A DNA stretch of 64,000 bases from Pseudomonadota bacterium. GTDB lineage: Bacteria > Verrucomicrobiota > Verrucomicrobiia > Limisphaerales > SXTU01. The translations under genes and the position numbers were made by a program. Positions 1 to 64,000 of the stretch are shown here, one piece after another. The DNA lies in assembly GCA_009922615.1 (NCBI GenBank), contig RFVF01000002.1:1-64000 (forward strand), in the 5' to 3' direction. Within the stretch, counting starts at the first letter, position 1, and every line of letters starts with the position of its first letter. The notes below the pieces were generated by a model, which was not told the DNA's origin, did no database searches, and was given only the letters and a program-made list of their open reading frames with translations.

Positions 1-15
1 TGAGCCCGTTGCCCA

Positions 16-28
16 ACTGCAATGCAGT
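16..28. promoter_or_regulatory. Short palindrome upstream of the metal ABC transporter
   Basis: A perfect 6+6 bp dyad, ACTGCA-A-TGCAGT, lies about 130 bp before the znuC-like start. The CTGCA word recurs near 56 and 79, so the 156 bp leader has some repeated structure. Metal transporters are commonly controlled by Fur-family repressors (Zur, Mur) binding dyads, but this sequence does not match the E. coli Zur box. The rest of positions 1-156 holds no gene that I can support. This is a weak candidate operator only. Confidence 0.2.
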
Positions 29-156
29 AGAAAACCGACCTGCCTTCAGCAGCTCAACTGCATGAAAACTCACCTCCTACTGCATCGTTCCGGCTTAGGA
101 AGCTTGGAGGATGTTCAAAACCAGTTCCTGGAACAGCTTTCCCAATTCCGAACGCT

Positions 157-969
157 TTGAACCAACCCTCCCACACCACCTGCAGCCACTCCGCCGCCGA
201 CATCGCCGTCTCCGTGCGCGACCTGCGCGTCACGCTCGGCGGCCAGGCCATCTTGCGCGGGGTGAACCTGCACCTGCATCGCGGGCAGCTCGTCGCGCTC
301 ATCGGCCCGAACGGCTCGGGCAAGACCACGCTGCTACGCGCCATGGTCGGCCTGCAAAAGCCCGACTCCGGCGAGGTGCGACTCTTCGGCGAAAGCAACT
401 TGAAGAAGGCCCTACCGCGCGTCGGCTACGTCCCGCAACGCCTCGCGCTGGACCGCAGCTTCATCCTCAGCGTCCGCGAATTCCTCGCCCTGCGCCTGCG
501 CGAGACGCAGCACTGGTTCTGGCACCGCCACCGCGACACCGATGACCGCCTTCGCGCCGGCATGGCCGAGCTGGGTGCCGAGTCGTTGTTGGACCGCCCC
601 ATCGCCGCGCTTTCCGGCGGCCAGCTCCAGCGCGTGCTCATCGTCTTCGCGCTGCTGAAACAGCCCGACCTTCTGCTCCTCGACGAACCCACCGCCGGCG
701 TGGACACGCCCGGCGAACAGGATTTTTACGAGACCATCGCGGAAGTCCACCGCCGCCACAAACTCACCGTCGTGCTCGTCTCGCACGACCTCTCGATGGT
801 CTATCGCCACGCCTCGTGGGTCTATGCGCTCAACGGCGTCGTCTGCTGCGAAGGCTCGCCCGAGCACGTCATGAACGCCGACTCGCTAAAGGAAGCCTAC
901 GGCCTGAACGTCACGCCCTATCACCATCACGGCCATTCGCACGGCCCCGGAGAAGGGCACGCACAATGA
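157..969 (+). CDS. znuC: Zinc/manganese-type ABC transporter ATP-binding protein (ZnuC-like)
   Basis: This is the ATPase subunit of a metal-ion importer, expected on the cytoplasmic face paired with the permease just downstream. In 270 aa the Walker A motif GPNGSGKTT is at residues 50-58, the ABC signature LSGGQ at 152-156 and Walker B LLLLDEP at 172-178, followed by the H-loop SHD. The C-terminus (about 253-270) is rich in His and Gly, a common feature of metal-handling ABC ATPases. The stop codon overlaps the permease start in an ATGA, so the two are translationally coupled. No solute-binding protein (ZnuA) is present; it could lie left of the window. Zn, Mn and Fe cannot be told apart from sequence alone. 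Confidence 0.9.
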   Translation: MNQPSHTTCSHSAADIAVSVRDLRVTLGGQAILRGVNLHLHRGQLVALIGPNGSGKTTLLRAMVGLQKPDSGEVRLFGESNLKKALPRVGYVPQRLALDRSFILSVREFLALRLRETQHWFWHRHRDTDDRLRAGMAELGAESLLDRPIAALSGGQLQRVLIVFALLKQPDLLLLDEPTAGVDTPGEQDFYETIAEVHRRHKLTVVLVSHDLSMVYRHASWVYALNGVVCCEGSPEHVMNADSLKEAYGLNVTPYHHHGHSHGPGEGHAQ

Positions 970-1796
970 GCATCCTCGCTGACATCGAACCCTTCATGCT
1001 CCGCGCTTTCGCGGTGGCCGTCGTCATGGGGCCGTTGTGCGCGCTGCTCGGCGTGTTCGTCACCGCGCGGCGCATGGCTTTCTTCAGCGACACCATCGCG
1101 CACGGCGCGTTGGCAGGCATCGGCCTGGGCTTCCTGCTCGGCTTCGAGGATCCGACCTGGCCGATGGTGCTCTTCAGCCTGCTCGTCGCGGCGGCGATTC
1201 TTTGGCTCAAGGAACACACTGACCTGCTCACCGACACCATCATGGCGCTGCTGCTCTCCGGCTCGGTGGCATTCGGCATCATCGTGTTGAGCCTGCTCAA
1301 GAACCGGCGCGGCGAGCTGCACCGCTACCTCTTCGGCGACATCCTCAGCGTCGGCCCGGATGACGTGTGGCTCGCGGTGGTGCTATGCGGCGCCATCGGC
1401 GTCTGGCTGTTCACAAAGCTCAGTCCACTGGCGCTGCTCACCGCGAGCGAAGATCTCGCGCACGTCTGCGGCGTGCGGACGCGCTGGCTGAACTACGCCT
1501 TCGTGCTCGTGCTCACGGTCGTGGTGTCCCTGAGCATCCGGCTGCTGGGCATCATTCTCGTCACCTCGCTCGTGGTCATCCCGCCCGCCGCCGCGCGCAA
1601 CCTCGCGCGCAACCTCCGCCAGCAGGTCATCCTCAGCCTCATCATCGGCCTGTTCGGTGGCGCGGCTGGCACGGTGGCCAGCTACCACTGGGACATCCCC
1701 TGCGGCCCGGCCATCGTGATGGCGTGCATCGCGGTGTTCATCGGCTCCTTGCTGGCGAGCAAGCTGTGGCTGAACCGGCCGACGAAGGCGGCTTGA
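966..1796 (+). CDS. znuB: Metal ABC transporter permease (ZnuB-like, ABC-3 family)
   Basis: A 276-aa integral membrane protein forming the channel of the metal importer. It has about eight hydrophobic segments and the ABC-3 family arrangement, including the early RRMAFFSDTIAHGALAG segment and a later LVVIPPAAARNLA segment that is typical of ZnuB/MntB permeases. The ATG at 966 is chosen because it overlaps the stop of the ATPase gene by four bases (ATGA) and begins directly before the first membrane helix. A longer in-frame extension upstream only reads antisense-like Arg-rich sequence inside the ATPase gene. Confidence 0.88.
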   Translation: MSILADIEPFMLRAFAVAVVMGPLCALLGVFVTARRMAFFSDTIAHGALAGIGLGFLLGFEDPTWPMVLFSLLVAAAILWLKEHTDLLTDTIMALLLSGSVAFGIIVLSLLKNRRGELHRYLFGDILSVGPDDVWLAVVLCGAIGVWLFTKLSPLALLTASEDLAHVCGVRTRWLNYAFVLVLTVVVSLSIRLLGIILVTSLVVIPPAAARNLARNLRQQVILSLIIGLFGGAAGTVASYHWDIPCGPAIVMACIAVFIGSLLASKLWLNRPTKAA

Positions 1797-1837
1797 GCCT
1801 GCTTGTCGCGCCTGCCGGGACGCGACATGCTCGAAGC

Positions 1838-2545
1838 ATGGCTGCAACGAAAGGCAAATTGGTCGTTATCACCGGGGTCTCGCGCGGACTCGGCCGGGCG
1901 ATGGTCGAGGAATTCATCCGGCGCGGACACACGGTCGTCGGCTGCGGACGCAGCACGGTGGCCGTTGCTGAACTGTCCCAGCGGCACGGTGCACCACACG
2001 ACTTTGCCACGGTGGATGTGGCGTCGGATGCTGGGGTGCAGGCATGGGCGAAGCGCGTGCTGGCATCGCACGGCGCGCCGGATTTGCTGCTGAACAACGC
2101 CGCACTCATCAACCGCAACGCGCCGTTGTGGGAAGTGAGTGCGCAGGAATTTTCCGACGTGGTGGACGTGAACCTCAAAGGCGTGGCGAACGTGGTCCGG
2201 CATTTTGTCCCGGCCATGGTGGTCCGGCGTAGCGGAGTGATTGTGAACTTCAGCTCCGGCTGGGGTCGCTCAACCTCGGCGGAGGTCGCGCCGTATTGCG
2301 CGACGAAGTGGGCAATGGAGGGCCTCACGCAGGCGCTGGCACAGGAGTTACCCACCGGCATGGCAGCTGTTCCGCTAAACCCCGGCGTGATCAACACGGA
2401 CATGCTGCGCAGTTGCTTTGGCGACTCGGCAGCGGCTTATCCGGAGGCGCACGAGTGGGCTAAATTGGCGGTGCAGTTCCTGCTGAAACTCAGTGCGCGC
2501 GACAACGGTCGATCGTTGACGGTTTCAGGAACCGTAGGTGAGTAA
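1838..2545 (+). CDS. Short-chain dehydrogenase/reductase (SDR family)
   Basis: A classical SDR of 235 aa that would use NAD(P)H in the cytoplasm; the substrate cannot be predicted. The Rossmann motif TGVSRGLG is at residues 12-19, the NNAA motif at 86-89, and the catalytic Ser/Tyr/Lys set at about S139-S140, Y153 and K157 (YCATK). The start at 1838 gives the normal N-terminus of the family, with the first beta strand at residues 8-12. The gene lies 42 bp after the znuB-like gene and may be co-transcribed, but there is no functional link to metal transport. Confidence 0.85.
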   Translation: MAATKGKLVVITGVSRGLGRAMVEEFIRRGHTVVGCGRSTVAVAELSQRHGAPHDFATVDVASDAGVQAWAKRVLASHGAPDLLLNNAALINRNAPLWEVSAQEFSDVVDVNLKGVANVVRHFVPAMVVRRSGVIVNFSSGWGRSTSAEVAPYCATKWAMEGLTQALAQELPTGMAAVPLNPGVINTDMLRSCFGDSAAAYPEAHEWAKLAVQFLLKLSARDNGRSLTVSGTVGE

Positions 2546-2578
2546 CAGCGATTGCTCGCAGCCCAGTTCCGACCGGGT

Positions 2579-2616
2579 CAGCAGGCAGGTTTTCCTTCCC
2601 ATACCGCTGCCTGCTG
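2579..2616 (+). other. 10-bp perfect inverted repeat in the SDR / polysaccharide-module gap
   Basis: CAGCAGGCAG at 2579-2588 pairs perfectly with CTGCCTGCTG at 2607-2616 across an 18-nt loop. It sits 34 bp after the SDR stop and 90 bp before the UDP-sugar dehydrogenase start. There is no T-run on either side, so it is not a standard intrinsic terminator. It could be a transcript 3' end, a leader hairpin of the polysaccharide operon, or chance. Confidence 0.35.
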
Positions 2617-2705
2617 GATAAGACTCGGCGCGAAGGCACACGAGACCAGAACCGCTCAGGGCGGGGTAAACGCCCGGTTTCGCGGCCCATCTGTCGAACC
2701 ATCAC

Positions 2706-3959
2706 ATGAAAATCGGCATCATCGGACTCGGCTACGTCGGGCTACCTCTTTCACTCCAATTTGCGCGCTCGGGCGTAGACGTCACCGGCTTGGACGTGGA
2801 CGACAAAAAGATCGTCGCGTTGAACGCGGGCCGCAGCTACATCGAGCACATCCCCGCCACGGCCATCCAGGAACAGGTCAACTCCAGACGCTTCCGTGCG
2901 ACGACGGATTTCTCCGCCATCAAGAAGCTCGACGCGGTGATCATCTGCGTCCCCACGCCGCTCAATAAAAACCGCGAACCCGACATCAGCTACATCCTCA
3001 AGTCCGGCGAAGCCATCCTGCCGCACTTGCACAAGGGCCTGCTCGTCGTGCTCGAATCCACGACCTACCCCGGCACGACCGACGAAGACCTTCGCGCCGT
3101 GCTGGAGCGCAACGGATTGAAAGCAGGCGTGGACTTCAACCTCGCCTTCTCCCCCGAGCGCGAAGACCCCGGCAATCCGAACAGCGTCGTCGCGCAAATC
3201 CCCAAAGTGGTCGGCGGCCTCACGCCTGCCTGCCAGAAGCGCGCCATCGAGCTCTACAGCCAGGCCATCAAGACCATCGTCCCCGTCAGCTCTTGCCGCG
3301 CGGCCGAGGCGACGAAGCTCCTCGAAAACATTTTCCGTGGCGTGAACATCGCACTGGTGAACGAGCTGAAGCAGGTTTATGCCGCGATGGGCATTGACGT
3401 GTGGGAAGTCATCAACGCCGCGAAGACCAAGCCGTTCGGCTACATGGCCTTCTATCCCGGCCCCGGCCTCGGCGGACATTGTATTCCGATTGATCCGTTC
3501 TACCTCACGTGGAAGGCGCGCGAGTATGGCCAGAACACCAAGTTCATCGAACTCGCCGGCGAGGTGAACACCGCCATGCCGATGTATGTGGTGCATCGCC
3601 TGCAAGAGGCGCTCAACTCAAAGAAAAAATCCCTCAACGGCAGCAAGATTCTCATCGTTGGCCTCGCCTACAAAGCCAACGTGGACGACGACCGCGAGTC
3701 GCCCAGCTACGTGTTGCTCGACCTCTTCAAGGAACGCGGCGCGAAGGTCGCCTACTACGACCCGCATGTCCCCGTCATCCGCCCGAGCCGCGAACACGGC
3801 CATTGGGCGGGCGCGAAGTCCGTGCCATGGACCCAGAAGAGCATCAGCAGCTACGACGCCGTGGTCATCTCCACCAACCACAAGCGCACGAACAACCAGC
3901 AGCTCGGCGTGAAGTGCTTGCTCATTACGTTTTACTCCTGCCCAGCCACTAACCCGTAA
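2706..3959 (+). CDS. UDP-N-acetyl-D-glucosamine/galactosamine 6-dehydrogenase (WbpA/TviB-like)
   Basis: An NAD-dependent enzyme that oxidises C6 of a UDP-HexNAc to the uronic acid for surface polysaccharide. In 417 aa the dinucleotide motif GLGYVG is at residues 7-12, the SPEREDPGN signature of the UDP-GlcNAc (WbpA) subgroup at 149-157, and the catalytic Cys at C259 in GLGGHCIPIDPF. The C-terminal UDP-binding domain is normal up to about residue 390 (VISTNHK). After that the expected ending, usually a VVDTRN-like strand, is replaced by about 20 unusual residues, where the DNA becomes AT-richer and contains an inverted repeat. The catalytic core is intact, so activity is likely. The next gene is the matching 4-epimerase, 19 bp away. 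Confidence 0.88.
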   Translation: MKIGIIGLGYVGLPLSLQFARSGVDVTGLDVDDKKIVALNAGRSYIEHIPATAIQEQVNSRRFRATTDFSAIKKLDAVIICVPTPLNKNREPDISYILKSGEAILPHLHKGLLVVLESTTYPGTTDEDLRAVLERNGLKAGVDFNLAFSPEREDPGNPNSVVAQIPKVVGGLTPACQKRAIELYSQAIKTIVPVSSCRAAEATKLLENIFRGVNIALVNELKQVYAAMGIDVWEVINAAKTKPFGYMAFYPGPGLGGHCIPIDPFYLTWKAREYGQNTKFIELAGEVNTAMPMYVVHRLQEALNSKKKSLNGSKILIVGLAYKANVDDDRESPSYVLLDLFKERGAKVAYYDPHVPVIRPSREHGHWAGAKSVPWTQKSISSYDAVVISTNHKRTNNQQLGVKCLLITFYSCPATNP

Positions 3960-3975
3960 TGAGTATTAACGTAAT
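3921..3975. repeat. AT-rich inverted-repeat segment at the 3' end of the dehydrogenase gene
   Basis: CTCATTACG (3921-3929) pairs with CGTAATGAG (3955-3963), and ATTACGTT (3924-3931) pairs with AACGTAAT (3968-3975). These nested arms cover the last 39 bases of the dehydrogenase gene and its intergenic gap. The composition is clearly lower in GC than the flanks, and the encoded C-terminus departs from the family. A small inserted palindromic element, or local rearrangement that generated a new stop, would explain both. No T-run follows, so an ordinary terminator is less likely. Confidence 0.45.
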
Positions 3976-3978
3976 TCC

Positions 3979-5007
<1,029 letters not shown>

Positions 5008-5010
5008 GAG

Positions 5011-5913
5011 ATGGCCGACGGCGTTTTTCGCATGAACCCCTCCCAGCCGCACGTCAACGAACTCGCCGACTACGAGCGCGTCATCCGGCCCAAGAAGGGC
5101 CTCGTGGCGGTGGACTTCGATGAGCTGTGGCGCTACCGCGAGCTGTTCTGGTTCCTCGCCTGGCGCGACATCCTCGTGCGCTACAAGCAGGCGGTGCTCG
5201 GCGTCGCTTGGGCCGTGCTCAAGCCGTTCCTCACGATGGTTGTGTTCACCATCGTCTTTGGGAAACTCGCGGGCTTCTCGGAGAAGAAGGGGATGAACTT
5301 CGAGACCTACGCGGTGCTGACGCTGGCCGGGCTGCTGCCGTGGCAATTCTTCGCGAACGCGATGGCCGAGAGCAGCAACTCGCTTGTCGGCTCGTCGAAC
5401 ATGATTTCCAAAATCTATTTCCCGCGTCTCATCATCCCGGCCAGCGCGGTCATCAGCGGTGCGGTGGACTTCGCCATCGGGTTGGTGATTCTGTTCGGCG
5501 TGATGATTTGGGCGGGCGTGAGTTGGCATCTGCATCTACTCCTACTGCCGGTGTTCTTCCTCGTGGCGTTCGCAGCCGCTTTCGCCATCGGCCTGTGGCT
5601 CTCAGCGCTGAACGTGAAGTATCGCGACGTGAAATACATCGTGCCGTTCATCGTGCAGATGGGCCTCTACGCCAGCCCGGTCGCCTTCCCGTCCAGCCTC
5701 GTGCGCGAGAAGTTCGGCGACACGGTGTTCTTCCTCTTCAGCCTGAACCCGATGGTCGGGGTGATCGATGGCTTCCGCTGGGGTGTGCTGGGCGGAGCGT
5801 TCGAGCCTTACTGGCCGGGCTTCGGCGTGAGCCTGGGCGTGATCGCCGCTCTGCTCATCAGCGGCGCGCTTTACTTCCGCCGCGCGGAGAAGACGTTTGC
5901 TGACGTGATTTGA
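5011..5913 (+). CDS. wzm: Polysaccharide ABC exporter permease (Wzm-like, ABC-2 family)
   Basis: A roughly 300-aa inner-membrane permease with a cytoplasmic N-terminus and six hydrophobic segments. The family motif around WRDILVRYKQAVLGVAWAVL, just before the first membrane helix, is typical of O-antigen, capsule and teichoic-acid exporters (Wzm/KpsM/TagG). It would move an undecaprenyl-linked glycan across the inner membrane together with the ATPase 3 bp downstream. The ATG at 5011 is three bases after the epimerase stop; an alternative ATG at 5032 is equally plausible. Confidence 0.88.
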   Translation: MADGVFRMNPSQPHVNELADYERVIRPKKGLVAVDFDELWRYRELFWFLAWRDILVRYKQAVLGVAWAVLKPFLTMVVFTIVFGKLAGFSEKKGMNFETYAVLTLAGLLPWQFFANAMAESSNSLVGSSNMISKIYFPRLIIPASAVISGAVDFAIGLVILFGVMIWAGVSWHLHLLLLPVFFLVAFAAAFAIGLWLSALNVKYRDVKYIVPFIVQMGLYASPVAFPSSLVREKFGDTVFFLFSLNPMVGVIDGFRWGVLGGAFEPYWPGFGVSLGVIAALLISGALYFRRAEKTFADVI

Positions 5914-5916
5914 GCC

Positions 5917-7119
5917 ATGTCCAAGCCCATCATCAGCGTTCGCGGGATCTCCAAGCAGTATCGGCTCGGCTCGGCCAAGTCGCAGGACACGCTGCGCGAC
6001 CAGCTCACGCACTGGGCGAAAAACCTCGGCAAGGAGCAGGCGGACGCCAGTGAATCTTTCTGGGCACTGCGGGATGTCTGCTTCGACGTAAAGCCCGGCG
6101 AGGTCATCGGTGTCATCGGGCGCAACGGCGCAGGGAAATCCACGCTGCTCAAAGTCCTCAGCCAGATCACCGAGCCGACCGAGGGAGAAATTTACCTGCG
6201 CGGTCGGCTCGCCTCGTTGCTCGAGGTCGGCACCGGCTTCCATCAGGAACTCACCGGCCGCGAGAACATTTTCCTTAACGGCGTCATCCTTGGCATGACC
6301 CAGGCCGAGGTGCGCGCGAAGTTCGATGAAATCGTCGAGTTCGCCGAGGTCGGCAAGTTCCTCGACACGCCGGTGAAGCGCTATTCCTCCGGCATGTATG
6401 TGCGCCTGGCCTTCGCCGTCGCCGCGCATCTGGAGCCGGAGATTCTCGTCGTGGACGAGGTGCTGGCGGTCGGCGACGCGGCGTTCCAGAACAAGTGCCT
6501 GGGCAAAATGCAGGATGTGGCCAAGAACCGCGGACGCACCGTCCTTTTCGTGAGCCACAACATGGCCGCCGTGCAGGCGCTCTGCGGACGCATCATCCAC
6601 ATGGGCGGCGGTCGCGTGCTGGGCGATGGCAATCCCGACGCGCAAATCGCCGCCTATCTCGGCGAGATCAAGAAGCCGCGCACCGACACCGCCGTGCCGT
6701 TGGGCAAGATTGTCGAGTGCCGGCAACTGGAGTTCAGCCCCAACCCCAGCGTCAGCGGGCAGCCGCTGGAGTTCACGCTCGAACTCGGCGCGAAGCAGCG
6801 CACGCAACTCATCGACTGCGCCATCCTGATTTACAGCGTCTATGGCCAGCGCGTGGCGATCCTCGATTTGCGCAAGCCCACGGGCCAGTTCCCCATCGGG
6901 CCGGACGCGCCGTTCCGCTGCACGGGCCGGATCAAGCATTTCCCGCTCGTCGAGGGTGACTATCGCGTGGGGCTGTTCATGAACTGCTCGGAGTATTACA
7001 GCGACTACCATGACCTCGCGTCGCTGACCGTGAGCGCCGCGACGAAGGAAGGCGAGCTGGCTCCGTATGCCGCACACTTCCGCGGGCTGGTGGAGCTGGA
7101 GTGCGACGTGAAGTTTTAA
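5917..7119 (+). CDS. wzt: Polysaccharide ABC exporter ATPase with C-terminal substrate-recognition domain (Wzt-like)
   Basis: A 400-aa ATPase partner of the upstream permease. Walker A GRNGAGKST is at residues 68-76, and the H-family signature YSSGMYVRLAFA and Walker B ILVVDEVLAVGD follow in the first 230 residues. From about residue 255 to the end is an extra beta-rich domain of the Wzt C-terminal type, which in characterised exporters binds the terminal cap of the O-polysaccharide. Its presence points to export of a finished, capped chain rather than a KpsT-style capsule. It is the last clear member of the 2.7-7.1 kb polysaccharide operon. Confidence 0.88.
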   Translation: MSKPIISVRGISKQYRLGSAKSQDTLRDQLTHWAKNLGKEQADASESFWALRDVCFDVKPGEVIGVIGRNGAGKSTLLKVLSQITEPTEGEIYLRGRLASLLEVGTGFHQELTGRENIFLNGVILGMTQAEVRAKFDEIVEFAEVGKFLDTPVKRYSSGMYVRLAFAVAAHLEPEILVVDEVLAVGDAAFQNKCLGKMQDVAKNRGRTVLFVSHNMAAVQALCGRIIHMGGGRVLGDGNPDAQIAAYLGEIKKPRTDTAVPLGKIVECRQLEFSPNPSVSGQPLEFTLELGAKQRTQLIDCAILIYSVYGQRVAILDLRKPTGQFPIGPDAPFRCTGRIKHFPLVEGDYRVGLFMNCSEYYSDYHDLASLTVSAATKEGELAPYAAHFRGLVELECDVKF

Positions 7120-7125
7120 GCAAAT

Positions 7126-7503
7126 ATGGCCGAGCCGCAAACCATTGCCCGGTCGGCCGCATTGCCCGTGGTGGTCACGCTTTCAATAGTATCCGTGGTG
7201 CTGGCTTTGCTGGTGGCGAGCATGGCCCCAGGGGAATACCACCACTTCGAGCATGAGGCAGAAAGGCACGGCGGTGGCGGCTGGCCGTCTTTCACTGAGC
7301 ACACGAAGCTAGTGCCATTCCTCGGATTGGTGCTGGCGATACCCACTGTTGGATTCGGGATTCGCCTGTTGCGCAACCCAGACTGTCGACCTGCGACGCT
7401 TCTGTGGTATTGCTCGGTGGTCATCTTGGCGCACTTGCTTTGGCTGGTAGTGAGTTTCCTGTCAGTTTACGTGCTCTACGTGAAGTTCTACCACTGGCTT
7501 TAG
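7126..7503 (+). CDS. Small membrane protein of unknown function
   Basis: A 125-aa protein with three predicted membrane helices at about residues 9-31, 63-80 and 89-115. Between the first and second is a short His-rich stretch (YHHFEHEAERHGGGG) that may face the periplasm. I do not recognise the family. It starts six bases after the Wzt gene and is probably the last gene of that operon. An accessory role in glycan export or simple hitch-hiking are both possible. Confidence 0.6.
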   Translation: MAEPQTIARSAALPVVVTLSIVSVVLALLVASMAPGEYHHFEHEAERHGGGGWPSFTEHTKLVPFLGLVLAIPTVGFGIRLLRNPDCRPATLLWYCSVVILAHLLWLVVSFLSVYVLYVKFYHWL

Positions 7504-7577
7504 CCACGTCGCCGCATCCGATGGACACCGCCGCTTGCCTAGGTGCATCATCCGCGCCCTGAACTTCGACACGGATC

Positions 7578-10274
7578 GTGGCCACTGAATCGCCCAAGCT
7601 TTCGTTGGTCCAACGCCTCCTCACCCGGATGGCGGACGCGGTGTATTTGCATCCGCGCGCGTTCTTCTATCCGCAGATGGTGCTGTTCCTCGTGTGCCTC
7701 GTGTTCACGGTGCGGCACTTGGAGTTCAACACGAGCCGCAACGACTTGGTCGGCTCGGACAAGAAGTATCACCAGAATTTCCTCGCTCTGCTGAAGGAGT
7801 TCCCTGGACAAAGCGATCTGGTGGTCGTGGTCGAGAGCGACCGGATGGACAAGAACCGGCAGTTCGTCGAGCGGCTGGGCGCCAAGCTGGAGGCGGAAAC
7901 GAATCTGTTCACCGACGTGTTCTACAAGGGTGACCTGCGGCTGATGGGCCGCAAGGCGCTGCTGATGGCCAAGCCGGACGACTTGGTGGAGTTGCAGAAG
8001 AAGCTCAAGGATTACCAGCCGTTCATCAAAAACTTCGGGCAGGCGACGAACCTGGTTTCGCTGTTCTCCATTTTGAACCGGCAGTTCCGCACGGCCAAGC
8101 AGGAGGACAACGCGGAGAATGAATCCATGGTCGGGGCGTTGCCGGCGTTGGAGCGCATCATCACCGAGGCGCGGGAAAGTCTGGAGCGGCCCGGCAAGCC
8201 GCCATCGCCCGGCCTGAGCGCGCTGTTCGGCGACGGGCCGGAGGCGGAGCGCGAGATGTATGTGACCTTTGGCAACGGGCGGATTTACCTCGTGACGGCG
8301 CACGCCAAGCGGGAGGAATTGGAAGGCGAGGCGGTCGAGCGGATGCGGGTGCTGGTGGCCGAAACCAGGCGCGAAGTGCCGGGCGTGAGCGTGGGCCTCA
8401 CGGGCGAACCGGTGCTGGAGTTCGACGAGATGGCCCAGTCCCAAGCGGACTCCACGCTGGCGACGGTGGTGTCGCTCGTGTTGTCGGTGCTGATCTTCAT
8501 CTACGCCTACCATTCCGTCAGCCGGCCGGTGAAGGCGGCGGCGAGCTTGATCGTGGGTCTCACTTACACAATGGGCTACACGACGCTGGTAGTGGGGCAC
8601 CTGAACATTTTGACGATCACATTTGCGCCAATGCTGATCGGGCTGGCGATTGATTTTGGCGTGCATCTGGTGGCGCGTTTCGAGGAGGAATTGCGCCGGG
8701 GACGGACGGATCGCGAGGCCATCACGCTGGCGTTGGTGAACACAGGGCAAGGCGTCTTCACCGGCGCGGCGACGACGGCGGCGGCGTTCTTCGCGATGGG
8801 CATCACGAACTTCAAGGGCATCCAGGAAATGGGCATCATCGCGGGTGGCGGCCTGTTGATCTGTCTGGTGCCAATGATGACGTTGTTGCCGGTGTTGTTG
8901 CTGCGCGGCAAACCAATGGCGGCGAAGGTGACGACTTCGCAGACGAATTTCCGCGAGCAACTCGAACGGCTCTGGCTCAACCGGCCCGGCGCAGTGCTGG
9001 TGGCCACGGCGGCGTTATGCGCTCTGTGCGGTGCGCAATTTGGCAAGGTGCACTTCGATTACAACCTGCTGCACATGCAGTCGGCTGGCTTGCCGGCGGT
9101 GGTCTTCGAGCAGCGCCTGATCGAGTCCGGCTCGAACTCGATCCTGTCGGCCGCCGTCGTGGCGTCGAGTCTGGAGCAGGCGGTGTTGCTGGAGCAGCGG
9201 CTGACGAATCTCACGACCGTGGCGAAGGTCGAGTCCATGAGCCGTTTCCTCGCGGAGGATGCGACGCCCAAACTCCCGGTCATCCGCCAGATCAAGGAGG
9301 ATGCGGCGGCGGTGCGGTTCGCGCGGCTGGACACGCAGCCGGTGAACGTGCCGGAGTTGCTGCAGGTGCTCTACTCGTTTCAAGGCTTCGTCGGCATGGC
9401 GGAGGAGGTCACCAAAAAGGAGGGTGAAACGAAGCTGGTGCCGGTGTTTCGTTCATTGAAGGAGGCCACGCAGGCCTGGCGCAATGCGCTAGTGGCGGCA
9501 CCCGAGCACGCGGCGAGACAGATGGCGGATTATCAACAAGCTTTGCTGATGGACTTGCAGGACACGTTTGGCGCGCTGGCCGAGCAACAGGCGAGCCCGC
9601 TACGCAGGGAGGATTTGCCGGCGCCGTTGCGCAACCGGTTCATCGGCGTGTCGGGGAAATACCTGTTGATGGTTTTCCCCAAGGGCGACGTGTGGCAGCG
9701 CGAGACGCAGGAGGCGTTTGTGAAGGAGTTGCGCACGGTGGACCCGAACGTGACTGGCACACCGGTGCAACTGCTCGAATACACGACGCTGCTCAAGGAC
9801 AGCTACGTGGAGGCCGCGTGGTATGCGACGGCGGCCATCGCCCTGATGGTGCTGCTACATTTCCGATCGCTACTGTGCGTGTTGCTGGCGTTGCTGCCGG
9901 TGGTCATCGGGACGGTGTGGATGGTGGGACTCATGGGTTGGGCGGGCATTCCCTTCAACCCGGCGAACATCATGACGTTGCCGCTGGTGGTGGGCATTGG
10001 CGTGACGAATGGTATTCACATCCTCAACCGTTTTGCGGAGGAAAAAAATCCATCTATCCTCGGACGCAGCACCGGGCTGGCCGTGCTGGTCTCCGGGCTG
10101 AATACCATGGCTGGCTTCGGCAGCCTGATGCTGGGCAAACATCAAGGCATCCAGAGCCTGGGCTATGTCATGTCAGTGGGCACGGCGACTTGCATGATCG
10201 CCTCGCTGACGTTTCTTCCGGCCGTGCTGGCCCTACTCCTGAAACTGGGCTGGCGAAAAGAAAAGGCCCAGTGA
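7578..10274 (+). CDS. RND-superfamily MMPL-type exporter
   Basis: An 898-aa inner-membrane transporter with two-fold symmetry: one membrane helix, a large periplasmic domain, five helices (about residues 295-450), then the same pattern again (helix near 475, second periplasmic domain, five helices at about 745-890). Membrane segments such as FAPMLIGLAIDFGVHLVARF and TLPLVVGIGVTNGIHILNRF are typical of the MMPL/HpnN branch, which moves lipids or hopanoids using proton motive force. The start is GTG at 7578. No hopanoid genes are nearby, so the substrate is unknown. The last nine bases of the gene form one arm of a minus-strand terminator. Confidence 0.85.
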   Translation: MATESPKLSLVQRLLTRMADAVYLHPRAFFYPQMVLFLVCLVFTVRHLEFNTSRNDLVGSDKKYHQNFLALLKEFPGQSDLVVVVESDRMDKNRQFVERLGAKLEAETNLFTDVFYKGDLRLMGRKALLMAKPDDLVELQKKLKDYQPFIKNFGQATNLVSLFSILNRQFRTAKQEDNAENESMVGALPALERIITEARESLERPGKPPSPGLSALFGDGPEAEREMYVTFGNGRIYLVTAHAKREELEGEAVERMRVLVAETRREVPGVSVGLTGEPVLEFDEMAQSQADSTLATVVSLVLSVLIFIYAYHSVSRPVKAAASLIVGLTYTMGYTTLVVGHLNILTITFAPMLIGLAIDFGVHLVARFEEELRRGRTDREAITLALVNTGQGVFTGAATTAAAFFAMGITNFKGIQEMGIIAGGGLLICLVPMMTLLPVLLLRGKPMAAKVTTSQTNFREQLERLWLNRPGAVLVATAALCALCGAQFGKVHFDYNLLHMQSAGLPAVVFEQRLIESGSNSILSAAVVASSLEQAVLLEQRLTNLTTVAKVESMSRFLAEDATPKLPVIRQIKEDAAAVRFARLDTQPVNVPELLQVLYSFQGFVGMAEEVTKKEGETKLVPVFRSLKEATQAWRNALVAAPEHAARQMADYQQALLMDLQDTFGALAEQQASPLRREDLPAPLRNRFIGVSGKYLLMVFPKGDVWQRETQEAFVKELRTVDPNVTGTPVQLLEYTTLLKDSYVEAAWYATAAIALMVLLHFRSLLCVLLALLPVVIGTVWMVGLMGWAGIPFNPANIMTLPLVVGIGVTNGIHILNRFAEEKNPSILGRSTGLAVLVSGLNTMAGFGSLMLGKHQGIQSLGYVMSVGTATCMIASLTFLPAVLALLLKLGWRKEKAQ

Positions 10275-10300
10275 CGAAAATGCACCTTCGCCACTGGGCC
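10257..10300 (-). terminator. Intrinsic terminator on the minus strand
   Basis: On the minus strand a perfect 9-bp stem, GGCCCAGTG / CACTGGGCC (plus-strand 10292-10300 and 10265-10273), with an 18-nt loop is followed immediately by TTTTCTTTT (10264 down to 10256). This is a textbook Rho-independent terminator for leftward transcription. In the plus direction there is no T-run. No minus-strand protein gene ends here, so it must end a non-coding transcript from the 10.3-10.5 kb gap, or the match is accidental. Confidence 0.6.
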
Positions 10301-10490
10301 GTGAGGAACCGAGTTCAAATCGAACCTCAATCAACTAACGCGACAGGGTAGCCATGTGCGATCCAAAGTCAAACCCACAGATTTCGCCGGAGTCTTTTTC
10401 TCCTGTAACGATATTGATGCCTTACCGAGGGTGCGAGTTTCACCTGCGTTCGGCAGGCATACTTGACCAAGCCCCCGGGGCTCTTACCAT
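10257..10490 (-). ncRNA. Putative minus-strand structured small RNA
   Basis: The 225-bp gap between the RND gene and the next gene lacks a coding signal but is rich in potential hairpins on the minus strand: CCTGC/GCAGG around a 5-nt loop (10443-10457), AGCCCC/GGGGCT (10470-10482), GGAG/CTCC around an A-rich loop (about 10394-10408), and a bulged GAGGTTC/GAACTC stem (about 10310-10328). The transcript would end at the intrinsic terminator at 10300-10257, giving an RNA of about 190-230 nt. The size suits 6S RNA or a trans-acting sRNA, but I could not match a family. The 5' end is a guess. Confidence 0.35.
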
Positions 10491-10499
10491 TCCGAGCGC

Positions 10500-11969
10500 G
10501 TGAATCATCGTGCCTTCAACTTTTTGAAATTCATCCCGCTGGGATTACTCGCTGGTCTGCTGGGCGCAGCCGCGAGTTCTGCCATCGCCGCCGGATGGAC
10601 CGCCGGCCCGTTGGCGCATGAGTTCTCCTTGACGCTGGAAGCTGGCACGCGCGAGGAATGGCTGGGACCGCTCTATTACCGCGAAGTCACCGGCGAAAAA
10701 ACCACTTGGGCAATCCCGCCGTTGTTTTCGCACTTGGTGAATCCCGGCGTCGAGGCCGAGGAATACGATTTTTTGTATCCGTTGCTGACCTTCGATCGCT
10801 ACGGCGCGGAATATCGATGGCAGCTTTTTCAGCTCTTGAGCTTCTCCGGCGGCCAGTCGCAGGAGGAGAAGCGGTCGGACAAGTTCAGCGTGTTTCCATT
10901 CTATTTCCAGCGCCGCAGCGCGGACCCCGCCCAGAACTACACCGCACTCCTGCCGTTCTGGGGCACAGTCAAGGGCCACCTGATGCGGGACGAAATCCAG
11001 GTCCGCCTGTTCCCGCTTTACTCCCGCACGGTGAAGAAGGACATCGTCACCCGGAACTACCTCGCACCCTTCTTCCACCTCCGCCAAGGCACGCAGCTCG
11101 CAGGCTGGCAGTTCTGGCCGCTCGTTGGGCACGAACACCGCACCGCGTTCACCAGCACGAACTACCTCGGGCTCGAAAAACTGACTCCGGGCCACGACAA
11201 GTGGTTTGCCGCATGGCCCTTTTTCTACAACGAACACACCGGCATCGGCACCACCAACGCCGTCCACGAACAGGCGTTTCTCCCGTTTTACAGCCGCTAC
11301 CGCTCCTCGCTCCGGGACTCGACCAGTTACCTCTGGCCCTTCTTCACCTCCACCGAGGATCGCGAGAAAAAATACCACGAGTGGGGCGCGCCGTGGCCCT
11401 TCATCGGGTTTGCGCGGGGCGATGGCAAACACATGAACCGCGTCTGGCCCTTCTACAGCCACGCCACCAACGCCACGCTCACGAGCGACTTCATCCTCTG
11501 GCCGCTCTACAAATACAACCACGCCAAAACCGCCGCCCTCGAACGCGAGCGCACGCGCTTCCTGCTCTTCCTCTACAGCGACCTGGTGGACAAAAACACG
11601 GTCACAGGCGAAACCATGACCCGCACCGATTGCTGGCCGCTCTTCACAGCCCGCAAGGAATTGGATGGCCGTGAGCGCTTCCAACTCCTCGCTCCCTTCG
11701 AGACCATCGTTCCGCGCAACAAATCGATCGAACGCAACTGGTCGCCGGTCTGGTCACTCTATCGCCACGAAAAAAATCCCCGCACCGGCGCGGAGAGCCA
11801 TTCGTTGCTCTGGAACCTTTTTCGCTTCGACGTCAGCCCCACTAACTCCCATGCCGCCTTCCTTTTCGGCGTGGCCAAGTGTGACAGCGATGCCGCCAGC
11901 ACGCAGTGGCGATGGTTCAACTGGTCGCCGCCAACCATTCCGCCGCCCGCTCCCGCCCCGGCCAAATGA
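10500..11969 (+). CDS. Exported protein with repeated W-P-F/L aromatic motifs, function unknown
   Basis: A 489-aa protein with an N-terminal signal peptide (hydrophobic core about 9-30, Ala-rich cleavage region). The body carries at least ten short repeats of the form hydrophobic-x-P-[FL]-[FYW], for example VFPFY, LFPLY, FWPLV, AWPFF, FLPFY, LWPFF, VWPFY, LWPLY and CWPLF, spaced roughly 20-45 residues apart. Such regular aromatic beta-strand motifs suggest an outer-membrane barrel or beta-propeller-like fold. It ends in a Pro-rich tail. The start is GTG at 10500. It is translationally coupled (ATGA) to a glycosyltransferase. I do not recognise a named family. Confidence 0.65.
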   Translation: MNHRAFNFLKFIPLGLLAGLLGAAASSAIAAGWTAGPLAHEFSLTLEAGTREEWLGPLYYREVTGEKTTWAIPPLFSHLVNPGVEAEEYDFLYPLLTFDRYGAEYRWQLFQLLSFSGGQSQEEKRSDKFSVFPFYFQRRSADPAQNYTALLPFWGTVKGHLMRDEIQVRLFPLYSRTVKKDIVTRNYLAPFFHLRQGTQLAGWQFWPLVGHEHRTAFTSTNYLGLEKLTPGHDKWFAAWPFFYNEHTGIGTTNAVHEQAFLPFYSRYRSSLRDSTSYLWPFFTSTEDREKKYHEWGAPWPFIGFARGDGKHMNRVWPFYSHATNATLTSDFILWPLYKYNHAKTAALERERTRFLLFLYSDLVDKNTVTGETMTRTDCWPLFTARKELDGRERFQLLAPFETIVPRNKSIERNWSPVWSLYRHEKNPRTGAESHSLLWNLFRFDVSPTNSHAAFLFGVAKCDSDAASTQWRWFNWSPPTIPPPAPAPAK

Positions 11970-13123
11970 AAGTCCTCTTCGTGTCGAATCTGTTTCCCGA
12001 CGCCAGTGCGCCGGGGCACGGACAGATCAACGCCACGGTGCTCCATCACCTCGCCCGGCACTGCGAAATCCGCGTCATCGCCCCCCGCCCGCAACTGCCC
12101 TTCAAAAGCTGGCGGCCACGCACGCCCCGCGCCGAGGATGCGCTCTTTCAACCACTCTACGTGCGCACCTTCTACGTGCCCAAGCTCGGCGGCCCGTGGA
12201 ACCACCGCCTCATGGCCCGCGCGCTGCACGAGCCCGTCCGCCGGGTCCGTGCCGAGTTCCAGTTCGATGTCGTCCTCGGTGCCTGGGTCTATCCGGACGC
12301 CTGTGCGTTGGACCTGTTGGATGCCGACCTGCAAGCGCCCGTCGTCGCCATCGCGCAGGGCACCGATGTCCACAGCTACCTGCACATGCCGTTGCGCCGG
12401 CACATCATCGTGCAAGCTCTCAGCCGGGCCGCCGCCACGATCACCCGCAGCCGGGACCTCGCCAACCGACTCCGCCAGGCCGGCGTGCCTTTCATGAAGT
12501 TGCGGCCCATCTACAACGGCGTGGACACCGCCACGTTCCGGCCCGGCGATGCCACCGCCTTGCGCCGGGAACTCGATTTGCCCGCCGACCGGCAGATCGT
12601 CCTCTATGTCGGCAACTTCCTGCCCGTGAAAAATCCACTCCTGCTCATCGGCGCCCACAGCCGACTTTGCCGGACCGCCGGGCAGCCGGTGGAACTGATC
12701 ATGATCGGCACCGGCCCGCTGGAGGCCAAGGCCCGCCGCCTCGCCAACTCCGGCGGCTTCGGTGCCAACGTGCGGCTCGTGGGCCGCAAGTCACCGGCGG
12801 AAGTCGCCCGCTACATGCAAGCCGCCGATGTTCTCTGCGTCCCCAGCAAACAGGAAGGTGTCCCCAACGTCATCCTCGAAGCCTTCGCGTGCGGCCTGCG
12901 CGTCGTCGCCACCCAGGTCGGCGGCATCCCCGAGGTGCTCGACAAGGATTTCCTTGGCCGCCTCGTCTCCAGTGCCGATGTGCATGCGCTCAGCCAGGCG
13001 CTAGACCAGACCCTTGCGACCGCTCCGGCCCACGACGCCATTTTGGGCCACGCCGCCAACTTCACCTGGGAACGCACCACCGAACGCTACCTCTCCGTAT
13101 TGGAAGAAGTGCGGTGGCGTTGA
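11966..13123 (+). CDS. Glycosyltransferase family 4 (GT-B fold)
   Basis: A 385-aa cytoplasmic or peripheral-membrane glycosyltransferase. The N-terminal donor/acceptor half begins [20 protein letters not shown]. The C-terminal nucleotide-sugar half has the strand [17 protein letters not shown] segment (residue about 212) and the EX7E-type motif around [19 protein letters not shown] (about 290-310), typical of GT4 retaining enzymes. The ATG at 11966 overlaps the upstream stop by four bases. The sugar and acceptor are unknown; surface glycan or glycolipid synthesis is the likely context. Confidence 0.85.
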
Positions 13124-13211
13124 CCTCCGCGTTGCATCTGCCGCCAATGGTGGAATCGCCCCTTTCCGCTTGAACAAGCTCGCCCGCGCTGCGAGAACCT
13201 CCTCGTCATCC

Positions 13212-14021
13212 ATGCGCACCCAGCCTTTTCCGCCCTGCCCGGAGACGTTGCCACACCACGACAATTCAGGACCGCACACGGGCTTCACCTTGATCGAACT
13301 CCTCGTCGTCATCGCGATCATCGCCATCCTGGCCGGGATGCTGTTGCCCGCGCTATCCAGCGCGAAGGAAAAAGCCAAGCGTGCATCCTGCAAAAACAAC
13401 ATCCGGCAGTTCGCCCTCACGGCACACCTCTACGCGGACGACCAGAACCAGAAACTGTTCGGTGGCCCGCGCCTCGGCGACAACGTCTCCCACACCATCT
13501 GGCTCTCCCAGCCCGCTGGACAGGTACTGCTCGATTACACCAAGTCCCACAAGTTCGCCGTGTGTCCGAATCTTCCCTACCCCTTCGGCAATGCCACCTT
13601 CGGCGCGACGCCCAATGCGCCCGGCGAACTGGCCTACAATGCCGGCCTCAAGTGCTATCTCGGCGGCTACGGCTATCTGGGCGGATTCGTCGTGCCGCCC
13701 TCCATTACCACCTGGGTTGCCCCCTATCGCACCAGTGACGACCCCACACTCGTGCTGATCTACGACTTGAACGACTGGACGCAGCCCTCGGCGAACAACT
13801 GGGCCGTGGTCCCCCACTCCCGCGCCGGCACCCGCGCCAATGCGGCGGGAGGCTGGATCATGCCCAACGGTGGCAAAGATTGCGGCCAGCTCGGGGCCAC
13901 CGGCGGCAACGTGGGCCTGCTCGACGGCTCGGTGAGCTGGAAGGACATCGGCTCCATGACCAGCCACAACAACGAATGGAATCCCGCCGGCGCCACCGCC
14001 GCCTACTTCGGCATGTGGTGA
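13212..14021 (+). CDS. Prepilin-type N-terminal cleavage/methylation domain protein (pseudopilin-like)
   Basis: A 269-aa protein with a leader ending at [17 protein letters not shown], the type IV prepilin peptidase site, followed by a hydrophobic helix and the segment [20 protein letters not shown]. The C-terminal region ends with a [17 protein letters not shown] stretch. This architecture is abundant in many copies in Verrucomicrobiota, Lentisphaerae and Planctomycetes, where such proteins are not always part of a type II secretion operon. No other secretion genes are adjacent. The ATG at 13212 leaves a short leader of about 24 residues; longer starts overlap the glycosyltransferase. Confidence 0.85.
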
Positions 14022-14106
14022 GCGGCACATCGTTCAGCAAGCTTTTGAACCGTTGCTTTGCGGTTGGCGGTTTACCTCGAAACCAACGCATGGCATAACC
14101 ATCGCC

Positions 14107-16764
14107 ATGCTCTTGTCACCTCGTTTGCTGGCTGGCTTTTCCGGCTTGCTGCTCGCCCTGCCACTCGCTGCCGCCGATGCGCCCAACGCGAAGCCTCAAA
14201 CCCAAAACGCCAAACCCGGTTGGCCCGGCCGCCAAGCCGACGGTTCAGTGCTGTTGCCCAACATGTGGTCGCTCCACCCCGCCGGCACGCAGGTGGACCT
14301 CGCGGACTTCCCGGTCAACATCGCGGTGCATCCCGATGGCAAACTCGCCGTCGTCCTGCACGCGGGTTACAGCGCGCACGAGATCGCCGTGGTGGACATC
14401 GCGAAGGCGACGGTGCTGAACCGCACGAAGGTCGAGGAGACTTTCTACGGCATTGAGTTCGCGCGCGATGGCAAGCGCCTCTACGCCAGCGGCGCGGGCA
14501 GCGAGGTGGTGCGCTGCTTCGACTTCGACGCGAAGGCCGGCACGCTCGGCAAGGAGCAGGAGATTCGCCTGCGCAATGTCGCCGAGCGCGGCATCCCCGC
14601 CGGCCTCGCGCTCACGAGTGACGCGCAACACCTCTACGTCGCCAACGTCCTCGGCCAGCGCGTGGCGAAGGTGGACTTGAATGCGAAGTCCAACGTGCTC
14701 GACATCGTCGTCGGGCCACCGGAGTCCAAAGTCCAAAGTTCAAAGTCCAAAGTCCAAAGTTCAAAGTCCAAAGTCCAAGTTCCGGCCGTAGCCCAGACCG
14801 AGGACGAGGCCGCCATCACGAAACGCGCCGAGGCCGCGCTCGACCCCGCCGACCCGACCGCGCCGTATCCCTACGCGTGCCGGCTCGACGAGAAGAAGGG
14901 CCGGCTCTACGTCAGCCTTTGGGCCCAGGCGCAGGTGGCGGTGATCGACCTCAAGTCGAACCAAGTCATCGCGCGCTGGCCGACCGAGGAGCATCCGAAC
15001 GAAATGCTCCTCACCAAGAACGGGAAGCTGCTCTACGTCGCGAACGCCCATCGCAACACGGTCACAGTCATTGACACCGAGAGCGGCCAGACCACGGAGA
15101 CGATTTGGGCCGCGCTTTACCCGCAGTCGCCGCCCGGCGCGACGCCCAACAGCCTCGCGCTCACGCCCGACGAGAAGCTCCTCTTCATCGCCAACGCGAA
15201 CATCAACACGCTCGCCGTCGTAGACGTGGCCGTGCGCGGCAAGAGCCGTTCGCTCGGCTTCATCCCGACCGGCTGGTATCCGACTTCCGTGCGCGTCACA
15301 CCCGACGGCAAGAAGCTGCTCGTCGCGAACGGCAAGGGCATCATCTCGAAGGCGAATCCCGGCGGCCCGCAACCCGGCAAGAAAGCCGCGCACGGTAGCA
15401 CGGTGGAATACATCGGCGGCCTGTTCAAAGGCACGTTGAGCGTGATTGATCTGCCCAAGCGCGCGGACTTCGAGCAGCAGTTGGAGAAATACACGGCGAC
15501 CGCTTACCGCTGTTCGCCGCTCAAGCGCGACAACGCCATCGCCACCGCGCGTCCTGCGGACAGCCCGATTCCCGGCAAGCTCGGCGAGGCCAGCCCCATC
15601 AAGTATTGCCTCTACATCGTGAAGGAGAACCGGACTTACGACCAAGTCTTCGGCGACATGAAGGAAGGCCGCGGCGATGCGAAACTCTGCCTCTTCCCCG
15701 AGCGCGTGACGCCCAACCACCACAAGCTTGCGCGCGACTTCGTGCTGCTCGACAACTTCTACGTCGAGAGCGAAGTCAGCGCCGACGGCCACGAGTGGAG
15801 CATGGCCGCCTATGCGAGCGATTACGTGGAGAAGTTCTGGCCGTTGAGCTACGGCCACAACAAGACGAAGAAATACACCTACCCGGCGGAAGGCAACTTC
15901 CCCATCGCCACGCCCGCCGGCGGCTACCTCTGGGACGTGGCGGCCGAGGCGAAGGTGAGTTTCCGCAGCTACGGCGAGTTCGTGCAGAACGGCAAGAAGC
16001 TCGGCGACCCCGCGACCGCGCGGCTCAAATCGCTGCAAGGACGCTTCGACCCGCTGTATCGCGGCTTCGACATGGACTATCCCGACGTGAAGCGCGCCGA
16101 GCGGTTCATCAGCGAGCTAAAGCGCTTCGAGGGCGAAGGCGAGATGCCGCACCTGCAAGTCATTCGCCTGCCGCAGGACCACACGTCCGGCACCACCGCC
16201 GGCAAATGGACGCCCACCGCGTGTGTTGCCGAGAACGACCTCGCGCTGGGGATGCTCGTCGAGGCTGTGAGCAAGTCGAAGTTCTGGGCGCAGACCGCCA
16301 TCTTCGTCGTGGAGGACGACGCGCAGAACGGCCCCGACCACGTGGACGCGCACCGCACCGTCGCGCTCGTCATCAGCCCCTACACCAAGCGCGGCGCAGT
16401 GGACTCCACGATGTATTCCACCAGCTCGATGCTGCGCACGATGGAACTCATCCTCGGCATGCGGCCCATGTCGCAGTTCGATGCCGCCGCCACGCCGATG
16501 TTTAACTCCTTCCAGCCGCAAGCCGACCTGCGCCCCTACGCGCTCGCTCCCGCACAAGCGGACATCAACGAACGGAACGGAAAGCTCGCCTGGGGTGCGG
16601 AGAAATCGCGCAAGATGGACTTCACGAAGGAAGACGCCGCCGATGACCTGCTGCTCAACGAAATCATCTGGCGCAGCGTGCGCGGCCCCAACAGCAAGAT
16701 GCCCGCCCCAGTGCGTGCTGCGTTCGTCTTCGCTCACCCGGCGAAGGATGATGATGATGACTGA
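14107..16764 (+). CDS. Exported YncE-like beta-propeller fused to alkaline-phosphatase-superfamily phosphoesterase
   Basis: An 885-aa protein with a signal peptide (about 1-23). The first 480 residues form a seven-bladed-type propeller with recurrent VAVIDL / LYVANA / VTVIDT strands. The remainder resembles the phosphoesterase branch of the alkaline phosphatase superfamily: CLYIVKENRTYDQVFGDM, then DNFYVESEVSADGHEWSM, and FVVEDDAQNGPDHVDAHRT, which supply the metal-binding Asp/His set. It is expected in the periplasm and may act on phosphate esters or phospholipids. An in-frame low-complexity repeat adds about 20 Ser/Lys/Val/Gln residues (about 206-226) between propeller blades. The C-terminus is an Asp tract. 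Confidence 0.8.
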   Translation: MLLSPRLLAGFSGLLLALPLAAADAPNAKPQTQNAKPGWPGRQADGSVLLPNMWSLHPAGTQVDLADFPVNIAVHPDGKLAVVLHAGYSAHEIAVVDIAKATVLNRTKVEETFYGIEFARDGKRLYASGAGSEVVRCFDFDAKAGTLGKEQEIRLRNVAERGIPAGLALTSDAQHLYVANVLGQRVAKVDLNAKSNVLDIVVGPPESKVQSSKSKVQSSKSKVQVPAVAQTEDEAAITKRAEAALDPADPTAPYPYACRLDEKKGRLYVSLWAQAQVAVIDLKSNQVIARWPTEEHPNEMLLTKNGKLLYVANAHRNTVTVIDTESGQTTETIWAALYPQSPPGATPNSLALTPDEKLLFIANANINTLAVVDVAVRGKSRSLGFIPTGWYPTSVRVTPDGKKLLVANGKGIISKANPGGPQPGKKAAHGSTVEYIGGLFKGTLSVIDLPKRADFEQQLEKYTATAYRCSPLKRDNAIATARPADSPIPGKLGEASPIKYCLYIVKENRTYDQVFGDMKEGRGDAKLCLFPERVTPNHHKLARDFVLLDNFYVESEVSADGHEWSMAAYASDYVEKFWPLSYGHNKTKKYTYPAEGNFPIATPAGGYLWDVAAEAKVSFRSYGEFVQNGKKLGDPATARLKSLQGRFDPLYRGFDMDYPDVKRAERFISELKRFEGEGEMPHLQVIRLPQDHTSGTTAGKWTPTACVAENDLALGMLVEAVSKSKFWAQTAIFVVEDDAQNGPDHVDAHRTVALVISPYTKRGAVDSTMYSTSSMLRTMELILGMRPMSQFDAAATPMFNSFQPQADLRPYALAPAQADINERNGKLAWGAEKSRKMDFTKEDAADDLLLNEIIWRSVRGPNSKMPAPVRAAFVFAHPAKDDDDD
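14723..14783 (+). repeat. 21-bp tandem repeat inside a coding sequence
   Basis: The 21-bp unit AGTCCAAAGTCCAAAGTTCA-A occurs at 14723-14743, at 14744-14764, and partially from 14765 to about 14783. It is built from TCCAAAG/TTCAAAG heptamers. The length is a multiple of three, so the reading frame survives and encodes repeated SKVQSSK. The words match the degenerate TCCAA-type repeat in the 32.9 kb gap, so this looks like a dispersed genomic low-complexity element that has entered a gene. Confidence 0.8.
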
Positions 16765-16974
16765 ACTGATCGAGTAAGCTCGACCCGCCGGGATAACGCA
16801 TCGGGCACGAGGTTTCTGTTCCAATGGGCGGGTAAAACCCGGCTGTGAACTCCGCAGGGGCGACCGGCTGGCTGTCAGATGAAAAGGCCCCGGTCGTATG
16901 GCGCGGCCCCAAGTTCTAGGACAAGGCAAGTTGGAAGAGAGCGCGAACCAACTCTGCGCATTACTTGCCGAAGT
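16765..16974. other. Intergenic gap between convergent genes
   Basis: This 210-bp gap separates the rightward phosphoesterase gene from the leftward HExxH gene. It contains two short hairpins: CGAG/CTCG just after the phosphoesterase stop and AGTTGG/CCAACT near 16930-16955. Neither has a T-run. I see no coding sequence or recognised RNA in it. Confidence 0.4.
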
Positions 16975-18168
16975 TCACTGGGGTTTGGCGCTGGGGCTGG
17001 ATTTGGCCGGATACTTCTCATGCAGCCGCATCCAGAAGTCTTTCCAATACTTGTCGTAGTAGTCTTGTGCCGCTTGATCGATGTGCGGAAGTTTTGCAAC
17101 TTTCGGCGCGGTGGCGGGATCGTAGCCCGCGAGGTGACCCTGTCCGGCGCGCAAACGCGGTGAGACGAAGCGCCACTCGGAATCACCCAGCACATCCGCG
17201 CAGAGCTTGGCCAGCTCGGGGTCGTAGGTCTTCAACTGCACGCGGGTGTGAATGTGGTTGTGGTCGTGGTCCATCGTGCGGTTGGTGTCATACCAGTCCT
17301 GCACGCCTTCAGCCCAATACTCAGCCGCGTTCGCCAGCGCGTAACACTGCTTCGGCCCGCCAAAGACGATCAATACCTTGTCGTGCCGCGTGACCTGAGC
17401 GTCGGTGCGGACGGGGCGGCCGTTGACGAGGATGTCACCGCCGTCGAGGCACGCGCGGAGAAAGTCCTTGGGTTGATCGGGAAAGGATTTCACCAATGCA
17501 TCCAGCAGGCTCACGGGCGTTTCGCTGGTAACACGCCGGAACTTCTGCGCGGCGTAGCCATCGTTGTATATGCCCTTGGCCTTGGCGTTCGCGAAGGCGG
17601 CCTTCACGCGGGCCTGCAAGTCCGGGTCGAAGCCCGCGTTTTGGATCACGTGGCCGAACTCGTGGATCAGAATGCTTTCCAACTGCATGCCACCCTCATA
17701 CTCCATCACGTCCTCTTCGGCGAAGAGCACGACGGGGCGGCCGTTCTTGGTGGTGAGAAAGCCCCGCTGCCGCCAGTTGTAGAAATCGAGTTCCTTGCCG
17801 GTCTTGTCAGAGGTGAACAGTGGCACGTCCGAGGTCAGCTCGTTGTGGGCGACCAGCACGCACAACACTTTCTTGTCCCGGATGCGCTGGGCGATTTCCG
17901 GCCGGAGGGTCTGCATCACGCGGTCGAACTGGTAGGCCGCCTCGCGATGGGTGAAGTCGGAAACTTTCTCCGACGTGGCGATGAGGATGTTTTGGACGAG
18001 CGTCGCCTTCTGGAAGAATTTCGGGTCGAGTTGGTATTCCGTCGCTTGCGCTGCGGAGACGGGTTGAACTTGGAACGTTGGGTCCGCCGCGTTGACGTGC
18101 GTTCCGAACAATTGTGCGGCGGCAAAAAGGGCGGCGGTGACACGACGGAAGGAGATGGCGTGGCGCAT
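16975..18168 (-). CDS. Exported putative zinc metalloprotein with HExxH motif
   Basis: A 397-aa protein with an N-terminal signal peptide ending near ..THVNAAD (about residue 28). The zinc-binding helix ESILIHEFGHVIQ puts HEFGH at residues 169-173, and about 110 residues later AAEYWAEGVQDWYD (281-294) supplies a likely third-ligand Glu, as in gluzincin-type and lethal-factor-like peptidases. Tyr287-region and Trp residues fit a substrate pocket. A His-rich loop (HDHNHIHTR) follows at about 301-309. It lies 21 bp after a ThuA-like gene on the same strand. Peptidase activity is inferred from the motif; it could instead act on glycans or be inactive. Confidence 0.65.
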   Translation of the reverse strand: MRHAISFRRVTAALFAAAQLFGTHVNAADPTFQVQPVSAAQATEYQLDPKFFQKATLVQNILIATSEKVSDFTHREAAYQFDRVMQTLRPEIAQRIRDKKVLCVLVAHNELTSDVPLFTSDKTGKELDFYNWRQRGFLTTKNGRPVVLFAEEDVMEYEGGMQLESILIHEFGHVIQNAGFDPDLQARVKAAFANAKAKGIYNDGYAAQKFRRVTSETPVSLLDALVKSFPDQPKDFLRACLDGGDILVNGRPVRTDAQVTRHDKVLIVFGGPKQCYALANAAEYWAEGVQDWYDTNRTMDHDHNHIHTRVQLKTYDPELAKLCADVLGDSEWRFVSPRLRAGQGHLAGYDPATAPKVAKLPHIDQAAQDYYDKYWKDFWMRLHEKYPAKSSPSAKPQ

Positions 18169-18189
18169 GAGTGGGGTTGGTGAGAAACT

Positions 18190-19218
18190 CTATTTGTAAG
18201 CGGAGACCGGCTTCGGCACGACGCCGAGGGCCGGGTAATTGAAGCCGCTCTTGAGTGGCTTGTAGTCGCCGACGATGTCCACGCTGCGCGTGGCGGAGAT
18301 GGCGGACTCCAGGCCCATACACCAATAGGCGGCGTTGATGATGAGCCGGCGCAGGCCGGGATTTTCGAGGTCGGTGCCGCTGCCCATGGTGGATTGAAAG
18401 ACACGGGCCTGCTTCCCCTCGCTGGTTTGCCAGTGCTTGAACCACGCGACCGGCAGCGGCTCCAGTTTGGGATTCGGCGGGTCGGTGGGCTGGCGCCCCA
18501 TGAGCGGCTGGCCCCAGACGAGCGCGGTGCAATTCGTCGGCAGACTCGTGCCTTCCTTGTAAGTGCGATACACGTCGGAGTTGCCCCAGATGTCGCTCAC
18601 GCCGGTGAGGATGGGATGATCCTTTTGCTCCGGCACGATGCTGCCGCGCGTCGAGTCGGCCTGCCAGCGGCCATGGTGGCCCATGAAGCTGCCGCCAAGT
18701 ATGTCCTCGCCCCAGCGGACTTGCTTGCCGTTGATCTTGTAGGGCAGCGGAGCGTGGAAGCCGTGGTTGCCCGTGCGGATGGAGATGATGGGCTTGCCGG
18801 AATCCACATACTTCACGATGAGTTCGCGCTCGGCCATCGGCAGCGTGAGCAGGCGCGGAAAGAAGATGACGAGGTCGGCCTTTGCCAGGTGTTCCAAGCC
18901 CGGGATGTGGTGCTCTTTGAACTCCTTACCCTTCTCGGGATAGACCGGCATCGTGGGGTCCACCTCGCCCTTGTCGTTCACGGCGAAGAGCACGGTGCAA
19001 TCAAAGCCGTGATGCCTGCTGAGAATCTTCGCCATCATCGGCATGGACTGCTCGCTGCGATACTCTTGGTCGGCGGCGATGAGCACGATGCGCTTACCTT
19101 TGCCGGGGCCGTCGCCGCCGGGGTAAGTCAGCCACTGATCGGCGTCAGCGGCGTGGGCCAAAGCGCAGGCAACAAGGAGTGCGATGCACGAGGAGAAAGA
19201 ATGAAATGTTTTAAGCAT
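18190..19218 (-). CDS. Exported ThuA-like domain protein
   Basis: A 342-aa protein. The start at 19218 gives a clean signal peptide (MLKTFHSFSS.., cleavage after AHAAD), whereas the upstream ATG at 19248 would add ten polar residues. The body has the class-I glutamine-amidotransferase-like ThuA fold: KRIVLIAADQEYRSEQSMPM near the N-terminus, a LVIFFPRLLTLP strand and ISIRTGNHGF. ThuA-like proteins are common in Verrucomicrobiota and Planctomycetes beside Gfo/Idh oxidoreductases and sulfatases, in carbohydrate-degradation contexts, and that fits here. The precise reaction is unknown. Confidence 0.8.
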   Translation of the reverse strand: MLKTFHSFSSCIALLVACALAHAADADQWLTYPGGDGPGKGKRIVLIAADQEYRSEQSMPMMAKILSRHHGFDCTVLFAVNDKGEVDPTMPVYPEKGKEFKEHHIPGLEHLAKADLVIFFPRLLTLPMAERELIVKYVDSGKPIISIRTGNHGFHAPLPYKINGKQVRWGEDILGGSFMGHHGRWQADSTRGSIVPEQKDHPILTGVSDIWGNSDVYRTYKEGTSLPTNCTALVWGQPLMGRQPTDPPNPKLEPLPVAWFKHWQTSEGKQARVFQSTMGSGTDLENPGLRRLIINAAYWCMGLESAISATRSVDIVGDYKPLKSGFNYPALGVVPKPVSAYK

Positions 19219-19321
19219 GCGGCGGCGGCTGTCTTGAATAACCGGCATTGAATCAGCCGTAAAGAACAGTAACGGCCATGATGTCGGATAGCGGCGCGGG
19301 CAACGTATACCACTCCGCGGC

Positions 19322-19440
19322 CAAATCCGCTGTCACACTTCGTCAGCGCATGGCCCGCGCGGTTCGGATCACAGCTTGTGAAGCCATGGGTTGAAGCGGA
19401 AGGTGACGGTCGCGCCCTTGCGGCAAGCCTGTGTTTGCGA
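19322..19440 (-). pseudogene. Decayed 3' fragment of a Gfo/Idh-type oxidoreductase (fragment A)
   Basis: The minus-strand sequence aligns with the last about 35 codons of the intact oxidoreductase at 24043-25326. Shared pieces include GGCGCGACCGTCACC, a GA-CCGAACCG-GCGGG block and CAGCGGATTT at the end. In the frame of the intact gene it contains two TGA stops, one after ..WLHKL and one replacing a Phe codon before QRI. Similarity fades upstream of about 19440. It sits directly downstream of the sulfatase gene and is in the same orientation as the intact gene. Confidence 0.6.
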
Positions 19441-19469
19441 GCCGCGCCGTGCGCCCATTTGAGTAAAAC

Positions 19470-21086
19470 CTATCGGGCCGCATTGGCCTGCTTCTTCGAT
19501 TTCGCGGCGGGTTCAGGGACGTATCGCTTCACCTCGACATCGTTCATTTGCGGCGAACCCGGCGTGCTGCGACCATCGACGATGAGCTTTTCCAGCAACG
19601 CTGCCAGCTCGGCAACTTTCTCCGGCATCGCCGCGGCGAGGTTCTTCGTTTCGCCCAGATCATCGGCTAGGTTGTAAAGTTGCACCGGCTGAGACAGGTC
19701 GCCTCCTTTGCCCCAGCCACCGGAGCCGGGCGCAGGAATGTATTTCCACCGACCGCTGCGGACGGCGGGCAAGCCATTGATGGAGGCACTCACGGCGCTT
19801 TCGCGAATGGGTTTGTCCTCGCCTCGCAACAGCGGCAGGAGGCTGAAGCTGTCCTCCCCGGCGTTATCGGGAAGTTTCGCGCCAAGGATGTCGGCGAAGG
19901 TGCGGATGAAATCGGCCTGATACACGAGCTGATGACAGACGCCCCCCGCCTTCACCACCCCGGGCCAGCGCACGATGAACGGCACGCGATGTCCGCCCTC
20001 CCAGGCGTCGGCCTTGTAGCCGCGCAGCGGGCCGCTTGGATAATGGCCCTTCTCTTCGAGATCCTTCACGCCGATGTAAGGCGCGCAGCCGTTGTCGGCG
20101 GTAAAAATGACGAGCGTGTTCGGCGCGGCGCCGCTTTTCTCCAACGCCTCGAGCACACGACCCACGACGGCATCGGTCTCCATCACGAAATCCGCAAAGA
20201 GATTCAGTCCGCTCCTGTCTTTCCAACCCGAATTCACCGCCAGCGGGGTGTGCGGCGAGGTCAGCGGCAAGTAGAGCAGAAACGGCGCTGGCTTCGCGGC
20301 GGCCTCGGTGATGAAGGCGGCAGCGCGCTCGCCAAGAGTCGGAAGAATGTCCTCCAGTTTCCAAGCCTTCAGCGCCGGGCCTTGCGTGCTGGCCCGATTG
20401 TTGCCGAGATCAGACGCGGGCAGGAATTCGCTCGGGAGGCCGAGCGTGTGGTCGTTTTCGATGAAACAATATGGCGGCCAGTTGGGCACATCGGTGCCGA
20501 AATAGGTGTCGAAACCACGCGCCGTCGGGCCGCCGGCAATGGGTTTGGAAAAAAACTCGCGCCAGAACTCACGCTGTTTGTCCGTGGCGACGGCGGGTGC
20601 CCGCCGGGGTTTCGCCTCATCATCCGCGCCGGCCTCGGTGGCTGGCTGCAGCAGCGCCTTCTGCCCCTTCTCCAGGGCCCAGTCCCAGCCGAGATGCCAC
20701 TTGCCGATGGCGGCCGTGCGATACCCATGTTGTTTCGCCAGTGTGCCGATGGTCATGCGGTCCGGCGCGATCAACGGCTCGCCAAAGACGCCCACGATGC
20801 CGCGCTGCAAGCGTGTGCGCCAATGGTAGCGCCCCGTCAGCAGCGTGTAGCGCGAGGGTGAACACACCCCGGAGGACGAGTGGCCATCGGTGAAGCGCAA
20901 GCCCTGCGCCGCGAGTTTGTCGATGTTGGGCGTGGGAATTTTCCCGCGCTGCGGATTGTTGCACTGCACGTCGCCATAGCCGAGATCATCCGCGAGGATG
21001 ACAAGAATGTTGGGCGGCGGGCTCGCCGCCCAAGAGCAACTGGAGAAGCAGCCCCCGAGCAGCAGACACCATAAGAACTTTTTCAT
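19470..21086 (-). CDS. Exported sulfatase (arylsulfatase family, Cys-type)
   Basis: A 538-aa sulfatase that would hydrolyse sulfate esters, probably of polysaccharides, in the periplasm. The metal-binding ADDLGYGDV is at about 32-40 and the formylglycine motif C75-S-P-S-R79 is followed by YTLLTGR, so activation by a formylglycine-generating enzyme is expected. The later GKWHLGW motif is present. The start at 21086 gives a signal sequence; LLLGGC could be a lipobox with Cys13, so it may be a lipoprotein. An upstream start at 21140 would begin inside the decayed oxidoreductase fragment. The gene is bracketed by two pseudogene fragments. Confidence 0.9.
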   Translation of the reverse strand: MKKFLWCLLLGGCFSSCSWAASPPPNILVILADDLGYGDVQCNNPQRGKIPTPNIDKLAAQGLRFTDGHSSSGVCSPSRYTLLTGRYHWRTRLQRGIVGVFGEPLIAPDRMTIGTLAKQHGYRTAAIGKWHLGWDWALEKGQKALLQPATEAGADDEAKPRRAPAVATDKQREFWREFFSKPIAGGPTARGFDTYFGTDVPNWPPYCFIENDHTLGLPSEFLPASDLGNNRASTQGPALKAWKLEDILPTLGERAAAFITEAAAKPAPFLLYLPLTSPHTPLAVNSGWKDRSGLNLFADFVMETDAVVGRVLEALEKSGAAPNTLVIFTADNGCAPYIGVKDLEEKGHYPSGPLRGYKADAWEGGHRVPFIVRWPGVVKAGGVCHQLVYQADFIRTFADILGAKLPDNAGEDSFSLLPLLRGEDKPIRESAVSASINGLPAVRSGRWKYIPAPGSGGWGKGGDLSQPVQLYNLADDLGETKNLAAAMPEKVAELAALLEKLIVDGRSTPGSPQMNDVEVKRYVPEPAAKSKKQANAAR

Positions 21087-21119
21087 TGGTTGCGCATCAG
21101 ACGGCGAATGCACACGGCA

Positions 21120-21460
21120 AGTTACCGAGGCATTTCTCATGTCCCCTCGCCCAGCGGTTCGAATCGCAGATGGTGATGCCGTCGGGGCCGAAGCGCACGG
21201 TGACGGTCGTGCCTTTGCCCTCGGCTAGGTATTTGAAGTTCAGGTCACGCACCTTGGCGGCGGCGTCCACGATCGCGCAGGTGATGCGGGCTTCCTCGGC
21301 GGTCGGATACAGGCTCGCCACGGCGTCGCGGGTTTCGCCGGCGAACTTCAAGCGGCACACAGTCACGAGGCCGACGGTGAGGCTGTCCACGCCCTAGCCG
21401 ACGTAGGCGCGTGTGCCGTCGGCGCGGAGGACGTCGCGGGTGAAATGGTTGGCCTACATG
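21120..21460 (-). pseudogene. Truncated Gfo/Idh-type oxidoreductase, C-terminal part (fragment B)
   Basis: About 110 codons nearly identical to the C-terminal end of the intact gene at 24043-25326; shared stretches include DSLTVGLV, KFAGETRDAVASLYPTAEEA and DAAAKVRDLNFKYLAEGKG. The codon for Tyr in GYGVD has become TAG (plus strand CTA at 21394-21396), and similarity stops near 21456, so no N-terminal Rossmann domain exists. The last residues after ..TICDSNR are also shifted. It lies immediately upstream of the sulfatase start, in the same direction. Confidence 0.85.
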
Positions 21461-21704
21461 GCCTCGACTGTGACAACGCGTGTATAGGTGTGTCAAATTT
21501 GACCGCTTCCCGAGACTGAGCGATTTCCCATATCTTAATAAATCCTCTATTTCTTGGTATTTCACAGGGGTAACCCATGGCATATCTGTTGCTTTTTGCG
21601 AATTTGCTGACCTGCGAGCGGGTGCTCGCGGAGCCCCTCCGCTGGCTGGCGACGGAGCCAGTGAGTGAGGGAAGATTGATCCGTCTGAAAAGAACAACTG
21701 TAGT
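21461..21704 (+). promoter_or_regulatory. AT-rich leader region of the small heat-shock gene
   Basis: This gap is visibly lower in GC than the surroundings. It contains a perfect 12-bp palindrome, GTCAAATTTGAC (21492-21503), a candidate operator. An AT-rich patch around 21530-21560 could hold a promoter. Closer to the gene are two stems: GCGAGC-GGGT-GCTCGC (21614-21629) and CTGGCT/AGCCAG (about 21642-21661). No CIRCE element or ROSE/fourU signature was recognised, and no clear Shine-Dalgarno precedes the start. Heat-responsive control is plausible given the downstream gene but not shown. Confidence 0.4.
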
Positions 21705-22145
21705 ATGACCTCAGTAACTCAATGGAATCCGTTCCGTGAAATGCAGGAGCTTCAGAACCGGCTCTCTTCTTTGTCGGACTGGCGCCCCACCCGCAACGGC
21801 AACCACGCCGAAATCCAGTGGGCACCGCTGGTGGATGTGATCGAGACCACCGACGAGTTCGTCATCCGGGCCGATCTCCCTGGAATGCACAAGAACGACG
21901 TCAGCGTGACACTTGAAGACGGCAAGCTCGTCATCACGGGCAAGCGGCTCGCGGAGGCGCTGCCCGAGGGGGCGGAGTATGTCTTCAACGAGCGGCCCTG
22001 CGGCACGTTCACGCGTTCGTTTGTCATGCCCGGTTGGGCTGATCCCTCCGGCATCAATGCGGAGTTCAAGCATGGACTGCTCGAAGTGCGGGTCAAGAAG
22101 GCCGAGAAGGTCAAGGCCAAGCTGATCGCAATCAAGGGCGATTAA
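21705..22145 (+). CDS. Small heat-shock protein, Hsp20/alpha-crystallin family
   Basis: A 146-aa ATP-independent holdase chaperone of the cytoplasm. It starts with the typical WNPFREMQELQNRL amphipathic segment. The alpha-crystallin domain covers about residues 40-140 with VDVIETTDEFVIRADLPGM, LVITGKR and the family signature A-x-F-x-x-G-L-L (AEFKHGLLEVRV). It ends in IAIKGD, with an IxI-like motif. It heads a group with a 42-codon ORF and an HtrA/DegQ protease, which makes a stress-protein block. Confidence 0.92.
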   Translation: MTSVTQWNPFREMQELQNRLSSLSDWRPTRNGNHAEIQWAPLVDVIETTDEFVIRADLPGMHKNDVSVTLEDGKLVITGKRLAEALPEGAEYVFNERPCGTFTRSFVMPGWADPSGINAEFKHGLLEVRVKKAEKVKAKLIAIKGD

Positions 22146-22249
22146 CCGCATCTGTCTGAAGTTGCGAGGGGCACAGGCCCGGCGCTTGGTTCGCAAATAA
22201 TTCAGGTGCTGGCCTGCGCCCTCGCAGGAACCAAACAACGAATCACGCC

Positions 22250-22378
22250 ATGAAAGCCAAATTCAACCTGCTGTGCGGCCGCGTTCGGGAGTTTGTGGCC
22301 AAGATTGTCGGGTTCGTGCGGCGAGGCAACCGCGCCGCCGGCTCCGCGACCTCCACCTCTTCGCCCGCTGCGTCGTAA
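22250..22378 (+). CDS. Possible 42-aa basic small protein
   Basis: An ATG-initiated ORF of 42 codons lies between the Hsp20 and HtrA genes. The product begins MKAKFNLLCG and has an amphipathic, Arg/Val-rich N-terminal half (about residues 1-28), then a Ser/Thr/Ala tail. It ends 18 bp before a strong hairpin. A weak AGGAA lies about 20 bp before the ATG. Position and spacing are gene-like, but the length is too short for compositional proof, so it may be only a leader peptide or chance. Confidence 0.35.
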   Translation: MKAKFNLLCGRVREFVAKIVGFVRRGNRAAGSATSTSSPAAS

Positions 22379-22395
22379 TCCAAGTAAATTCAAAC

Positions 22396-22423
22396 TGGCC
22401 GCCCGACTCCGGTCGGGCGGCCA
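22396..22423 (+). terminator. 12-bp perfect GC-rich hairpin directly before the HtrA start
   Basis: TGGCCGCCCGAC (22396-22407) pairs perfectly with GTCGGGCGGCCA (22412-22423) around a TCCG tetraloop. The stem ends only ten bases before the HtrA ATG at 22434. There is no T-run downstream (ACCTTCAGCC), so it is not a classic terminator in the plus direction. On the minus strand a T-containing tail follows, but no minus gene ends here. It could act as a terminator/attenuator, a transcript stabiliser, or a structure that controls ribosome access to the HtrA start. Confidence 0.55.
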
Positions 22424-22433
22424 ACCTTCAGCC

Positions 22434-23936
22434 ATGAAAAGCTCCACTCCAAAATCCCTCGGACTCGTTTTCCTCTTCACGCTCGCACTCGGCGCGTTGT
22501 TCGTTGATGTCCGTTCCGGGCCTCAGCTCTTTGCGGCATCGGCACCCAAACTGAAGAGTGACCCGGCGCCCCTCTCGCATGAGGCTCGTCCCGGACTCAC
22601 TTTCAGCCCGGTCATCAAGAAAGTCTCCCCGAGTGTCGTGAACATTTACACTACCAAGACGGTGAAAGAGAATTTCCGCCGCTCGCCGTTCTCGGAGGAT
22701 CCATTCTTCCGCGATTTCTTCGGCATGCCTTTCGGCGAACGCCAGATTCCGCGCGAGCACCGCGAGCGGGCTCTCGGCTCTGGCGTGATTGTCAGCGAGG
22801 ACGGCTACATCCTCACCAACAACCACGTGGTGGAAGGGGCCGATGAAATCAAGGTCGCCCTGGCCGACGACAAGACGACTTACTCGGCCAAGGTCATCGG
22901 CACCGACCCGCAGACCGACGTCGCCGTCATCAAGGTCGAAGGGAAAAACCTTCCCGCCATCACCGTGACCGACAGCGACCTGGTCAGCGTGGGCGACGTC
23001 GTGCTCGCCATTGGCAATCCCTTTGGCCTCGGGCAGACCGTCACGATGGGCATCGTCAGCGCCAAGGGGCGTGCCCAAGGCATCGTGGACTACGAGGACT
23101 TCATCCAGACCGACGCTGCCATCAATCCCGGCAACTCCGGCGGGGCCTTGGTGGATGCCAGTGGGCGTCTCATCGGCATCAACACCGCCATCCTCAGCCG
23201 CAGCGGCGGCAACCAAGGCATTGGCTTCGCCGTCCCCATCAACCTCGTTCGCTACGTCATGGATCGACTCGTCACCGACGGCAAAGTGACGCGCGGTTAC
23301 CTCGGCGTGATGATCCAGCCCGTCACTCCGGAACTCGCCCGTGAATTCAAACTTGCCGATAACTCAGGTGCGCTTGTCGGTGAAGTCACCAGCGACTCGC
23401 CCGCAGACAAGGCCGGCTTGAAGGAGGGTGATGTCGTTACTGAGTTCAACGGCAAAAAAGTCACCGACAGCCGCCAGTTGCGGCTGATGGTTTCGCAAAC
23501 GGCCCCTGGGACCAAAGCCCCCCTGCGACTGATTCGGGACGGCAAGCCGCAAACCGTCGAAGTGAAACTCGCCGAGCTTCCCAGCGGCGGCCTCGCCAAG
23601 AACGGCGGTCGCTCCGGTGGACTGCGACGCGGCTCCGAGGCCGACCCGCTGGATGGCGTCACCGTCGAGGACCTTGATTCTCGTGCCCGTCGGCAGATCA
23701 ACATCCCGAACAACGTCCGTGGCGCGCTCGTGGCAGAAGTGGACCCAAACTCCCCTTCAGCCGAAGCGGGCCTGCGGACCGGCGACGTCATCCTCGAAAT
23801 CAACCGGCAACCTGTCGGCAGCGCCGATGAAGCCGTTCGACTGAGTGACAAGTTGAAGGGTGAGCGTGTCCTTTTACGCGTCTGGAGCAACGGTGGCAGC
23901 CGGTTCGTCGTCGTCAGTGCTGCGAAGCGCCCGTGA
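22434..23936 (+). CDS. degQ: Periplasmic serine protease, DegP/DegQ (HtrA) family
   Basis: A 500-aa periplasmic quality-control protease with an N-terminal signal or anchor segment (about 9-25). The trypsin-like domain has the catalytic triad H131 (NNHVV), D162 (TDVAV) and S235 (GNSGG). Two PDZ domains follow, at about 300-385 (GYLGVMIQPVTPE) and 410-495. The LA loop carries RRSPFSEDPFFRDFFG, as in DegP/DegQ. The ATG at 22434 matches the expected signal peptide; longer frames overlap the hairpin. It lies in the same direction as the Hsp20 gene and probably forms a stress block with it. Confidence 0.92.
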   Translation: MKSSTPKSLGLVFLFTLALGALFVDVRSGPQLFAASAPKLKSDPAPLSHEARPGLTFSPVIKKVSPSVVNIYTTKTVKENFRRSPFSEDPFFRDFFGMPFGERQIPREHRERALGSGVIVSEDGYILTNNHVVEGADEIKVALADDKTTYSAKVIGTDPQTDVAVIKVEGKNLPAITVTDSDLVSVGDVVLAIGNPFGLGQTVTMGIVSAKGRAQGIVDYEDFIQTDAAINPGNSGGALVDASGRLIGINTAILSRSGGNQGIGFAVPINLVRYVMDRLVTDGKVTRGYLGVMIQPVTPELAREFKLADNSGALVGEVTSDSPADKAGLKEGDVVTEFNGKKVTDSRQLRLMVSQTAPGTKAPLRLIRDGKPQTVEVKLAELPSGGLAKNGGRSGGLRRGSEADPLDGVTVEDLDSRARRQINIPNNVRGALVAEVDPNSPSAEAGLRTGDVILEINRQPVGSADEAVRLSDKLKGERVLLRVWSNGGSRFVVVSAAKRP

Positions 23937-24042
23937 ACACCGTTGGGGCCTCGATGCGTGAACAGTGTGATACGTGAGCTGCCGCACGACCATGAGGAGC
24001 CCGGCATGCGTAGTCCTGGTGCGACGAGGTGAAAAGCTTCGT

Positions 24043-25326
24043 TCAAATCTCCCGCTCGTAAATCCGCTGAAACACCTTGTCCGCGCCTTCGCCCGCACGG
24101 TTCGGGTCGCAGATGGTGATGCCGTCTTTGCCAAAGCGGGCGGTGACGGTCGCGCCTTTGCCTTCGGCCAGGTATTTGAAGTTCAGGTCGCGCACCTTGG
24201 CGGCGGCGTCCACGATCGCGCAGGTGATGCGGGCTTCCTCGGCGGTCGGATAGAGGCTCGCGACGGCGTCGCGGGTTTCGCCGGCGAATTTCACGCGGCA
24301 CACGGCCACGAGGCCGACGGTGAGGCTGTCCACACCGTAGCCGACGTAGGCCTTGGTGCCATCGGCGCGGAGCACGTCGCGGGTGAAGTGGTTGTTGCTC
24401 GTGCGCGAGCCGCCGCCTTTGTTCCACCAGCGGAAGCCGCGGTATTGCTGATCGCTCTCCACCTTGCCGTCCGCGCCGACGATCTCGTGGCCCTGGTTCA
24501 CCGGCCCCTCGAAGTCGGGCGGCGTGATCCAGTTGTTGTGGAAGTTGATGCTCATGCCGTTGTCGAAATCCACGCGGACCTGCACGGCGTCGTAGGCATT
24601 GATGCCGTCGCGCACGAGGCGCTTCTTCTGGCCGACGGCGGTGAGCGAGACGGGCTTGGACTTGTAGTAGGAGTAAATCAAATCCGTCCAGTGCGGCCCG
24701 ACGTAGCTGAAGGGATCGCTCGACTCGACCCACTTGAACGTGCTGGTGCTGACTTCCAGCGGCTCTTCGAGGAACGCGGTGCCGTAAAGCGGCGCGCCGA
24801 TGCGCTTCTGGATGTCGTCGCGGATGCGCAGGTGGTCGGGGTCGTAACGCTTGTGCATGTCCACGGCCACGATGCGATTCTTCGCGCGCGCGGCCTCGAT
24901 GATCTGGTCGGCCTCGGCCGTGCTGAGGCACATGGGCTTCTCCGTGAGCACGTGGACACCTTGGGCGAGCGCGGCGAGGATGGGCTGGGTGTGGAGGTGG
25001 TCCGGCGTGGCCACCGCGAGGACATCGAGGTCGGGGAAATCGCGCAGGATGTCGTGCCAGGGCTCGTCGCCGTGGTAGCACTTCGGCGCATGGCCGGTCC
25101 ATTCCTGGAAGGCCGCGGCGGATTTCTCGGCGGACTTCTGCGAGCGGGTCGCGACTGCGACGAGGTCGAACTTCACCGGGGCGAGTTCGCGGTTAAACTT
25201 GTCGAGGCCGACGCGCGCGAGCTGGCCGGCGATGCCGAAGCGCTGGAGGTCGGCGTAGGCGCGGAGGTGGACATCGCCGCCGAACATTCCGGCGCCGACG
25301 AGGGCGATTTTGATCGTGTGTTCCAT
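24043..25326 (-). CDS. Gfo/Idh/MocA-family oxidoreductase (intact copy)
   Basis: A 427-aa NAD(P)-dependent oxidoreductase, probably acting on a sugar or inositol. The Rossmann motif VGAGMFG is at residues 10-16, the family EKP motif (HVLTEKPMC) at about 129-137, and the following VDMHKRYDPDHLR holds candidate catalytic His and Lys residues. No signal peptide is present. The 3' third of this gene is duplicated as two decayed fragments at 19322-19440 and 21120-21460. It is convergent with the HtrA gene, with a 106-bp gap that has no clear terminator. Confidence 0.85.
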   Translation of the reverse strand: MEHTIKIALVGAGMFGGDVHLRAYADLQRFGIAGQLARVGLDKFNRELAPVKFDLVAVATRSQKSAEKSAAAFQEWTGHAPKCYHGDEPWHDILRDFPDLDVLAVATPDHLHTQPILAALAQGVHVLTEKPMCLSTAEADQIIEAARAKNRIVAVDMHKRYDPDHLRIRDDIQKRIGAPLYGTAFLEEPLEVSTSTFKWVESSDPFSYVGPHWTDLIYSYYKSKPVSLTAVGQKKRLVRDGINAYDAVQVRVDFDNGMSINFHNNWITPPDFEGPVNQGHEIVGADGKVESDQQYRGFRWWNKGGGSRTSNNHFTRDVLRADGTKAYVGYGVDSLTVGLVAVCRVKFAGETRDAVASLYPTAEEARITCAIVDAAAKVRDLNFKYLAEGKGATVTARFGKDGITICDPNRAGEGADKVFQRIYEREI

Positions 25327-25442
25327 GTGAGTGTTGTTAGCGGCGAACGATGCCCAAGGCCCCGCGTTTCGTCACGACTTCAGATACTTTCGTGTGGCGG
25401 CGGCTTGGCCTGACGACATGCGTGGCGTAGGCTCGCCGTGCA

Positions 25443-26093
25443 ATGAAACCGTTCGCCGCCGCCCGCCTTTACACGTTTGTGGACACAGCCTACCTGCACG
25501 GCCGTGATCCGGCGGAGGTGGCGCGAAGACTCTGCGATGGCGGGTCGGACGTCGTGCAACTGCGGGCAAAGGGCGCGCCGGTGGAGGAAATTCGCCGGCT
25601 GGCGGAGGCGGTCCTGCCGGTGTGCGAGCGGGCAGGCGTGGCCTTCGTGCTCAACGATCATCCCAAGCTCGCGCTCCAGCTTGGCGCACCATGCTGTCAT
25701 TTGGGGCAGGAGGATTTCTTCGACGCGGGCTTTCGCACGGCAGCGCAGGTGACGGGTTGTCCGCCACAGATGAAGTTGGGCTTGAGCACGCACGCACCAG
25801 AGGAGGCCAAACGCGCGTTGCGTGCCGCGCCGGATTACATCGCCATCGGGCCAGTGTTTCCGACCGGCACGAAGCCGGGGCGTGCGGCGGTGACGCTCGA
25901 CTACGTGCGGTGGGCGGCGGCGAACGTGACACTGCCGTGGTTCGCGATCGGTGGGATCAACCTGAGCACGCTCGATTCCGTGGTCGACGCCGGCGCGCGG
26001 CGCATCTGTGTGGTGTCGGCGATTCTCAACGCGCCAGACATCGCGGCGGCGTGTGGCGAGTTTCGCCAGCGCCTCGAACAGTTCGAGCTGTGA
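25443..26093 (+). CDS. thiE: Thiamine-phosphate synthase (ThiE)
   Basis: A 216-aa TIM-barrel enzyme that joins hydroxymethylpyrimidine diphosphate and thiazole phosphate to give thiamine phosphate. Family motifs are in order: VVQLRAKG (diphosphate side), FVLNDHPKLA, CHLGQEDF, LGLSTHAPEEA, IAIGPVFPTGTK and AIGGI. LNDHP replaces the more usual INDR, which is within family variation. No other thi genes are close and no TPP riboswitch is visible in the 117 bp upstream. It may be a stand-alone gene. Confidence 0.88.
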   Translation: MKPFAAARLYTFVDTAYLHGRDPAEVARRLCDGGSDVVQLRAKGAPVEEIRRLAEAVLPVCERAGVAFVLNDHPKLALQLGAPCCHLGQEDFFDAGFRTAAQVTGCPPQMKLGLSTHAPEEAKRALRAAPDYIAIGPVFPTGTKPGRAAVTLDYVRWAAANVTLPWFAIGGINLSTLDSVVDAGARRICVVSAILNAPDIAAACGEFRQRLEQFEL

Positions 26094-26188
26094 GTCGCTG
26101 CCAGTGACATTTCTGCAAATTTGATTTGCCCGCGCCTCGCGCCGCTGGCGTCATCGGCCCGGCGTTTCAAAGCAGAAAGTTTCTCCAC

Positions 26189-27451
26189 ATGGACAGTCTC
26201 CTCATCAAAGGCGGCGTCCCCCTCCACGGGGACGTGCAGATCAGCGGCGCGAAGAACGCCGTGCTTCCCATCATGGCTGCGACTTTGCTCACCGCCGAGC
26301 GGTGCGTGATCCGCAACGTGCCCGATCTGAGCGACGTGAAGTTCATGGGGCGCATACTGGAATCACTGGGCTGCACGGTGAAGTTCGAGGGCGACACGCT
26401 CACGGTGCAGGCGCACCGCATCAAGGGCCACGGCGATTACGACCTCATCCGCAAGATGCGCGGCTCCATCTGCATCCTCGGCCCGCTGCTGGGCCGCTTG
26501 CGCAAGGCTGATGTCTCGCAGCCCGGCGGCTGCGTCATCGGCACGCGGCCGATAGACCTGCACTTGAAGGGGCTGCGGGCGCTCGGCGCGAAGATTGTGA
26601 TCGAGGAAGGCTACGTCCGCGCGAAGGCCCCGCGACTCACGGGCACAGAAATTTTCTTGGGCGGGCGCTCCGGCCCAACGGTGCTGGGCACGGCCAACGT
26701 GATGAGTGCGGCGGTGCTGGCCGAGGGCGTCACGATCATCGAGAGCGCCGCGTGCGAGCCTGAGGTTAGCGACTTGGCGCACTTCCTCAATTCGATGGGC
26801 GCGAAGATTCAAGGCGCGGGCAGCCCAACGGTCACCATTACCGGTGTGAAGGAGTTACACGGCGCGGAGCACGAAGTCATTCCCGACCGCATCGAGGCTG
26901 CGACTTTTGCCATCGCCGCCGCGATGACCAACGGCGAGATCACGATCAACGGCGCGCGGCCGGAACACTTGAATGCGGTGATCGACAAATTGCGCGAAGC
27001 AGGCGTGAAGCTGGAGCGGCGCGGCCCTGCGCTGGTCGTCAAGCGCGGTGGCGTGTTGAAGCCCGTGGACGTGACGACGCTGCCCTACGCCGGGTTCCCG
27101 ACGGACGTGCAGGCGCAGATGATGGCGCTCATGTGTCTCACGCCGGGCATCAGCATCATCACCGAGCGCATCTTCGAAAGCCGCTTCGGGCACGTGGCGG
27201 AACTCGGACGGCTCGGAGCGGATATTTCCATCGAGGGGCCGAGTGCGATTGTAAAGGGCGGCAAGCGGCTCAGTGGCGCACCCGTCATGGCCAGCGATCT
27301 GCGCGCCAGCGCCGCACTGGTCATCGCCGGCCTCACCGCGAAGGGCACCACGCAGGTCAACCGCATCTACCACCTGGACCGCGGCTACGAGAAGATCGAC
27401 GCCAAGCTCAAACAGCTCGGCGGGCGGATCGAGCGGATCAAGGAGACTTGA
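26189..27451 (+). CDS. murA: UDP-N-acetylglucosamine 1-carboxyvinyltransferase (MurA)
   Basis: The first committed enzyme of peptidoglycan synthesis, which transfers enolpyruvate from PEP to UDP-GlcNAc in the cytoplasm. In 420 aa the substrate-contacting K22 lies in SGAKNAV and the catalytic, fosfomycin-target Cys is C115 in QPGGCVIGTRP. The C-terminal lobe contains GFPTDVQAQMMAL and RIFESRFGHVAEL, characteristic of MurA rather than AroA. The ATG at 26189 aligns exactly with E. coli numbering; an upstream ATG at 26126 would add 21 unrelated residues. Confidence 0.95.
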   Translation: MDSLLIKGGVPLHGDVQISGAKNAVLPIMAATLLTAERCVIRNVPDLSDVKFMGRILESLGCTVKFEGDTLTVQAHRIKGHGDYDLIRKMRGSICILGPLLGRLRKADVSQPGGCVIGTRPIDLHLKGLRALGAKIVIEEGYVRAKAPRLTGTEIFLGGRSGPTVLGTANVMSAAVLAEGVTIIESAACEPEVSDLAHFLNSMGAKIQGAGSPTVTITGVKELHGAEHEVIPDRIEAATFAIAAAMTNGEITINGARPEHLNAVIDKLREAGVKLERRGPALVVKRGGVLKPVDVTTLPYAGFPTDVQAQMMALMCLTPGISIITERIFESRFGHVAELGRLGADISIEGPSAIVKGGKRLSGAPVMASDLRASAALVIAGLTAKGTTQVNRIYHLDRGYEKIDAKLKQLGGRIERIKET

Positions 27452-27576
27452 GACTTCCGGCGAAGTTTGCGCACGAAGATTTGGCTTTTTTAACGGGCCA
27501 AAATGTGGCATCAGGGACGCCGCATCGTTAGTGGCTGCGGCGCGTTTTGCCAGCCCACGGGTTTACGAGTCGAAAC

Positions 27577-29073
27577 ATGTCAGCGTGGTCCATTGCACTT
27601 TGTTGTTTGACTGGATTCCTGGTCTCGTGGGGTTCGATTCCCCTGATTCTGGATGTTTCCCGGCGGATCGGGGCCAAGCGCGACAAGTGTTTTCACCAGA
27701 CCAATCAGTCTCCAATCCCGCGTTTTGGCGGGATTGCGCTGGGTGCGGGGTTTCTGGCGGTGGCGTTGACGGCGTGTGTATTTCTCGAGGATGGGCTGTC
27801 GTATGAAATGGCGTCGGTGGCGTTCGGAGCGTTGGCCATGTTTGGGCTGGGCTTGCTGGACGACGTGCGTCCCATCGGAGCCAGATTGAAGCTGCTCGGC
27901 CAGATCGTCATCGCGGGCACGGTGGCGTTGGGGGGATCAAACATTGAAACGGTGACGAACCCAATGACCGGCACTGGCTACCATCTGGGCATGTGGGGGA
28001 TGGTCGCCACGGTGGTCTGGCTGGTCGCGTTAACCAATTTGATCAACATCATCGATGGCATCGACGGGCTGGCGGCCGGCATCAGCCTCATGCTCATGGT
28101 GCTCCTCGTGCATGCGACCATGAACAGCTCCCCGTTTTTCCTGATGGTAGCGGCGGGGATGATCGGGGTGCTGGTTGGTTTTCTATACTTCAACTTTCCA
28201 CCAGCCCGCATCTACATGGGCGACAGCGGGGCCTATTTCCTTGGATTTCTAATCGGCGGGATGACGCTAGTGACTTCGCAGAAGGGCACGGTGGCCGCGG
28301 CGTTGCTGGCTCCGGTTTTCGCGCTGGCGCTGCCCATCATCGACGTGACCTTGGCGATCGTGCGCCGCGGCGTGAAGGGGTTGCCAGTGTTTCGTCCAGA
28401 TCGGCGGCACATCCACCACCGGTTGGTCGAGTTTGGTTTTTCCCACCGGCGCACGCTGCTGACGCTGTATGTGCTGTCGACGCTGTTTCTGCTGATGGCG
28501 TTTGGGGTGTTTTGGTCGCAGGGCCGACTGGTGCCGCTGTTTCTGGGGCTATCATTTTTGATCGTTATCTACATCGTTCATTCCTTTGGGCTGGTGTCCT
28601 CCAAATATTCCCTGCGCACTTTCTGGCGCGATGTGCAGGACATCCGGCGGGAGGCGCGTTACACGATACTGCTGGCCCAATGGCTCGAAATGGAAGCTGA
28701 ACGCTGCGCCACGCCGGAATCGCTGTGGGAAAACTTCGTATTCTTCGCTAACAAACTCGAGCTGGCCGAAGTGAAGCTGTTCCTCCGTGCTGGAGAATTG
28801 ACATGGCGGGCTCCCGGCTGCCCGGCGAACGAGTCCGAACTGGAGCGCAAACATCATGACGTGCATGGGCTGGCCATCACGGGCATCGAGGTCGCCGCCC
28901 GCAAAGGCGCCATGAGTCCCAAACTGTTTGAGATGAAATCCGAGCTGGCCGCCGAGGCGTGGTTCAAGGCGGCGACGCGCTGGCGCTCGACTAATCGCGC
29001 GGAAATCGAACTTGCTTCGGACAGCCGCCGCCTTGTGGCCGTTCGGACGGCTCCCGGCCCAGCGGCGCTCTGA
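27577..29073 (+). CDS. WecA/MraY-family undecaprenyl-phosphate sugar-1-phosphate transferase with C-terminal extension
   Basis: An approximately 498-aa integral membrane enzyme that loads a HexNAc-1-phosphate onto undecaprenyl phosphate to start a surface glycan. Diagnostic motifs are LLDDVRPIGARLKLLGQ, NLINIIDGIDGLAAGIS, the metal-binding YMGDSGAYFLGF, and the cytoplasmic His motif RPDRRHIHHRL typical of WecA. Around ten helices end near residue 340. A further 150-residue soluble domain of unknown function follows; WecA normally lacks this. The ATG at 27577 is preferred over a TTG ten codons earlier. It follows murA by 125 bp. Confidence 0.87.
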   Translation: MSAWSIALCCLTGFLVSWGSIPLILDVSRRIGAKRDKCFHQTNQSPIPRFGGIALGAGFLAVALTACVFLEDGLSYEMASVAFGALAMFGLGLLDDVRPIGARLKLLGQIVIAGTVALGGSNIETVTNPMTGTGYHLGMWGMVATVVWLVALTNLINIIDGIDGLAAGISLMLMVLLVHATMNSSPFFLMVAAGMIGVLVGFLYFNFPPARIYMGDSGAYFLGFLIGGMTLVTSQKGTVAAALLAPVFALALPIIDVTLAIVRRGVKGLPVFRPDRRHIHHRLVEFGFSHRRTLLTLYVLSTLFLLMAFGVFWSQGRLVPLFLGLSFLIVIYIVHSFGLVSSKYSLRTFWRDVQDIRREARYTILLAQWLEMEAERCATPESLWENFVFFANKLELAEVKLFLRAGELTWRAPGCPANESELERKHHDVHGLAITGIEVAARKGAMSPKLFEMKSELAAEAWFKAATRWRSTNRAEIELASDSRRLVAVRTAPGPAAL

Positions 29074-29097
29074 GCGCGGAAGCACTTCGCCGGGCTT

Positions 29098-29814
29098 TCA
29101 GCGTTGATACCATCGCTGCAATTCCTCCAGCGGCACGCCCCGGTAGTAGCCCAGCGTCACCCGCCACATGAGGGCATAGGTTCGCAGCACGCCGAGCCGG
29201 GCAAATTTCCGCGCAGAAGTCTGCACCGTGGCCCCGGCCAAGGCGATGCGACCCAGCGGACGCAGGCGTTTACAGAGCTCGAATTCCTCCATCAATGGCA
29301 CGTCCGGCACGCCACCAATTTGCTCCAGTGTCGCGCGCCGCAGAAAAATTCCCTGATCCGCCATGATCCGCTGTGCGACCAGCAGCCGCCACCAACACTT
29401 GGCTCGCGACCCGCGCACGAGCCAGCTCGGCGGGTCGCGGAAGACCTTGTAATAACCGCCCGCAACCACCCCGGGGCGGCCTAGGCAATCCAGCGCTGCG
29501 CGGCCAGCCTCCCGGGTCAACCACGTGTCCGCATGCAGGAACAACAGGACTTCACCCGTGGCCGCTGCGGCTCCGGCGCGCAATTGGCGACCGCGTCCCG
29601 GCAGACAATCCACCACGCGGCAAGCGACCGCCCGGGCCAAGTCCACCGTTTCGTCGCGGCTGCCGCCGTCGGCGATGATGACCTCGCCAATCTCGGGCAC
29701 ATCGCGGAGCCGACGGAGCGTCTCAGGCAATTCCACCGCCTCGTTCATCGTCGGGATCACGACGGAAATTGTGCTTGGGCGGTCAGTCACGGGCGAAGTG
29801 TAGGCAGATCGCAT
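29098..29814 (-). CDS. Family 2 glycosyltransferase, TIGR04283 (arsenosugar-associated) type
   Basis: A 238-aa GT-A enzyme. The N-terminal ISVVIPTMNEA and the metal-binding region ADGGSRDETVDLA and FLHADTWL are typical of GT2. The short length and the closing RTYALMWRVTLGYYRGVPLEEL match the TIGR04283 group. That group is often found with TIGR04282 glycosyltransferases, and such a gene is present at 32275-32883. The ATG at 29814 is chosen because longer starts run into the divergent gene's promoter region. The acceptor is unknown; the arsenosugar link is by family association only. Confidence 0.8.
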   Translation of the reverse strand: MRSAYTSPVTDRPSTISVVIPTMNEAVELPETLRRLRDVPEIGEVIIADGGSRDETVDLARAVACRVVDCLPGRGRQLRAGAAAATGEVLLFLHADTWLTREAGRAALDCLGRPGVVAGGYYKVFRDPPSWLVRGSRAKCWWRLLVAQRIMADQGIFLRRATLEQIGGVPDVPLMEEFELCKRLRPLGRIALAGATVQTSARKFARLGVLRTYALMWRVTLGYYRGVPLEELQRWYQR

Positions 29815-29882
29815 ACGAATGTCGCGGCCTTCGCACGACATCACGCTTCTCACAGTGCCAGTTTCGCGACTATTTTCCGGCC

Positions 29883-30722
29883 GTGCGCCGACAACCACTT
29901 CAAGTCTTCCTGACGGTAGCCCTGCTCGTCACCGCCATCGGCTTGGTGCAGACCGTGACTCGGCTCCGCACCGCGCGCGCACAACTCTCGGACAATGGCC
30001 GCGAACTGGAACGACTTCGGCAGGAGCTGAAGGATTTGAAAGCGGACACGCTCGCGCGGCAAGCCCGCCCGACCTTGCCCGACTCCACCGCCGAGCTAGA
30101 GCTGGCACGCTTGCGCAATGAGGTGACGCGTTTGCGCGCGGAGCAGAAAACGGCATCAGCGCGGGCGCCGTCAGTTCGCGGGCCCGGTCCGACCGCTGCT
30201 ACCCCGCCAGTGCCGGGCCCAACCGAGATTTACAGCGTCAGTGCTGATGTTTCCGCCAACGTGAGCTTGGGCCAAGCGCTGGCCGTGGGCGGGTGGGAAA
30301 GCCAGGTGCCGGGCCGGCGCATCGTCGGATTGGTCACGCCAGAACTGACGCCGGACACCTCAGGCGCGGTGCTGATGACAACGCAGTTGATTGAGCTGCC
30401 GGATGGCGCGATGGAAACCTTCGGCCTGCAGGGCTTGCGCACCGCGCTGACGAACAGTGCGACGCACAGCGTGTTTTCAGCGGAACAACTGAAGGCGCTG
30501 CTGGCCAAGGCGCATTCGCAAGATGGGGTCGATCTCCTGGCCGCGCCGCGTGTCCTCACCATGAGCGGTCAGGCGGCCGAGATCTCCGTCACCCAGCCCA
30601 ATTCCGACGGTATTCAACTTGGGCCACGAATGCGTCTCACCCCCACGTTGGACGCTACGGGCACGACCGTGCGGTTGGACCTGCACCTGGAACTGAATCA
30701 GGAACGCGCGCCAAGGCCGTAA
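29883..30722 (+). CDS. Membrane-anchored coiled-coil protein with secretin-like C-terminal region
   Basis: About 279 aa from a GTG at 29883. An N-terminal helix (FLTVALLVTAIGLVQTV) anchors the protein. A coiled coil follows, with heptads such as RELERLRQELKDL and LELARLRNEVTRLRAE, then a Pro-rich linker. The C-terminal 130 residues include DLLAAPRVLTMSGQAAEISV, which resembles the conserved strand of type II/III and type IV pilus secretins (APRVTT-type). A pore-forming secretin is much longer, so this is a partial or repurposed domain. The start is uncertain; an earlier ATG would overlap the divergent glycosyltransferase. Confidence 0.55.
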   Translation: MRRQPLQVFLTVALLVTAIGLVQTVTRLRTARAQLSDNGRELERLRQELKDLKADTLARQARPTLPDSTAELELARLRNEVTRLRAEQKTASARAPSVRGPGPTAATPPVPGPTEIYSVSADVSANVSLGQALAVGGWESQVPGRRIVGLVTPELTPDTSGAVLMTTQLIELPDGAMETFGLQGLRTALTNSATHSVFSAEQLKALLAKAHSQDGVDLLAAPRVLTMSGQAAEISVTQPNSDGIQLGPRMRLTPTLDATGTTVRLDLHLELNQERAPRP

Positions 30723-30808
30723 CGGTGATGGGCCGGAAATGACGACGCTCGCCAAACTGCCGCCTTGTATCGCGCCGCGCCATTCACCTACGCTCCAATC
30801 CAGCATCC

Positions 30809-32278
30809 ATGAGCCACGAGCCTGACCCTGAGCCGCAGAGCACCATCTTCATCCGCAAGACGGGGCCGGATGGGCAGGCGGCCAAGTTCAAGCCGGCGCC
30901 CACCAAGCCCCCCGAGGCCACGTCACTTAGCCAGCTCTCGCCGCAACAACGCAAATCCGGCCTCGCCGCATGGCTGGGCTGGCTCTTCGACGGTCTGGAC
31001 ATGCACCTCTACGGCCTCGTGGCCGCACCGTTCGTCGCCTATTTGCTGCACAAGGAGGGTCTCATCCCTGACCCATCCGATGTAGCGAATGATTTTGTCA
31101 AGCAGCGTAGCGGCTGGATTCAAGGTTCTTTTCTCATCGGCTGGGCGCTGGGAGGCGCATTTTTCGGGCGCCTCGGCGACATCCTCGGACGCAGCCGTTC
31201 GCTGGCGCTGACCATCCTGACCTACGCGGCGTTCACCGGGCTGTCGTTCTTCGCACAAACGTGGTGGCAGCTGATGATCTTCCGCTTCCTTGCCGCGCTG
31301 GGCATCGGCGGCGAATGGGCCGTGGGCTCCTCACTGCTCTCGGAGACGTGGCCAAAAAAATGGCGGCCGTGGGTCGCCGCCGTGCTGCAAACCGGCGTGA
31401 ACCTCGGCGTATTGCTCGCGTGTCTCACCACCTACCTTGCCGCGCTGCATCCGAATTACCACCCGAAGTGGGTCTTCCTCGTGGGCGTGCTGCCCGCGCT
31501 GCTGGTCTTCTGGATTCGTCGGCACGTGCCCGAACCGGAGGAGTGGCACGCGGCGAAGCGCGAAGCGCTCGGCTTCCAGCCCGGCATCGCCGATCTCTTT
31601 CGCGGCGCAGTCCGCCGCACGACGATCCTCACCATCATTGTCTGCGCCTGCGGCCTGACGGCGTGGTGGGCGTTTCAATTCTGGCACGCGCAGCATTTGC
31701 GGAATCTGCCGGACCTCAACGACGCGGCGAAAGCCGAATTCATCAAGCTCGCGCCCGGCGGCGATGCTGCGAAGTGGATCGCGGCCTACAAACAGAAAGT
31801 CGTCAGCCTCGCCTTCTTCGTCGTCATCTCGGCGAGCATCTTCGGAAACTTCGCCGCCGCCGCGCTGGCCCGGTCGTTTGGCTACCGCCGCTCCATTGCG
31901 ATCTGCTACTTCTGTTTCTTTCTCGCGATGGGCGGCACCTTCATCCAGCCACGCGGCTATGAATCACTGGTGTGGTTTTGGTTTCCGCTCACGGGCTTTT
32001 TCTCCGGCGTCTTCGGCCTGTTCACCATGTATCTGCCGCCGCTCTTTCCCACGCTGCTGCGCACCACGGGCGCGGGCTTCTGCTACAACATCGGCCGCAT
32101 CGCTTCCGCCGCTGGCGTGATCTTCTCCGGTTCGCTGGCCAGCGGAGGTGACTTCAAGAAAACCCTGCTCTTCGCCGCGTGCCTGTTCGTGCCGGCCATC
32201 TTTGTCGCGCTCATCCTGCCCGAGCCGAAGGATCTCGGCGGCCACGCGACAGAGACCGAACTCGCGGCGGTGGAATGA
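30809..32278 (+). CDS. MFS transporter (sugar/organic-acid porter type)
   Basis: A 489-aa inner-membrane secondary transporter with about twelve helices after a hydrophilic N-terminal tail of about 50 residues. The loop 2-3 signature GRLGDILGRSRSLAL and the early DGLDMHLYGLVAAPF motif are typical of the aromatic-acid/sugar H+ symporter branch of MFS. An unusual larger loop sits at about residues 285-330. The substrate is not predictable. Its stop overlaps the next gene's start (ATGA), so the two are coupled. Confidence 0.82.
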   Translation: MSHEPDPEPQSTIFIRKTGPDGQAAKFKPAPTKPPEATSLSQLSPQQRKSGLAAWLGWLFDGLDMHLYGLVAAPFVAYLLHKEGLIPDPSDVANDFVKQRSGWIQGSFLIGWALGGAFFGRLGDILGRSRSLALTILTYAAFTGLSFFAQTWWQLMIFRFLAALGIGGEWAVGSSLLSETWPKKWRPWVAAVLQTGVNLGVLLACLTTYLAALHPNYHPKWVFLVGVLPALLVFWIRRHVPEPEEWHAAKREALGFQPGIADLFRGAVRRTTILTIIVCACGLTAWWAFQFWHAQHLRNLPDLNDAAKAEFIKLAPGGDAAKWIAAYKQKVVSLAFFVVISASIFGNFAAAALARSFGYRRSIAICYFCFFLAMGGTFIQPRGYESLVWFWFPLTGFFSGVFGLFTMYLPPLFPTLLRTTGAGFCYNIGRIASAAGVIFSGSLASGGDFKKTLLFAACLFVPAIFVALILPEPKDLGGHATETELAAVE

Positions 32279-32883
32279 GCAGGGAGGCCAACCGCCTGGT
32301 CGTCTTCCTCAAGGCTCCGCGCGTGGGCAAGGTGAAAACCCGGCTGGCCGAAACTCTCGGTGCGGAGGCTGCCCGCGCCGCCTACGTAAAGCTCGTCGAA
32401 ACCCTGTGTGCGAACCTCGCCTCGCTGCGCGCGGTGGAGCTGTGCTTCACGCCTGCGGAGGCTGCCACCGAAATTCAACCGTGGCTGCGCGAAGGCTGGT
32501 CCCGGTTCCCCCAATCAACCGGCGACTTGGGCCAGCGGCTGGACGCCGCGTTTACCGCGCATTTTCGCACCGACGCCGAGCGTGTTGTCATCATCGGTTC
32601 GGATTGCCCGGCGGTGACTACCACGGATATCGAGGACGCCTGGCTGGCGTTGGAGGCGCACGATGTGGTGCTTGGCCCGGCGTTGGATGGCGGCTACTGG
32701 CTCATCGGCCTGCGCGCACCGCAACCCGAACTTTTTCGCATGATGCCGTGGAGCACAGACGGTGTGTTTTCCGAGACGATGCGCCGGGCGCGTGAGGCCG
32801 GACTGCGCGTCGCCACCCTGCGCGAACTCGCCGACGTGGACACGGCAGCGGACTGGGAGCGTTGGCGGGCGAGACCGGGATGA
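32275..32883 (+). CDS. DUF2064 / TIGR04282 arsenosugar-type glycosyltransferase
   Basis: A 202-aa nucleotide-diphospho-sugar-transferase-like protein. The signature VVFLKAPRVGKVKTRLAETLG near the N-terminus, VIIGSDCPAVT in the middle and LGPALDGGYWLIGL identify the TIGR04282/DUF2064 family. These proteins cluster with TIGR04283 glycosyltransferases, here 2.5 kb away on the other strand, and in some genomes with arsenosugar synthesis genes. The ATG at 32275 overlaps the MFS stop by four bases. No arsenic methyltransferase or ArsS homologue is evident nearby. Confidence 0.82.
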   Translation: MSREANRLVVFLKAPRVGKVKTRLAETLGAEAARAAYVKLVETLCANLASLRAVELCFTPAEAATEIQPWLREGWSRFPQSTGDLGQRLDAAFTAHFRTDAERVVIIGSDCPAVTTTDIEDAWLALEAHDVVLGPALDGGYWLIGLRAPQPELFRMMPWSTDGVFSETMRRAREAGLRVATLRELADVDTAADWERWRARPG

Positions 32884-33020
32884 AATCCCAAGCTCCAAGT
32901 TCCAAACCTCAAAGCTGCTCCGAATCTCAAATTCCAAAACCCTTCGTTGCTCTTGGGGAGAATCCCGATCAAGCAACCCTGTTTGCCTCATTGGTGTTTG
33001 GGATTTGGAGCTTTTCTCCC
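32884..33020. repeat. Low-complexity intergenic repeat of TCCAA words with opposed arms
   Basis: The left part reads as repeated AATCCCA, GCTCCAA, GTTCCAAA and ATTCCAAAA words, and the right part carries their complements (TTTGGGATTTGGAGCTTTT, 32998-33016). The segment could fold into a long imperfect hairpin. Its words overlap those of the in-gene repeat at 14723-14783. It lies between two genes in the same direction. Similar purine/pyrimidine-biased repeats occur in Verrucomicrobiota genomes from memory; that link is inference. Confidence 0.6.
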
Positions 33021-33046
33021 CCCGCCTTTTCGCCGCAAATTCCCCC

Positions 33047-34072
33047 ATGCTCAACCTCGCCCTTGTCGGACTCGGCTTCATGGCGGCCACGCACATCAAG
33101 GCGCTGCGGCAGGTGCCCGGCGTGCGCGTCGCCGCGCTCTGCAACCCCAGCGGCCGCCATCTCGACGGCGACTTCACCGGCGTCGCCGGCAACGTGGGCG
33201 ACAACGCGCCGGTGAAGCTGGAACCGGGCAGCTTCAAGGCCTTCCACGACTTCGCCGCGCTGCTCGCCGATCCCGAAATTCACGCCGTGGACATTTGTGC
33301 CCCCACGCTCGCGCACCACGATCTCGCCATCGCCGCGCTGCGAGCCGGCAAACACGTGCTCTGCGAAAAACCCTTCGCCCGCACCGCGGCGCAGGCTCGC
33401 GCGATGGCCGCGGTCGCCAAGAAAACCAGCCGCATCCTCATGCCAGCGATGTGTCTGCGCTTTTTTCCCGAATGGGTGTGGGTGCGGGCGGCCATCGCGG
33501 ACGGGCGCTTCGGCAAAGTTTTTTCCGCACGCTTCCGCCGCGTGGCCGAGCCGCCGGGCTGGGGCCAGGCCAACTTCCTCGACGGTGCGAAATCGGGCGG
33601 AGCGCTACTGGATCTGCATATTCACGACACGGATTTCGTGCAGTTCTGCTTCGGTCGGCCGCTCGCCGTGCGTTCGGCGGGCTACACGAAAATCAGCGGG
33701 GCCATTGACCACGTCGTGACGGAATACGAAGTCGCCGGCGGCGCGTTGGTCCACGCGGAGGGTGCGTGGTGCATGACGCCCGGCTTCGGCTTCAACATGA
33801 GCTACACCGTGAACTTCGAGCGTGCCACGGTGGACTACGATCTCGCGCGCGGGGCCGATGCACTGAAGGTTTGCGAAGCCGGCCAGCCGGCGCAGACGCT
33901 CAAGCTCGGCCAGCCCGATGGCTATGCCGGCGAGCTGCGCCACTTCGTCGAGTGCGCTACCAGCGGGCGGCAACCTTCGGTGGTCACGGCAGATGATGGC
34001 GTCAGCTCAGTGGAGATTTGCGAGGCGGAGGCCGAATCCATACGGCTGAAGCAACGTATCGCGCTCGGTTGA
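33047..34072 (+). CDS. Gfo/Idh/MocA-family oxidoreductase
   Basis: A 341-aa NAD(P)-dependent oxidoreductase unrelated in detail to the copy at 24 kb. It begins LNLALVGLGFMAATHIKAL (Rossmann GxGxxA at about 8-13). The EKP motif is in HVLCEKPFA near residue 105, and the catalytic-region GGALLDLHIHDTDF provides the conserved Asp-x-x-x-His. No signal peptide is seen. The ATG at 33047 follows the repeat region. It is probably a sugar dehydrogenase; the substrate is unknown. Confidence 0.85.
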   Translation: MLNLALVGLGFMAATHIKALRQVPGVRVAALCNPSGRHLDGDFTGVAGNVGDNAPVKLEPGSFKAFHDFAALLADPEIHAVDICAPTLAHHDLAIAALRAGKHVLCEKPFARTAAQARAMAAVAKKTSRILMPAMCLRFFPEWVWVRAAIADGRFGKVFSARFRRVAEPPGWGQANFLDGAKSGGALLDLHIHDTDFVQFCFGRPLAVRSAGYTKISGAIDHVVTEYEVAGGALVHAEGAWCMTPGFGFNMSYTVNFERATVDYDLARGADALKVCEAGQPAQTLKLGQPDGYAGELRHFVECATSGRQPSVVTADDGVSSVEICEAEAESIRLKQRIALG

Positions 34073-34168
34073 GAAATCGGCGATTGACCGTTACGCAGCC
34101 CCGCATAGCCTCGCGCGCGTGATTTTTTGTCCTGCCCGATTTCCCCAGCCCCAGCACTCTGTGACCGC

Positions 34169-35344
34169 GTGAAGACCGCGTTATCCGACGACCGCATCGA
34201 GACGCCGCACGGCCACGCGCTGGCCGTGACGGGCGCACAGCTGTCGGGCGTGCCCGAGTGGCGGAACTGTTTTGCGCACCTGCGCAAAGATTTTCGCTAC
34301 TACGAATTGATCGAACGCACGCTGCCGCAGGACTTCGAGTATTTTTACTTCGTGCTTTCAGATCGTGAAGGCCGCGTGCGGGCGGTGCAGCCTTGCTTTC
34401 TGGTGAAGCAGGACATTTTGGCTGGACTCGGCGAGAGGATGCGTAACGCGGTGGAACGGGTTCGCCGCTGGTGGCCGGGCTTCATGAAGGTGCGCATCCT
34501 CATGGTCGGCTGCACGGCGGGCGAAGGCCATCTCAGCACGGCGGGCGAAGCGGAGACGAAGTGGATCGCCGAGTCTTTGCACGGCGCGTTGCCGACGCAA
34601 GCCCGGCGGATGCGCGCGTCGCTCGTCGTATTGAAAGAATTTCCCCGCGCTTACCGCGCGGCGTTGGAATGCTTCTCCCGCCGCGATTTCACACGTATTC
34701 CCAGCATGCCGATGGTGCGGCTGGACCTGCCGTTTTCCAGCTTCGAGGAGTATCTCAGTAAAAAGATCAGCAAGGTCTCGCGCCACAGCCTGCGCCGGAA
34801 ATTCAAGAAGCTCGCCGAAGCCGCGCCCATCGAGCTGCAGGTGGTCAACGACGTAACGCCTTACGTGGATGAGGTGCACCCGCTTTACCTCCAGGTGTTT
34901 TCACGCTCGAAGCTGACCTTTGAAAAGCTCACCAAAGAATTCCTCTGCCAACTCGGCCAGCGGATGCCCGACCGCACGCGATTCTTCATCTGGCGGCAGA
35001 ACGGCAAGGCCATCGGCTTCAGCGTCTGCCTCGTGCACGACGGCGCGATCTACGACGAATACCTCGGCCTCGAATATCCGCTCGCGCTGGACCTGCACCT
35101 CTACTTCGTCACGCTGCGGGACATCATCCAGTGGGCCATCACCAACGGCTGCACGCGCTATTGCAGCAGCGCGTTGAACTACGATCCCAAGCTCCACCTC
35201 AAGTGCGAGCTGGCCCCGCTCGATCTTTACGTGCGGCATACGTCGCCGTTCATCAACCCCTTCTTCCGCCGACTCCTGCCCATGCTTGAACCGACTCACA
35301 ACGATCCAGTGCTGCGCAAGTTCCCCAACGCCCATGAACTCTAA
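34169..35344 (+). CDS. GNAT/FemAB-like acyltransferase-fold protein
   Basis: An approximately 391-aa cytoplasmic protein. The C-terminal half (about 190-370) resembles the GNAT-type domain of BioF2/FemAB-like proteins: RHSLRRKFKKLAE, DEVHPLYLQVFSRSKLTFEKL, FIWRQNGKAIGFSVCLV and YDEYLGLEYPLALDLHLYF. Such proteins transfer amino-acyl or acyl groups to cell-envelope precursors. The N-terminal 180 residues are less familiar. The start is uncertain: GTG at 34169, or TTG at 34127. It overlaps the following transporter gene by 11 bp. Confidence 0.6.
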   Translation: MKTALSDDRIETPHGHALAVTGAQLSGVPEWRNCFAHLRKDFRYYELIERTLPQDFEYFYFVLSDREGRVRAVQPCFLVKQDILAGLGERMRNAVERVRRWWPGFMKVRILMVGCTAGEGHLSTAGEAETKWIAESLHGALPTQARRMRASLVVLKEFPRAYRAALECFSRRDFTRIPSMPMVRLDLPFSSFEEYLSKKISKVSRHSLRRKFKKLAEAAPIELQVVNDVTPYVDEVHPLYLQVFSRSKLTFEKLTKEFLCQLGQRMPDRTRFFIWRQNGKAIGFSVCLVHDGAIYDEYLGLEYPLALDLHLYFVTLRDIIQWAITNGCTRYCSSALNYDPKLHLKCELAPLDLYVRHTSPFINPFFRRLLPMLEPTHNDPVLRKFPNAHEL

Positions 35345-35762
35345 GCAGCCCAGCGCGCCCGCGCCCCACCCCCGACCCTCGCGGCGCAGTTACGCCCTGC
35401 TGGCGGTCGGGGTGACGTGCGTAACGGCGGCCGAGCTGCTCTTCAAGCGAGGTGCGACGGCGACGGCCGGGGCGGCGGACGCCACCGCGCTGTTTGGGTT
35501 TTCTATCCTCACATCCGGGTGGACGTGGCTGGGGATCGCCGCCTACATCAGCGCCTCGGCCGCCTGGATCAATGTGCTCCGTCAGATGCCGCTGCACATT
35601 GCCTTCAGCATGATGAGTGCGGATCAAGCCTTGGTGCCACTCTGCGCCTGGGCTCTGCTGGGGGAAACGATCAGCCCGCGCCGCTGGTGCGGTATCGGCC
35701 TGGTGATCGTCGGTGTTTACGTCATTGCCCGGCCGGCTTCCCATCGGGAGGTCAAACCTTGA
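35334..35762 (+). CDS. EamA/SMR-type half-transporter subunit 1
   Basis: A 142-aa four-helix membrane protein with a Pro-rich cytoplasmic leader. It contains AAELLFKRGA near helix 1 (the conserved Glu/Lys of ArnE/F and SMR-like proteins) and ALLGETISPRRWCGIGLVIVGVYVI at the end. It begins inside the upstream gene and its stop overlaps the TTG start of a second four-helix protein. The pair resembles heterodimeric lipid-linked sugar flippases such as ArnE/ArnF. Confidence 0.72.
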   Translation: MNSKQPSAPAPHPRPSRRSYALLAVGVTCVTAAELLFKRGATATAGAADATALFGFSILTSGWTWLGIAAYISASAAWINVLRQMPLHIAFSMMSADQALVPLCAWALLGETISPRRWCGIGLVIVGVYVIARPASHREVKP

Positions 35763-36103
35763 GCACGGTCCTGTTGCTGGCGCTGATTGCGTCGCAGCTC
35801 TGCCTCGTCAGTGGCGAATTGCTGATGAAGCGCGCGATGGATCTGACCAACGCGACGCCCATCCCGTGGCGGCGGTTCATCCCGCGATTTCTCTCGGCCA
35901 TCGCCTGCATGAGCGGCTGGTTTTTCCTCTGGGGCGGCATCTTACAACGCGCCGACCTGAGTTTTGTCTATCCGTTTGAGGGTTTGAGTCCGATTCTGGT
36001 GATGCTCGGAGCCGCCATTTTCCTGAAGGAGAAGCTCACCTTGCGCACGTGGATCGGCATTGCACTCATCAGCGCGGGCGTGGCACTGGTGTCAGCCAGT
36101 TAA
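35759..36103 (+). CDS. EamA/SMR-type half-transporter subunit 2
   Basis: A 114-aa four-helix protein starting at a TTG that overlaps the stop of subunit 1 (TTGA). It carries LVSGELLMKRAMDL at helix 1, parallel to the partner's ELLFKRG, and AAIFLKEKLTLRTWIGIALI at the last two helices. Strong coupling supports a fixed 1:1 heterodimer in the inner membrane. A role in flipping a lipid-linked sugar is inferred from the ArnE/F-like arrangement. The 3' end overlaps a convergent gene by 12 bp. Confidence 0.72.
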   Translation: MSTVLLLALIASQLCLVSGELLMKRAMDLTNATPIPWRRFIPRFLSAIACMSGWFFLWGGILQRADLSFVYPFEGLSPILVMLGAAIFLKEKLTLRTWIGIALISAGVALVSAS

Positions 36104-36931
36104 CGCAGGCCAGAGCTGCGCCAGCACGGCGTGGTTCATGCGGCGCGAGGCGACGGCGTCCACGGGCGGAAGCTTTGGATGATCCCAGTTGGCGGCGAAG
36201 CGCTGCGTCCAGCGGTCGTAAACGGAGGACGAGTAAGCACCGCAGATATCGCCAGCCACAATGCGCGTGCTCTGGCGCAATTCGCCCAGCGCCCAAACCA
36301 AATCTTCCGCAGTGAACAAGCCCTGTTCCCAGTTCGTGACAAACGTTTCGGCGGCGAGGCAGTCCAGATCGAGCGTTACATAGACATTCCCCCCGTCGAG
36401 TGACTGTGCGAAACGGCTGAAGCGCTCGCGCCAGCTTGCCCGCGTCATGCAGGGGAAGCGGCGTTGCGTCGCGGGACTTTGCCGCTCGGCCCACGCGTGG
36501 ACGGCGAGCCGGCCAGCGGCAATGGCGAGCGTGTTGCCGAACAGTCGCGACGGCCAGGCGAGCTCGAAGTTGCCGCAGCCCCAGACGGCGACGCGTTGCA
36601 CGGCCGGCAGTTCTAGGGCGCGATTCACCCAGCCGCCGCAGGCCCAGCGCGGTGGACGCACATCCCAATCTGGATGATTGTCGAAGCTCACGACGGTGAC
36701 CGGCTCGCGCACACGACGCAGCCAGAGCGCGGTGAGATAATGAAAATCACCCGAGCCGTAGAGAATGAAGTCCGTCAGGTCCGGGGCGACCTGCCGGTAG
36801 AATTCCTCCACGATCTGCGGCGGCGCGAGGTAGCGCAGCCGCGGCCCCCACGTGTGCAGGTCGCGGACGGGCAGGCCTGAAGCCGTGGTGTCCCAAGCCG
36901 CATCGAGATCCAGATGGATGCCGCTGGTCAT
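36092..36931 (-). CDS. Divergent arginase/ureohydrolase-fold protein
   Basis: A 279-aa cytoplasmic protein with remnants of all three arginase metal motifs: GSGDFHYLTAL in place of GGDHS, SFDNHPDWDVRP in place of DAHxD, and VTLDLDCLA in place of SxDxDxxDP. The first Asp-His and Asp-x-Asp ligands are kept, but the final Asp-Pro is lost. It may act on an amide or guanidino compound other than arginine, or have lost activity. The ATG at 36931 is used; an earlier ATG at 37003 would overlap the divergent desaturase gene. Confidence 0.65.
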   Translation of the reverse strand: MTSGIHLDLDAAWDTTASGLPVRDLHTWGPRLRYLAPPQIVEEFYRQVAPDLTDFILYGSGDFHYLTALWLRRVREPVTVVSFDNHPDWDVRPPRWACGGWVNRALELPAVQRVAVWGCGNFELAWPSRLFGNTLAIAAGRLAVHAWAERQSPATQRRFPCMTRASWRERFSRFAQSLDGGNVYVTLDLDCLAAETFVTNWEQGLFTAEDLVWALGELRQSTRIVAGDICGAYSSSVYDRWTQRFAANWDHPKLPPVDAVASRRMNHAVLAQLWPALTG

Positions 36932-36987
36932 GTCTCGGCGGATATTTTTGTTGGCCGCACGGGCTGGTTGTCCTAGAAGAAAAGTCT

Positions 36988-37863
36988 GTGAGCGAGAAAA
37001 CAAATTCTTGGCTGTTCGCGTATTCGCGGTGGGACGTGGTGCCGGTGCTGGCCGGGCTGGCGCATTTCGCCTACGTGATCGCGTTGTTCGTGCTGTTCCC
37101 GCACTTGCCGTGGTGGTCGCTGGGGCTGCTGGGCTTCCTCTATTCGGTGAGCATCTCCTGGAACATCAACGGCATCTCGCACAATTTTCTGCACAATCCT
37201 TACTTCCGCGCGCATTTCATGAACCGCGCCTTCAGCCTCATCGAGTCGCTGGCGTGCGGTTTCTCGCAAACATTTTACGAATGGGTCCACAAGCGCCATC
37301 ACGTCGGGAACAGTGACCGCCAGGACGAGAAGGGCGACACCGTGGACTGGCTCTCGATCTACCGGCACGGAAAAAACGGCCAGCCCGAGAATCCCTGGAC
37401 CTACACGTTCCTCTCGTTCTTCCGCGACGACCCGAAGGTCATCTACCACGAGATCAAGCGCCGCAGCGCGGACGAAGCACGCTGGGGCGTGTTCGAGATC
37501 GCGTGTCTCGTGGCCTTATACCTCACCGGCTTCGTCCTCAATTGGAAGTTCATGCTCTACTTCCTGCCGTTTTTTTACTTCGGCCACTGCTTGTCCTATC
37601 TGAATGGCTATTACCGGCATTATGGCAGCAACCCCGACGTCCCCATCGCGTGGGGCGTGAGCAGCTACAACTGGCTCTACAACCTGACGTGGTTCAACAA
37701 CGGCTACCATGCCGAGCACCACTTCCGCCCCAGCCTGCACTGGACGAAGATGAAGGAGCTGCACGAGGAAATCGCCGAGAAGCAGAAGGCCGCCGGCGTG
37801 CGCGTCATCAAGCCGCCGCACGCGTTGGGCTGGCTTGATCCCGACTTGCCGAAGCGAGCGTAA
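36988..37863 (+). CDS. Membrane fatty-acid desaturase family protein
   Basis: A 291-aa integral membrane di-iron enzyme with four or more helices. The His boxes are HNFLHN (region GISHNFLHNP), HKRHH and a C-terminal NGYHAEHHF, the usual three-box pattern of acyl desaturases and related hydroxylases. It starts at GTG 36988 after an A/G-rich AGAAGAAAAG. Its likely substrate is a membrane-lipid acyl chain, though related enzymes act on carotenoids or other alkyl chains. It is convergent with the aminotransferase gene with a 3-bp gap. Confidence 0.82.
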   Translation: MSEKTNSWLFAYSRWDVVPVLAGLAHFAYVIALFVLFPHLPWWSLGLLGFLYSVSISWNINGISHNFLHNPYFRAHFMNRAFSLIESLACGFSQTFYEWVHKRHHVGNSDRQDEKGDTVDWLSIYRHGKNGQPENPWTYTFLSFFRDDPKVIYHEIKRRSADEARWGVFEIACLVALYLTGFVLNWKFMLYFLPFFYFGHCLSYLNGYYRHYGSNPDVPIAWGVSSYNWLYNLTWFNNGYHAEHHFRPSLHWTKMKELHEEIAEKQKAAGVRVIKPPHALGWLDPDLPKRA

Positions 37864-37866
37864 AGC

Positions 37867-39390
37867 TCACCGCGCCCGGTTCGTCACCACCATGCGGCCG
37901 ATATCCGAGAGCACGTCCCACGCGGGGCCGGGGAACTTGTGCATCTGCGCGAGCACGTCCTCGAAGCTCTTGAGGAACCACTGCGCATCCTCCTCCGTGA
38001 TGACCAGCGGCGGAAGCAGCTTCACCACGTCCACCTGATGGCCGGCAACTTGCGTGATGATGTGATGCTTGTCGAGCAACGGCATGATCGCGACCTGCGG
38101 GAACAAACTCTTGTCCATGCCGTGGATCATCGTCCACGCGGCTTTGAGCGTGAGTGACTTGGGCGAGCCGAACTCGATGCCCATCATCAAGCCGCGCCAG
38201 CGCACTTCCTTGAGGAATTCGTATTTCGGGATCATCGCCTTCACGGCCTCGCCGATACGGTTGCCCATGACCTCGGCGTTCTTGATGAGGCAGTAACGAT
38301 CAATCACATCCAGCGCCGCCAGCCCGGCGGCCATCGCGAAATTGCCCTGGCTGAACGTGGCCGAGTGCACCACCGAGCGTGACATGCTCGAGAAAACCTT
38401 TTCGTGGATCCATTTCTTGCACAGCACCGCGCCCACGGGCACGAAGCCGCCGGAAAGCGCCTTGGACAGCACGACGATGTCCGGGTCCACATCGCCATCG
38501 TGCTCAATCGCGAGGAACTTCCCGGTGCGGCCCATGCCGGCCTGGACCTCGTCGTCAATAAAGAGCGCGCCGTGTTTGCGACAGAGCGCGGCGGCGTCGC
38601 GAAGGTAGCCGGGCGCAGGCAGATTCACGCCCTTGCCCTGCACAGGCTCGACGACGAAGCCGGCGACGTTGCCCTTGCGCAGCTCCGCTTCGAGCGCGGC
38701 GAGGTCGTTGAAGGGGATCTTCACGCAGTCCGGCATGAACGGGCCGAAACCCTCGCGGAAACTGTCGTCGCCGTTGAGCGAGAGCGCGCCGTAGGTCAGG
38801 CCGTGGAATGCTTTTTGACAGTGAATGATGACGGGTTTGCCGGTCGCACACTTGGCGTATTTGATCGCCGTCTCGACGCCCTCGGTGCCGGAGTTGGTGA
38901 AGAACACCATGTCGAGCTGGTTGGGCATCCGTTTCTTGAGCTCCTCGGCGAGCAAGCCGGAGAGCAACGGGGCCTCCATTTTCACGAGGCTCGGATATTC
39001 GGCGTTGAGGAAGTCGCCGAGGACCTTGCGCACGTCCGGGTGGTTGCGTCCGAGGCTGAAGACCCCGTAGCCGGAAAGCAGGTCGAGATACTTGGTGCCC
39101 TCGACATCCCAAAGATAAGGCCCCTCGGCGCGCACGTAGCAGCGGTCGAAGCCGATGGTGCGCAGGGTTTTGACGTTGGCCGGGTTGACGTGGGCGGCGT
39201 GAAGTTCGTAGTTGCGCCCGGCGTGCTGCTTGAGCAGCGCGGCAAGGTCGAGCGGCGGACGTGTTGCAGTGATCACAAGTTCAGGCGCATCCGTTCGGAG
39301 CGCACCGTGGCGGGGACTTTCGTTGCCGATCCAGAAGCCGTCAAGTTTGCGTTCCGCCTGCGGCCTGCCTACGCTGCCGCACAGGCGCAC
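37867..39390 (-). CDS. Class III PLP-dependent aminotransferase
   Basis: Up to 507 aa. The PLP-phosphate site is [13 protein letters not shown] (about 163-175), the cofactor Asp lies in [15 protein letters not shown], and the Schiff-base Lys is K310 in [12 protein letters not shown]. The fold matches ornithine/4-aminobutyrate-type aminotransferases, which move an amino group from an omega-amino donor to 2-oxoglutarate or pyruvate. The first about 38 residues are unlike the family, so the true start may be a GTG at 39276. It is divergent from the radical SAM gene with only 14 bp between them if the long form is right. Confidence 0.82.
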
Positions 39391-39404
39391 TGACGCGCCC
39401 GGCC

Positions 39405-41003
39405 GTGACTCCGTCGTCTGACATCCTGCTAACCACGCTCAACGCGAAGTTCATCCACTGCGCGTTTGGGCTGCGCTACCTCTACGCGAACCTCGGCGCG
39501 CTCCAGCCGCGCGCCACGCTGCTGGAGTTTGAAATCCAGCAGCGCCCGCTGGACATCGTGGAGGCGCTGCTCGTCCGACGGCCGCGCATCGTGGGACTGG
39601 GCGTTTACATTTGGAACGTTCGGGAAACGACCGAGGTGGTCGCATTGCTGAAACGACTCGCACCGGAAGTCATCGTGATCCTCGGCGGTCCCGAAGTGAG
39701 CTACGAATGGGAAGGTCAGGAAATCGTGCGCCTTGCCGACCACGTCATCACCGGCGAGGCGGACCTGAAGTTCGCCGAAGTGTGCGGCACGCGGCTCGCC
39801 GAGCCTACGACTGCCGTGCCTAAAATCATTCCGGCCGAGCTACCCAAGCTGGAAGACGTGGTCTTGCCCTACGAACTCTATACGCCTGATGACCTCGCGC
39901 ACCGCGTCATCTACGTGGAGGCTTCGCGCGGTTGTCCGTTCACGTGCGAATTCTGCCTGTCGTCGCTGGACTTGCCGGTGCGGCAGTTTCCCTTGGAGAA
40001 ATTTCTCACCGCGATGGACCGGCTGCTGGCACGCGGGGCAACGCAGTTCAAATTCGTAGACCGCACGTTCAATCTGAACCTGCACGTCAGCCGCGCCATC
40101 CTGCAATTCTTCCTCGCCCGGATGCGGCCCGGCTTGTTCGTGCATTACGAGATGGTGCCGGACCGGCTGCCCGAGCCGCTGCGCGAAGTGATCGCGCAGT
40201 TTCCACCGGGGGCGCTGCAATTCGAGGTGGGTATCCAGACCTTCGACGAGGCGACGGCGCGGCATATCTCGCGGCGGCAGGATTACGCGAAACTGGCGGA
40301 GAACTTGACTTGGTTACGGACGCACACGGGCGTCCATGTGCACGCGGATTTGATCGTGGGGCTGCCGGGGGAAAGCCAGACAAGCTTCGCGGCGGGCTTC
40401 GACCGGCTCGTGGCGTTGGGGCCGCAGGAAATCCAAGTGGGCATCCTCAAGCGGCTGCGCGGCACGCCGATCGTCCGCCACGACGCGGAGTTCCAAATGT
40501 GCTACAGCCCGCTGCCGCCCTACGAGCTGCTCGCCAATCGCGACCTGGACTTCCCCACGATGCAACGGTTGCGGCGTTTCGCGCGCTACTGGGACCTCGT
40601 GGCCAACTCGGGGAACTTCCGTGCGACCACGCCGCTGTTATGGCGGGCTGAGTCGAGAGCCGGGACGCTCGACACTCAACCTTCGACGCTCACCTCGCCC
40701 TTCGCCGCCTTCCTGGCCTTCAGCGACTGGCTCTTCGCGCGCGTGGGCAAGCGCCACGGCATCGCGCTAGACGCATTGGCGGAAGCGTTGTTTTTGTATC
40801 TCACCACCGTCGGCGGGCTCGCCGCGCCGCTGGTGGCAACATCCATTCTCGCGGACTTCGAGCGCGCCGGGCGACGCGAGCGGCCCGCGTGTTTACAGCC
40901 GCATTTGCCCACCGCGCCGCGTCCGGCCACCAAGCCCGCGCGGGCTACAGCACCGAAACGTCAGGCGAAACATCTGCCAACGGACGCGTTGACTCCACCC
41001 TGA
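39405..41003 (+). CDS. B12-binding-domain radical SAM protein (DUF4080 type)
   Basis: A 532-aa protein starting at GTG 39405. The N-terminal about 130 residues resemble the cobalamin-binding fold ([12 protein letters not shown]), but no DxHxxG lower-ligand motif is visible. The radical SAM cluster motif is C177-x3-C181-x2-C184 in [16 protein letters not shown]-terminal DUF4080-like domain and a basic Pro/Ala-rich tail follow. The reaction is unknown; these proteins are often methylthiotransferase- or methyltransferase-like. A SAM methyltransferase follows 55 bp downstream and may act on the same substrate. Confidence 0.8.
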
Positions 41004-41058
41004 GACAGCGCCGGCAAAGGCTGTTCACTTGCCTGCCTTCGTGCGATAACCGCCGCGC

Positions 41059-41805
41059 GTGAGCATCGCGCTGGAACAGCACCAGATCGAAATCGAAGCC
41101 AACCTGCGGGCTTGGCAGAACAAGCCGTTGTTGCGCGAGATCTACGCGGGCTTCTACGAACGCATCGTCGCGCAGATCGACACGTCGCTGCCGGGGCGCA
41201 TCGTCGAGATCGGCTCGGGTGTGGGCAACTTGAAGTCGCGGCTGCCGCAATCCATCTCCACCGACCTCTTCCCGAACCCTTGGCTCGACGCGGTGTGCGA
41301 TGGCTACGAGCTACCCTTCGCGGATGCGAGCTTGTCCCACTTGATCCTCTTCGATGTGTTCCACCATCTGCGGGCGCCGAGCGCGTTTCTGCGCGAAGCT
41401 CGCCGGGCCTTGCAGCCGCGCGGGCGCGTGATCGTGTTCGATCCCTACATCAGCCTCGCAAGCTGGCCGGTATATGGTCTGCTGCATCACGAGCCGGTGG
41501 CGATCAACGCGCCGATCAGCGCGGCCACGGAGCTGCCGCGCCCACGCGATTACTACGCAGCGCAAGGCAACGCCACGCGGCTGTTCTTCCGCAATGAGCA
41601 GCCCGGCTGGCCGGCAGGGTGGAACGTGTTTCATCGCGAGGCATTCTCCGCATTTCACTACGTGCTGTGCGGGGGCTTCAGCAAGCCGGCCATGTATCCG
41701 GCGGGGATGCTCGGCACGTTGCGGAAGGTGGACCGAGTTTTGTCCGCGTGCCCAAGCCTCTTCGCGGCGCGGTGCCTCGTGGGGCTGACGCCAGTGGCCA
41801 AGTAG
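41059..41805 (+). CDS. Class I SAM-dependent methyltransferase
   Basis: A 248-aa cytoplasmic enzyme from GTG 41059. Motif I is VEIGSGVGNLKS (about 48-59), followed by the acidic strand end near ISTDLFPN and motif IV-like LILFDVFHHLRAP. The variant LPFADASLSHLILFDVFHHL is typical of the Methyltransf_11 group, which often modify lipids, quinones or natural products. The substrate is unknown. It probably shares a transcript with the radical SAM gene. Confidence 0.82.
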   Translation: MSIALEQHQIEIEANLRAWQNKPLLREIYAGFYERIVAQIDTSLPGRIVEIGSGVGNLKSRLPQSISTDLFPNPWLDAVCDGYELPFADASLSHLILFDVFHHLRAPSAFLREARRALQPRGRVIVFDPYISLASWPVYGLLHHEPVAINAPISAATELPRPRDYYAAQGNATRLFFRNEQPGWPAGWNVFHREAFSAFHYVLCGGFSKPAMYPAGMLGTLRKVDRVLSACPSLFAARCLVGLTPVAK

Positions 41806-41896
41806 GTCAGCGCTTCCAGCCTGACCACTGGTTTTCAGAAACCGCTTGAGCGGAACAAAAAGTTAGATGATCCGGCGAAACGAGCGGTCCTGCTGA
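41806..41896. other. Gap between convergent genes with a weak hairpin
   Basis: The 91-bp gap has a short CCGC-TTGA-GCGG stem (41842-41853) followed by AACAAAAAG. The stem is only four base pairs and the following run is A-rich rather than T-rich on the plus strand. It might serve weakly as a terminator for leftward transcription entering from the right. Nothing else is visible. Confidence 0.25.
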
Positions 41897-43213
41897 TCAC
41901 TTCCCGGCCGGCACCAATTTCCAAATCTTGCCCGTGCCGCTGCCGAGCGCACCGGTCTGGTTGGTGAGCACGTAGAGTTCTCCGTCGCGGTCCTCGCCGA
42001 AGGCCCAGACGTAGGCACCGATGCTCTGGCCAGCGTGGGATTCGGGTTCGAGCTGGTCGAGCGTCCACTTACCATCGATTCCCTTCGTCGCGGCGAAGAG
42101 CACGCCTTGCGGCAAGCCCATGTTCTTGGACCAGTCGGCAAAGATATATTTGCCAACAAGCTGCGGCAGGGCCTTGCCGCGATAGACATAGCCACCGGTG
42201 ACGCTGCGGCCTTTGCCGTCGGCGGGGAAGCCAGCGAGATTTCCGTAGGCGAGGATCGGATCCACGAACTTGGCGTTGCCGGGGTCGAAGTAGGGCTTCT
42301 CCAGCGGCGTGAGTTCCTTCTTCGGATTGAACCACTCCGCGCCCTCGCGCAGGTTCCAGCCGTAGTTGCCACCCTTGACGATGATGTTCACTTCTTCCCA
42401 GCGGCTCTGGCCGACCTCGACCTCAAACAACTCGCGCTGCCCGCCGCGGTCGAAGCTCATGCCCCACGGGTTGCGAATGCCCCACGCGTAAATCTCCGGC
42501 CGGCCGCCGCCCTTGGCGAACGGGTTGTCCATCGGGATGCCGTAATTCTTGCCCGCCGCCGGCTTGTCCACGTCGATGCGGAGAATCTTCCCGAGCAAGA
42601 CGTTCACGTCCTGGCCGTTGCCGTGCGGGCCGCGCGCCTTGTCCGCGTCGTCTTTGTTGATGTCGTTTTTGTGTCCGCCATCGCCAGAGCCGAGGTAGAG
42701 ATGGCCGTCCGGGCCGAAGCAAATGCGTCCCCCGTTGTGATTGAAGTAAGGCTCGTCAATCTGGAGCAGGATGCGCTCAGTGCTGAGATCAGCGGTGTCA
42801 CCCTTCGCGGTGAACTCGGAGAGGTTCATCGTGTGGTCCCAGTTCGTCGGCGCCGTCGCACGCAGCGGGGCGCTGTAGCAGACGTAGAACTTGTGGTTCG
42901 CCGCAAACTTCGGGTGCAGCGCCACGCCTAGCACGCCGCGCTCATCGAACTTGCCGAGATTGATTTTCAACTTACTGCCGAAGTCGGCGAAGGGTTTGAG
43001 CTTGCCGTCCGGCGTCATCAGATGGATCGGCCCGATCTGCTCGGCGACGAGCGCGCGCTTGCCGTCGAAGTCCGCGAGAACGGTCGGGGCGGTGAGGTTC
43101 GTGACGAGAAGCTTCAGCGCCACGCCGCTCTTGGCATCGGCGGCAAAGGCGGTGAACGACGCGGCGGCAAAGGCGCAGGCAGCGCCCAGCCGGAGGGAGG
43201 AAAGTGCTTTCAT
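41897..43213 (-). CDS. Exported PQQ-dependent sugar dehydrogenase-like protein (GSDH/sorbosone type)
   Basis: A 438-aa periplasmic six-bladed propeller of the soluble glucose/sorbosone dehydrogenase family. The signal peptide ends near TAFAADA. Family motifs include ERGVLGVALHPKFAANHKFYV, PYFNHNGGRICFGPDGHLYLGSGDGG (split here by blade strands), GKILRIDVD and AWGIRNPWGMSFDR. The Ca/PQQ pocket residues His and Arg around these motifs are present. Whether PQQ is bound is unknown, since no pqq biosynthesis genes occur in the window. It is convergent with the methyltransferase gene. Confidence 0.85.
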   Translation of the reverse strand: MKALSSLRLGAACAFAAASFTAFAADAKSGVALKLLVTNLTAPTVLADFDGKRALVAEQIGPIHLMTPDGKLKPFADFGSKLKINLGKFDERGVLGVALHPKFAANHKFYVCYSAPLRATAPTNWDHTMNLSEFTAKGDTADLSTERILLQIDEPYFNHNGGRICFGPDGHLYLGSGDGGHKNDINKDDADKARGPHGNGQDVNVLLGKILRIDVDKPAAGKNYGIPMDNPFAKGGGRPEIYAWGIRNPWGMSFDRGGQRELFEVEVGQSRWEEVNIIVKGGNYGWNLREGAEWFNPKKELTPLEKPYFDPGNAKFVDPILAYGNLAGFPADGKGRSVTGGYVYRGKALPQLVGKYIFADWSKNMGLPQGVLFAATKGIDGKWTLDQLEPESHAGQSIGAYVWAFGEDRDGELYVLTNQTGALGSGTGKIWKLVPAGK

Positions 43214-43354
43214 GCGCCGGAGTGTAGGGATGCACGTGGCGGTGACAAGTGCGGCGGTGAACCTGTAGTGGCGCGCTGTGAGCACCGGACGGCGGTCACA
43301 GACTGCCGCTACAGGCGCTTGCTCACGCTGCTCGCTCCAGCGAAGCTGCGTGGG

Positions 43355-44998
43355 TTGAACGAACTTTTCCAACGCCACGGAAACGCCTTGCGCCACGCGC
43401 TCGCCGTGCTGGCCGGGCTGCTGCTGGCGGCGGCGTTTCCCAAGCCGGGCGTCCCGGGCTTTGCGTGGGTCGCGCCGGGACTGCTGCTCTTCAGCGCGGT
43501 CGGACAGCCGGCGAAGGTCGCGTTCCGGCTTGGCTGGCTGGGTGGCTTGGCCTTCAACCTCGCGGCGCTGCACTGGCTGCTGTTCATCCCGGTGACGGGC
43601 TTTCCGATTCTGGGCTGGCTGGCGTTGAGCGCGTATTGTGCGCTGTATCCGGGGCTGTGGGTGTGGCTTTGCTGGCGCATCGGACCAAACGACTTTCAAA
43701 CCTTGAACCGCAGACAACGGGCGTGGTGGACATTTCAATGCGCGGTGCTGTGGGTGGCGCTGGAAACCATTCTCGGCTGCTTCCTCACGGGCTTTCCGTG
43801 GCTCGCGCTGGGCGTGTCGCAGCACAAACTGGCGCCGCTGATTCAGATTGCGTCGCTCACCGGCGTCGTGGGCGTGTCGTTTCTGGCGGTGTGGTTTGCG
43901 GTCGCGCTGGCGGGAGATGGGATGGAATTGTGGCACCGGTCCGAGCGGTTCAACAAATGGGTGATGGTGTGCCTGCTGCCGCTGGGTGCAGCGGTGGTTG
44001 TGACCGCGTGGGGGTTCCAACATTCGTTAGGCAAGTATTACGAAGATTTGCGGCGGGGTGATCGCCGAGAATTGTCGCTCGCTCTCGTCCAGCCCAGCAT
44101 TCCGCAGACGATGATTTGGAACCCGGCGGAGAAGACCAACCGCTTCGCCAAGCTGATGCAGCTCTCCGAACTCGCGCTCGCCACCAAGCCCGACGCGCTG
44201 GTCTGGCCCGAGGCCGCGTTGCCGGACATGAACGAGGAGAGCTTCCGCGCGGTCACGAACCTCGTCGCCACGCACCAGGTCTGGATGGTCTTTGGCGCAG
44301 ATGACTACGAATTGAAGCCCGGCGCGCCGCGTGACTCGCAACAGCCGGCGGACTACAACTTTTACAACTCTGCGTTCCTGCTTTCGCCCGAAGGCAAAGT
44401 TGTCTCGACCTACCGCAAGCGGCGGCTCGTGATCTTCGGCGAATACATCCCATTGCTGGACTGGCTGCCGTTTCTGAAATGGTTCACGCCCATCGAAGGC
44501 GGCTTCACAGCGGGGAAGGAGCCTGTGGCCTTCACGTTGCCCGTGCCGCGACCCGAAGGCGACACGCGCCCGCCGCTCCGGGCCGGGATGTTGATTTGCT
44601 TCGAGGATGTCATCGCCTCCGCCGCGCGCGAGAGTGCGGCGGACGCGGACTTCCTGCTGAATCTCACGAATGACGGCTGGTTCGGCGAGAGCTCACAGCA
44701 GTTCCAGCACGCGGCGCACAGCGTCTTCCGCGCGGTGGAGAACCGCCGGCCCGTCGTGCGCTGCACGAACAACGGCCTGACCTGCTGGGTGGACGAATGG
44801 GGCTTCACGCACGCCCTCGGCGTGGGTGACGCGGCGGACGTGCATGGCGCGGGCTTTCGCGTGGTGAAGCTGGCCGTGCCGATCCAAGGCTCAGAAGCTC
44901 GGACATTTTATCAGAGGCACGGGGAGTGGTTCGGCTGGAGCTGCGTGGGCTTGTCGCTGCTGCGCCTGTTCCGAATCCGCCGCGCGACCGGCGCTTAA
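43355..44998 (+). CDS. lnt: Apolipoprotein N-acyltransferase (Lnt)
   Basis: An approximately 547-aa inner-membrane enzyme that adds the third acyl chain to the N-terminal Cys of lipoproteins. Eight hydrophobic segments precede a periplasmic nitrilase-like domain with the catalytic Glu in VWPEAALPDM, Lys in STYRKRRLVIFGEYIP and Cys in MLICFEDVI. NLTNDGWFGESSQQFQH is a further family motif. No ATG fits; TTG at 43355 or 43319 are the best starts. The stop codon overlaps that of the convergent cyclase gene (TTAA). Its presence supports a diderm envelope. Confidence 0.88.
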   Translation: MNELFQRHGNALRHALAVLAGLLLAAAFPKPGVPGFAWVAPGLLLFSAVGQPAKVAFRLGWLGGLAFNLAALHWLLFIPVTGFPILGWLALSAYCALYPGLWVWLCWRIGPNDFQTLNRRQRAWWTFQCAVLWVALETILGCFLTGFPWLALGVSQHKLAPLIQIASLTGVVGVSFLAVWFAVALAGDGMELWHRSERFNKWVMVCLLPLGAAVVVTAWGFQHSLGKYYEDLRRGDRRELSLALVQPSIPQTMIWNPAEKTNRFAKLMQLSELALATKPDALVWPEAALPDMNEESFRAVTNLVATHQVWMVFGADDYELKPGAPRDSQQPADYNFYNSAFLLSPEGKVVSTYRKRRLVIFGEYIPLLDWLPFLKWFTPIEGGFTAGKEPVAFTLPVPRPEGDTRPPLRAGMLICFEDVIASAARESAADADFLLNLTNDGWFGESSQQFQHAAHSVFRAVENRRPVVRCTNNGLTCWVDEWGFTHALGVGDAADVHGAGFRVVKLAVPIQGSEARTFYQRHGEWFGWSCVGLSLLRLFRIRRATGA

Positions 44999-46206
44999 AC
45001 TTTCTTCCCGTCGAGCAGATAGGAGCGGACTTCGCCGACGCCTTTGCAGTGGACGGCTCCGCGTTCGGTGAGATGGAACTTGTCGCGAAGCAAGCGGCGG
45101 GTGCCTTCGGAGATTTGAACGTGGTTGGGTGGGCCGGAGGATTGCATCCGGCTGGCGAGGTTGACGGTGGTGCCCCAGAGATCGTAAGTGAATTTCCGGC
45201 GTCCGATCACGCCGGCGATGACCGGGCCGGAGTTCAGGCCGATGCGGAGGGCGAGCTGGGTGCCGCGCTCGCGATTGAGGTCCGCAGTCACCGCCAACAT
45301 CGCGAGTGCCATCTCCGCGACCACTTCCGCTTGGTCCGGACTCGGGACCGGCAGCCCGCCGACCACGAGATAGCTGTCGCCGATGGTTTTGATTTTTTCC
45401 AAGCCGTGCTGTTCAGCGAGGCGGTCAAAACGGGAGAAGAGGTCGTTGAGCAGGGAGACGAGTTCCTCGGGCTCGGTCTGATTGGCGAGCGAGGTGAAGC
45501 CCACAATGTCCGCGAAGAGGACGGTGACCTCGGTGAAGCGTTCGGCGATGGTGCGCTCGCCCAGCTTGAGCCGGTCGGCGATGGCCCGGGGGAGGATGTT
45601 CAGCAGGAGGCGCTCGGATTTTTCCTTCTCGATTTCGAGGAGCTGCTTTTCCCGCTGTAGCTCAACGACGCGCAGCCGTTCGAGATCGCGCAGGCGCTTG
45701 CGCTCCAAGGAGGCGGTGACGCGCGCACGCAGGATGATGGCGTTGACGGGCTTGGGCAGAAAATCCTCCGCCCCCATTTCGATGCAGCGGGCGACGGATT
45801 CCAGTTCGTTCATGCCCGAGGCGACGATGACCGGGAGGTGGTGCAAAAAGGGATCCTCCTTGACGGTCTGCAGGACAGTGAAGCCATCCATGCCCGGCAT
45901 CTGAATGTCCAGCAAGAGCAGGTCAAACTCGCGCTCCCGCAGTGCCACGAGAGCGGTTTCGCCATCGGTGGCCTCGGCTAGGTTATGATAGCCGAGGGAG
46001 CGGAGCGTGAGGGTCAGCACCGTGCGCATCGGATCATCATCGTCCACCACGAGGATGGCGGCCTGCTGGCCCGATTGATCACCTTCGGCCCGCTGCAACT
46101 GCAGTGCCTGTTCCGGGGTCAGGCCGCTTTGCAGGTCGGCGCGCAACAAGCGAAAGGCACTGGGCTCCTCCTCGGGCAGATGCGGAGGCTGGAGGGGTGC
46201 TTCCAT
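44995..46206 (-). CDS. Response regulator fused to class III adenylate cyclase
   Basis: A 403-aa cytoplasmic protein. A receiver domain covers about 50-165 with the acidic pair at 55-57, phospho-acceptor D100 and K152 (PKP). A helical linker, VELQREKQLLEIEKEKSERL, and the cyclase-transducer-like LLLNILP follow. The catalytic domain starts at VTVLFADIVGFTSLA (metal Asp 233) and includes IKTIGDSYLVVGG and FTYDLWGTTVN. The Lys and Asp that select adenine in adenylate cyclases are both present, so the product is probably cAMP. The cognate sensor kinase is not adjacent. Homologues exist widely in PVC bacteria and cyanobacteria. Confidence 0.85.
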   Translation of the reverse strand: MEAPLQPPHLPEEEPSAFRLLRADLQSGLTPEQALQLQRAEGDQSGQQAAILVVDDDDPMRTVLTLTLRSLGYHNLAEATDGETALVALREREFDLLLLDIQMPGMDGFTVLQTVKEDPFLHHLPVIVASGMNELESVARCIEMGAEDFLPKPVNAIILRARVTASLERKRLRDLERLRVVELQREKQLLEIEKEKSERLLLNILPRAIADRLKLGERTIAERFTEVTVLFADIVGFTSLANQTEPEELVSLLNDLFSRFDRLAEQHGLEKIKTIGDSYLVVGGLPVPSPDQAEVVAEMALAMLAVTADLNRERGTQLALRIGLNSGPVIAGVIGRRKFTYDLWGTTVNLASRMQSSGPPNHVQISEGTRRLLRDKFHLTERGAVHCKGVGEVRSYLLDGKKV

Positions 46207-46341
46207 GTTCGTTTCGCAAGTGATAGGGTGTCGAACTACGAGGTCGGATCGTTGACAAAGTGCTCCGGCGAGTCAGCTAAATTCGCGGTGAGCGGAAATC
46301 CTGCTTGCGCCGCCGTCGGCTTCTGTCGAAAACTCGTCGTC

Positions 46342-47562
46342 GTGTTTCCAGTCAGCCGCAGCAAAATCGTTTTTAGCGCGATACTGGCCGGTGTAGTCAC
46401 GCCGGCAAGCGCGCTGGGCCTTCGGATCGCCGATCAAGACCCCTTCGCCACCGCGCGCGGCAACGCTTTCGTGGCCACGGCAGACAACCCCTCGGCCATC
46501 TACTACAATCCGGCCGGGCTGACCCAGTTGGAGGGACATCAGTTGCGTATCGGCACCTACGCGATCGCGCTAAAGTCCCAGTTTACCACGCCCGCCAGGG
46601 CGGTCTTCGACACGAAGAGCCGCATGGATTTCGCGCCGCAGTTTTATTACGCCTACGGAATGAAAGACCAGCCGCTGGCGTTTGGCCTCGGCTTTTATTC
46701 TCCTTACGGGCTGGCCTTGGAGTGGCCCAACAATCCGAGTTTCGGGCCGGTCTATGGCAAGATGGCCTACCTCACGCTCAACCCGGTCGCCGCGTGGCAG
46801 GTGCATCCCACGCTGTCCGTCGCGGCCGGGCTGACGCTCAATTATGCGGAGCTGGAGATTCGCCAGCCGGCGCTGGCTGCTCCCGGCTTCCCCAGTGTCA
46901 ACCGCTTCAAGGGCGAGGACCTCGACGCGGGCTACAACCTGGGCCTGCTCTGGCAGCCTTTCAAACAACACTCCTTCGGCGTGAACTATCGCAGTGCCAC
47001 CACGCAGAATTTCACCGGCTCGGCGACAACAAGCGGCACCGGCTTGTTTGACGGGACCGGACCGGCGAACGCGCGGATGCCGTTGCCGCGCCATGTGGCG
47101 TGCGGCTACTCCTTCCGCCCGACGCCGGAGTGGAACTTCGAGTTCAACGCGGACTGGACGGAATGGGAGCGGATGAACACGGTGAATTTCGTGCAGCCGG
47201 TGGGGACATTCCCGGTGCCGTTCAACTGGCGTTCGAGCTGGTTCTACGAATTCGGCGTGACGCGCAAATTCGAGGGCGGCTGGCGGGCGAGCGCCGGCTA
47301 CATCTTCAGCGAGAACTCCGTGCCAGATGCGAACTTCTCGCCGCTGGTGCCGGACTCGGACCGGCATATTTTCAGTGTAGGGGTGGGACGCCAACAGACG
47401 CGAGTAAACTGGGATGTCGGTTATCAACTGGCGTGGGGACCAGGCCGCACCGTGACCGGGAACAACCTGGCCTTTCCCTTGCCTGCCAACTCCACACACG
47501 CCGATGGTCGCTACACATTCCTCAGCCACGCCTTCACCGCTGCGGTCGGCTTCCGCTTCTGA
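46342..47562 (+). CDS. Outer-membrane long-chain fatty-acid/hydrocarbon transporter (FadL/OmpP1/TodX family)
   Basis: A 406-aa outer-membrane beta barrel from GTG 46342, with a signal peptide ending at PASA. The family-defining N-terminal hatch follows: GNAFVATADNPSAIYYNPAGL (split by one turn), with NPAGL conserved. The middle holds repeated amphipathic strands and the chain ends in AFTAAVGFRF, with the terminal Phe expected for BAM-inserted proteins. Likely substrates are fatty acids or other hydrophobic compounds. The next gene's ATG lies inside its 3' end. Confidence 0.85.
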   Translation: MFPVSRSKIVFSAILAGVVTPASALGLRIADQDPFATARGNAFVATADNPSAIYYNPAGLTQLEGHQLRIGTYAIALKSQFTTPARAVFDTKSRMDFAPQFYYAYGMKDQPLAFGLGFYSPYGLALEWPNNPSFGPVYGKMAYLTLNPVAAWQVHPTLSVAAGLTLNYAELEIRQPALAAPGFPSVNRFKGEDLDAGYNLGLLWQPFKQHSFGVNYRSATTQNFTGSATTSGTGLFDGTGPANARMPLPRHVACGYSFRPTPEWNFEFNADWTEWERMNTVNFVQPVGTFPVPFNWRSSWFYEFGVTRKFEGGWRASAGYIFSENSVPDANFSPLVPDSDRHIFSVGVGRQQTRVNWDVGYQLAWGPGRTVTGNNLAFPLPANSTHADGRYTFLSHAFTAAVGFRF

Positions 47563-47827
47563 AGCCGCCGCGCCGCGCCCCACGCTCCTAGTGGTGGACG
47601 ACGAAGAAGGCCCGCGCCAATCGTTGCGCGTCGTGTTCCGCGAGCTTTACGACGTGGTGCTCGCCGATAGCGGCCCGCGCGCGTTGGAGATCATCAAGAG
47701 TCGCCGCGTGGATGCCGCCGTGCTCGACATCCGCATGACCGGCATGTCCGGCACCGAGCTGCTTGGGCACCTCAAACAACTCGACCCACGCATCGAGGTG
47801 GTGATGCTCACCGCAGCTCCAGGGTGA
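47504..47827 (+). pseudogene. Truncated receiver-domain protein (front half of a broken regulator/kinase)
   Basis: 107 codons give a receiver with acidic residues V-DDEE at about 31-34, phospho-acceptor D75 (AVLDIRM) and the beta-4 Thr in VVMLTA. The frame then stops after APG, before the beta-5 Lys-Pro that every working receiver needs. Two bases later a histidine-kinase frame begins. In full-length relatives the receiver continues through DYLNKPF-like sequence and a linker into MAR..NEIYASVMHDI, so about 50-80 codons seem to have been deleted with a frameshift. The start overlaps the FadL-like gene by 59 bp. Confidence 0.6.
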
Positions 47828-47828
47828 A

Positions 47829-48587
47829 ATGGCCCGCTCGCAAAACGAGATTTATGCCAGCGTCATGCACGACATTGGCAGCCCGCTCACCGCCGTTTCC
47901 GTCATGCTGCAAATGGTCACGATGGACCTCGAAGCGACCCGGGGTGGAGCACCAGCGGCGGTCAAGGAGCAACTATCCCGCGTGAACCAGCAGGTGGGGC
48001 GCTGCATGGAAATCTCTCGGCGCTACTTGAACTACGCCCGAGAACGCTCCATGCAGAAGCAGACCGTCCGGCTCAACCAGGCATTGGCGGATGTCCGTGA
48101 ACTGCTCCGCGCCCACCCCAGCGGTCGCCGGCATCAGCTCGACGTCCAGCTCATGCCGGCGGATCTCACCATCCGCATGCACGGCACCGATCTCATTCAA
48201 GTCCTGCTGAATTTAATCACCAACGCCTTCCAGTCCTCCAGCACTCCGTTGCGCGTGGAAGTTGCGGGCGTATATCACGACGATCCGCTGGCACCGGCCG
48301 ACCTGCTCGACCAACCCCAGCGATTCCTAGCCAACCGTGAAGTTTTTGCCAACGAGCCTCCGCTGGTCGCGCTGCGGGTGAGTGACACGGGACCGGGCAT
48401 TCCGGAAAACCTCCTGCCCAGAATATTCGAGAGCTATTTCACGACCAAAACACCCGGCGAAGGCACCGGGTTGGGCCTCGTCATCGTGCGACGACTCGTG
48501 TCCCAGGTCAAAGGGGGCCTCCAAGTGGAATCCAAACCGGACGAAGGCACGACCTTCACCGTGCTCCTCCCCGTCGAGGTTGGCTGA
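47829..48587 (+). CDS. Histidine kinase core (rear half of a broken regulator/kinase)
   Basis: A 252-aa cytoplasmic kinase core without its own sensor region. The H-box YASVMHDIGSPL places the phosphorylated His at H14. The ATPase domain has the N-box NLITNAFQSS, G1 VSDTGPGIPENL, the F-box IFESYFTTK and G2 GEGTGLGLVIVRRL. The codons just upstream of the ATG, in the same frame, read Leu-Gln-Gly-Glu, which fits the linker of receiver-kinase fusions. It therefore looks like the remainder of a single gene. It could still be translated from this ATG and act as an orphan kinase. Confidence 0.75.
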   Translation: MARSQNEIYASVMHDIGSPLTAVSVMLQMVTMDLEATRGGAPAAVKEQLSRVNQQVGRCMEISRRYLNYARERSMQKQTVRLNQALADVRELLRAHPSGRRHQLDVQLMPADLTIRMHGTDLIQVLLNLITNAFQSSSTPLRVEVAGVYHDDPLAPADLLDQPQRFLANREVFANEPPLVALRVSDTGPGIPENLLPRIFESYFTTKTPGEGTGLGLVIVRRLVSQVKGGLQVESKPDEGTTFTVLLPVEVG

Positions 48588-48604
48588 ACGCGCGGGCCGC
48601 CGAC

Positions 48605-49060
48605 TTAATTAGTCTGCGAATACTCCTGTTCGAGCTTCTTTGCACACTCAGGGCAGATGCCGTGCGAGGCCTTCACACCGGTCTGCTGGGCGAAGTGCTG
48701 CTCGATGGTCAGCCACTTGCGCTCCACTTCGATCTTCCGGCACCACGCGCAAACGTGGAGGAAGGACTCCAGATAACTCAGGCGCGAGACGATGAGATAG
48801 ATTTTATAGGCCGAGAAAATCCACAGCAGAATCACCACGCCAGATTTCGCCGAGACTTCGAGATAGGTTTCCTCGTTACCATCGCCTACTCCGAGATGCT
48901 GCCAGAGGCCGAAAAGCTTGTCAGCCCACAGGACCATCACGATGGTGACGAAACCCAACGCATGCCAGAACAGCGCCTTGTGCCAATGGATTTCCTGCTT
49001 GGGTGGCGGCGGGGCCTTCTTGTCGTGCTCGCCAATTTTCGTTTCAGTTGAAGAGTCCAT
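48605..49060 (-). CDS. Membrane protein with paired CxxC motifs, function unknown
   Basis: A 151-aa protein. The N-terminal 35 residues are hydrophilic and Pro/Lys-rich. Two helices follow at about 45-65 (ALGFVTIVMVLWADKLFG) and 82-103 (VVILLWIFSAYKIYLIV). The C-terminal cytoplasmic tail has HVCAWCRKIEVE and HGICPECAKKLEQEY, two Cys pairs that could bind Zn or form a rubredoxin-like knuckle. CAWCRKI..W-type tails are seen next to signalling genes in this phylum. It is convergent with the kinase gene. The ATG at 49060 is chosen over one 21 codons earlier. Confidence 0.6.
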   Translation of the reverse strand: MDSSTETKIGEHDKKAPPPPKQEIHWHKALFWHALGFVTIVMVLWADKLFGLWQHLGVGDGNEETYLEVSAKSGVVILLWIFSAYKIYLIVSRLSYLESFLHVCAWCRKIEVERKWLTIEQHFAQQTGVKASHGICPECAKKLEQEYSQTN

Positions 49061-49255
49061 TGATGCGAGTTGTTTTATAGCGGCCGGCTCAAATCTCACT
49101 GACAGCCAGTTTTGAATCCACATTCACAGTTACCGCTGGATCATGGCGCTTAAGCGTTCTGTGGGTGGAGAATCGGTTACACTCCGGGAAAAGCGAGCCA
49201 AAAGGGGATTACGCACCTCAGTAAAGTTCTTAGGGTCTCGAGTCGGCTTCCCAAC
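49061..49255. other. Gap without a recognised gene
   Basis: This 195-bp stretch between two leftward genes contains no ORF with coding character and no clear stem with a T-run. The promoter of the CxxC membrane-protein gene is expected here. Nothing else is seen. Confidence 0.3.
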
Positions 49256-50671
49256 CTACTGCTCTGCCCAAATGACTCCACCCAACGAGCTCAACAGCTC
49301 CGCCATCTCCCACACCGGCCGCTGCGCTGACAGCGCGTCGGCGGCCCGCCCATGCTCCCATACCGCATGGTGGATGGCCCGGCCCACGTCGGCCCGCCGA
49401 CCCGGCTGCGCTAAGCCACCACCGAGAAAGCCCGCGAGCACATCGCCACTGCCACCCTGCGCAAGCTGCGGATTGCCCGATGAATTCAGAAAGAGCTTGG
49501 CCGCGTCCCTTCCCACAAGCGTGTGCCGTCCCTTCAACACCACCCAGCATCCGCCCCAATCGCAGGCCAGTGTCCGCACCGCATCCGGGCGATCCGCCTG
49601 CACCTCTGCCGTCGTGCGACCCAACATCCGCGCCGCCTCGCCCGGATGCGGCGTAATCACCCGCACCGCGCCGACCGGTGTATCCCCCGGCGGCAACCAG
49701 TCCAGCGCACTGGCATCTGCAATCACCGGCAGCGGCGACTCGGCCCACAGCCGGACCGTCTCGCGAACCAACTCCGGAGACACGTCTGCGCCCGCGAGCC
49801 CCGGGCCGAACAAAATCGCCGAGCACGACTCCGGCAGCCGCGTTTCCGGAGTCCACGGATGCACCATCGGCTGCGCCAGTTGCGCCGCCACCGCTGGATA
49901 CGCGCGCTCCGTCGTGAAAACGCTCACCAGCCCAGGCATCGCCCGCAGCGCCCCGCGCGCCGCCAGCACCGCCGCGCCGTGATAACCCACACTGCCCGCA
50001 AAAATCGCCAGATGGCCGAACGTCCCCTTGTGCCCATCCACCGGACGTGGCGGAGGGAAACCCGTAAAGTCTTCCGGCAAGGTCCAGTTCAACTCGGACT
50101 CGAACGGACACGGCACCAGCCCGATGTCCGCCGCGACCTCCAGCCGCCCGGTAAACGGCGCGGCATTCGTGCGCAACAATCCTTGCTTCATCGCACCGAA
50201 CGTCACTGTCACCGTCGCGCGCACCGCGTCACCGAGCGGCTCGCCGGTGTCCGCATCCAAGCCCGACGGCACATCCACCGCGAGGATGGGCACGCGCGAC
50301 GCGTTCAACGCCGCGACCAAATTCAGCCAGTCGGCATCCAGCGGTCGGCTCAAGCCAATGCCAAACAAGCCGTCCACGATGAGCGCGCCGGAAAATGCTA
50401 TCACCTCCGCCCGCACCGCCGCCGGGTCGGTCGCGTTCAGCAATCGCACGCGAAAGTCAGTCAAAGCTTCCGCCGCAAACCGCGCGTCGTCCCCGTTGTG
50501 GCCTTTGCCTGCGAGCACGAGCACCTCCGCACCGCTCCGCGTGATACGTCGCACCACCGCCGCCACCGCCGCGCCCGCCCGGCGCATGACTGATTCCTCG
50601 GATGCGCCGGTCAACCACGTGGCGCGCTCCCACTCGCGCATCTGGGCAATGGTGATAACGGGTGTTGGCAT
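49256..50671 (-). CDS. nnr: Bifunctional NAD(P)H-hydrate epimerase / ADP-dependent NAD(P)H-hydrate dehydratase (Nnr)
   Basis: A 471-aa metabolite-repair enzyme that restores NAD(P)H from its hydrated, inactive forms. The N-terminal YjeF_N epimerase domain (about 1-215) includes LVLAGKGHNGDDARF and VDVPSGLDADTG. The C-terminal carbohydrate-kinase-like dehydratase domain includes KGTFGHLAIFAGSVGYHGAA, VRVITPHPGEAARMLGR and the catalytic-loop LAQGGSGDVLAGFLGG. The ATG at 50671 gives the usual N-terminus. It is downstream of the electron-transfer operon on the same strand but is a housekeeping gene. Confidence 0.9.
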   Translation of the reverse strand: MPTPVITIAQMREWERATWLTGASEESVMRRAGAAVAAVVRRITRSGAEVLVLAGKGHNGDDARFAAEALTDFRVRLLNATDPAAVRAEVIAFSGALIVDGLFGIGLSRPLDADWLNLVAALNASRVPILAVDVPSGLDADTGEPLGDAVRATVTVTFGAMKQGLLRTNAAPFTGRLEVAADIGLVPCPFESELNWTLPEDFTGFPPPRPVDGHKGTFGHLAIFAGSVGYHGAAVLAARGALRAMPGLVSVFTTERAYPAVAAQLAQPMVHPWTPETRLPESCSAILFGPGLAGADVSPELVRETVRLWAESPLPVIADASALDWLPPGDTPVGAVRVITPHPGEAARMLGRTTAEVQADRPDAVRTLACDWGGCWVVLKGRHTLVGRDAAKLFLNSSGNPQLAQGGSGDVLAGFLGGGLAQPGRRADVGRAIHHAVWEHGRAADALSAQRPVWEMAELLSSLGGVIWAEQ

Positions 50672-50749
50672 GGCGTAACTAGAAGGGAAAAGCACCGCCA
50701 GCGCAATGTCAGCCGAAACAACGCAAGCCCACCGATGGCAACGCGGCCT

Positions 50750-51283
50750 TCAGGTCACCGAGCTGGTCGAACAACTACAGTTGGGCGAACACGGAATACC
50801 CGCCGGCCTTTCTTCGGCCTGAAGGCCGCGGTCCAAGCCGGGGTTGGCTCCGCCTAAATCGTCAACGACCTTACACAGCTGTTTGTAATAATCCTCGCGG
50901 CTCAGCCCCAACGCGGCGGCCCCGAATGCCTCGGCATCCTCCGCCGTGGCGAAGTCACCGTAGTTCACCGCGACCAACTGGTAGAGCACCAGCGCGGGCA
51001 CGGAGTTCAATTCCGTCTCGAAGCGAGGGTGGACACATACGCGGAAACCGGCGTCAGGGCGCGCGCCGAGCGGTTCGGGGTAGGCGAACTCGTCCGGTTG
51101 GAGCGGCGCGGCATCGAACGCGATCGTGCATGGGTAACGCACGAACTTGCGGTCTTCGAGGAGTTGGTTGAGTTCCGCCCAGCCGAGATTCGGGCCGAAC
51201 TTCGCGCGGACCTCCGCGCCCTTCGTAGCGCAGTGGTCGCGGAGAGATTGGCGGGCGTCTTCGGCGGTGAGCTGAGTTGCCAT
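50750..51283 (-). CDS. Last gene of the electron-transfer operon, 177 aa, function unknown
   Basis: It starts two bases after the NrfD-type gene and so belongs to the same operon. The protein is soluble and acidic, with no signal peptide and no heme motif. A central segment, PEPLGARPDAGFRVCVHPRFE, and a C-terminal helix, REDYYKQLCKVVDDL, are recognisable landmarks. The last about 40 residues change character and end in a Cys-rich PCSPNCSCSTSS tail. I do not recognise the family. It could be a cytoplasmic partner or assembly factor of the membrane complex. Confidence 0.6.
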   Translation of the reverse strand: MATQLTAEDARQSLRDHCATKGAEVRAKFGPNLGWAELNQLLEDRKFVRYPCTIAFDAAPLQPDEFAYPEPLGARPDAGFRVCVHPRFETELNSVPALVLYQLVAVNYGDFATAEDAEAFGAAALGLSREDYYKQLCKVVDDLGGANPGLDRGLQAEERPAGIPCSPNCSCSTSSVT

Positions 51284-51285
51284 GA

Positions 51286-52959
51286 CTAGGTGGTGCGGGT
51301 GAAGCGGCCTTGGAGGATCGGCACGGCCACGCGCAGGAGCACGGTGTAAACGAGCAACCCAAACGCCCAGATGCCGAAGCAGATGAGCGTTTCGTTGAGC
51401 GTCGGCGAGTATTCCACGATCTCGCCCAGCGGTGACGGCACGAAGCCAGGGATGACGAGGCCCATGCCCTTCTCGATCCAGATGCCCACGATCGCCAGCA
51501 CGCACGCGACGTCGAGCCACTTAAGGCTCGTGCTGATCGGCAGCAGCAGCAGCGTGAGCGCAGTCAAGTTGCAAGCGATGGCACTCCAAATCCACGGCAC
51601 AAGCGCGTGGTGGCCGTGCAGTCCGAAGTAGAGATATTGCGACGCGGCGACGTGCAGGTTGCCGGTGTAGAACTCCTTGAAGACTTCGTTGAGCAGAAGG
51701 AACACGTTGATGATCATCGAGACCTGCACGATGTGCCGGAGCGTGAGCAGCGCGCGGTCGCTGATCATGAGCCGGTCGTGCATCCGCGCGCGGATGACGC
51801 GGGCCAGCGCCGGGGCTTGCATCAACTGCCGCAGAGTCTCCACGGGCACGCGTAGCACGCGACTCGGCGACTCGGCCACGGCGGTCGCGGTGCGTGGTGT
51901 GCCGGCCAGCGCGGAGATTTCGCCGAACTGCTCGCCGGGGCCCAGCGTGCGCACGGTGCGGAGCCGGCCGCTGTCTTCGCGGTTCACGGCGACGCGACCT
52001 TGGAGGACGAAGTAAGCCCCTTCACCCCGCGCGCCTTGCCGGAGGAAGACATGCGCCGCCGGAACTTCAAACACGGTCCCGCTCGCAAGCAAGTGTTGCC
52101 GGGCCGCGTCGGAAACAGAATGGAACTCAGGCAGGAATTTCCCGAGCAGGGCCAAATCCTCGGCGGCCGGCGGATGCGTTGACTGCGCGGCTGGATCGCT
52201 TTGAGCAGGCAGCTCATCCGCAGCCCGCGCCGTGACACGTCGCACGACTTGCAGCGCGAGGATGATGAGCGCCGGTCCCGCCGTGAACGCGGACGCGAGG
52301 AAGCGCGGCCCGATGATGGCGGAGTTCCAAAAAGGCCGCCCGCCCAAGCCAACGTAGAGAAACGCCGTGACCGTGTGGATGGACACCGCCCACACGATGC
52401 CGACGAGAATGACCGGCAGGTAAAGCCACTTGCGCGGCGGCTGCTTCTCATAACGGCACCAGAGCAGGTAGGCGCAGACGTAGAGATTCAGCACGAGGTA
52501 ACCGTTGAGCACGATGACGTCCCAGCTCAGGAGCGAGCCGGGGAAGTTGAACTTCCCGACGCCGGGAATCATGTGCCAAAAGCGATCAGGCCGCCCGAGG
52601 TCCACCATCACGAACGCGAGGCACATGAGAATCGCCGCGATGGCCAGCAACTCGCCGAAGATGACGAGGTCGTGCAGCTCCTCGTTTTTGTAAACGTAAA
52701 CGGGAATGACGAGCATGACCGCCGCCGCCGCCACGCCGACGAGGAAGGTGAAGTTCGCGATGTAAACGCCCCAAGAGACTTGGTCCGTCATGTCCGTGGT
52801 GATGAGACCGTGGACGAACTGCTTGGCGTAGGCGTTAAGGCCCACGAGACAGAGCGCGAAAAGCCCACCGGTCCATGCGTAGTAGCGCCAGTCGCCGTCA
52901 CAGGCGAGCTGGCCGCAGCGAGCGAGGAAACTTAGAAAGTTTTTCAACGACCGGGTCAT
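51286..52959 (-). CDS. NrfD/PsrC-type quinone-reactive membrane subunit with an inserted cyclic-nucleotide-binding domain
   Basis: A 557-aa inner-membrane protein. About ten helices (near 30-50, 62-90, 98-120, 146-168, 178-205, 215-240, 405-428, 452-475, 482-505 and 525-550) give an NrfD/ActC/DsrP-like quinol oxidoreductase. Between helices 6 and 7 lies a complete cyclic-nucleotide-binding domain (about 268-395): the beta core AYFVLQGRVAVN and the phosphate-binding cassette FGEISALAGTPRTATA, with Glu347 and Arg356. The loop is Arg-rich at its entry (VVRRVTAR), so it probably faces the cytoplasm. The start overlaps the ferredoxin gene's stop (ATGA). I know of no described NrfD protein built this way. 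Confidence 0.88.
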   Translation of the reverse strand: MTRSLKNFLSFLARCGQLACDGDWRYYAWTGGLFALCLVGLNAYAKQFVHGLITTDMTDQVSWGVYIANFTFLVGVAAAAVMLVIPVYVYKNEELHDLVIFGELLAIAAILMCLAFVMVDLGRPDRFWHMIPGVGKFNFPGSLLSWDVIVLNGYLVLNLYVCAYLLWCRYEKQPPRKWLYLPVILVGIVWAVSIHTVTAFLYVGLGGRPFWNSAIIGPRFLASAFTAGPALIILALQVVRRVTARAADELPAQSDPAAQSTHPPAAEDLALLGKFLPEFHSVSDAARQHLLASGTVFEVPAAHVFLRQGARGEGAYFVLQGRVAVNREDSGRLRTVRTLGPGEQFGEISALAGTPRTATAVAESPSRVLRVPVETLRQLMQAPALARVIRARMHDRLMISDRALLTLRHIVQVSMIINVFLLLNEVFKEFYTGNLHVAASQYLYFGLHGHHALVPWIWSAIACNLTALTLLLLPISTSLKWLDVACVLAIVGIWIEKGMGLVIPGFVPSPLGEIVEYSPTLNETLICFGIWAFGLLVYTVLLRVAVPILQGRFTRTT

Positions 52960-53912
52960 ACGTCGAAGTAGTAGTAGAACCGCGGCAATGTTCCGACTTC
53001 CTCCTTAAGCACGAAAACGCGCTTGTTGCGGAGGATTTGTGAGACCTCGCTGGCCGGGTCGAGGATGTTGCCGAACTTGCGCGCGCCGGTCGGGCAGACT
53101 TCGAGGCAGGCCGGGTATTTGCCCGCGCGCGTGCGCTGGATGCAGAAGTGGCATTTCTCCATCACGCCCTTGTGGCGCGGGCGGTTGCCCAGATACGCCA
53201 TGTCGGCGTTGATCTGCTCCTTCGGAATCTTCGGCTCGGCGAAGTTGAAGCGCCGCGCGAAGTAGGGACACGCGGCCTCGCAGTAGCGACACCCGATGCA
53301 CCAGTCGTAGTCGATCACCGTGATGCCGTCGCTCTCCTGCCAGGTGGCATCCACGGGACAGACCTTCACGCACGGCGGGCTTTTGCACTGGTGGCACTGC
53401 ACCGGCATGTAGAAAAAGCCTTTCTCCGGCACCGTCGGCGTCGCGTAATGATGATCGCCCTTCTCCATGTCGAACGTGCCGTTGGGCATCTTGAGCACAC
53501 GGATGTATTGGATCTCCGGGCTGCGCGATTGGTTGTTCTCGGCGACGCATGCGTGAACGCACTTCCGGCAGCCGATGCAGCGCGTGAGGTTCAGGCAATA
53601 GACGAACTCCACGCCATCCATCGGCCGCAGGTCGCGCACGTGCGGTCGCAGGCCGTATTGCTTCTCGACCTCGCGGCGGATGCGCGCCAGCGCCTGCTCC
53701 ATCTCGACGGGGGTGAGTTCCTTGTAGTGCTTCTGGAGAAATTCCTCGACGGACCCGAAGTCGCTCAACTCGCGCAAAGGCGCGAGGCTCGCAGCCATCG
53801 CGGCCAGGCCGGACGCCACGGCAGCGGACGTGCGGAGAAAGCTGCGGCGGCTGGTCCCGCCATCGGCAGGGGCTGGCGCGGCGAGGTTCGGCAATGAGGA
53901 ATTCGCAGGCAT
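52956..53912 (-). CDS. Tat-exported four-cluster ferredoxin-like subunit (DsrO/HmcB/NrfC type)
   Basis: A 318-aa periplasmic iron-sulfur protein. The Tat signal SRRSFLR is at residues 21-27, followed by a hydrophobic stretch. Four Cys groups of the 4Fe-4S type follow: CIGCRKCVHAC, CHQCKSPPCVKVCP, CIGCRYCEAACP and CHFCIQ with a later CLEVCP. In NrfCD/DsrOP systems such a protein carries electrons between the quinone-reactive NrfD subunit and periplasmic cytochromes. It is directly coupled to the NrfD-type gene and one base after the pentaheme gene. Confidence 0.9.
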   Translation of the reverse strand: MPANSSLPNLAAPAPADGGTSRRSFLRTSAAVASGLAAMAASLAPLRELSDFGSVEEFLQKHYKELTPVEMEQALARIRREVEKQYGLRPHVRDLRPMDGVEFVYCLNLTRCIGCRKCVHACVAENNQSRSPEIQYIRVLKMPNGTFDMEKGDHHYATPTVPEKGFFYMPVQCHQCKSPPCVKVCPVDATWQESDGITVIDYDWCIGCRYCEAACPYFARRFNFAEPKIPKEQINADMAYLGNRPRHKGVMEKCHFCIQRTRAGKYPACLEVCPTGARKFGNILDPASEVSQILRNKRVFVLKEEVGTLPRFYYYFDV

Positions 53913-53913
53913 G

Positions 53914-54639
53914 TCAGTGTCCTTTCAAAACCGTGCGAAACGGCGGCGGCAAGGGTTTAAGTCGCGGCAACACGGGGGCGTGCGGGTCGTGACACGACGT
54001 GCAATCCTTGCGGTCGGTCGCGCCAAGCTTGGTATTCCAGAAGCCGTTGTGCCGGCCATGAACACCCTCCTGCCAATCGCGGTAGCTCGGGCCGTGACAG
54101 CTCGCGCAAAGCAGTGTGCTCTCGGTGAGCTTCAGTTTCTTGCCGCCGGGCGTATGCAACTCGGTGAGGTTGGTCGGGTCGTGGCAGTTGAAGCAGTGAT
54201 CGTTGCCGATAGTGCGACCGTGCTGCGCCACATCGTTTGTGTGAGCGGCGGGTGTGAGGATTTTTCCTTCGGTGTCGAATTTCAGTTCCACCTTCTCCTC
54301 CGGCGCGTGGCAGGCCGCGCAGTTCATTCGGGAGAACACGACATCGCGATGCGCAACGGAGGGAATCAATCGACCGGCCGCGTCGAACTTCGGCGCGACC
54401 GGCTTGTCCTTGCTGTGGCACGCATAGCAATCGAGGCCCGAGACATCGCCGCCGGACTTGGTCAACTCCGCGACGGAGAGCCGCACCGTCGCGGTGTTGG
54501 TGAAGACTCGGCTGGTAGTGAAAGACTGGTGGGCGAGCCCACCGCTGCTTCCGGCATTGGTCCAGAAGGCTACCGCAGTCCCGGCGAACAACGCCGTGAG
54601 CGCTGCCATCACCGCCGAGGTTTTCTGGTTGTCGTTCAT
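53914..54639 (-). CDS. Membrane-anchored pentaheme cytochrome c
   Basis: A 241-aa protein with one N-terminal helix (about 9-27), probably an uncleaved anchor, and a periplasmic domain with five CXXCH motifs: CYACH, CAACH, CFNCH, CASCH and CTSCH. Extra His residues provide distal ligands. Anchored pentaheme cytochromes occur in alternative complex III (ActA) and in NrfB/NrfH-like quinol-oxidising modules, so this is the likely electron acceptor or donor of the ferredoxin/NrfD pair. Confidence 0.88.
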   Translation of the reverse strand: MNDNQKTSAVMAALTALFAGTAVAFWTNAGSSGGLAHQSFTTSRVFTNTATVRLSVAELTKSGGDVSGLDCYACHSKDKPVAPKFDAAGRLIPSVAHRDVVFSRMNCAACHAPEEKVELKFDTEGKILTPAAHTNDVAQHGRTIGNDHCFNCHDPTNLTELHTPGGKKLKLTESTLLCASCHGPSYRDWQEGVHGRHNGFWNTKLGATDRKDCTSCHDPHAPVLPRLKPLPPPFRTVLKGH

Positions 54640-54678
54640 TCGGTCGAAGGGTTACGGACCGATTCCGACGCGCTGTGA

Positions 54679-55017
54679 CTATTTCGCGAAAGTCCTGACC
54701 TTCGCGACAAGTGCCTTCAGTTCATCGTCGGTGAGCGTGCCCTTGAAAGGCTTCATTTTCTCTTTGCCCTTGTCGGACACGCCGTCCTTAAGCCGCTGAA
54801 GAATCTGATCGTCAGTAAACTGCTTTTGATAGGCAGCGTCAGTGAGATCCTTCGCGCCGGCCATGCGACCGGCCTTGGTCTTGGCTGTGCCATCCGCGCC
54901 GTGGCAGGAGCCGCAGTGCTTGGTCCAATTCTCCGCGACATCGGCAGCGGTCAACGTCTGACTAGCGGCCAGCAGCAGCGTGGCCGTGGTGGCGAGGAGG
55001 GTGTGCTTGAGGTTCAT
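54679..55017 (-). CDS. Monoheme class I cytochrome c
   Basis: A 112-aa periplasmic cytochrome. The signal peptide ends near LTAAD; the single heme site is CGSCH and the likely axial Met is in KEKMKPFKG. LTDDELKALVAKVRTFAK is the usual C-terminal helix. Such a small cytochrome can shuttle electrons between the inner-membrane complex and the outer-membrane conduit. The ATG at 55017 gives a normal leader; a longer in-frame start would overlap the barrel gene. Confidence 0.88.
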   Translation of the reverse strand: MNLKHTLLATTATLLLAASQTLTAADVAENWTKHCGSCHGADGTAKTKAGRMAGAKDLTDAAYQKQFTDDQILQRLKDGVSDKGKEKMKPFKGTLTDDELKALVAKVRTFAK

Positions 55018-55036
55018 AGGCGATGATAGAGCTGAG

Positions 55037-57181
55037 TTAGAAACGGTAGGTGAGGGACGAAAACAGAAGATGTGCAGTGTAATTATCCAGCCCGCCCGAC
55101 GTTTCATCGCGGTGCCGGAAGTAGCCGTAGCTGAGCGTGCCCTTCACCGCTTTGCTGAAATTGCGACTGAGACTGACGTTTACGGTGTGGTCGTTGCCGC
55201 TGGTGCCGTAGGGCATGCTGTAGGCCGAGTTGTTGATGAAATTGTTGGCGCGATAGTAGAAGTAGTTCGCTTGCAGGTCGGTCTTGTCATCCACCACGAA
55301 GGTCGCGGCGGCCGTCGCCTGCCAGTAGTCGTTGCGTGCATCACTGACGAGGCCGAGCGCGCCGCCGGTGAGCGCGCTGACCGGCGTGGTGGTAGAGTCC
55401 AGCGCGTAGCTGAAGGTGCCCTGCAGGAAGAGCCGCGACCACGGAACCCAGGTCAACGTCTGGCTGATGATGTGCGCCGTGGTCTGCGCGGTTTCCATGC
55501 CGACCAGTTTGTCCGGGAAGGTTTCGACAGTGGAGATTTGGTAGTCGTAGCGAGTGACCGAGGTGACGTTCGGTAGTGGCCGCCACGTCGCACGCAGGTT
55601 GAAGTCGTCGGTGCTGAACTTATGCGCCAGAAGATAAGCCGGATAGCGATCGCCGCTCGTGTTCAGCGTTGAGTCCACCAAGTGGGTATAATCGTTATCA
55701 ACGCTCTTGTGGTAGAACTGGCCGGAGAAGTGGAGCTTCCGCAACGGATACCAGTTGGCGCCGAAGGTGTATTTCTGCGTGAAGCGTTCCGAGTCCGTGC
55801 TCCGGTTGACGGCCGTCGTCGCGGTTGTGACATCTTGCTCCGTCTCGCGCAGATAGCCATCGCCCTCCGACCACTCACCGCGCGTGTAGAGCACCCAGTT
55901 TTGAAAGCCAGTGTAGCGGGCCTCCATGGCTTCAGAGACCGTGACGAAGCCATTTTGCCGCGAGTTCAAGAGGTGGTCTTCGGCCGTGACAAAGCCCGGC
56001 CCGGCTCCCACGGCCGTTTCGGTGAACGTGGTGCTGCCAGTGGTGTCGATTTTTTCCGCGCGTAACGATGGAACGAGCACCAAGTTCTCTGCCAATTCCA
56101 AACGGAGAGACAGATTCATCACGTATTGGTCCACGATAGAGCCCCCACTTAGGTTGTAGAAACCTTCGTCATGGAACTGCCTATTTGGCGAAGTCTTTGA
56201 ATAGACCGCGTCGTAGCCCGGGCCGTATATCCGGCTACCACCGACACCTGTGTCTAACCGCGTATAGGAATAACCGGTCGTCAACAGCACGGCGTCATTG
56301 AAGCGTGTCTCAGTGAATCCGTGAAAGTTGAGCATGTCCGCCTTGAACAGCTCGCGTTGGGTCACATACCGGTCCGCGCCCGCCTCGCCGGGCTTGCGGT
56401 GTTCCTTGAGCGCGTCGTTGTTGTCCACCATGTCCAGGCGCACGCCGAAGCCCACATCGGATTTGCCGAGCGTGTGCTTCAGGTCCGCGATGACAATATT
56501 GCGCAACTCATCCAATTCCCGGAAACTCGGCACCATCCCACGCGCCGTGCCGCCCTGAGTAGAATCGCCCCAGATGATCGAGTCCTTGGTGCCTTTGCGA
56601 TACTCGCGGGCCAGCTTCAACGTCAGCATCGGGCCATCCGGCGGTGTCAAACCGCCTTCGATCCAGTATTCGCCGCGCTTGAGACTCAGCTCATCGCTGT
56701 AGAGTGAAATCGACTTGCCGGTGGCCGGGTAGTAGCCTCCGCTGCCATCATACCAAGTCTGCGATTGCTTGAAGCCGGCCCGCAGAAACCCGACGTCCGG
56801 GCTGGCGACACCGAGCTTCACGGAGAAATCCTGCTGGCCATACATGGCCTTCCCGTCCAGCTCCAGCATCCCTTTTTCACCAAACATCAACTCGTAGTGA
56901 AAGTCTTGCAGCCCGCCCAACACCCCCTGCGACTTGCCCCAGCGCTCCTGAAATTGCGCGCGGTTGCCGCTGGTGGAGACGCCGCCCACGCCAAGTGTGA
57001 TCCAGTTGGCCGGCTCGTCGGCCGGGTTGGCTGCGGTTGGCTTTTTTGCCCCGGCCGCGTCGTTCGTCGGCGCCGACTGGGCCAGCAAGCCCGGGCCGGT
57101 TCCCAACGCCGCGGCCAAGGTCAGCGCGCCCAGCGCGAGTCTGGCGCCCGGCAATTCCTGATGTTTACAGTGGATTTTCAT
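55037..57181 (-). CDS. MtrB/PioB-like outer-membrane beta-barrel protein
   Basis: A 714-aa protein with a signal peptide (MKIHCKHQELPG.., cleavage after LLAQSA) and a body of alternating amphipathic strands, ending in LFSSLTYRF with the terminal Phe expected for BAM substrates. N-terminal features such as WITLGVGGVSTSGNRAQFQE and DGKAMYGQQDFSVKLGVAS match the MtrB/PioB group of large barrels that sheath a multiheme cytochrome across the outer membrane. Its neighbour is the MtrA-like cytochrome. MtrB from Shewanella carries an N-terminal CXXC that is not seen here. An alternative start is 57193. Confidence 0.78.
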   Translation of the reverse strand: MKIHCKHQELPGARLALGALTLAAALGTGPGLLAQSAPTNDAAGAKKPTAANPADEPANWITLGVGGVSTSGNRAQFQERWGKSQGVLGGLQDFHYELMFGEKGMLELDGKAMYGQQDFSVKLGVASPDVGFLRAGFKQSQTWYDGSGGYYPATGKSISLYSDELSLKRGEYWIEGGLTPPDGPMLTLKLAREYRKGTKDSIIWGDSTQGGTARGMVPSFRELDELRNIVIADLKHTLGKSDVGFGVRLDMVDNNDALKEHRKPGEAGADRYVTQRELFKADMLNFHGFTETRFNDAVLLTTGYSYTRLDTGVGGSRIYGPGYDAVYSKTSPNRQFHDEGFYNLSGGSIVDQYVMNLSLRLELAENLVLVPSLRAEKIDTTGSTTFTETAVGAGPGFVTAEDHLLNSRQNGFVTVSEAMEARYTGFQNWVLYTRGEWSEGDGYLRETEQDVTTATTAVNRSTDSERFTQKYTFGANWYPLRKLHFSGQFYHKSVDNDYTHLVDSTLNTSGDRYPAYLLAHKFSTDDFNLRATWRPLPNVTSVTRYDYQISTVETFPDKLVGMETAQTTAHIISQTLTWVPWSRLFLQGTFSYALDSTTTPVSALTGGALGLVSDARNDYWQATAAATFVVDDKTDLQANYFYYRANNFINNSAYSMPYGTSGNDHTVNVSLSRNFSKAVKGTLSYGYFRHRDETSGGLDNYTAHLLFSSLTYRF

Positions 57182-57194
57182 GGCGCTCTCCATT

Positions 57195-58058
57195 TCAGAA
57201 GCGAAGGGATGAACCGATGTTGGAACCATGCACCGCCTCGTGGCAGCCGCCGCTGAAGCACGTGCCGCGTTTGAGGAAGGCGGTGTGATCAACGCCGCCG
57301 TTGAAGACCTTGCCGGCCACAGTCTGCTGTTGGAAGTGGCACTTGTAGCACAGGGTCGCGTTGCGTTCCGTGAGCATGCGGCGGTTCACCGAACCGTGCG
57401 GCTTGTGACAAGTCGTGCAGCCCTCGCGCACAGCCTCGTGCTCGAAAACGAACGGCCCGCGCTGCGCCGTGTGACACCGGCCGCAGGTCTCGTGCTCCGT
57501 CGCGATCTGCGTGCCGCCGCCCGCGATGGCGGGGCCCTTGTGCGGATGATGGCAATCAGCGCAGCTCACCTTGCCTTCCAGCACCGGATGATGATGCGGG
57601 AGCGAGAACTCGCCGCGCTTGTCGAGGTGACACTTGAAACACGTCTCGGCATCGCGGCGTGGATTGAGGATGTTGTTGCGTCCGCCGCCGGCCTGCGCGT
57701 GCAGACTGCCGGGGCCGTGGCAGCCTTCGCAACCGAGGTTGACCGCGTTGGTGCCCTTGGCTTGCAAGCGGGCGTGGCCGGAGGTTTTGAAGTCCCGGAC
57801 CGCCTCCGCATGGCACTGGGCGCAGTTCTGGTTACCCACGAACTCAGCCCCAGGAATGTTCGGCAGGTCAATGACCGTCCGCGTGACCGTGGCACAGGAG
57901 ACGATCGCCGCCGCCGCCGCCACGCTAATGCCCAAAGTTCCCCATCGCACAGTCGAGGCCACCCAGTCGCGCACCGGTCGGGCCTCCGGTGGGCCGCTCG
58001 CCTCGGGTTGGTTGTCAGTTCTCACGCCCGCAGCGTGGCTGAACGGCGCGAGCGGCAC
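57195..58058 (-). CDS. MtrA/DmsE-like multiheme c-type cytochrome, probable lipoprotein
   Basis: A 287-aa cytochrome that probably starts the operon. The leader ends in an IVSC lipobox, so it is likely lipid-anchored. It has seven CXXCH motifs (CAQCH, CEGCH, CFKCH, CADCH, CGRCH, CTTCH, CYKCH) and a terminal CFSGGCH, a CX4CH site. KPHGSVNRRMLTERNATLCYKCH and AVHGSNI resemble DmsE/MtrA-family decaheme proteins, which have ten hemes; this one has eight sites. Fused into the barrel encoded downstream it would form the heme wire through the outer membrane. Confidence 0.85.
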   Translation of the reverse strand: MPLAPFSHAAGVRTDNQPEASGPPEARPVRDWVASTVRWGTLGISVAAAAAIVSCATVTRTVIDLPNIPGAEFVGNQNCAQCHAEAVRDFKTSGHARLQAKGTNAVNLGCEGCHGPGSLHAQAGGGRNNILNPRRDAETCFKCHLDKRGEFSLPHHHPVLEGKVSCADCHHPHKGPAIAGGGTQIATEHETCGRCHTAQRGPFVFEHEAVREGCTTCHKPHGSVNRRMLTERNATLCYKCHFQQQTVAGKVFNGGVDHTAFLKRGTCFSGGCHEAVHGSNIGSSLRF

Positions 58059-58256
58059 TCACCGGATTTTGTCAGTGACTTCGCATAAAATGTTGCACAT
58101 GCGCCCGGTCATCCAAACCAATGGGGCGACAAACACCCTTCCGGCTCGCGGGAAAATGAGCCGATTATCACCGTGGCACGATCGACTACCCGGCACGGCC
58201 GTGCGCTCGCTGAATTGTCCAGCAGCGAACGTGGATTGGTGCAGCGAGCCTCCGAA
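58059..58256. promoter_or_regulatory. Gap upstream of the electron-transfer operon
   Basis: The 198-bp gap precedes the cytochrome operon on the minus strand and follows the propeller gene. It should hold the operon promoter. An AT-rich patch on the minus strand around 58075-58105 (CAACATTTTATGCG) is the best place for a -10 region. I saw no clear CRP-type TGTGA/TCACA dyad. No small gene is apparent. Confidence 0.3.
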
Positions 58257-59540
58257 TCAGGGTTTGATCCCGGTCTCGACACAGTGGAGGAATTTGTCGG
58301 AGCGAAGGAAGAGCTGCCGGCCACTCACGGCGGGAGTCGCGTTAAACTGCGTTGGGTCGCTGACGAAAGTGTTTTGTGCCACGAGCTGAAACTGCGGCTT
58401 CGCGGCAATGACGAAGGTGCCGTTGCGCCGGCTGACGGCATAAACGTTTCCGCCAGCCAGCACTGCGGAGGCGTAAAAGGGTTTGCCGCCGCGGCCGGTC
58501 GCACTCGCACCAGGGAGCCGCTCTTTGAAAACTTCCTCGCCAGTCTTCGCATCCAGACAAAGCGCGAAACCCTGATCGGTGACGACATAGAGTCGGCCCT
58601 CGCGCAGCACGGGCGTGGGGATATAAGTGCTGTTGCGCGTGATCCAGAGCTGATGTGTCTGGCCCACGTCACCCCTGCCGCCGGTGCGGTAAGCGACCGC
58701 GCCGAGCTGCGGGAAACCGCCGAACGCAAACACGACGCCCTCACCCACGACCACGCTCGGAGCGATGTTGCCGGGCAGGCCGGTGGCCGCGAACCACCGG
58801 AGCTTGCCGTTGTCAGGGTTGAGCGCCCACAGCTCATCCGGCAGGGCGAGCATCAGTTCCGGCTGCGTGTCGCTGCCGGCGAGCACTGGCGTGTTGAAGA
58901 CGTATTCGAGCGCGGAGCCGGTGGCCTTCCAAACTTCTTTGCCCGTGGCCTTGTCGAGCACCACGACGGCGTGCGCCTCTTCGGAGGCGGTGACGATGAC
59001 GGTGTTTTTGTAGAGCACGGGGCTGGCAGCGGAACCCCAGTTCTTGCGATTCGCATCGTTGCCCAATTGCGCATGCCAGAGCTGATTTCCCTCCAAGTCG
59101 AAGGCCGCCGCGCCGCCCCGGCCGAAATAAACGAACACCTTTTCGCCGTCGCTCACCGGGGTGTGGCTCGCGTAGCCGTGCTCGGTGAGAAAGCCGTCGT
59201 AGCGATCTGGCGTAGCCTCACTCGCAATGGATTTGGCCCAGAGAATTTTCCCGGTCGCGCGTTGCACGCACACGATCTGCCGCGTGATCGCACTCGTGCC
59301 GGTCCAGCACGTGAGGAACACGCGTTCGCCGACGACGATGGGACTGGAAGTGCCCGGCCCCGGCAACTCGGTCCGCCATTTCAAGTTTTGAGTGTCGCTC
59401 CAAGTCGTGGGCGGCTGCGCACCGACCGCGATGCCCGAGCCGTTCGGCCCACGGAAGCGTGGCCAGTCCGCATCGGCCGCCAAGAGAGAGAGGCAGCCAG
59501 TAAGGCAGATCAGGACTGCGAGAGGCTGCTGTAGTTTCAT
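58257..59540 (-). CDS. Exported PQQ-type beta-propeller repeat protein
   Basis: A 427-aa periplasmic protein with a signal peptide ending at LLAADADW and the opening WPRFRGPNGSGIA that marks outer-membrane PQQ-like (BamB/dehydrogenase-type) propellers of PVC bacteria. Repeats such as VFVYFGRGGAAAFDLEGNQL, AVVVLDKATGKEVW and ALCLDAKTGEEVF form the blades. No PQQ ligand set is obvious, so it may be structural or a binding protein. Its ATG overlaps the kinase stop (ATGA), so it is coupled to the kinase. Confidence 0.8.
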   Translation of the reverse strand: MKLQQPLAVLICLTGCLSLLAADADWPRFRGPNGSGIAVGAQPPTTWSDTQNLKWRTELPGPGTSSPIVVGERVFLTCWTGTSAITRQIVCVQRATGKILWAKSIASEATPDRYDGFLTEHGYASHTPVSDGEKVFVYFGRGGAAAFDLEGNQLWHAQLGNDANRKNWGSAASPVLYKNTVIVTASEEAHAVVVLDKATGKEVWKATGSALEYVFNTPVLAGSDTQPELMLALPDELWALNPDNGKLRWFAATGLPGNIAPSVVVGEGVVFAFGGFPQLGAVAYRTGGRGDVGQTHQLWITRNSTYIPTPVLREGRLYVVTDQGFALCLDAKTGEEVFKERLPGASATGRGGKPFYASAVLAGGNVYAVSRRNGTFVIAAKPQFQLVAQNTFVSDPTQFNATPAVSGRQLFLRSDKFLHCVETGIKP

Positions 59541-61231
59541 CGAGGCACGAAGTCCGGCGGCAGACGGCGGCGCAGCAGTTGCAACACCTCCTGGTCGGTC
59601 TCCATCGTTTGGAAGCGCAGCGGAAAATCCCGCCATAGTTGATAAGCTTCATCGAATTTTCCGGCCTGCAACAAGGGTTCCATCCTGGCCTCCGTTTGCT
59701 TGATATAGGCGCCGGCGGCGGCTTCAAGTTTCTGCTGCGCCTGGTCGAAACGGCGTTCGACTTCCTTCTGCCACGGGGTGCCGCTCACCTTTTCCTCGAT
59801 CTGGCCATAACGGTGGATGATCTCCACGAACTCTTCCTTGTTAGCGGCCGCGTAGGCATCTGCCTCGGCGAGCATCTGCGGAATCGGCGCGTCGCGGAGC
59901 GGATGACGATCCGGTTCGGGCCGGCGCGGCCAGGGCGGTCGCAAGCCGCCACCCATGCCTTTCATGGCGGGCCCGCCTTTGCCTTTGCCCCTCTCCATCG
60001 AATCGCTGAAGCCAGGCCGTTCACCGGGCCCGGGCAACGGCCGCTCAGTGGGAAGTGGGGGCGGTGGCTCGGTGCGTTGGGGGCGCTCATTTGGCTGCGC
60101 CACTTGGGCCGGTGGCGTTTCGGACTCGACAGGAAGTGACTTCCGGTCGGATCCCCATCGCGGGCCGACGAACAGAAGCACGAGAACGGCGACGATGCCC
60201 ATTCCAGCAAACCGCGCGGCTTTTGAATGCCGCAGGAGCTGCCCCCAGGCCACGCGCGGGCCGTGCCCGGCCTTCACGCGTTGCAAGTCCGCGAGCAGTT
60301 CCTCGTAGCTTTGATACCTGCCCTCCGGGGCTTTGGCGGTCATGCGTTTGATAAACCGCTCGATTTCATCTGGCAGCGGCGTGCCCAGCTCGAAGCCCGT
60401 GGGCAGCGGCTTGTTCGCGTGGGCCAGAACGACGGAGAAATTCGAGGCCCCGTCATACGGGCGTTTGCCGGTGAGTAGAAAGAGCAGCGTGACGCCGAGC
60501 GAATAAATGTCCGCGCGATGGTCCACATGCGCCGCATCGTCCGCCTGCTCGGGAGCGAGGAAATGCGGCGAGCCCATGCCCACGCCGGTCAAGGTCACTT
60601 CGGAGTCATCGGTGAGTTTTTTGGCCAGGCCAAGATCGGCGACCTTCACCCGTCCGTCGCGGGTGAGCATCAAGTTGGCGGGCTTCACATCGCGGTGAAT
60701 GATGGCGTGGCGCGCCGCGAACTGAAGCGCGAGGACGGCTTGCTCGAAGTATTCGAGCGCGACCGGAATGGGCAGCTTGCCGTGTGCCTTCACGAGCAGG
60801 GAAAGGTCCTGGCCCTCGACCAGTTCCATCACGAAATAATACTGCCCGTCGGCGCACCCAAAATCATACACCTGCACGATGTTCGGATGATTGAGCGCCG
60901 CAGCGGATTTGGCCTCACGCTCGAACCGCGCGAGAAATTCGGGCTCGCGGGCGAGTTGCTCGGCCAGGAGTTTCACGGCGACCGGCCGGTCAAGCTTGAG
61001 TTGCACGCCCTCATAGACCTCGCCCATGCCGCCCTCGGCGATCTTCCGGACGAGCCGGTATTGGCCCAACTCCGAGCCAGAGAGGTCGCGAACGGGAGGG
61101 CGGAACTTCATCGCGGCCGATCCGCTGGAGCCGCCAGGTTGCGCCGTATCGCGCGACAACGTCTCCCCGTCGCCGCCCACGCGGGGATTGTCCGGAGGTT
61201 CTGGAGTTAGCTCGGAGGGCGTCGCGCTCAC
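59537..61231 (-). CDS. Membrane Ser/Thr protein kinase (Pkn/STPK family)
   Basis: A 564-aa kinase. The Gly-rich loop is in KIAEGGMGEVY, the ATP Lys is K87 (VAVKLL), the catalytic loop HRDVKPAN is 179-186, and the metal loop is DLG (199-201) in place of DFG, which is common in bacterial kinases. A single membrane helix follows near 350 (GIVAVLVLLFVG). The outside region is Pro/Gly/Arg-rich and then helical (about 470-560, ..VEIIHRYGQIEEKV..). It may sense or bind envelope components. The downstream propeller gene is translationally coupled. Confidence 0.88.
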   Translation of the reverse strand: MSATPSELTPEPPDNPRVGGDGETLSRDTAQPGGSSGSAAMKFRPPVRDLSGSELGQYRLVRKIAEGGMGEVYEGVQLKLDRPVAVKLLAEQLAREPEFLARFEREAKSAAALNHPNIVQVYDFGCADGQYYFVMELVEGQDLSLLVKAHGKLPIPVALEYFEQAVLALQFAARHAIIHRDVKPANLMLTRDGRVKVADLGLAKKLTDDSEVTLTGVGMGSPHFLAPEQADDAAHVDHRADIYSLGVTLLFLLTGKRPYDGASNFSVVLAHANKPLPTGFELGTPLPDEIERFIKRMTAKAPEGRYQSYEELLADLQRVKAGHGPRVAWGQLLRHSKAARFAGMGIVAVLVLLFVGPRWGSDRKSLPVESETPPAQVAQPNERPQRTEPPPPLPTERPLPGPGERPGFSDSMERGKGKGGPAMKGMGGGLRPPWPRRPEPDRHPLRDAPIPQMLAEADAYAAANKEEFVEIIHRYGQIEEKVSGTPWQKEVERRFDQAQQKLEAAAGAYIKQTEARMEPLLQAGKFDEAYQLWRDFPLRFQTMETDQEVLQLLRRRLPPDFVPR

Positions 61232-61255
61232 GGGCTCAGTGTAAAGTTCCTGCGT

Positions 61256-62260
61256 TTACCGGCCATCTTTTCCCGGCGGTGGACCTTTCGGTCCCGGGCC
61301 GCCACGGAAGCCCACCTCGCCGGCACCGAACCGCATGGGCGGCGGGCCGTGGCGGAAAAAGCTGCTGTCTGGCGTGCCCTTAAACTGACGCGGGATGAAC
61401 GGGAAATCATCGGTCAAGACGTAGTGATAGGTGCCTTGCGGAAACTCCGGCATGACCCCGAACCGCCCGTTGGCCTCGTCCAAATCGCCCGCGCCCTTCA
61501 CGAACTGAAAATCCTCGACGTAACTGCCATCGAACTTCCCGCCCGGCCCGCTGGCTCGCGTGCCTTCGCGCAGCCGATAGCTGGACTTCAAGCGTATCAC
61601 GACGCTGTTGGTGTCCTTCGCGTCGCCGTAGCCCCACGGCCCGTAAATCGGGAAGCCATCCGCCGCCCAGCCGGCCAGCGCAACCTTCTCCTTGCCGCCC
61701 GTCACGCGCTCGATCAGGCCCGTCGGCATTGCGTGATAGTGATATGCCCCCGTAGGCTGGACGTGTGCGTTGTGCCGGTCCACACCGAGCTTTTGCGAGC
61801 CGCTGATCGGATCCAGTGTCCAGCCCGAGCGCGGGTCCATCTGCCACCACTCGGCCGCACCGGGATCGAAGACGACGCCGTTGAGCGCCACGCCAAACGG
61901 ATGCATCCGGAGTGGGGTGAATTGCGTGTTCTCCTTCGGCTGGAGCGGGACGCGGAAGTGGTAGTTCTGCACGGCGATCACGTTCGGGTTGCCGCGATTC
62001 GGAAACTGGCCGGGCGCGTGGTCCGGCAGGCCGTTGGCGCGAATGACCCGGAAGCCACCCTCGATGACGATGCTGACCTGATTCGAGCCCGGACTCTGGC
62101 CATCGCCCGGCGGGGCCGCGTATTGCTTGCCCATCTTTTCACCGTTGCGTCCACCGGCACCGCGCGGTTCCGGCGGGCGGTTCTGCGCGTGCGTTAGCGC
62201 CACGAGCGCGAGCGCCATCAACGAAGCAGTGAGGAGAGGGAGAAGATTCCGGGGGCGCAT
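61256..62260 (-). CDS. Exported YHYH-domain protein
   Basis: A 334-aa secreted or periplasmic protein with a signal peptide (..LVALTHAQ). Pro/Gly/Arg-rich stretches flank the YHYH domain, whose defining GAYHYHAMPTGL and GTYHYVLTDDFPFIPRQF motifs are present, together with GWAADGFPIYGPWGYGDAKD. His clusters suggest Cu or other metal binding; the role is unknown. YHYH proteins in PVC bacteria often lie beside two-component genes, as here. The ATG at 62260 gives the signal peptide. Confidence 0.85.
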   Translation of the reverse strand: MRPRNLLPLLTASLMALALVALTHAQNRPPEPRGAGGRNGEKMGKQYAAPPGDGQSPGSNQVSIVIEGGFRVIRANGLPDHAPGQFPNRGNPNVIAVQNYHFRVPLQPKENTQFTPLRMHPFGVALNGVVFDPGAAEWWQMDPRSGWTLDPISGSQKLGVDRHNAHVQPTGAYHYHAMPTGLIERVTGGKEKVALAGWAADGFPIYGPWGYGDAKDTNSVVIRLKSSYRLREGTRASGPGGKFDGSYVEDFQFVKGAGDLDEANGRFGVMPEFPQGTYHYVLTDDFPFIPRQFKGTPDSSFFRHGPPPMRFGAGEVGFRGGPGPKGPPPGKDGR

Positions 62261-62440
62261 GGTGGCAGTAGTTGGGACGTTAGCGGAGGAGGCGAGAAAG
62301 GAAATGGTGAAGTGGGTTTGGATCGTGCATGGCGGCGACCGTTGCGGGGACCAATCTGACTCGCCCGTGTAAAGGGATCGTGAGCTGACTCCGGCAGATT
62401 TGTTAAGCCCGTGTAAATCTGCTCGCTCCACGCAGGCGCA
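62261..62440. promoter_or_regulatory. Divergent promoter region between the YHYH gene and the response regulator
   Basis: The 180-bp intergenic gap lies between two divergent genes, so both promoters are expected here. A purine-rich GGAGAGGGAGAAG patch just left of 62255 is the leader of the YHYH gene. I see no convincing operator. The arrangement suggests that the regulator controls the YHYH gene. Confidence 0.3.
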
Positions 62441-63292
62441 ATGAAAATCCTCCACTCGTTCGGTGCTGCCATGCTGACCAACCCACTCCTGCCGGGAACG
62501 CGCGAGTTTCCAAACTCATCGGCCTCTGCTATGCCCGGAGCCAACGCATCTATGGCCGCATCCGACAAGCCCGCTCCTGCCACGTCCGCCACGCGCGTCC
62601 TCCTCATCGATGACGACCGCAAGCTTTGCCGGCTCATCAAGGACTACCTCGAACCCCTCGGCTACAGCGTCCAGGCCGCGCACACCGGACCGGAAGGCGC
62701 GGAGCGCGCCACGGCCGAGTCCTGGCACGCCGTCGTCCTGGATCTCATGCTGCCGGGCTGCGACGGCTTCGAGGTGCTCAAGCGCATCCGCTCCCGCTCC
62801 AGCGTGCCGGTGCTCATGCTCACGGCGCGCGGCGAAGAGGCGGACCGCATCGTCGGTTTGGAACTGGGTGCGGATGATTACCTGCCCAAAACTTTTTCCA
62901 CGCGCGAACTGCTCGCGCGGTTGCGCGCCGTCACCCGCCGCACGACGCACCCGGGTGCCGCGTCCACCGCCGACGGCGATGAAATCGTCAGCGTTGGCGA
63001 CCTCCACATCAATGTCAGCGCCCGCACCGCCACGTTGGGCCGGCAGGCGCTCATCCTCACGCCCGTCGAATTCGACCTCCTGCTCTCGCTGGCCCGCGCG
63101 CAAGGCCGTGTGAAATCCCGCGAGCAATTGCTCGATGAAATCCGCAACCGCAACTACGAAGTGTTCGACCGCTCGATCGACGTGCATATCTCCGGGCTGC
63201 GCAAGAAGCTCGGTGACGACCCGCGTGAACCGCGTTTCATCCGCACGGTCCGTTCCGCTGGCTACATGCTGATCCGACCGGACGCCCCATGA
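62441..63292 (+). CDS. OmpR-family response regulator with altered KP motif
   Basis: A 283-aa DNA-binding regulator with a longer than usual N-terminus. The receiver has acidic residues at about 57-59 (LIDDD), phospho-acceptor D101 (VVLDLML) and Lys150. The next residue is Thr151 rather than the near-invariant cis-Pro (LPKTFS), which may change the switch. The winged-helix domain includes LTPVEFDLLLSLARAQGRV, DRSIDVHISGLRKKLG and RTVRSAGYML. The start could be 62441, or internal ATGs at 62531 or 62552 that would give a normal length. It overlaps the kinase start by four bases. Confidence 0.88.
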   Translation: MKILHSFGAAMLTNPLLPGTREFPNSSASAMPGANASMAASDKPAPATSATRVLLIDDDRKLCRLIKDYLEPLGYSVQAAHTGPEGAERATAESWHAVVLDLMLPGCDGFEVLKRIRSRSSVPVLMLTARGEEADRIVGLELGADDYLPKTFSTRELLARLRAVTRRTTHPGAASTADGDEIVSVGDLHINVSARTATLGRQALILTPVEFDLLLSLARAQGRVKSREQLLDEIRNRNYEVFDRSIDVHISGLRKKLGDDPREPRFIRTVRSAGYMLIRPDAP

Positions 63293-64000
63293 ACGCGCGC
63301 TCGTCCCTTACCACGAAGATCCTGATCTGGTTCTCGCTGAACTTGATTGTCCTGATCGTCATCGCGTGGGCCGGCCTGCGCTACGCGACCCGCAGCGGCT
63401 TCGACTCCTTCCTCGCCGGCCACGTCGGCGGCCGCGTCGAATCCACCGCCCGCGCCATCATCGGCGAACTGGAGGGTTCTCCCCGGAGCGAGTGGAACGA
63501 AGTGCTGGCCCGCTACGGACGCAAGCACGGAGTCTTGTTTCTCCTGCTCGACCCTGACCAGGCCATCCTGGCCGGTGAGCAACTGCAATTGCCCGAGAGC
63601 CTGCGCAGTCAACTGCCGCGCCCGGCAAGGCATGAGGATGGACAGTTCCGGCGCAACCCGCCGCCCGGTGGCTTTGGTGAACGCGGTGCGCGCGGCCCGC
63701 GCAGCGAATTGGAGGGCGACAACCTCGGGCTGCCGCCGCGCCCGCCGGATTCGCGCGGCGGTCCGCCCCCGAATGGCCCCGGCGGCAACCGCCGCCCACC
63801 GATGGACGGGGAACAGATCGAGCCGGCCCGCGGGTCGGGGCCGGTTGAGGTGCCTGGTTCCGCGCCGATTCACCACCGGTTTCTCGTTCAGTCCGACAAC
63901 CCGCGCGCCTACTGGGTCGGGCTCATGCTGGCCCTGCGCCCGGGCGTTCACGGTGGACACCAACGCGCCACGTTGCTCGCCCGTTCCGCCACCTTCAGCG
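63289..64000 (+). CDS. Sensor histidine kinase, N-terminal part (runs off the window)
   Basis: The ATG at 63289 overlaps the regulator stop (ATGA), and the frame is open to the right edge. The first 237 codons hold a membrane helix (about 10-29, ILIWFSLNLIVLIVIAWAG), then a periplasmic sensor domain. The latter includes an unusual Pro/Gly/Arg-rich tract (about 118-182, with runs like PPPGGFGERGARGPR and PPRPPDSRGGPPPNG). The layout resembles CpxA-type kinases. The kinase core itself lies outside the window. Confidence 0.8.
   Translation, partial: MNARSSLTTKILIWFSLNLIVLIVIAWAGLRYATRSGFDSFLAGHVGGRVESTARAIIGELEGSPRSEWNEVLARYGRKHGVLFLLLDPDQAILAGEQLQLPESLRSQLPRPARHEDGQFRRNPPPGGFGERGARGPRSELEGDNLGLPPRPPDSRGGPPPNGPGGNRRPPMDGEQIEPARGSGPVEVPGSAPIHHRFLVQSDNPRAYWVGLMLALRPGVHGGHQRATLLARSATFS

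Follow-up and report, generated by a model that had tools for sequence, protein, structure and literature searches.

A candidate ligand-gated NrfD/DsrP-type quinol oxidoreductase subunit with a cyclic-nucleotide-binding domain inserted between two membrane helices

Regulation of respiratory chains is usually ascribed to gene expression, to the substrate and to membrane potential. Cyclic-nucleotide-binding domains (CNBDs) such as those of the MlotiK1, SthK and HCN channels, PKA, PKG and CRP share a fold and a ligand cassette; in the channels the domain lies outside the membrane part, at the channel end, and acts on a membrane helix. In this study we focus on a gene in which a CNBD of the same fold, with the same cassette, is found inside a redox subunit instead, a membrane protein of the NrfD/DsrP type.

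By gene make-up and description, the locus can be likened to CbcSTU (Cbc4) of Geobacter and to SirCD of Shewanella. In the available part of PMC11434368, SirCD is reported to replace CymA in several pathways, and CbcSTU, in which c-type cytochrome, Fe-S and integral membrane genes form one cassette as they do here, is described as a menaquinol:ferricytochrome c oxidoreductase. The same source calls CbcU a b-type cytochrome, yet states elsewhere that its annotation matches that of an NrfD gene, so the likeness of our membrane subunit to CbcU is left unsettled there; the word 'cyclic' is absent from its main text. He et al. (2017) described verrucomicrobial clusters with a porin beside a periplasmic eight-haem-site cytochrome (available part of PMC5615132), a likeness by description; unlike the present locus, they come with no occurrence of NrfD, DsrP or 'cyclic' in the main text. 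PMC6344600 and PMC6295460, in their available parts, treat verrucomicrobial porin-cytochromes and CymA/CbcL/ImcH, without NrfD. A built-in CNBD present only in some members is also a feature of Family 2B encapsulins (available part of PMC8346489), which are shell proteins and not membrane enzymes. An earlier note on this DNA had held that NrfD proteins normally have no fused ligand domain, and this fits the NrfD review PMC8076601, whose main text lacks 'cyclic', 'fusion' and 'fused'. Among the open-access titles and abstracts listed, none placed an NrfD protein and a cyclic-nucleotide domain in a single polypeptide, which is weak evidence of absence from the literature, and the one co-mention, in the available part of PMC13332983, concerns a separate gene.

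The gene occupies positions 51286..52959 on the minus strand of the window, that is, the whole stretch of 64,000 nucleotides that was analysed; the earlier note had these coordinates right and left the strand unstated. It is a single open frame, with its start at 52959 and its stop ending at 51286, and encodes an NrfD/DsrP-type membrane subunit of 557 aa with an inserted cNMP-binding domain. Pfam NrfD matches residues 55-247 (129.5 bits, cut-off 25.8) and Pfam cNMP_binding residues 298-381 (73.2 bits, cut-off 27.5), the latter region also being predicted to have the CNBD fold. The NCBIfam DsrP model (NF045798) gives 413.4 bits (cut-off 350) in a match broken into two stretches; three insert-less relatives match it in one unbroken stretch each, with 418-428 bits. 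Ten helices are predicted, and the break falls between helix 6 (216-243) and helix 7 (401-431). The protein is composed, from N to C-terminal and all on the minus strand, of predicted helices 1-6 with a predicted quinone site (residues 24-243; 52231..52890), a variable linker (244-265; 52165..52230), the inserted domain (266-398; 51766..52164, with helices and strands at 266-394 in the structure model) and predicted helices 7-10 (401-550; 51310..51759). Within the domain lies the phosphate-binding cassette (342-360; 51880..51936), and a conserved joint leads from the domain's C-helix to helix 7 (392-400; 51760..51786). Pfam, NCBIfam and the model thus bear out the earlier proposal that a complete cNMP-binding domain splits an NrfD protein between helices 6 and 7; its limits of 268-395 agree with the model, and Glu347 and Arg356 of the cassette are found where it had placed them.

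DsrP of DsrMKJOP is the top family match, and it is like the fusion in its ten predicted helices and in conserved residues at the spacing of DsrP1, and unlike it in that the fusion has the CNBD inserted. At this spacing we find residues of the quinone-site type (Y66, D120, S142 and D147), of the N-side-path type (T71, Y88, E103 and Y154) and of the P-side-path type (R208, R219, S223 and K497). Their counterparts in DsrP1 are Y52, D106, S124 and D129; T57, Y74, E89 and Y136; and R189, R200, S204 and K329 (Table 2, in the available part of PMC8076601), the comparison being one of spacing rather than of alignment, with jumps in loops and at the insert. All twelve are identical in 71 or 72 of 72 rows. 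S142 and D147, at the spacing of S124/D129, provide the serine and acid of an NrfD quinone site in 72/72 rows. S213, at the place of DsrP1 T194, is less conserved (S in 60/72 rows), and the DsrP1-listed residues R152, K162, S168, H176, T179, E254 and H266 were left unmatched in the fusion. E496-K497 stand at the place of a proposed proton gate, a role taken by comparison with the available part of PMC8076601. R219 and S223 are on predicted helix 6, which runs into the insert.

The DsrMKJOP label fails for the complex as a whole, and membership was rejected, since neither DsrK (28.1 bits against a cut-off of 400) nor DsrA (19.2 against 392.85) exceeds its cut-off in the window's genome, which is 92.6% complete. 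The Fe-S partner scores 172 bits against the DsrO equivalog, under the cut-off of 200. ActC of alternative complex III (ACIII) is more distant, with about 20% identity to the fusion, and belongs to another complex. Apart from the fusion, the window's genome has a single NrfD-type match, which carries no CNBD and adjoins a large Fe-S protein; from this neighbour we read it as ActC-like, as in alternative complex III.

The structure was predicted with AF2 from a 72-row alignment (an earlier 30-row model had a pLDDT of 68.5), and ACIII subunit C is the top Foldseek match of both models. The predicted structure has the NrfD-like fold of ActC/PsrC, in which 8-10 helices form two four-helix bundles. 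Low-confidence regions of the model are the joint (391-400, block mean 65) and, among the predicted outer loops, 121-140 and 201-210 (block means 55, 54 and 49). Lysine and arginine are more numerous on the predicted inner side in 72/72 rows, with exceptions to the charge rule in outer loops 3-4 (+0.53) and 5-6 (+1.00), which are net positive, and in inner loop 2-3, which is net negative (-1.08). This bias, the even number of preceding helices and the Tat-type Fe-S partner (see below) predict that the inserted domain lies on the cytoplasmic side, which supports, as a prediction, what had been argued earlier from the even helix number and the positive flanks. The quinone site is predicted to be close to the periplasmic Fe-S partner.

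Upstream of the fusion, on the same minus strand, five genes run towards it. They encode an MtrA/DmsE-like cytochrome with seven CxxCH and one CX4CH (57195..58058), a large outer-membrane porin candidate of 751 aa (55037..57292, start uncertain), a monohaem cytochrome c (54679..55107, start uncertain), a pentahaem c-type cytochrome with five CxxCH (53914..54639) and a DsrO-like 4Fe-4S subunit (52956..53912), which overlaps the fusion by the four bases ATGA. The Fe-S subunit has the motif SRRSFLR, which we take to be a twin-arginine (Tat) motif. The MtrA-like cytochrome reaches 160.6 bits with TIGR03508, under the cut-off of 192.2, and matches PDB 6r2q_A with an E-value of 8.4e-32; the entry is presumably the Mtr complex, and the name 'Cystathionine beta-synthase' attached to its chain A is an apparent label error. 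The porin candidate is proposed as such because it is large and adjoins the MtrA-like gene; it has no Pfam or NCBIfam match and just two PDB matches, with E-values of 0.06 and 0.1. Two bases past the fusion stop, also on the minus strand, follows a conserved 177-aa protein (50750..51283), a candidate accessory subunit for which Pfam and NCBIfam give no family. The link to extracellular electron flow suggested in the earlier note is plausible in view of the MtrA-like cytochrome and the porin candidate in the same gene run. Further along, at 47504-48587, a histidine-kinase-like frame (252 aa) comes after a prematurely ending response-regulator-like one (107 aa) and lies in a different reading frame; named from their translations, the two may be neighbouring genes or a hybrid broken by a frameshift.

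This gene set was compared with other genomes in a species scan, one genome per species, in which the best 80 of 559 relatives were kept; the insert is present in 34 of these loci and absent from 46, one insert-bearing locus whose contig ends inside the domain (L050) being counted by hand. An Fe-S homologue is found in 77/80, the remaining three contigs starting within the NrfD gene or shortly ahead of it; a multihaem homologue occurs in 74/80 and a downstream gene of the 177-aa type in 61/80. Over these best 80 loci the multihaem, Fe-S and NrfD genes are therefore common to both insert states. Homologues of the MtrA-like cytochrome and the porin candidate occur together in 23/80 (13/34 insert-bearing, 10/46 insert-less). 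The monohaem cytochrome is commoner beside insert-bearing genes (31/34 vs 17/46), an excess that may reflect only taxonomy, because nearly half of the insert-less loci are outside Verrucomicrobiota. Sixteen insert-less loci, mostly of Planctomycetota (L076, L078, L080-L085, L087, L088, L090, L091, L093-L096), have downstream of the NrfD gene a protein with eight CxxCH that is unmatched by the window's proteins.

We propose, with a probability of about 0.6, that this NrfD/DsrP-type subunit with a CNBD in its helix 6/7 turn belongs to a likely quinol:cytochrome c oxidoreductase, in which cAMP or cGMP, acting from the cytoplasmic side, would switch turnover. Electrons from quinol would pass to the Fe-S subunit, then to the pentahaem cytochrome and onwards through the monohaem cytochrome and the MtrA-like one, with export from the cell as a possible last step. 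The complex could also run backwards, extracellular or periplasmic donors reducing quinone and the nucleotide switching electron uptake. We regard this as unlikely, though worth keeping in view: genes alone give no direction, and the related Qrc complex reduces menaquinone (available part of PMC13059093), but CbcSTU and SirCD, which are closer in make-up, are described as quinol-oxidising (available part of PMC11434368).

How the domain might act on turnover can be approached from its conservation, which was followed in 154 insert-bearing rows, made up of the window's protein together with 119 homologues and 34 loci and kept without removal of duplicates; the cassette is spanned by 153 of them. 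The linker ahead of the domain (245-265) has a mean entropy of 2.67 bits, the highest of five segments compared. The end of the C-helix is near-invariant, with R392 and R396 kept in 152/153 rows and M393 and L397 in 153/153. Residues 399-404 are conserved in insert-less orthologues too, so that only 392-397 speak for coupling. The very variable linker and the near-invariant C-helix end suggest, as our reading of the sequences, a loose tether before the domain and a lever into helix 7 after it. Nucleotide binding would shift the domain's C-helix, which ends in the conserved short joint to helix 7, and this shift may displace the helix 6/7 hairpin carrying R219 and S223. These two residues have the spacing of residues proposed in the periplasmic-side proton half-channel of DsrP. 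Movement of the hairpin would alter proton-coupled quinol oxidation with the proteins already in place, and the proposal makes no prediction as to activation or inhibition by the ligand.

Binding of a cyclic nucleotide could instead control assembly of the complex, its oligomer state or its membrane location rather than turnover. CNBDs of channels and kinases often work through oligomers. The insert is optional while the surrounding core is kept, and Family 2B encapsulins have an optional internal cNMP-binding domain for which their authors propose regulation (available part of PMC8346489). The present domain, however, is fixed at both ends in the helix 6/7 hairpin, with a short conserved joint at one of them, which would be a costly arrangement for an assembly tag, and we judge this alternative as improbable as the reversed direction.

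The cassette bears on whether the domain binds a ligand at all. G342, F345, G346, E347, S349 and R356 are invariant in 153/153 rows, in line with the conserved ligand cassette, with E347 and R356, that the earlier note had described. Many CNBD-fold proteins bind no nucleotide, and the inserted domain could likewise be degenerate or structural and offer a cytoplasmic partner a surface to dock on; at 1.23 bits, the mean entropy of the domain is threefold that of helices 1-6 (0.41), helices 7-10 having 0.46. Against this, E347 and R356 have stayed invariant in every one of the 153 rows though the rest of the domain diverged, and we consider a non-binding domain a little less probable again than either alternative above. 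Residue 357, beside R356, was tried as an indicator of nucleotide preference and dropped, since it varies among the 153 rows and leaves the preference unreadable.

The fusion was sought across genomes as NrfD and cNMP_binding in one protein. Both domains are present in 120/120 matches listed, out of at least 8000 protein candidates scored, with 68-100% identity; the window's own protein is among the 120. An assembly error joining two genes, a danger the earlier note had raised, is excluded together with chance, since both domains recur in these matches and the same join in 34/80 best loci of other genomes. Nothing was found in favour of a chimaera, to which we give next to no credence; the genome is a draft of 331 contigs. 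The fusion is a recurrent family, as these homologues indicate, and not the single oddity it could have seemed, a point overlooked in the earlier note.

By record title, Verrucomicrobiota account for 32 of the 34 insert-bearing loci among the best 80 of 559. The remaining two, L017 ('Klebsiella pneumoniae') and L019 ('Proteobacteria'), branch next to the window's protein in the tree and are likely misnamed metagenome bins; the core of L017 is about 93% identical to the window's protein in both halves. The insert-less loci of the same set belong to Verrucomicrobiota, Planctomycetota and a small number of other groups. Judging by these relatives, we take the window's genome to be verrucomicrobial. 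When 288 genomes of this phylum were drawn evenly, 5 (the window's genome included) had a full-length insert-bearing match and 6 an insert-less orthologue, one genome having both states, which makes 10 genomes in total with weaker NrfD matches excluded. In one metagenome bin (L047:6913-8586) the fusion frame is interrupted by a stop.

In 46/46 insert-less loci of the best 80, the stretch equivalent to residues 238-404 is 15 residues long and of the type RRVTxYRITDRAL. Judged from this alignment, a tight turn of few residues takes about 150 extra ones, and the insertion is exact. The closest pair of opposite state, L045 with the insert and L064 without, have cores that are 92% identical, and the window's core is about 75-80% identical to the insert-less members compared. 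As cores with and without the insert are up to 92% identical, the domain appears dispensable for the basic job of the enzyme, which works without it in the 46/80 best orthologous loci that lack the insert and share the core genes.

The tree of the core was a quick one of 76/81 rows, with L048, L049, L050 and L069 (truncated) and L088 (long branch) left out. On it the insert-bearing rows are not one clade (AU p 0.0027), and nine changes are counted, of which the starred branches force two. A single origin followed by simple descent was rejected on the same AU p of 0.0027, with the caveat that gene conversion could confuse a quick tree. In our reading, the exact turn found where the insert is lacking is better explained by gene replacement than by deletion. 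Helices 1-6 and 7-10 gave no sign of different histories in a weak test, nearest neighbours agreeing in insert state in 66/79 cases for each.

A possible source of the ligand lies in the window, a response regulator-adenylate/guanylate cyclase by Pfam (44995..46206, minus strand). Its best PDB matches are adenylate cyclases, guanylate cyclases scoring lower, and its Lys (EKIKTIG) and Asp (YDLWG) align with those of adenylate cyclases, at positions that we take to be adenine-selecting. A dedicated neighbouring cyclase was rejected: this one is 5 kb off, and among the best 80 loci none has a match to it beside the gene at 100 bits or more, with weak matches of 24-45 bits in six. The window's genome has 10 cyclase-domain matches, one containing a stop. 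Cyclases are present in 15/15 related genomes tried (10 insert-bearing, 5 insert-less), and their presence fails to separate the two states since the five insert-less genomes have them too. In the window's genome CNBDs are joined to proteins of many sorts: the fusions L001, L004, L006 and L007 involve a histidine kinase, an MscS-type channel, a SulP-STAS transporter and a metallo-beta-lactamase-fold protein. It also encodes another redox protein that has cyclic-nucleotide domains (L129:1506-3233, contig C323), with 575 aa, two PF00027 stretches and then a 4Fe-4S dicluster domain, adjoining an FAD/NAD reductase with a 2Fe-2S domain.

By analogy with the known systems, the complex is likely a DsrP- or SirCD-type quinol oxidoreductase gated by a ligand; we infer that it binds a nucleotide, that this binding is coupled through helix 7 and that electron flow is thereby controlled. 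A bolder reading, which we hold tentatively and at somewhat less than even odds, is that Verrucomicrobiota have a ligand-gated respiratory complex in which cAMP from many cyclases would move helix 7 and gate, within seconds, proton-coupled electron export to an outer-membrane cytochrome conduit. The principle of the CNG channel would then have been transplanted into an electron-transfer enzyme. If this is true, a second-messenger domain in the quinol-reacting subunit would give direct and fast control of an electron route that may end outside the cell. L045 and L064 exemplify naturally occurring pairs that differ in the insert and whose comparison can test its effect, and a ligand switch could serve to probe the debated proton path of the NrfD fold.
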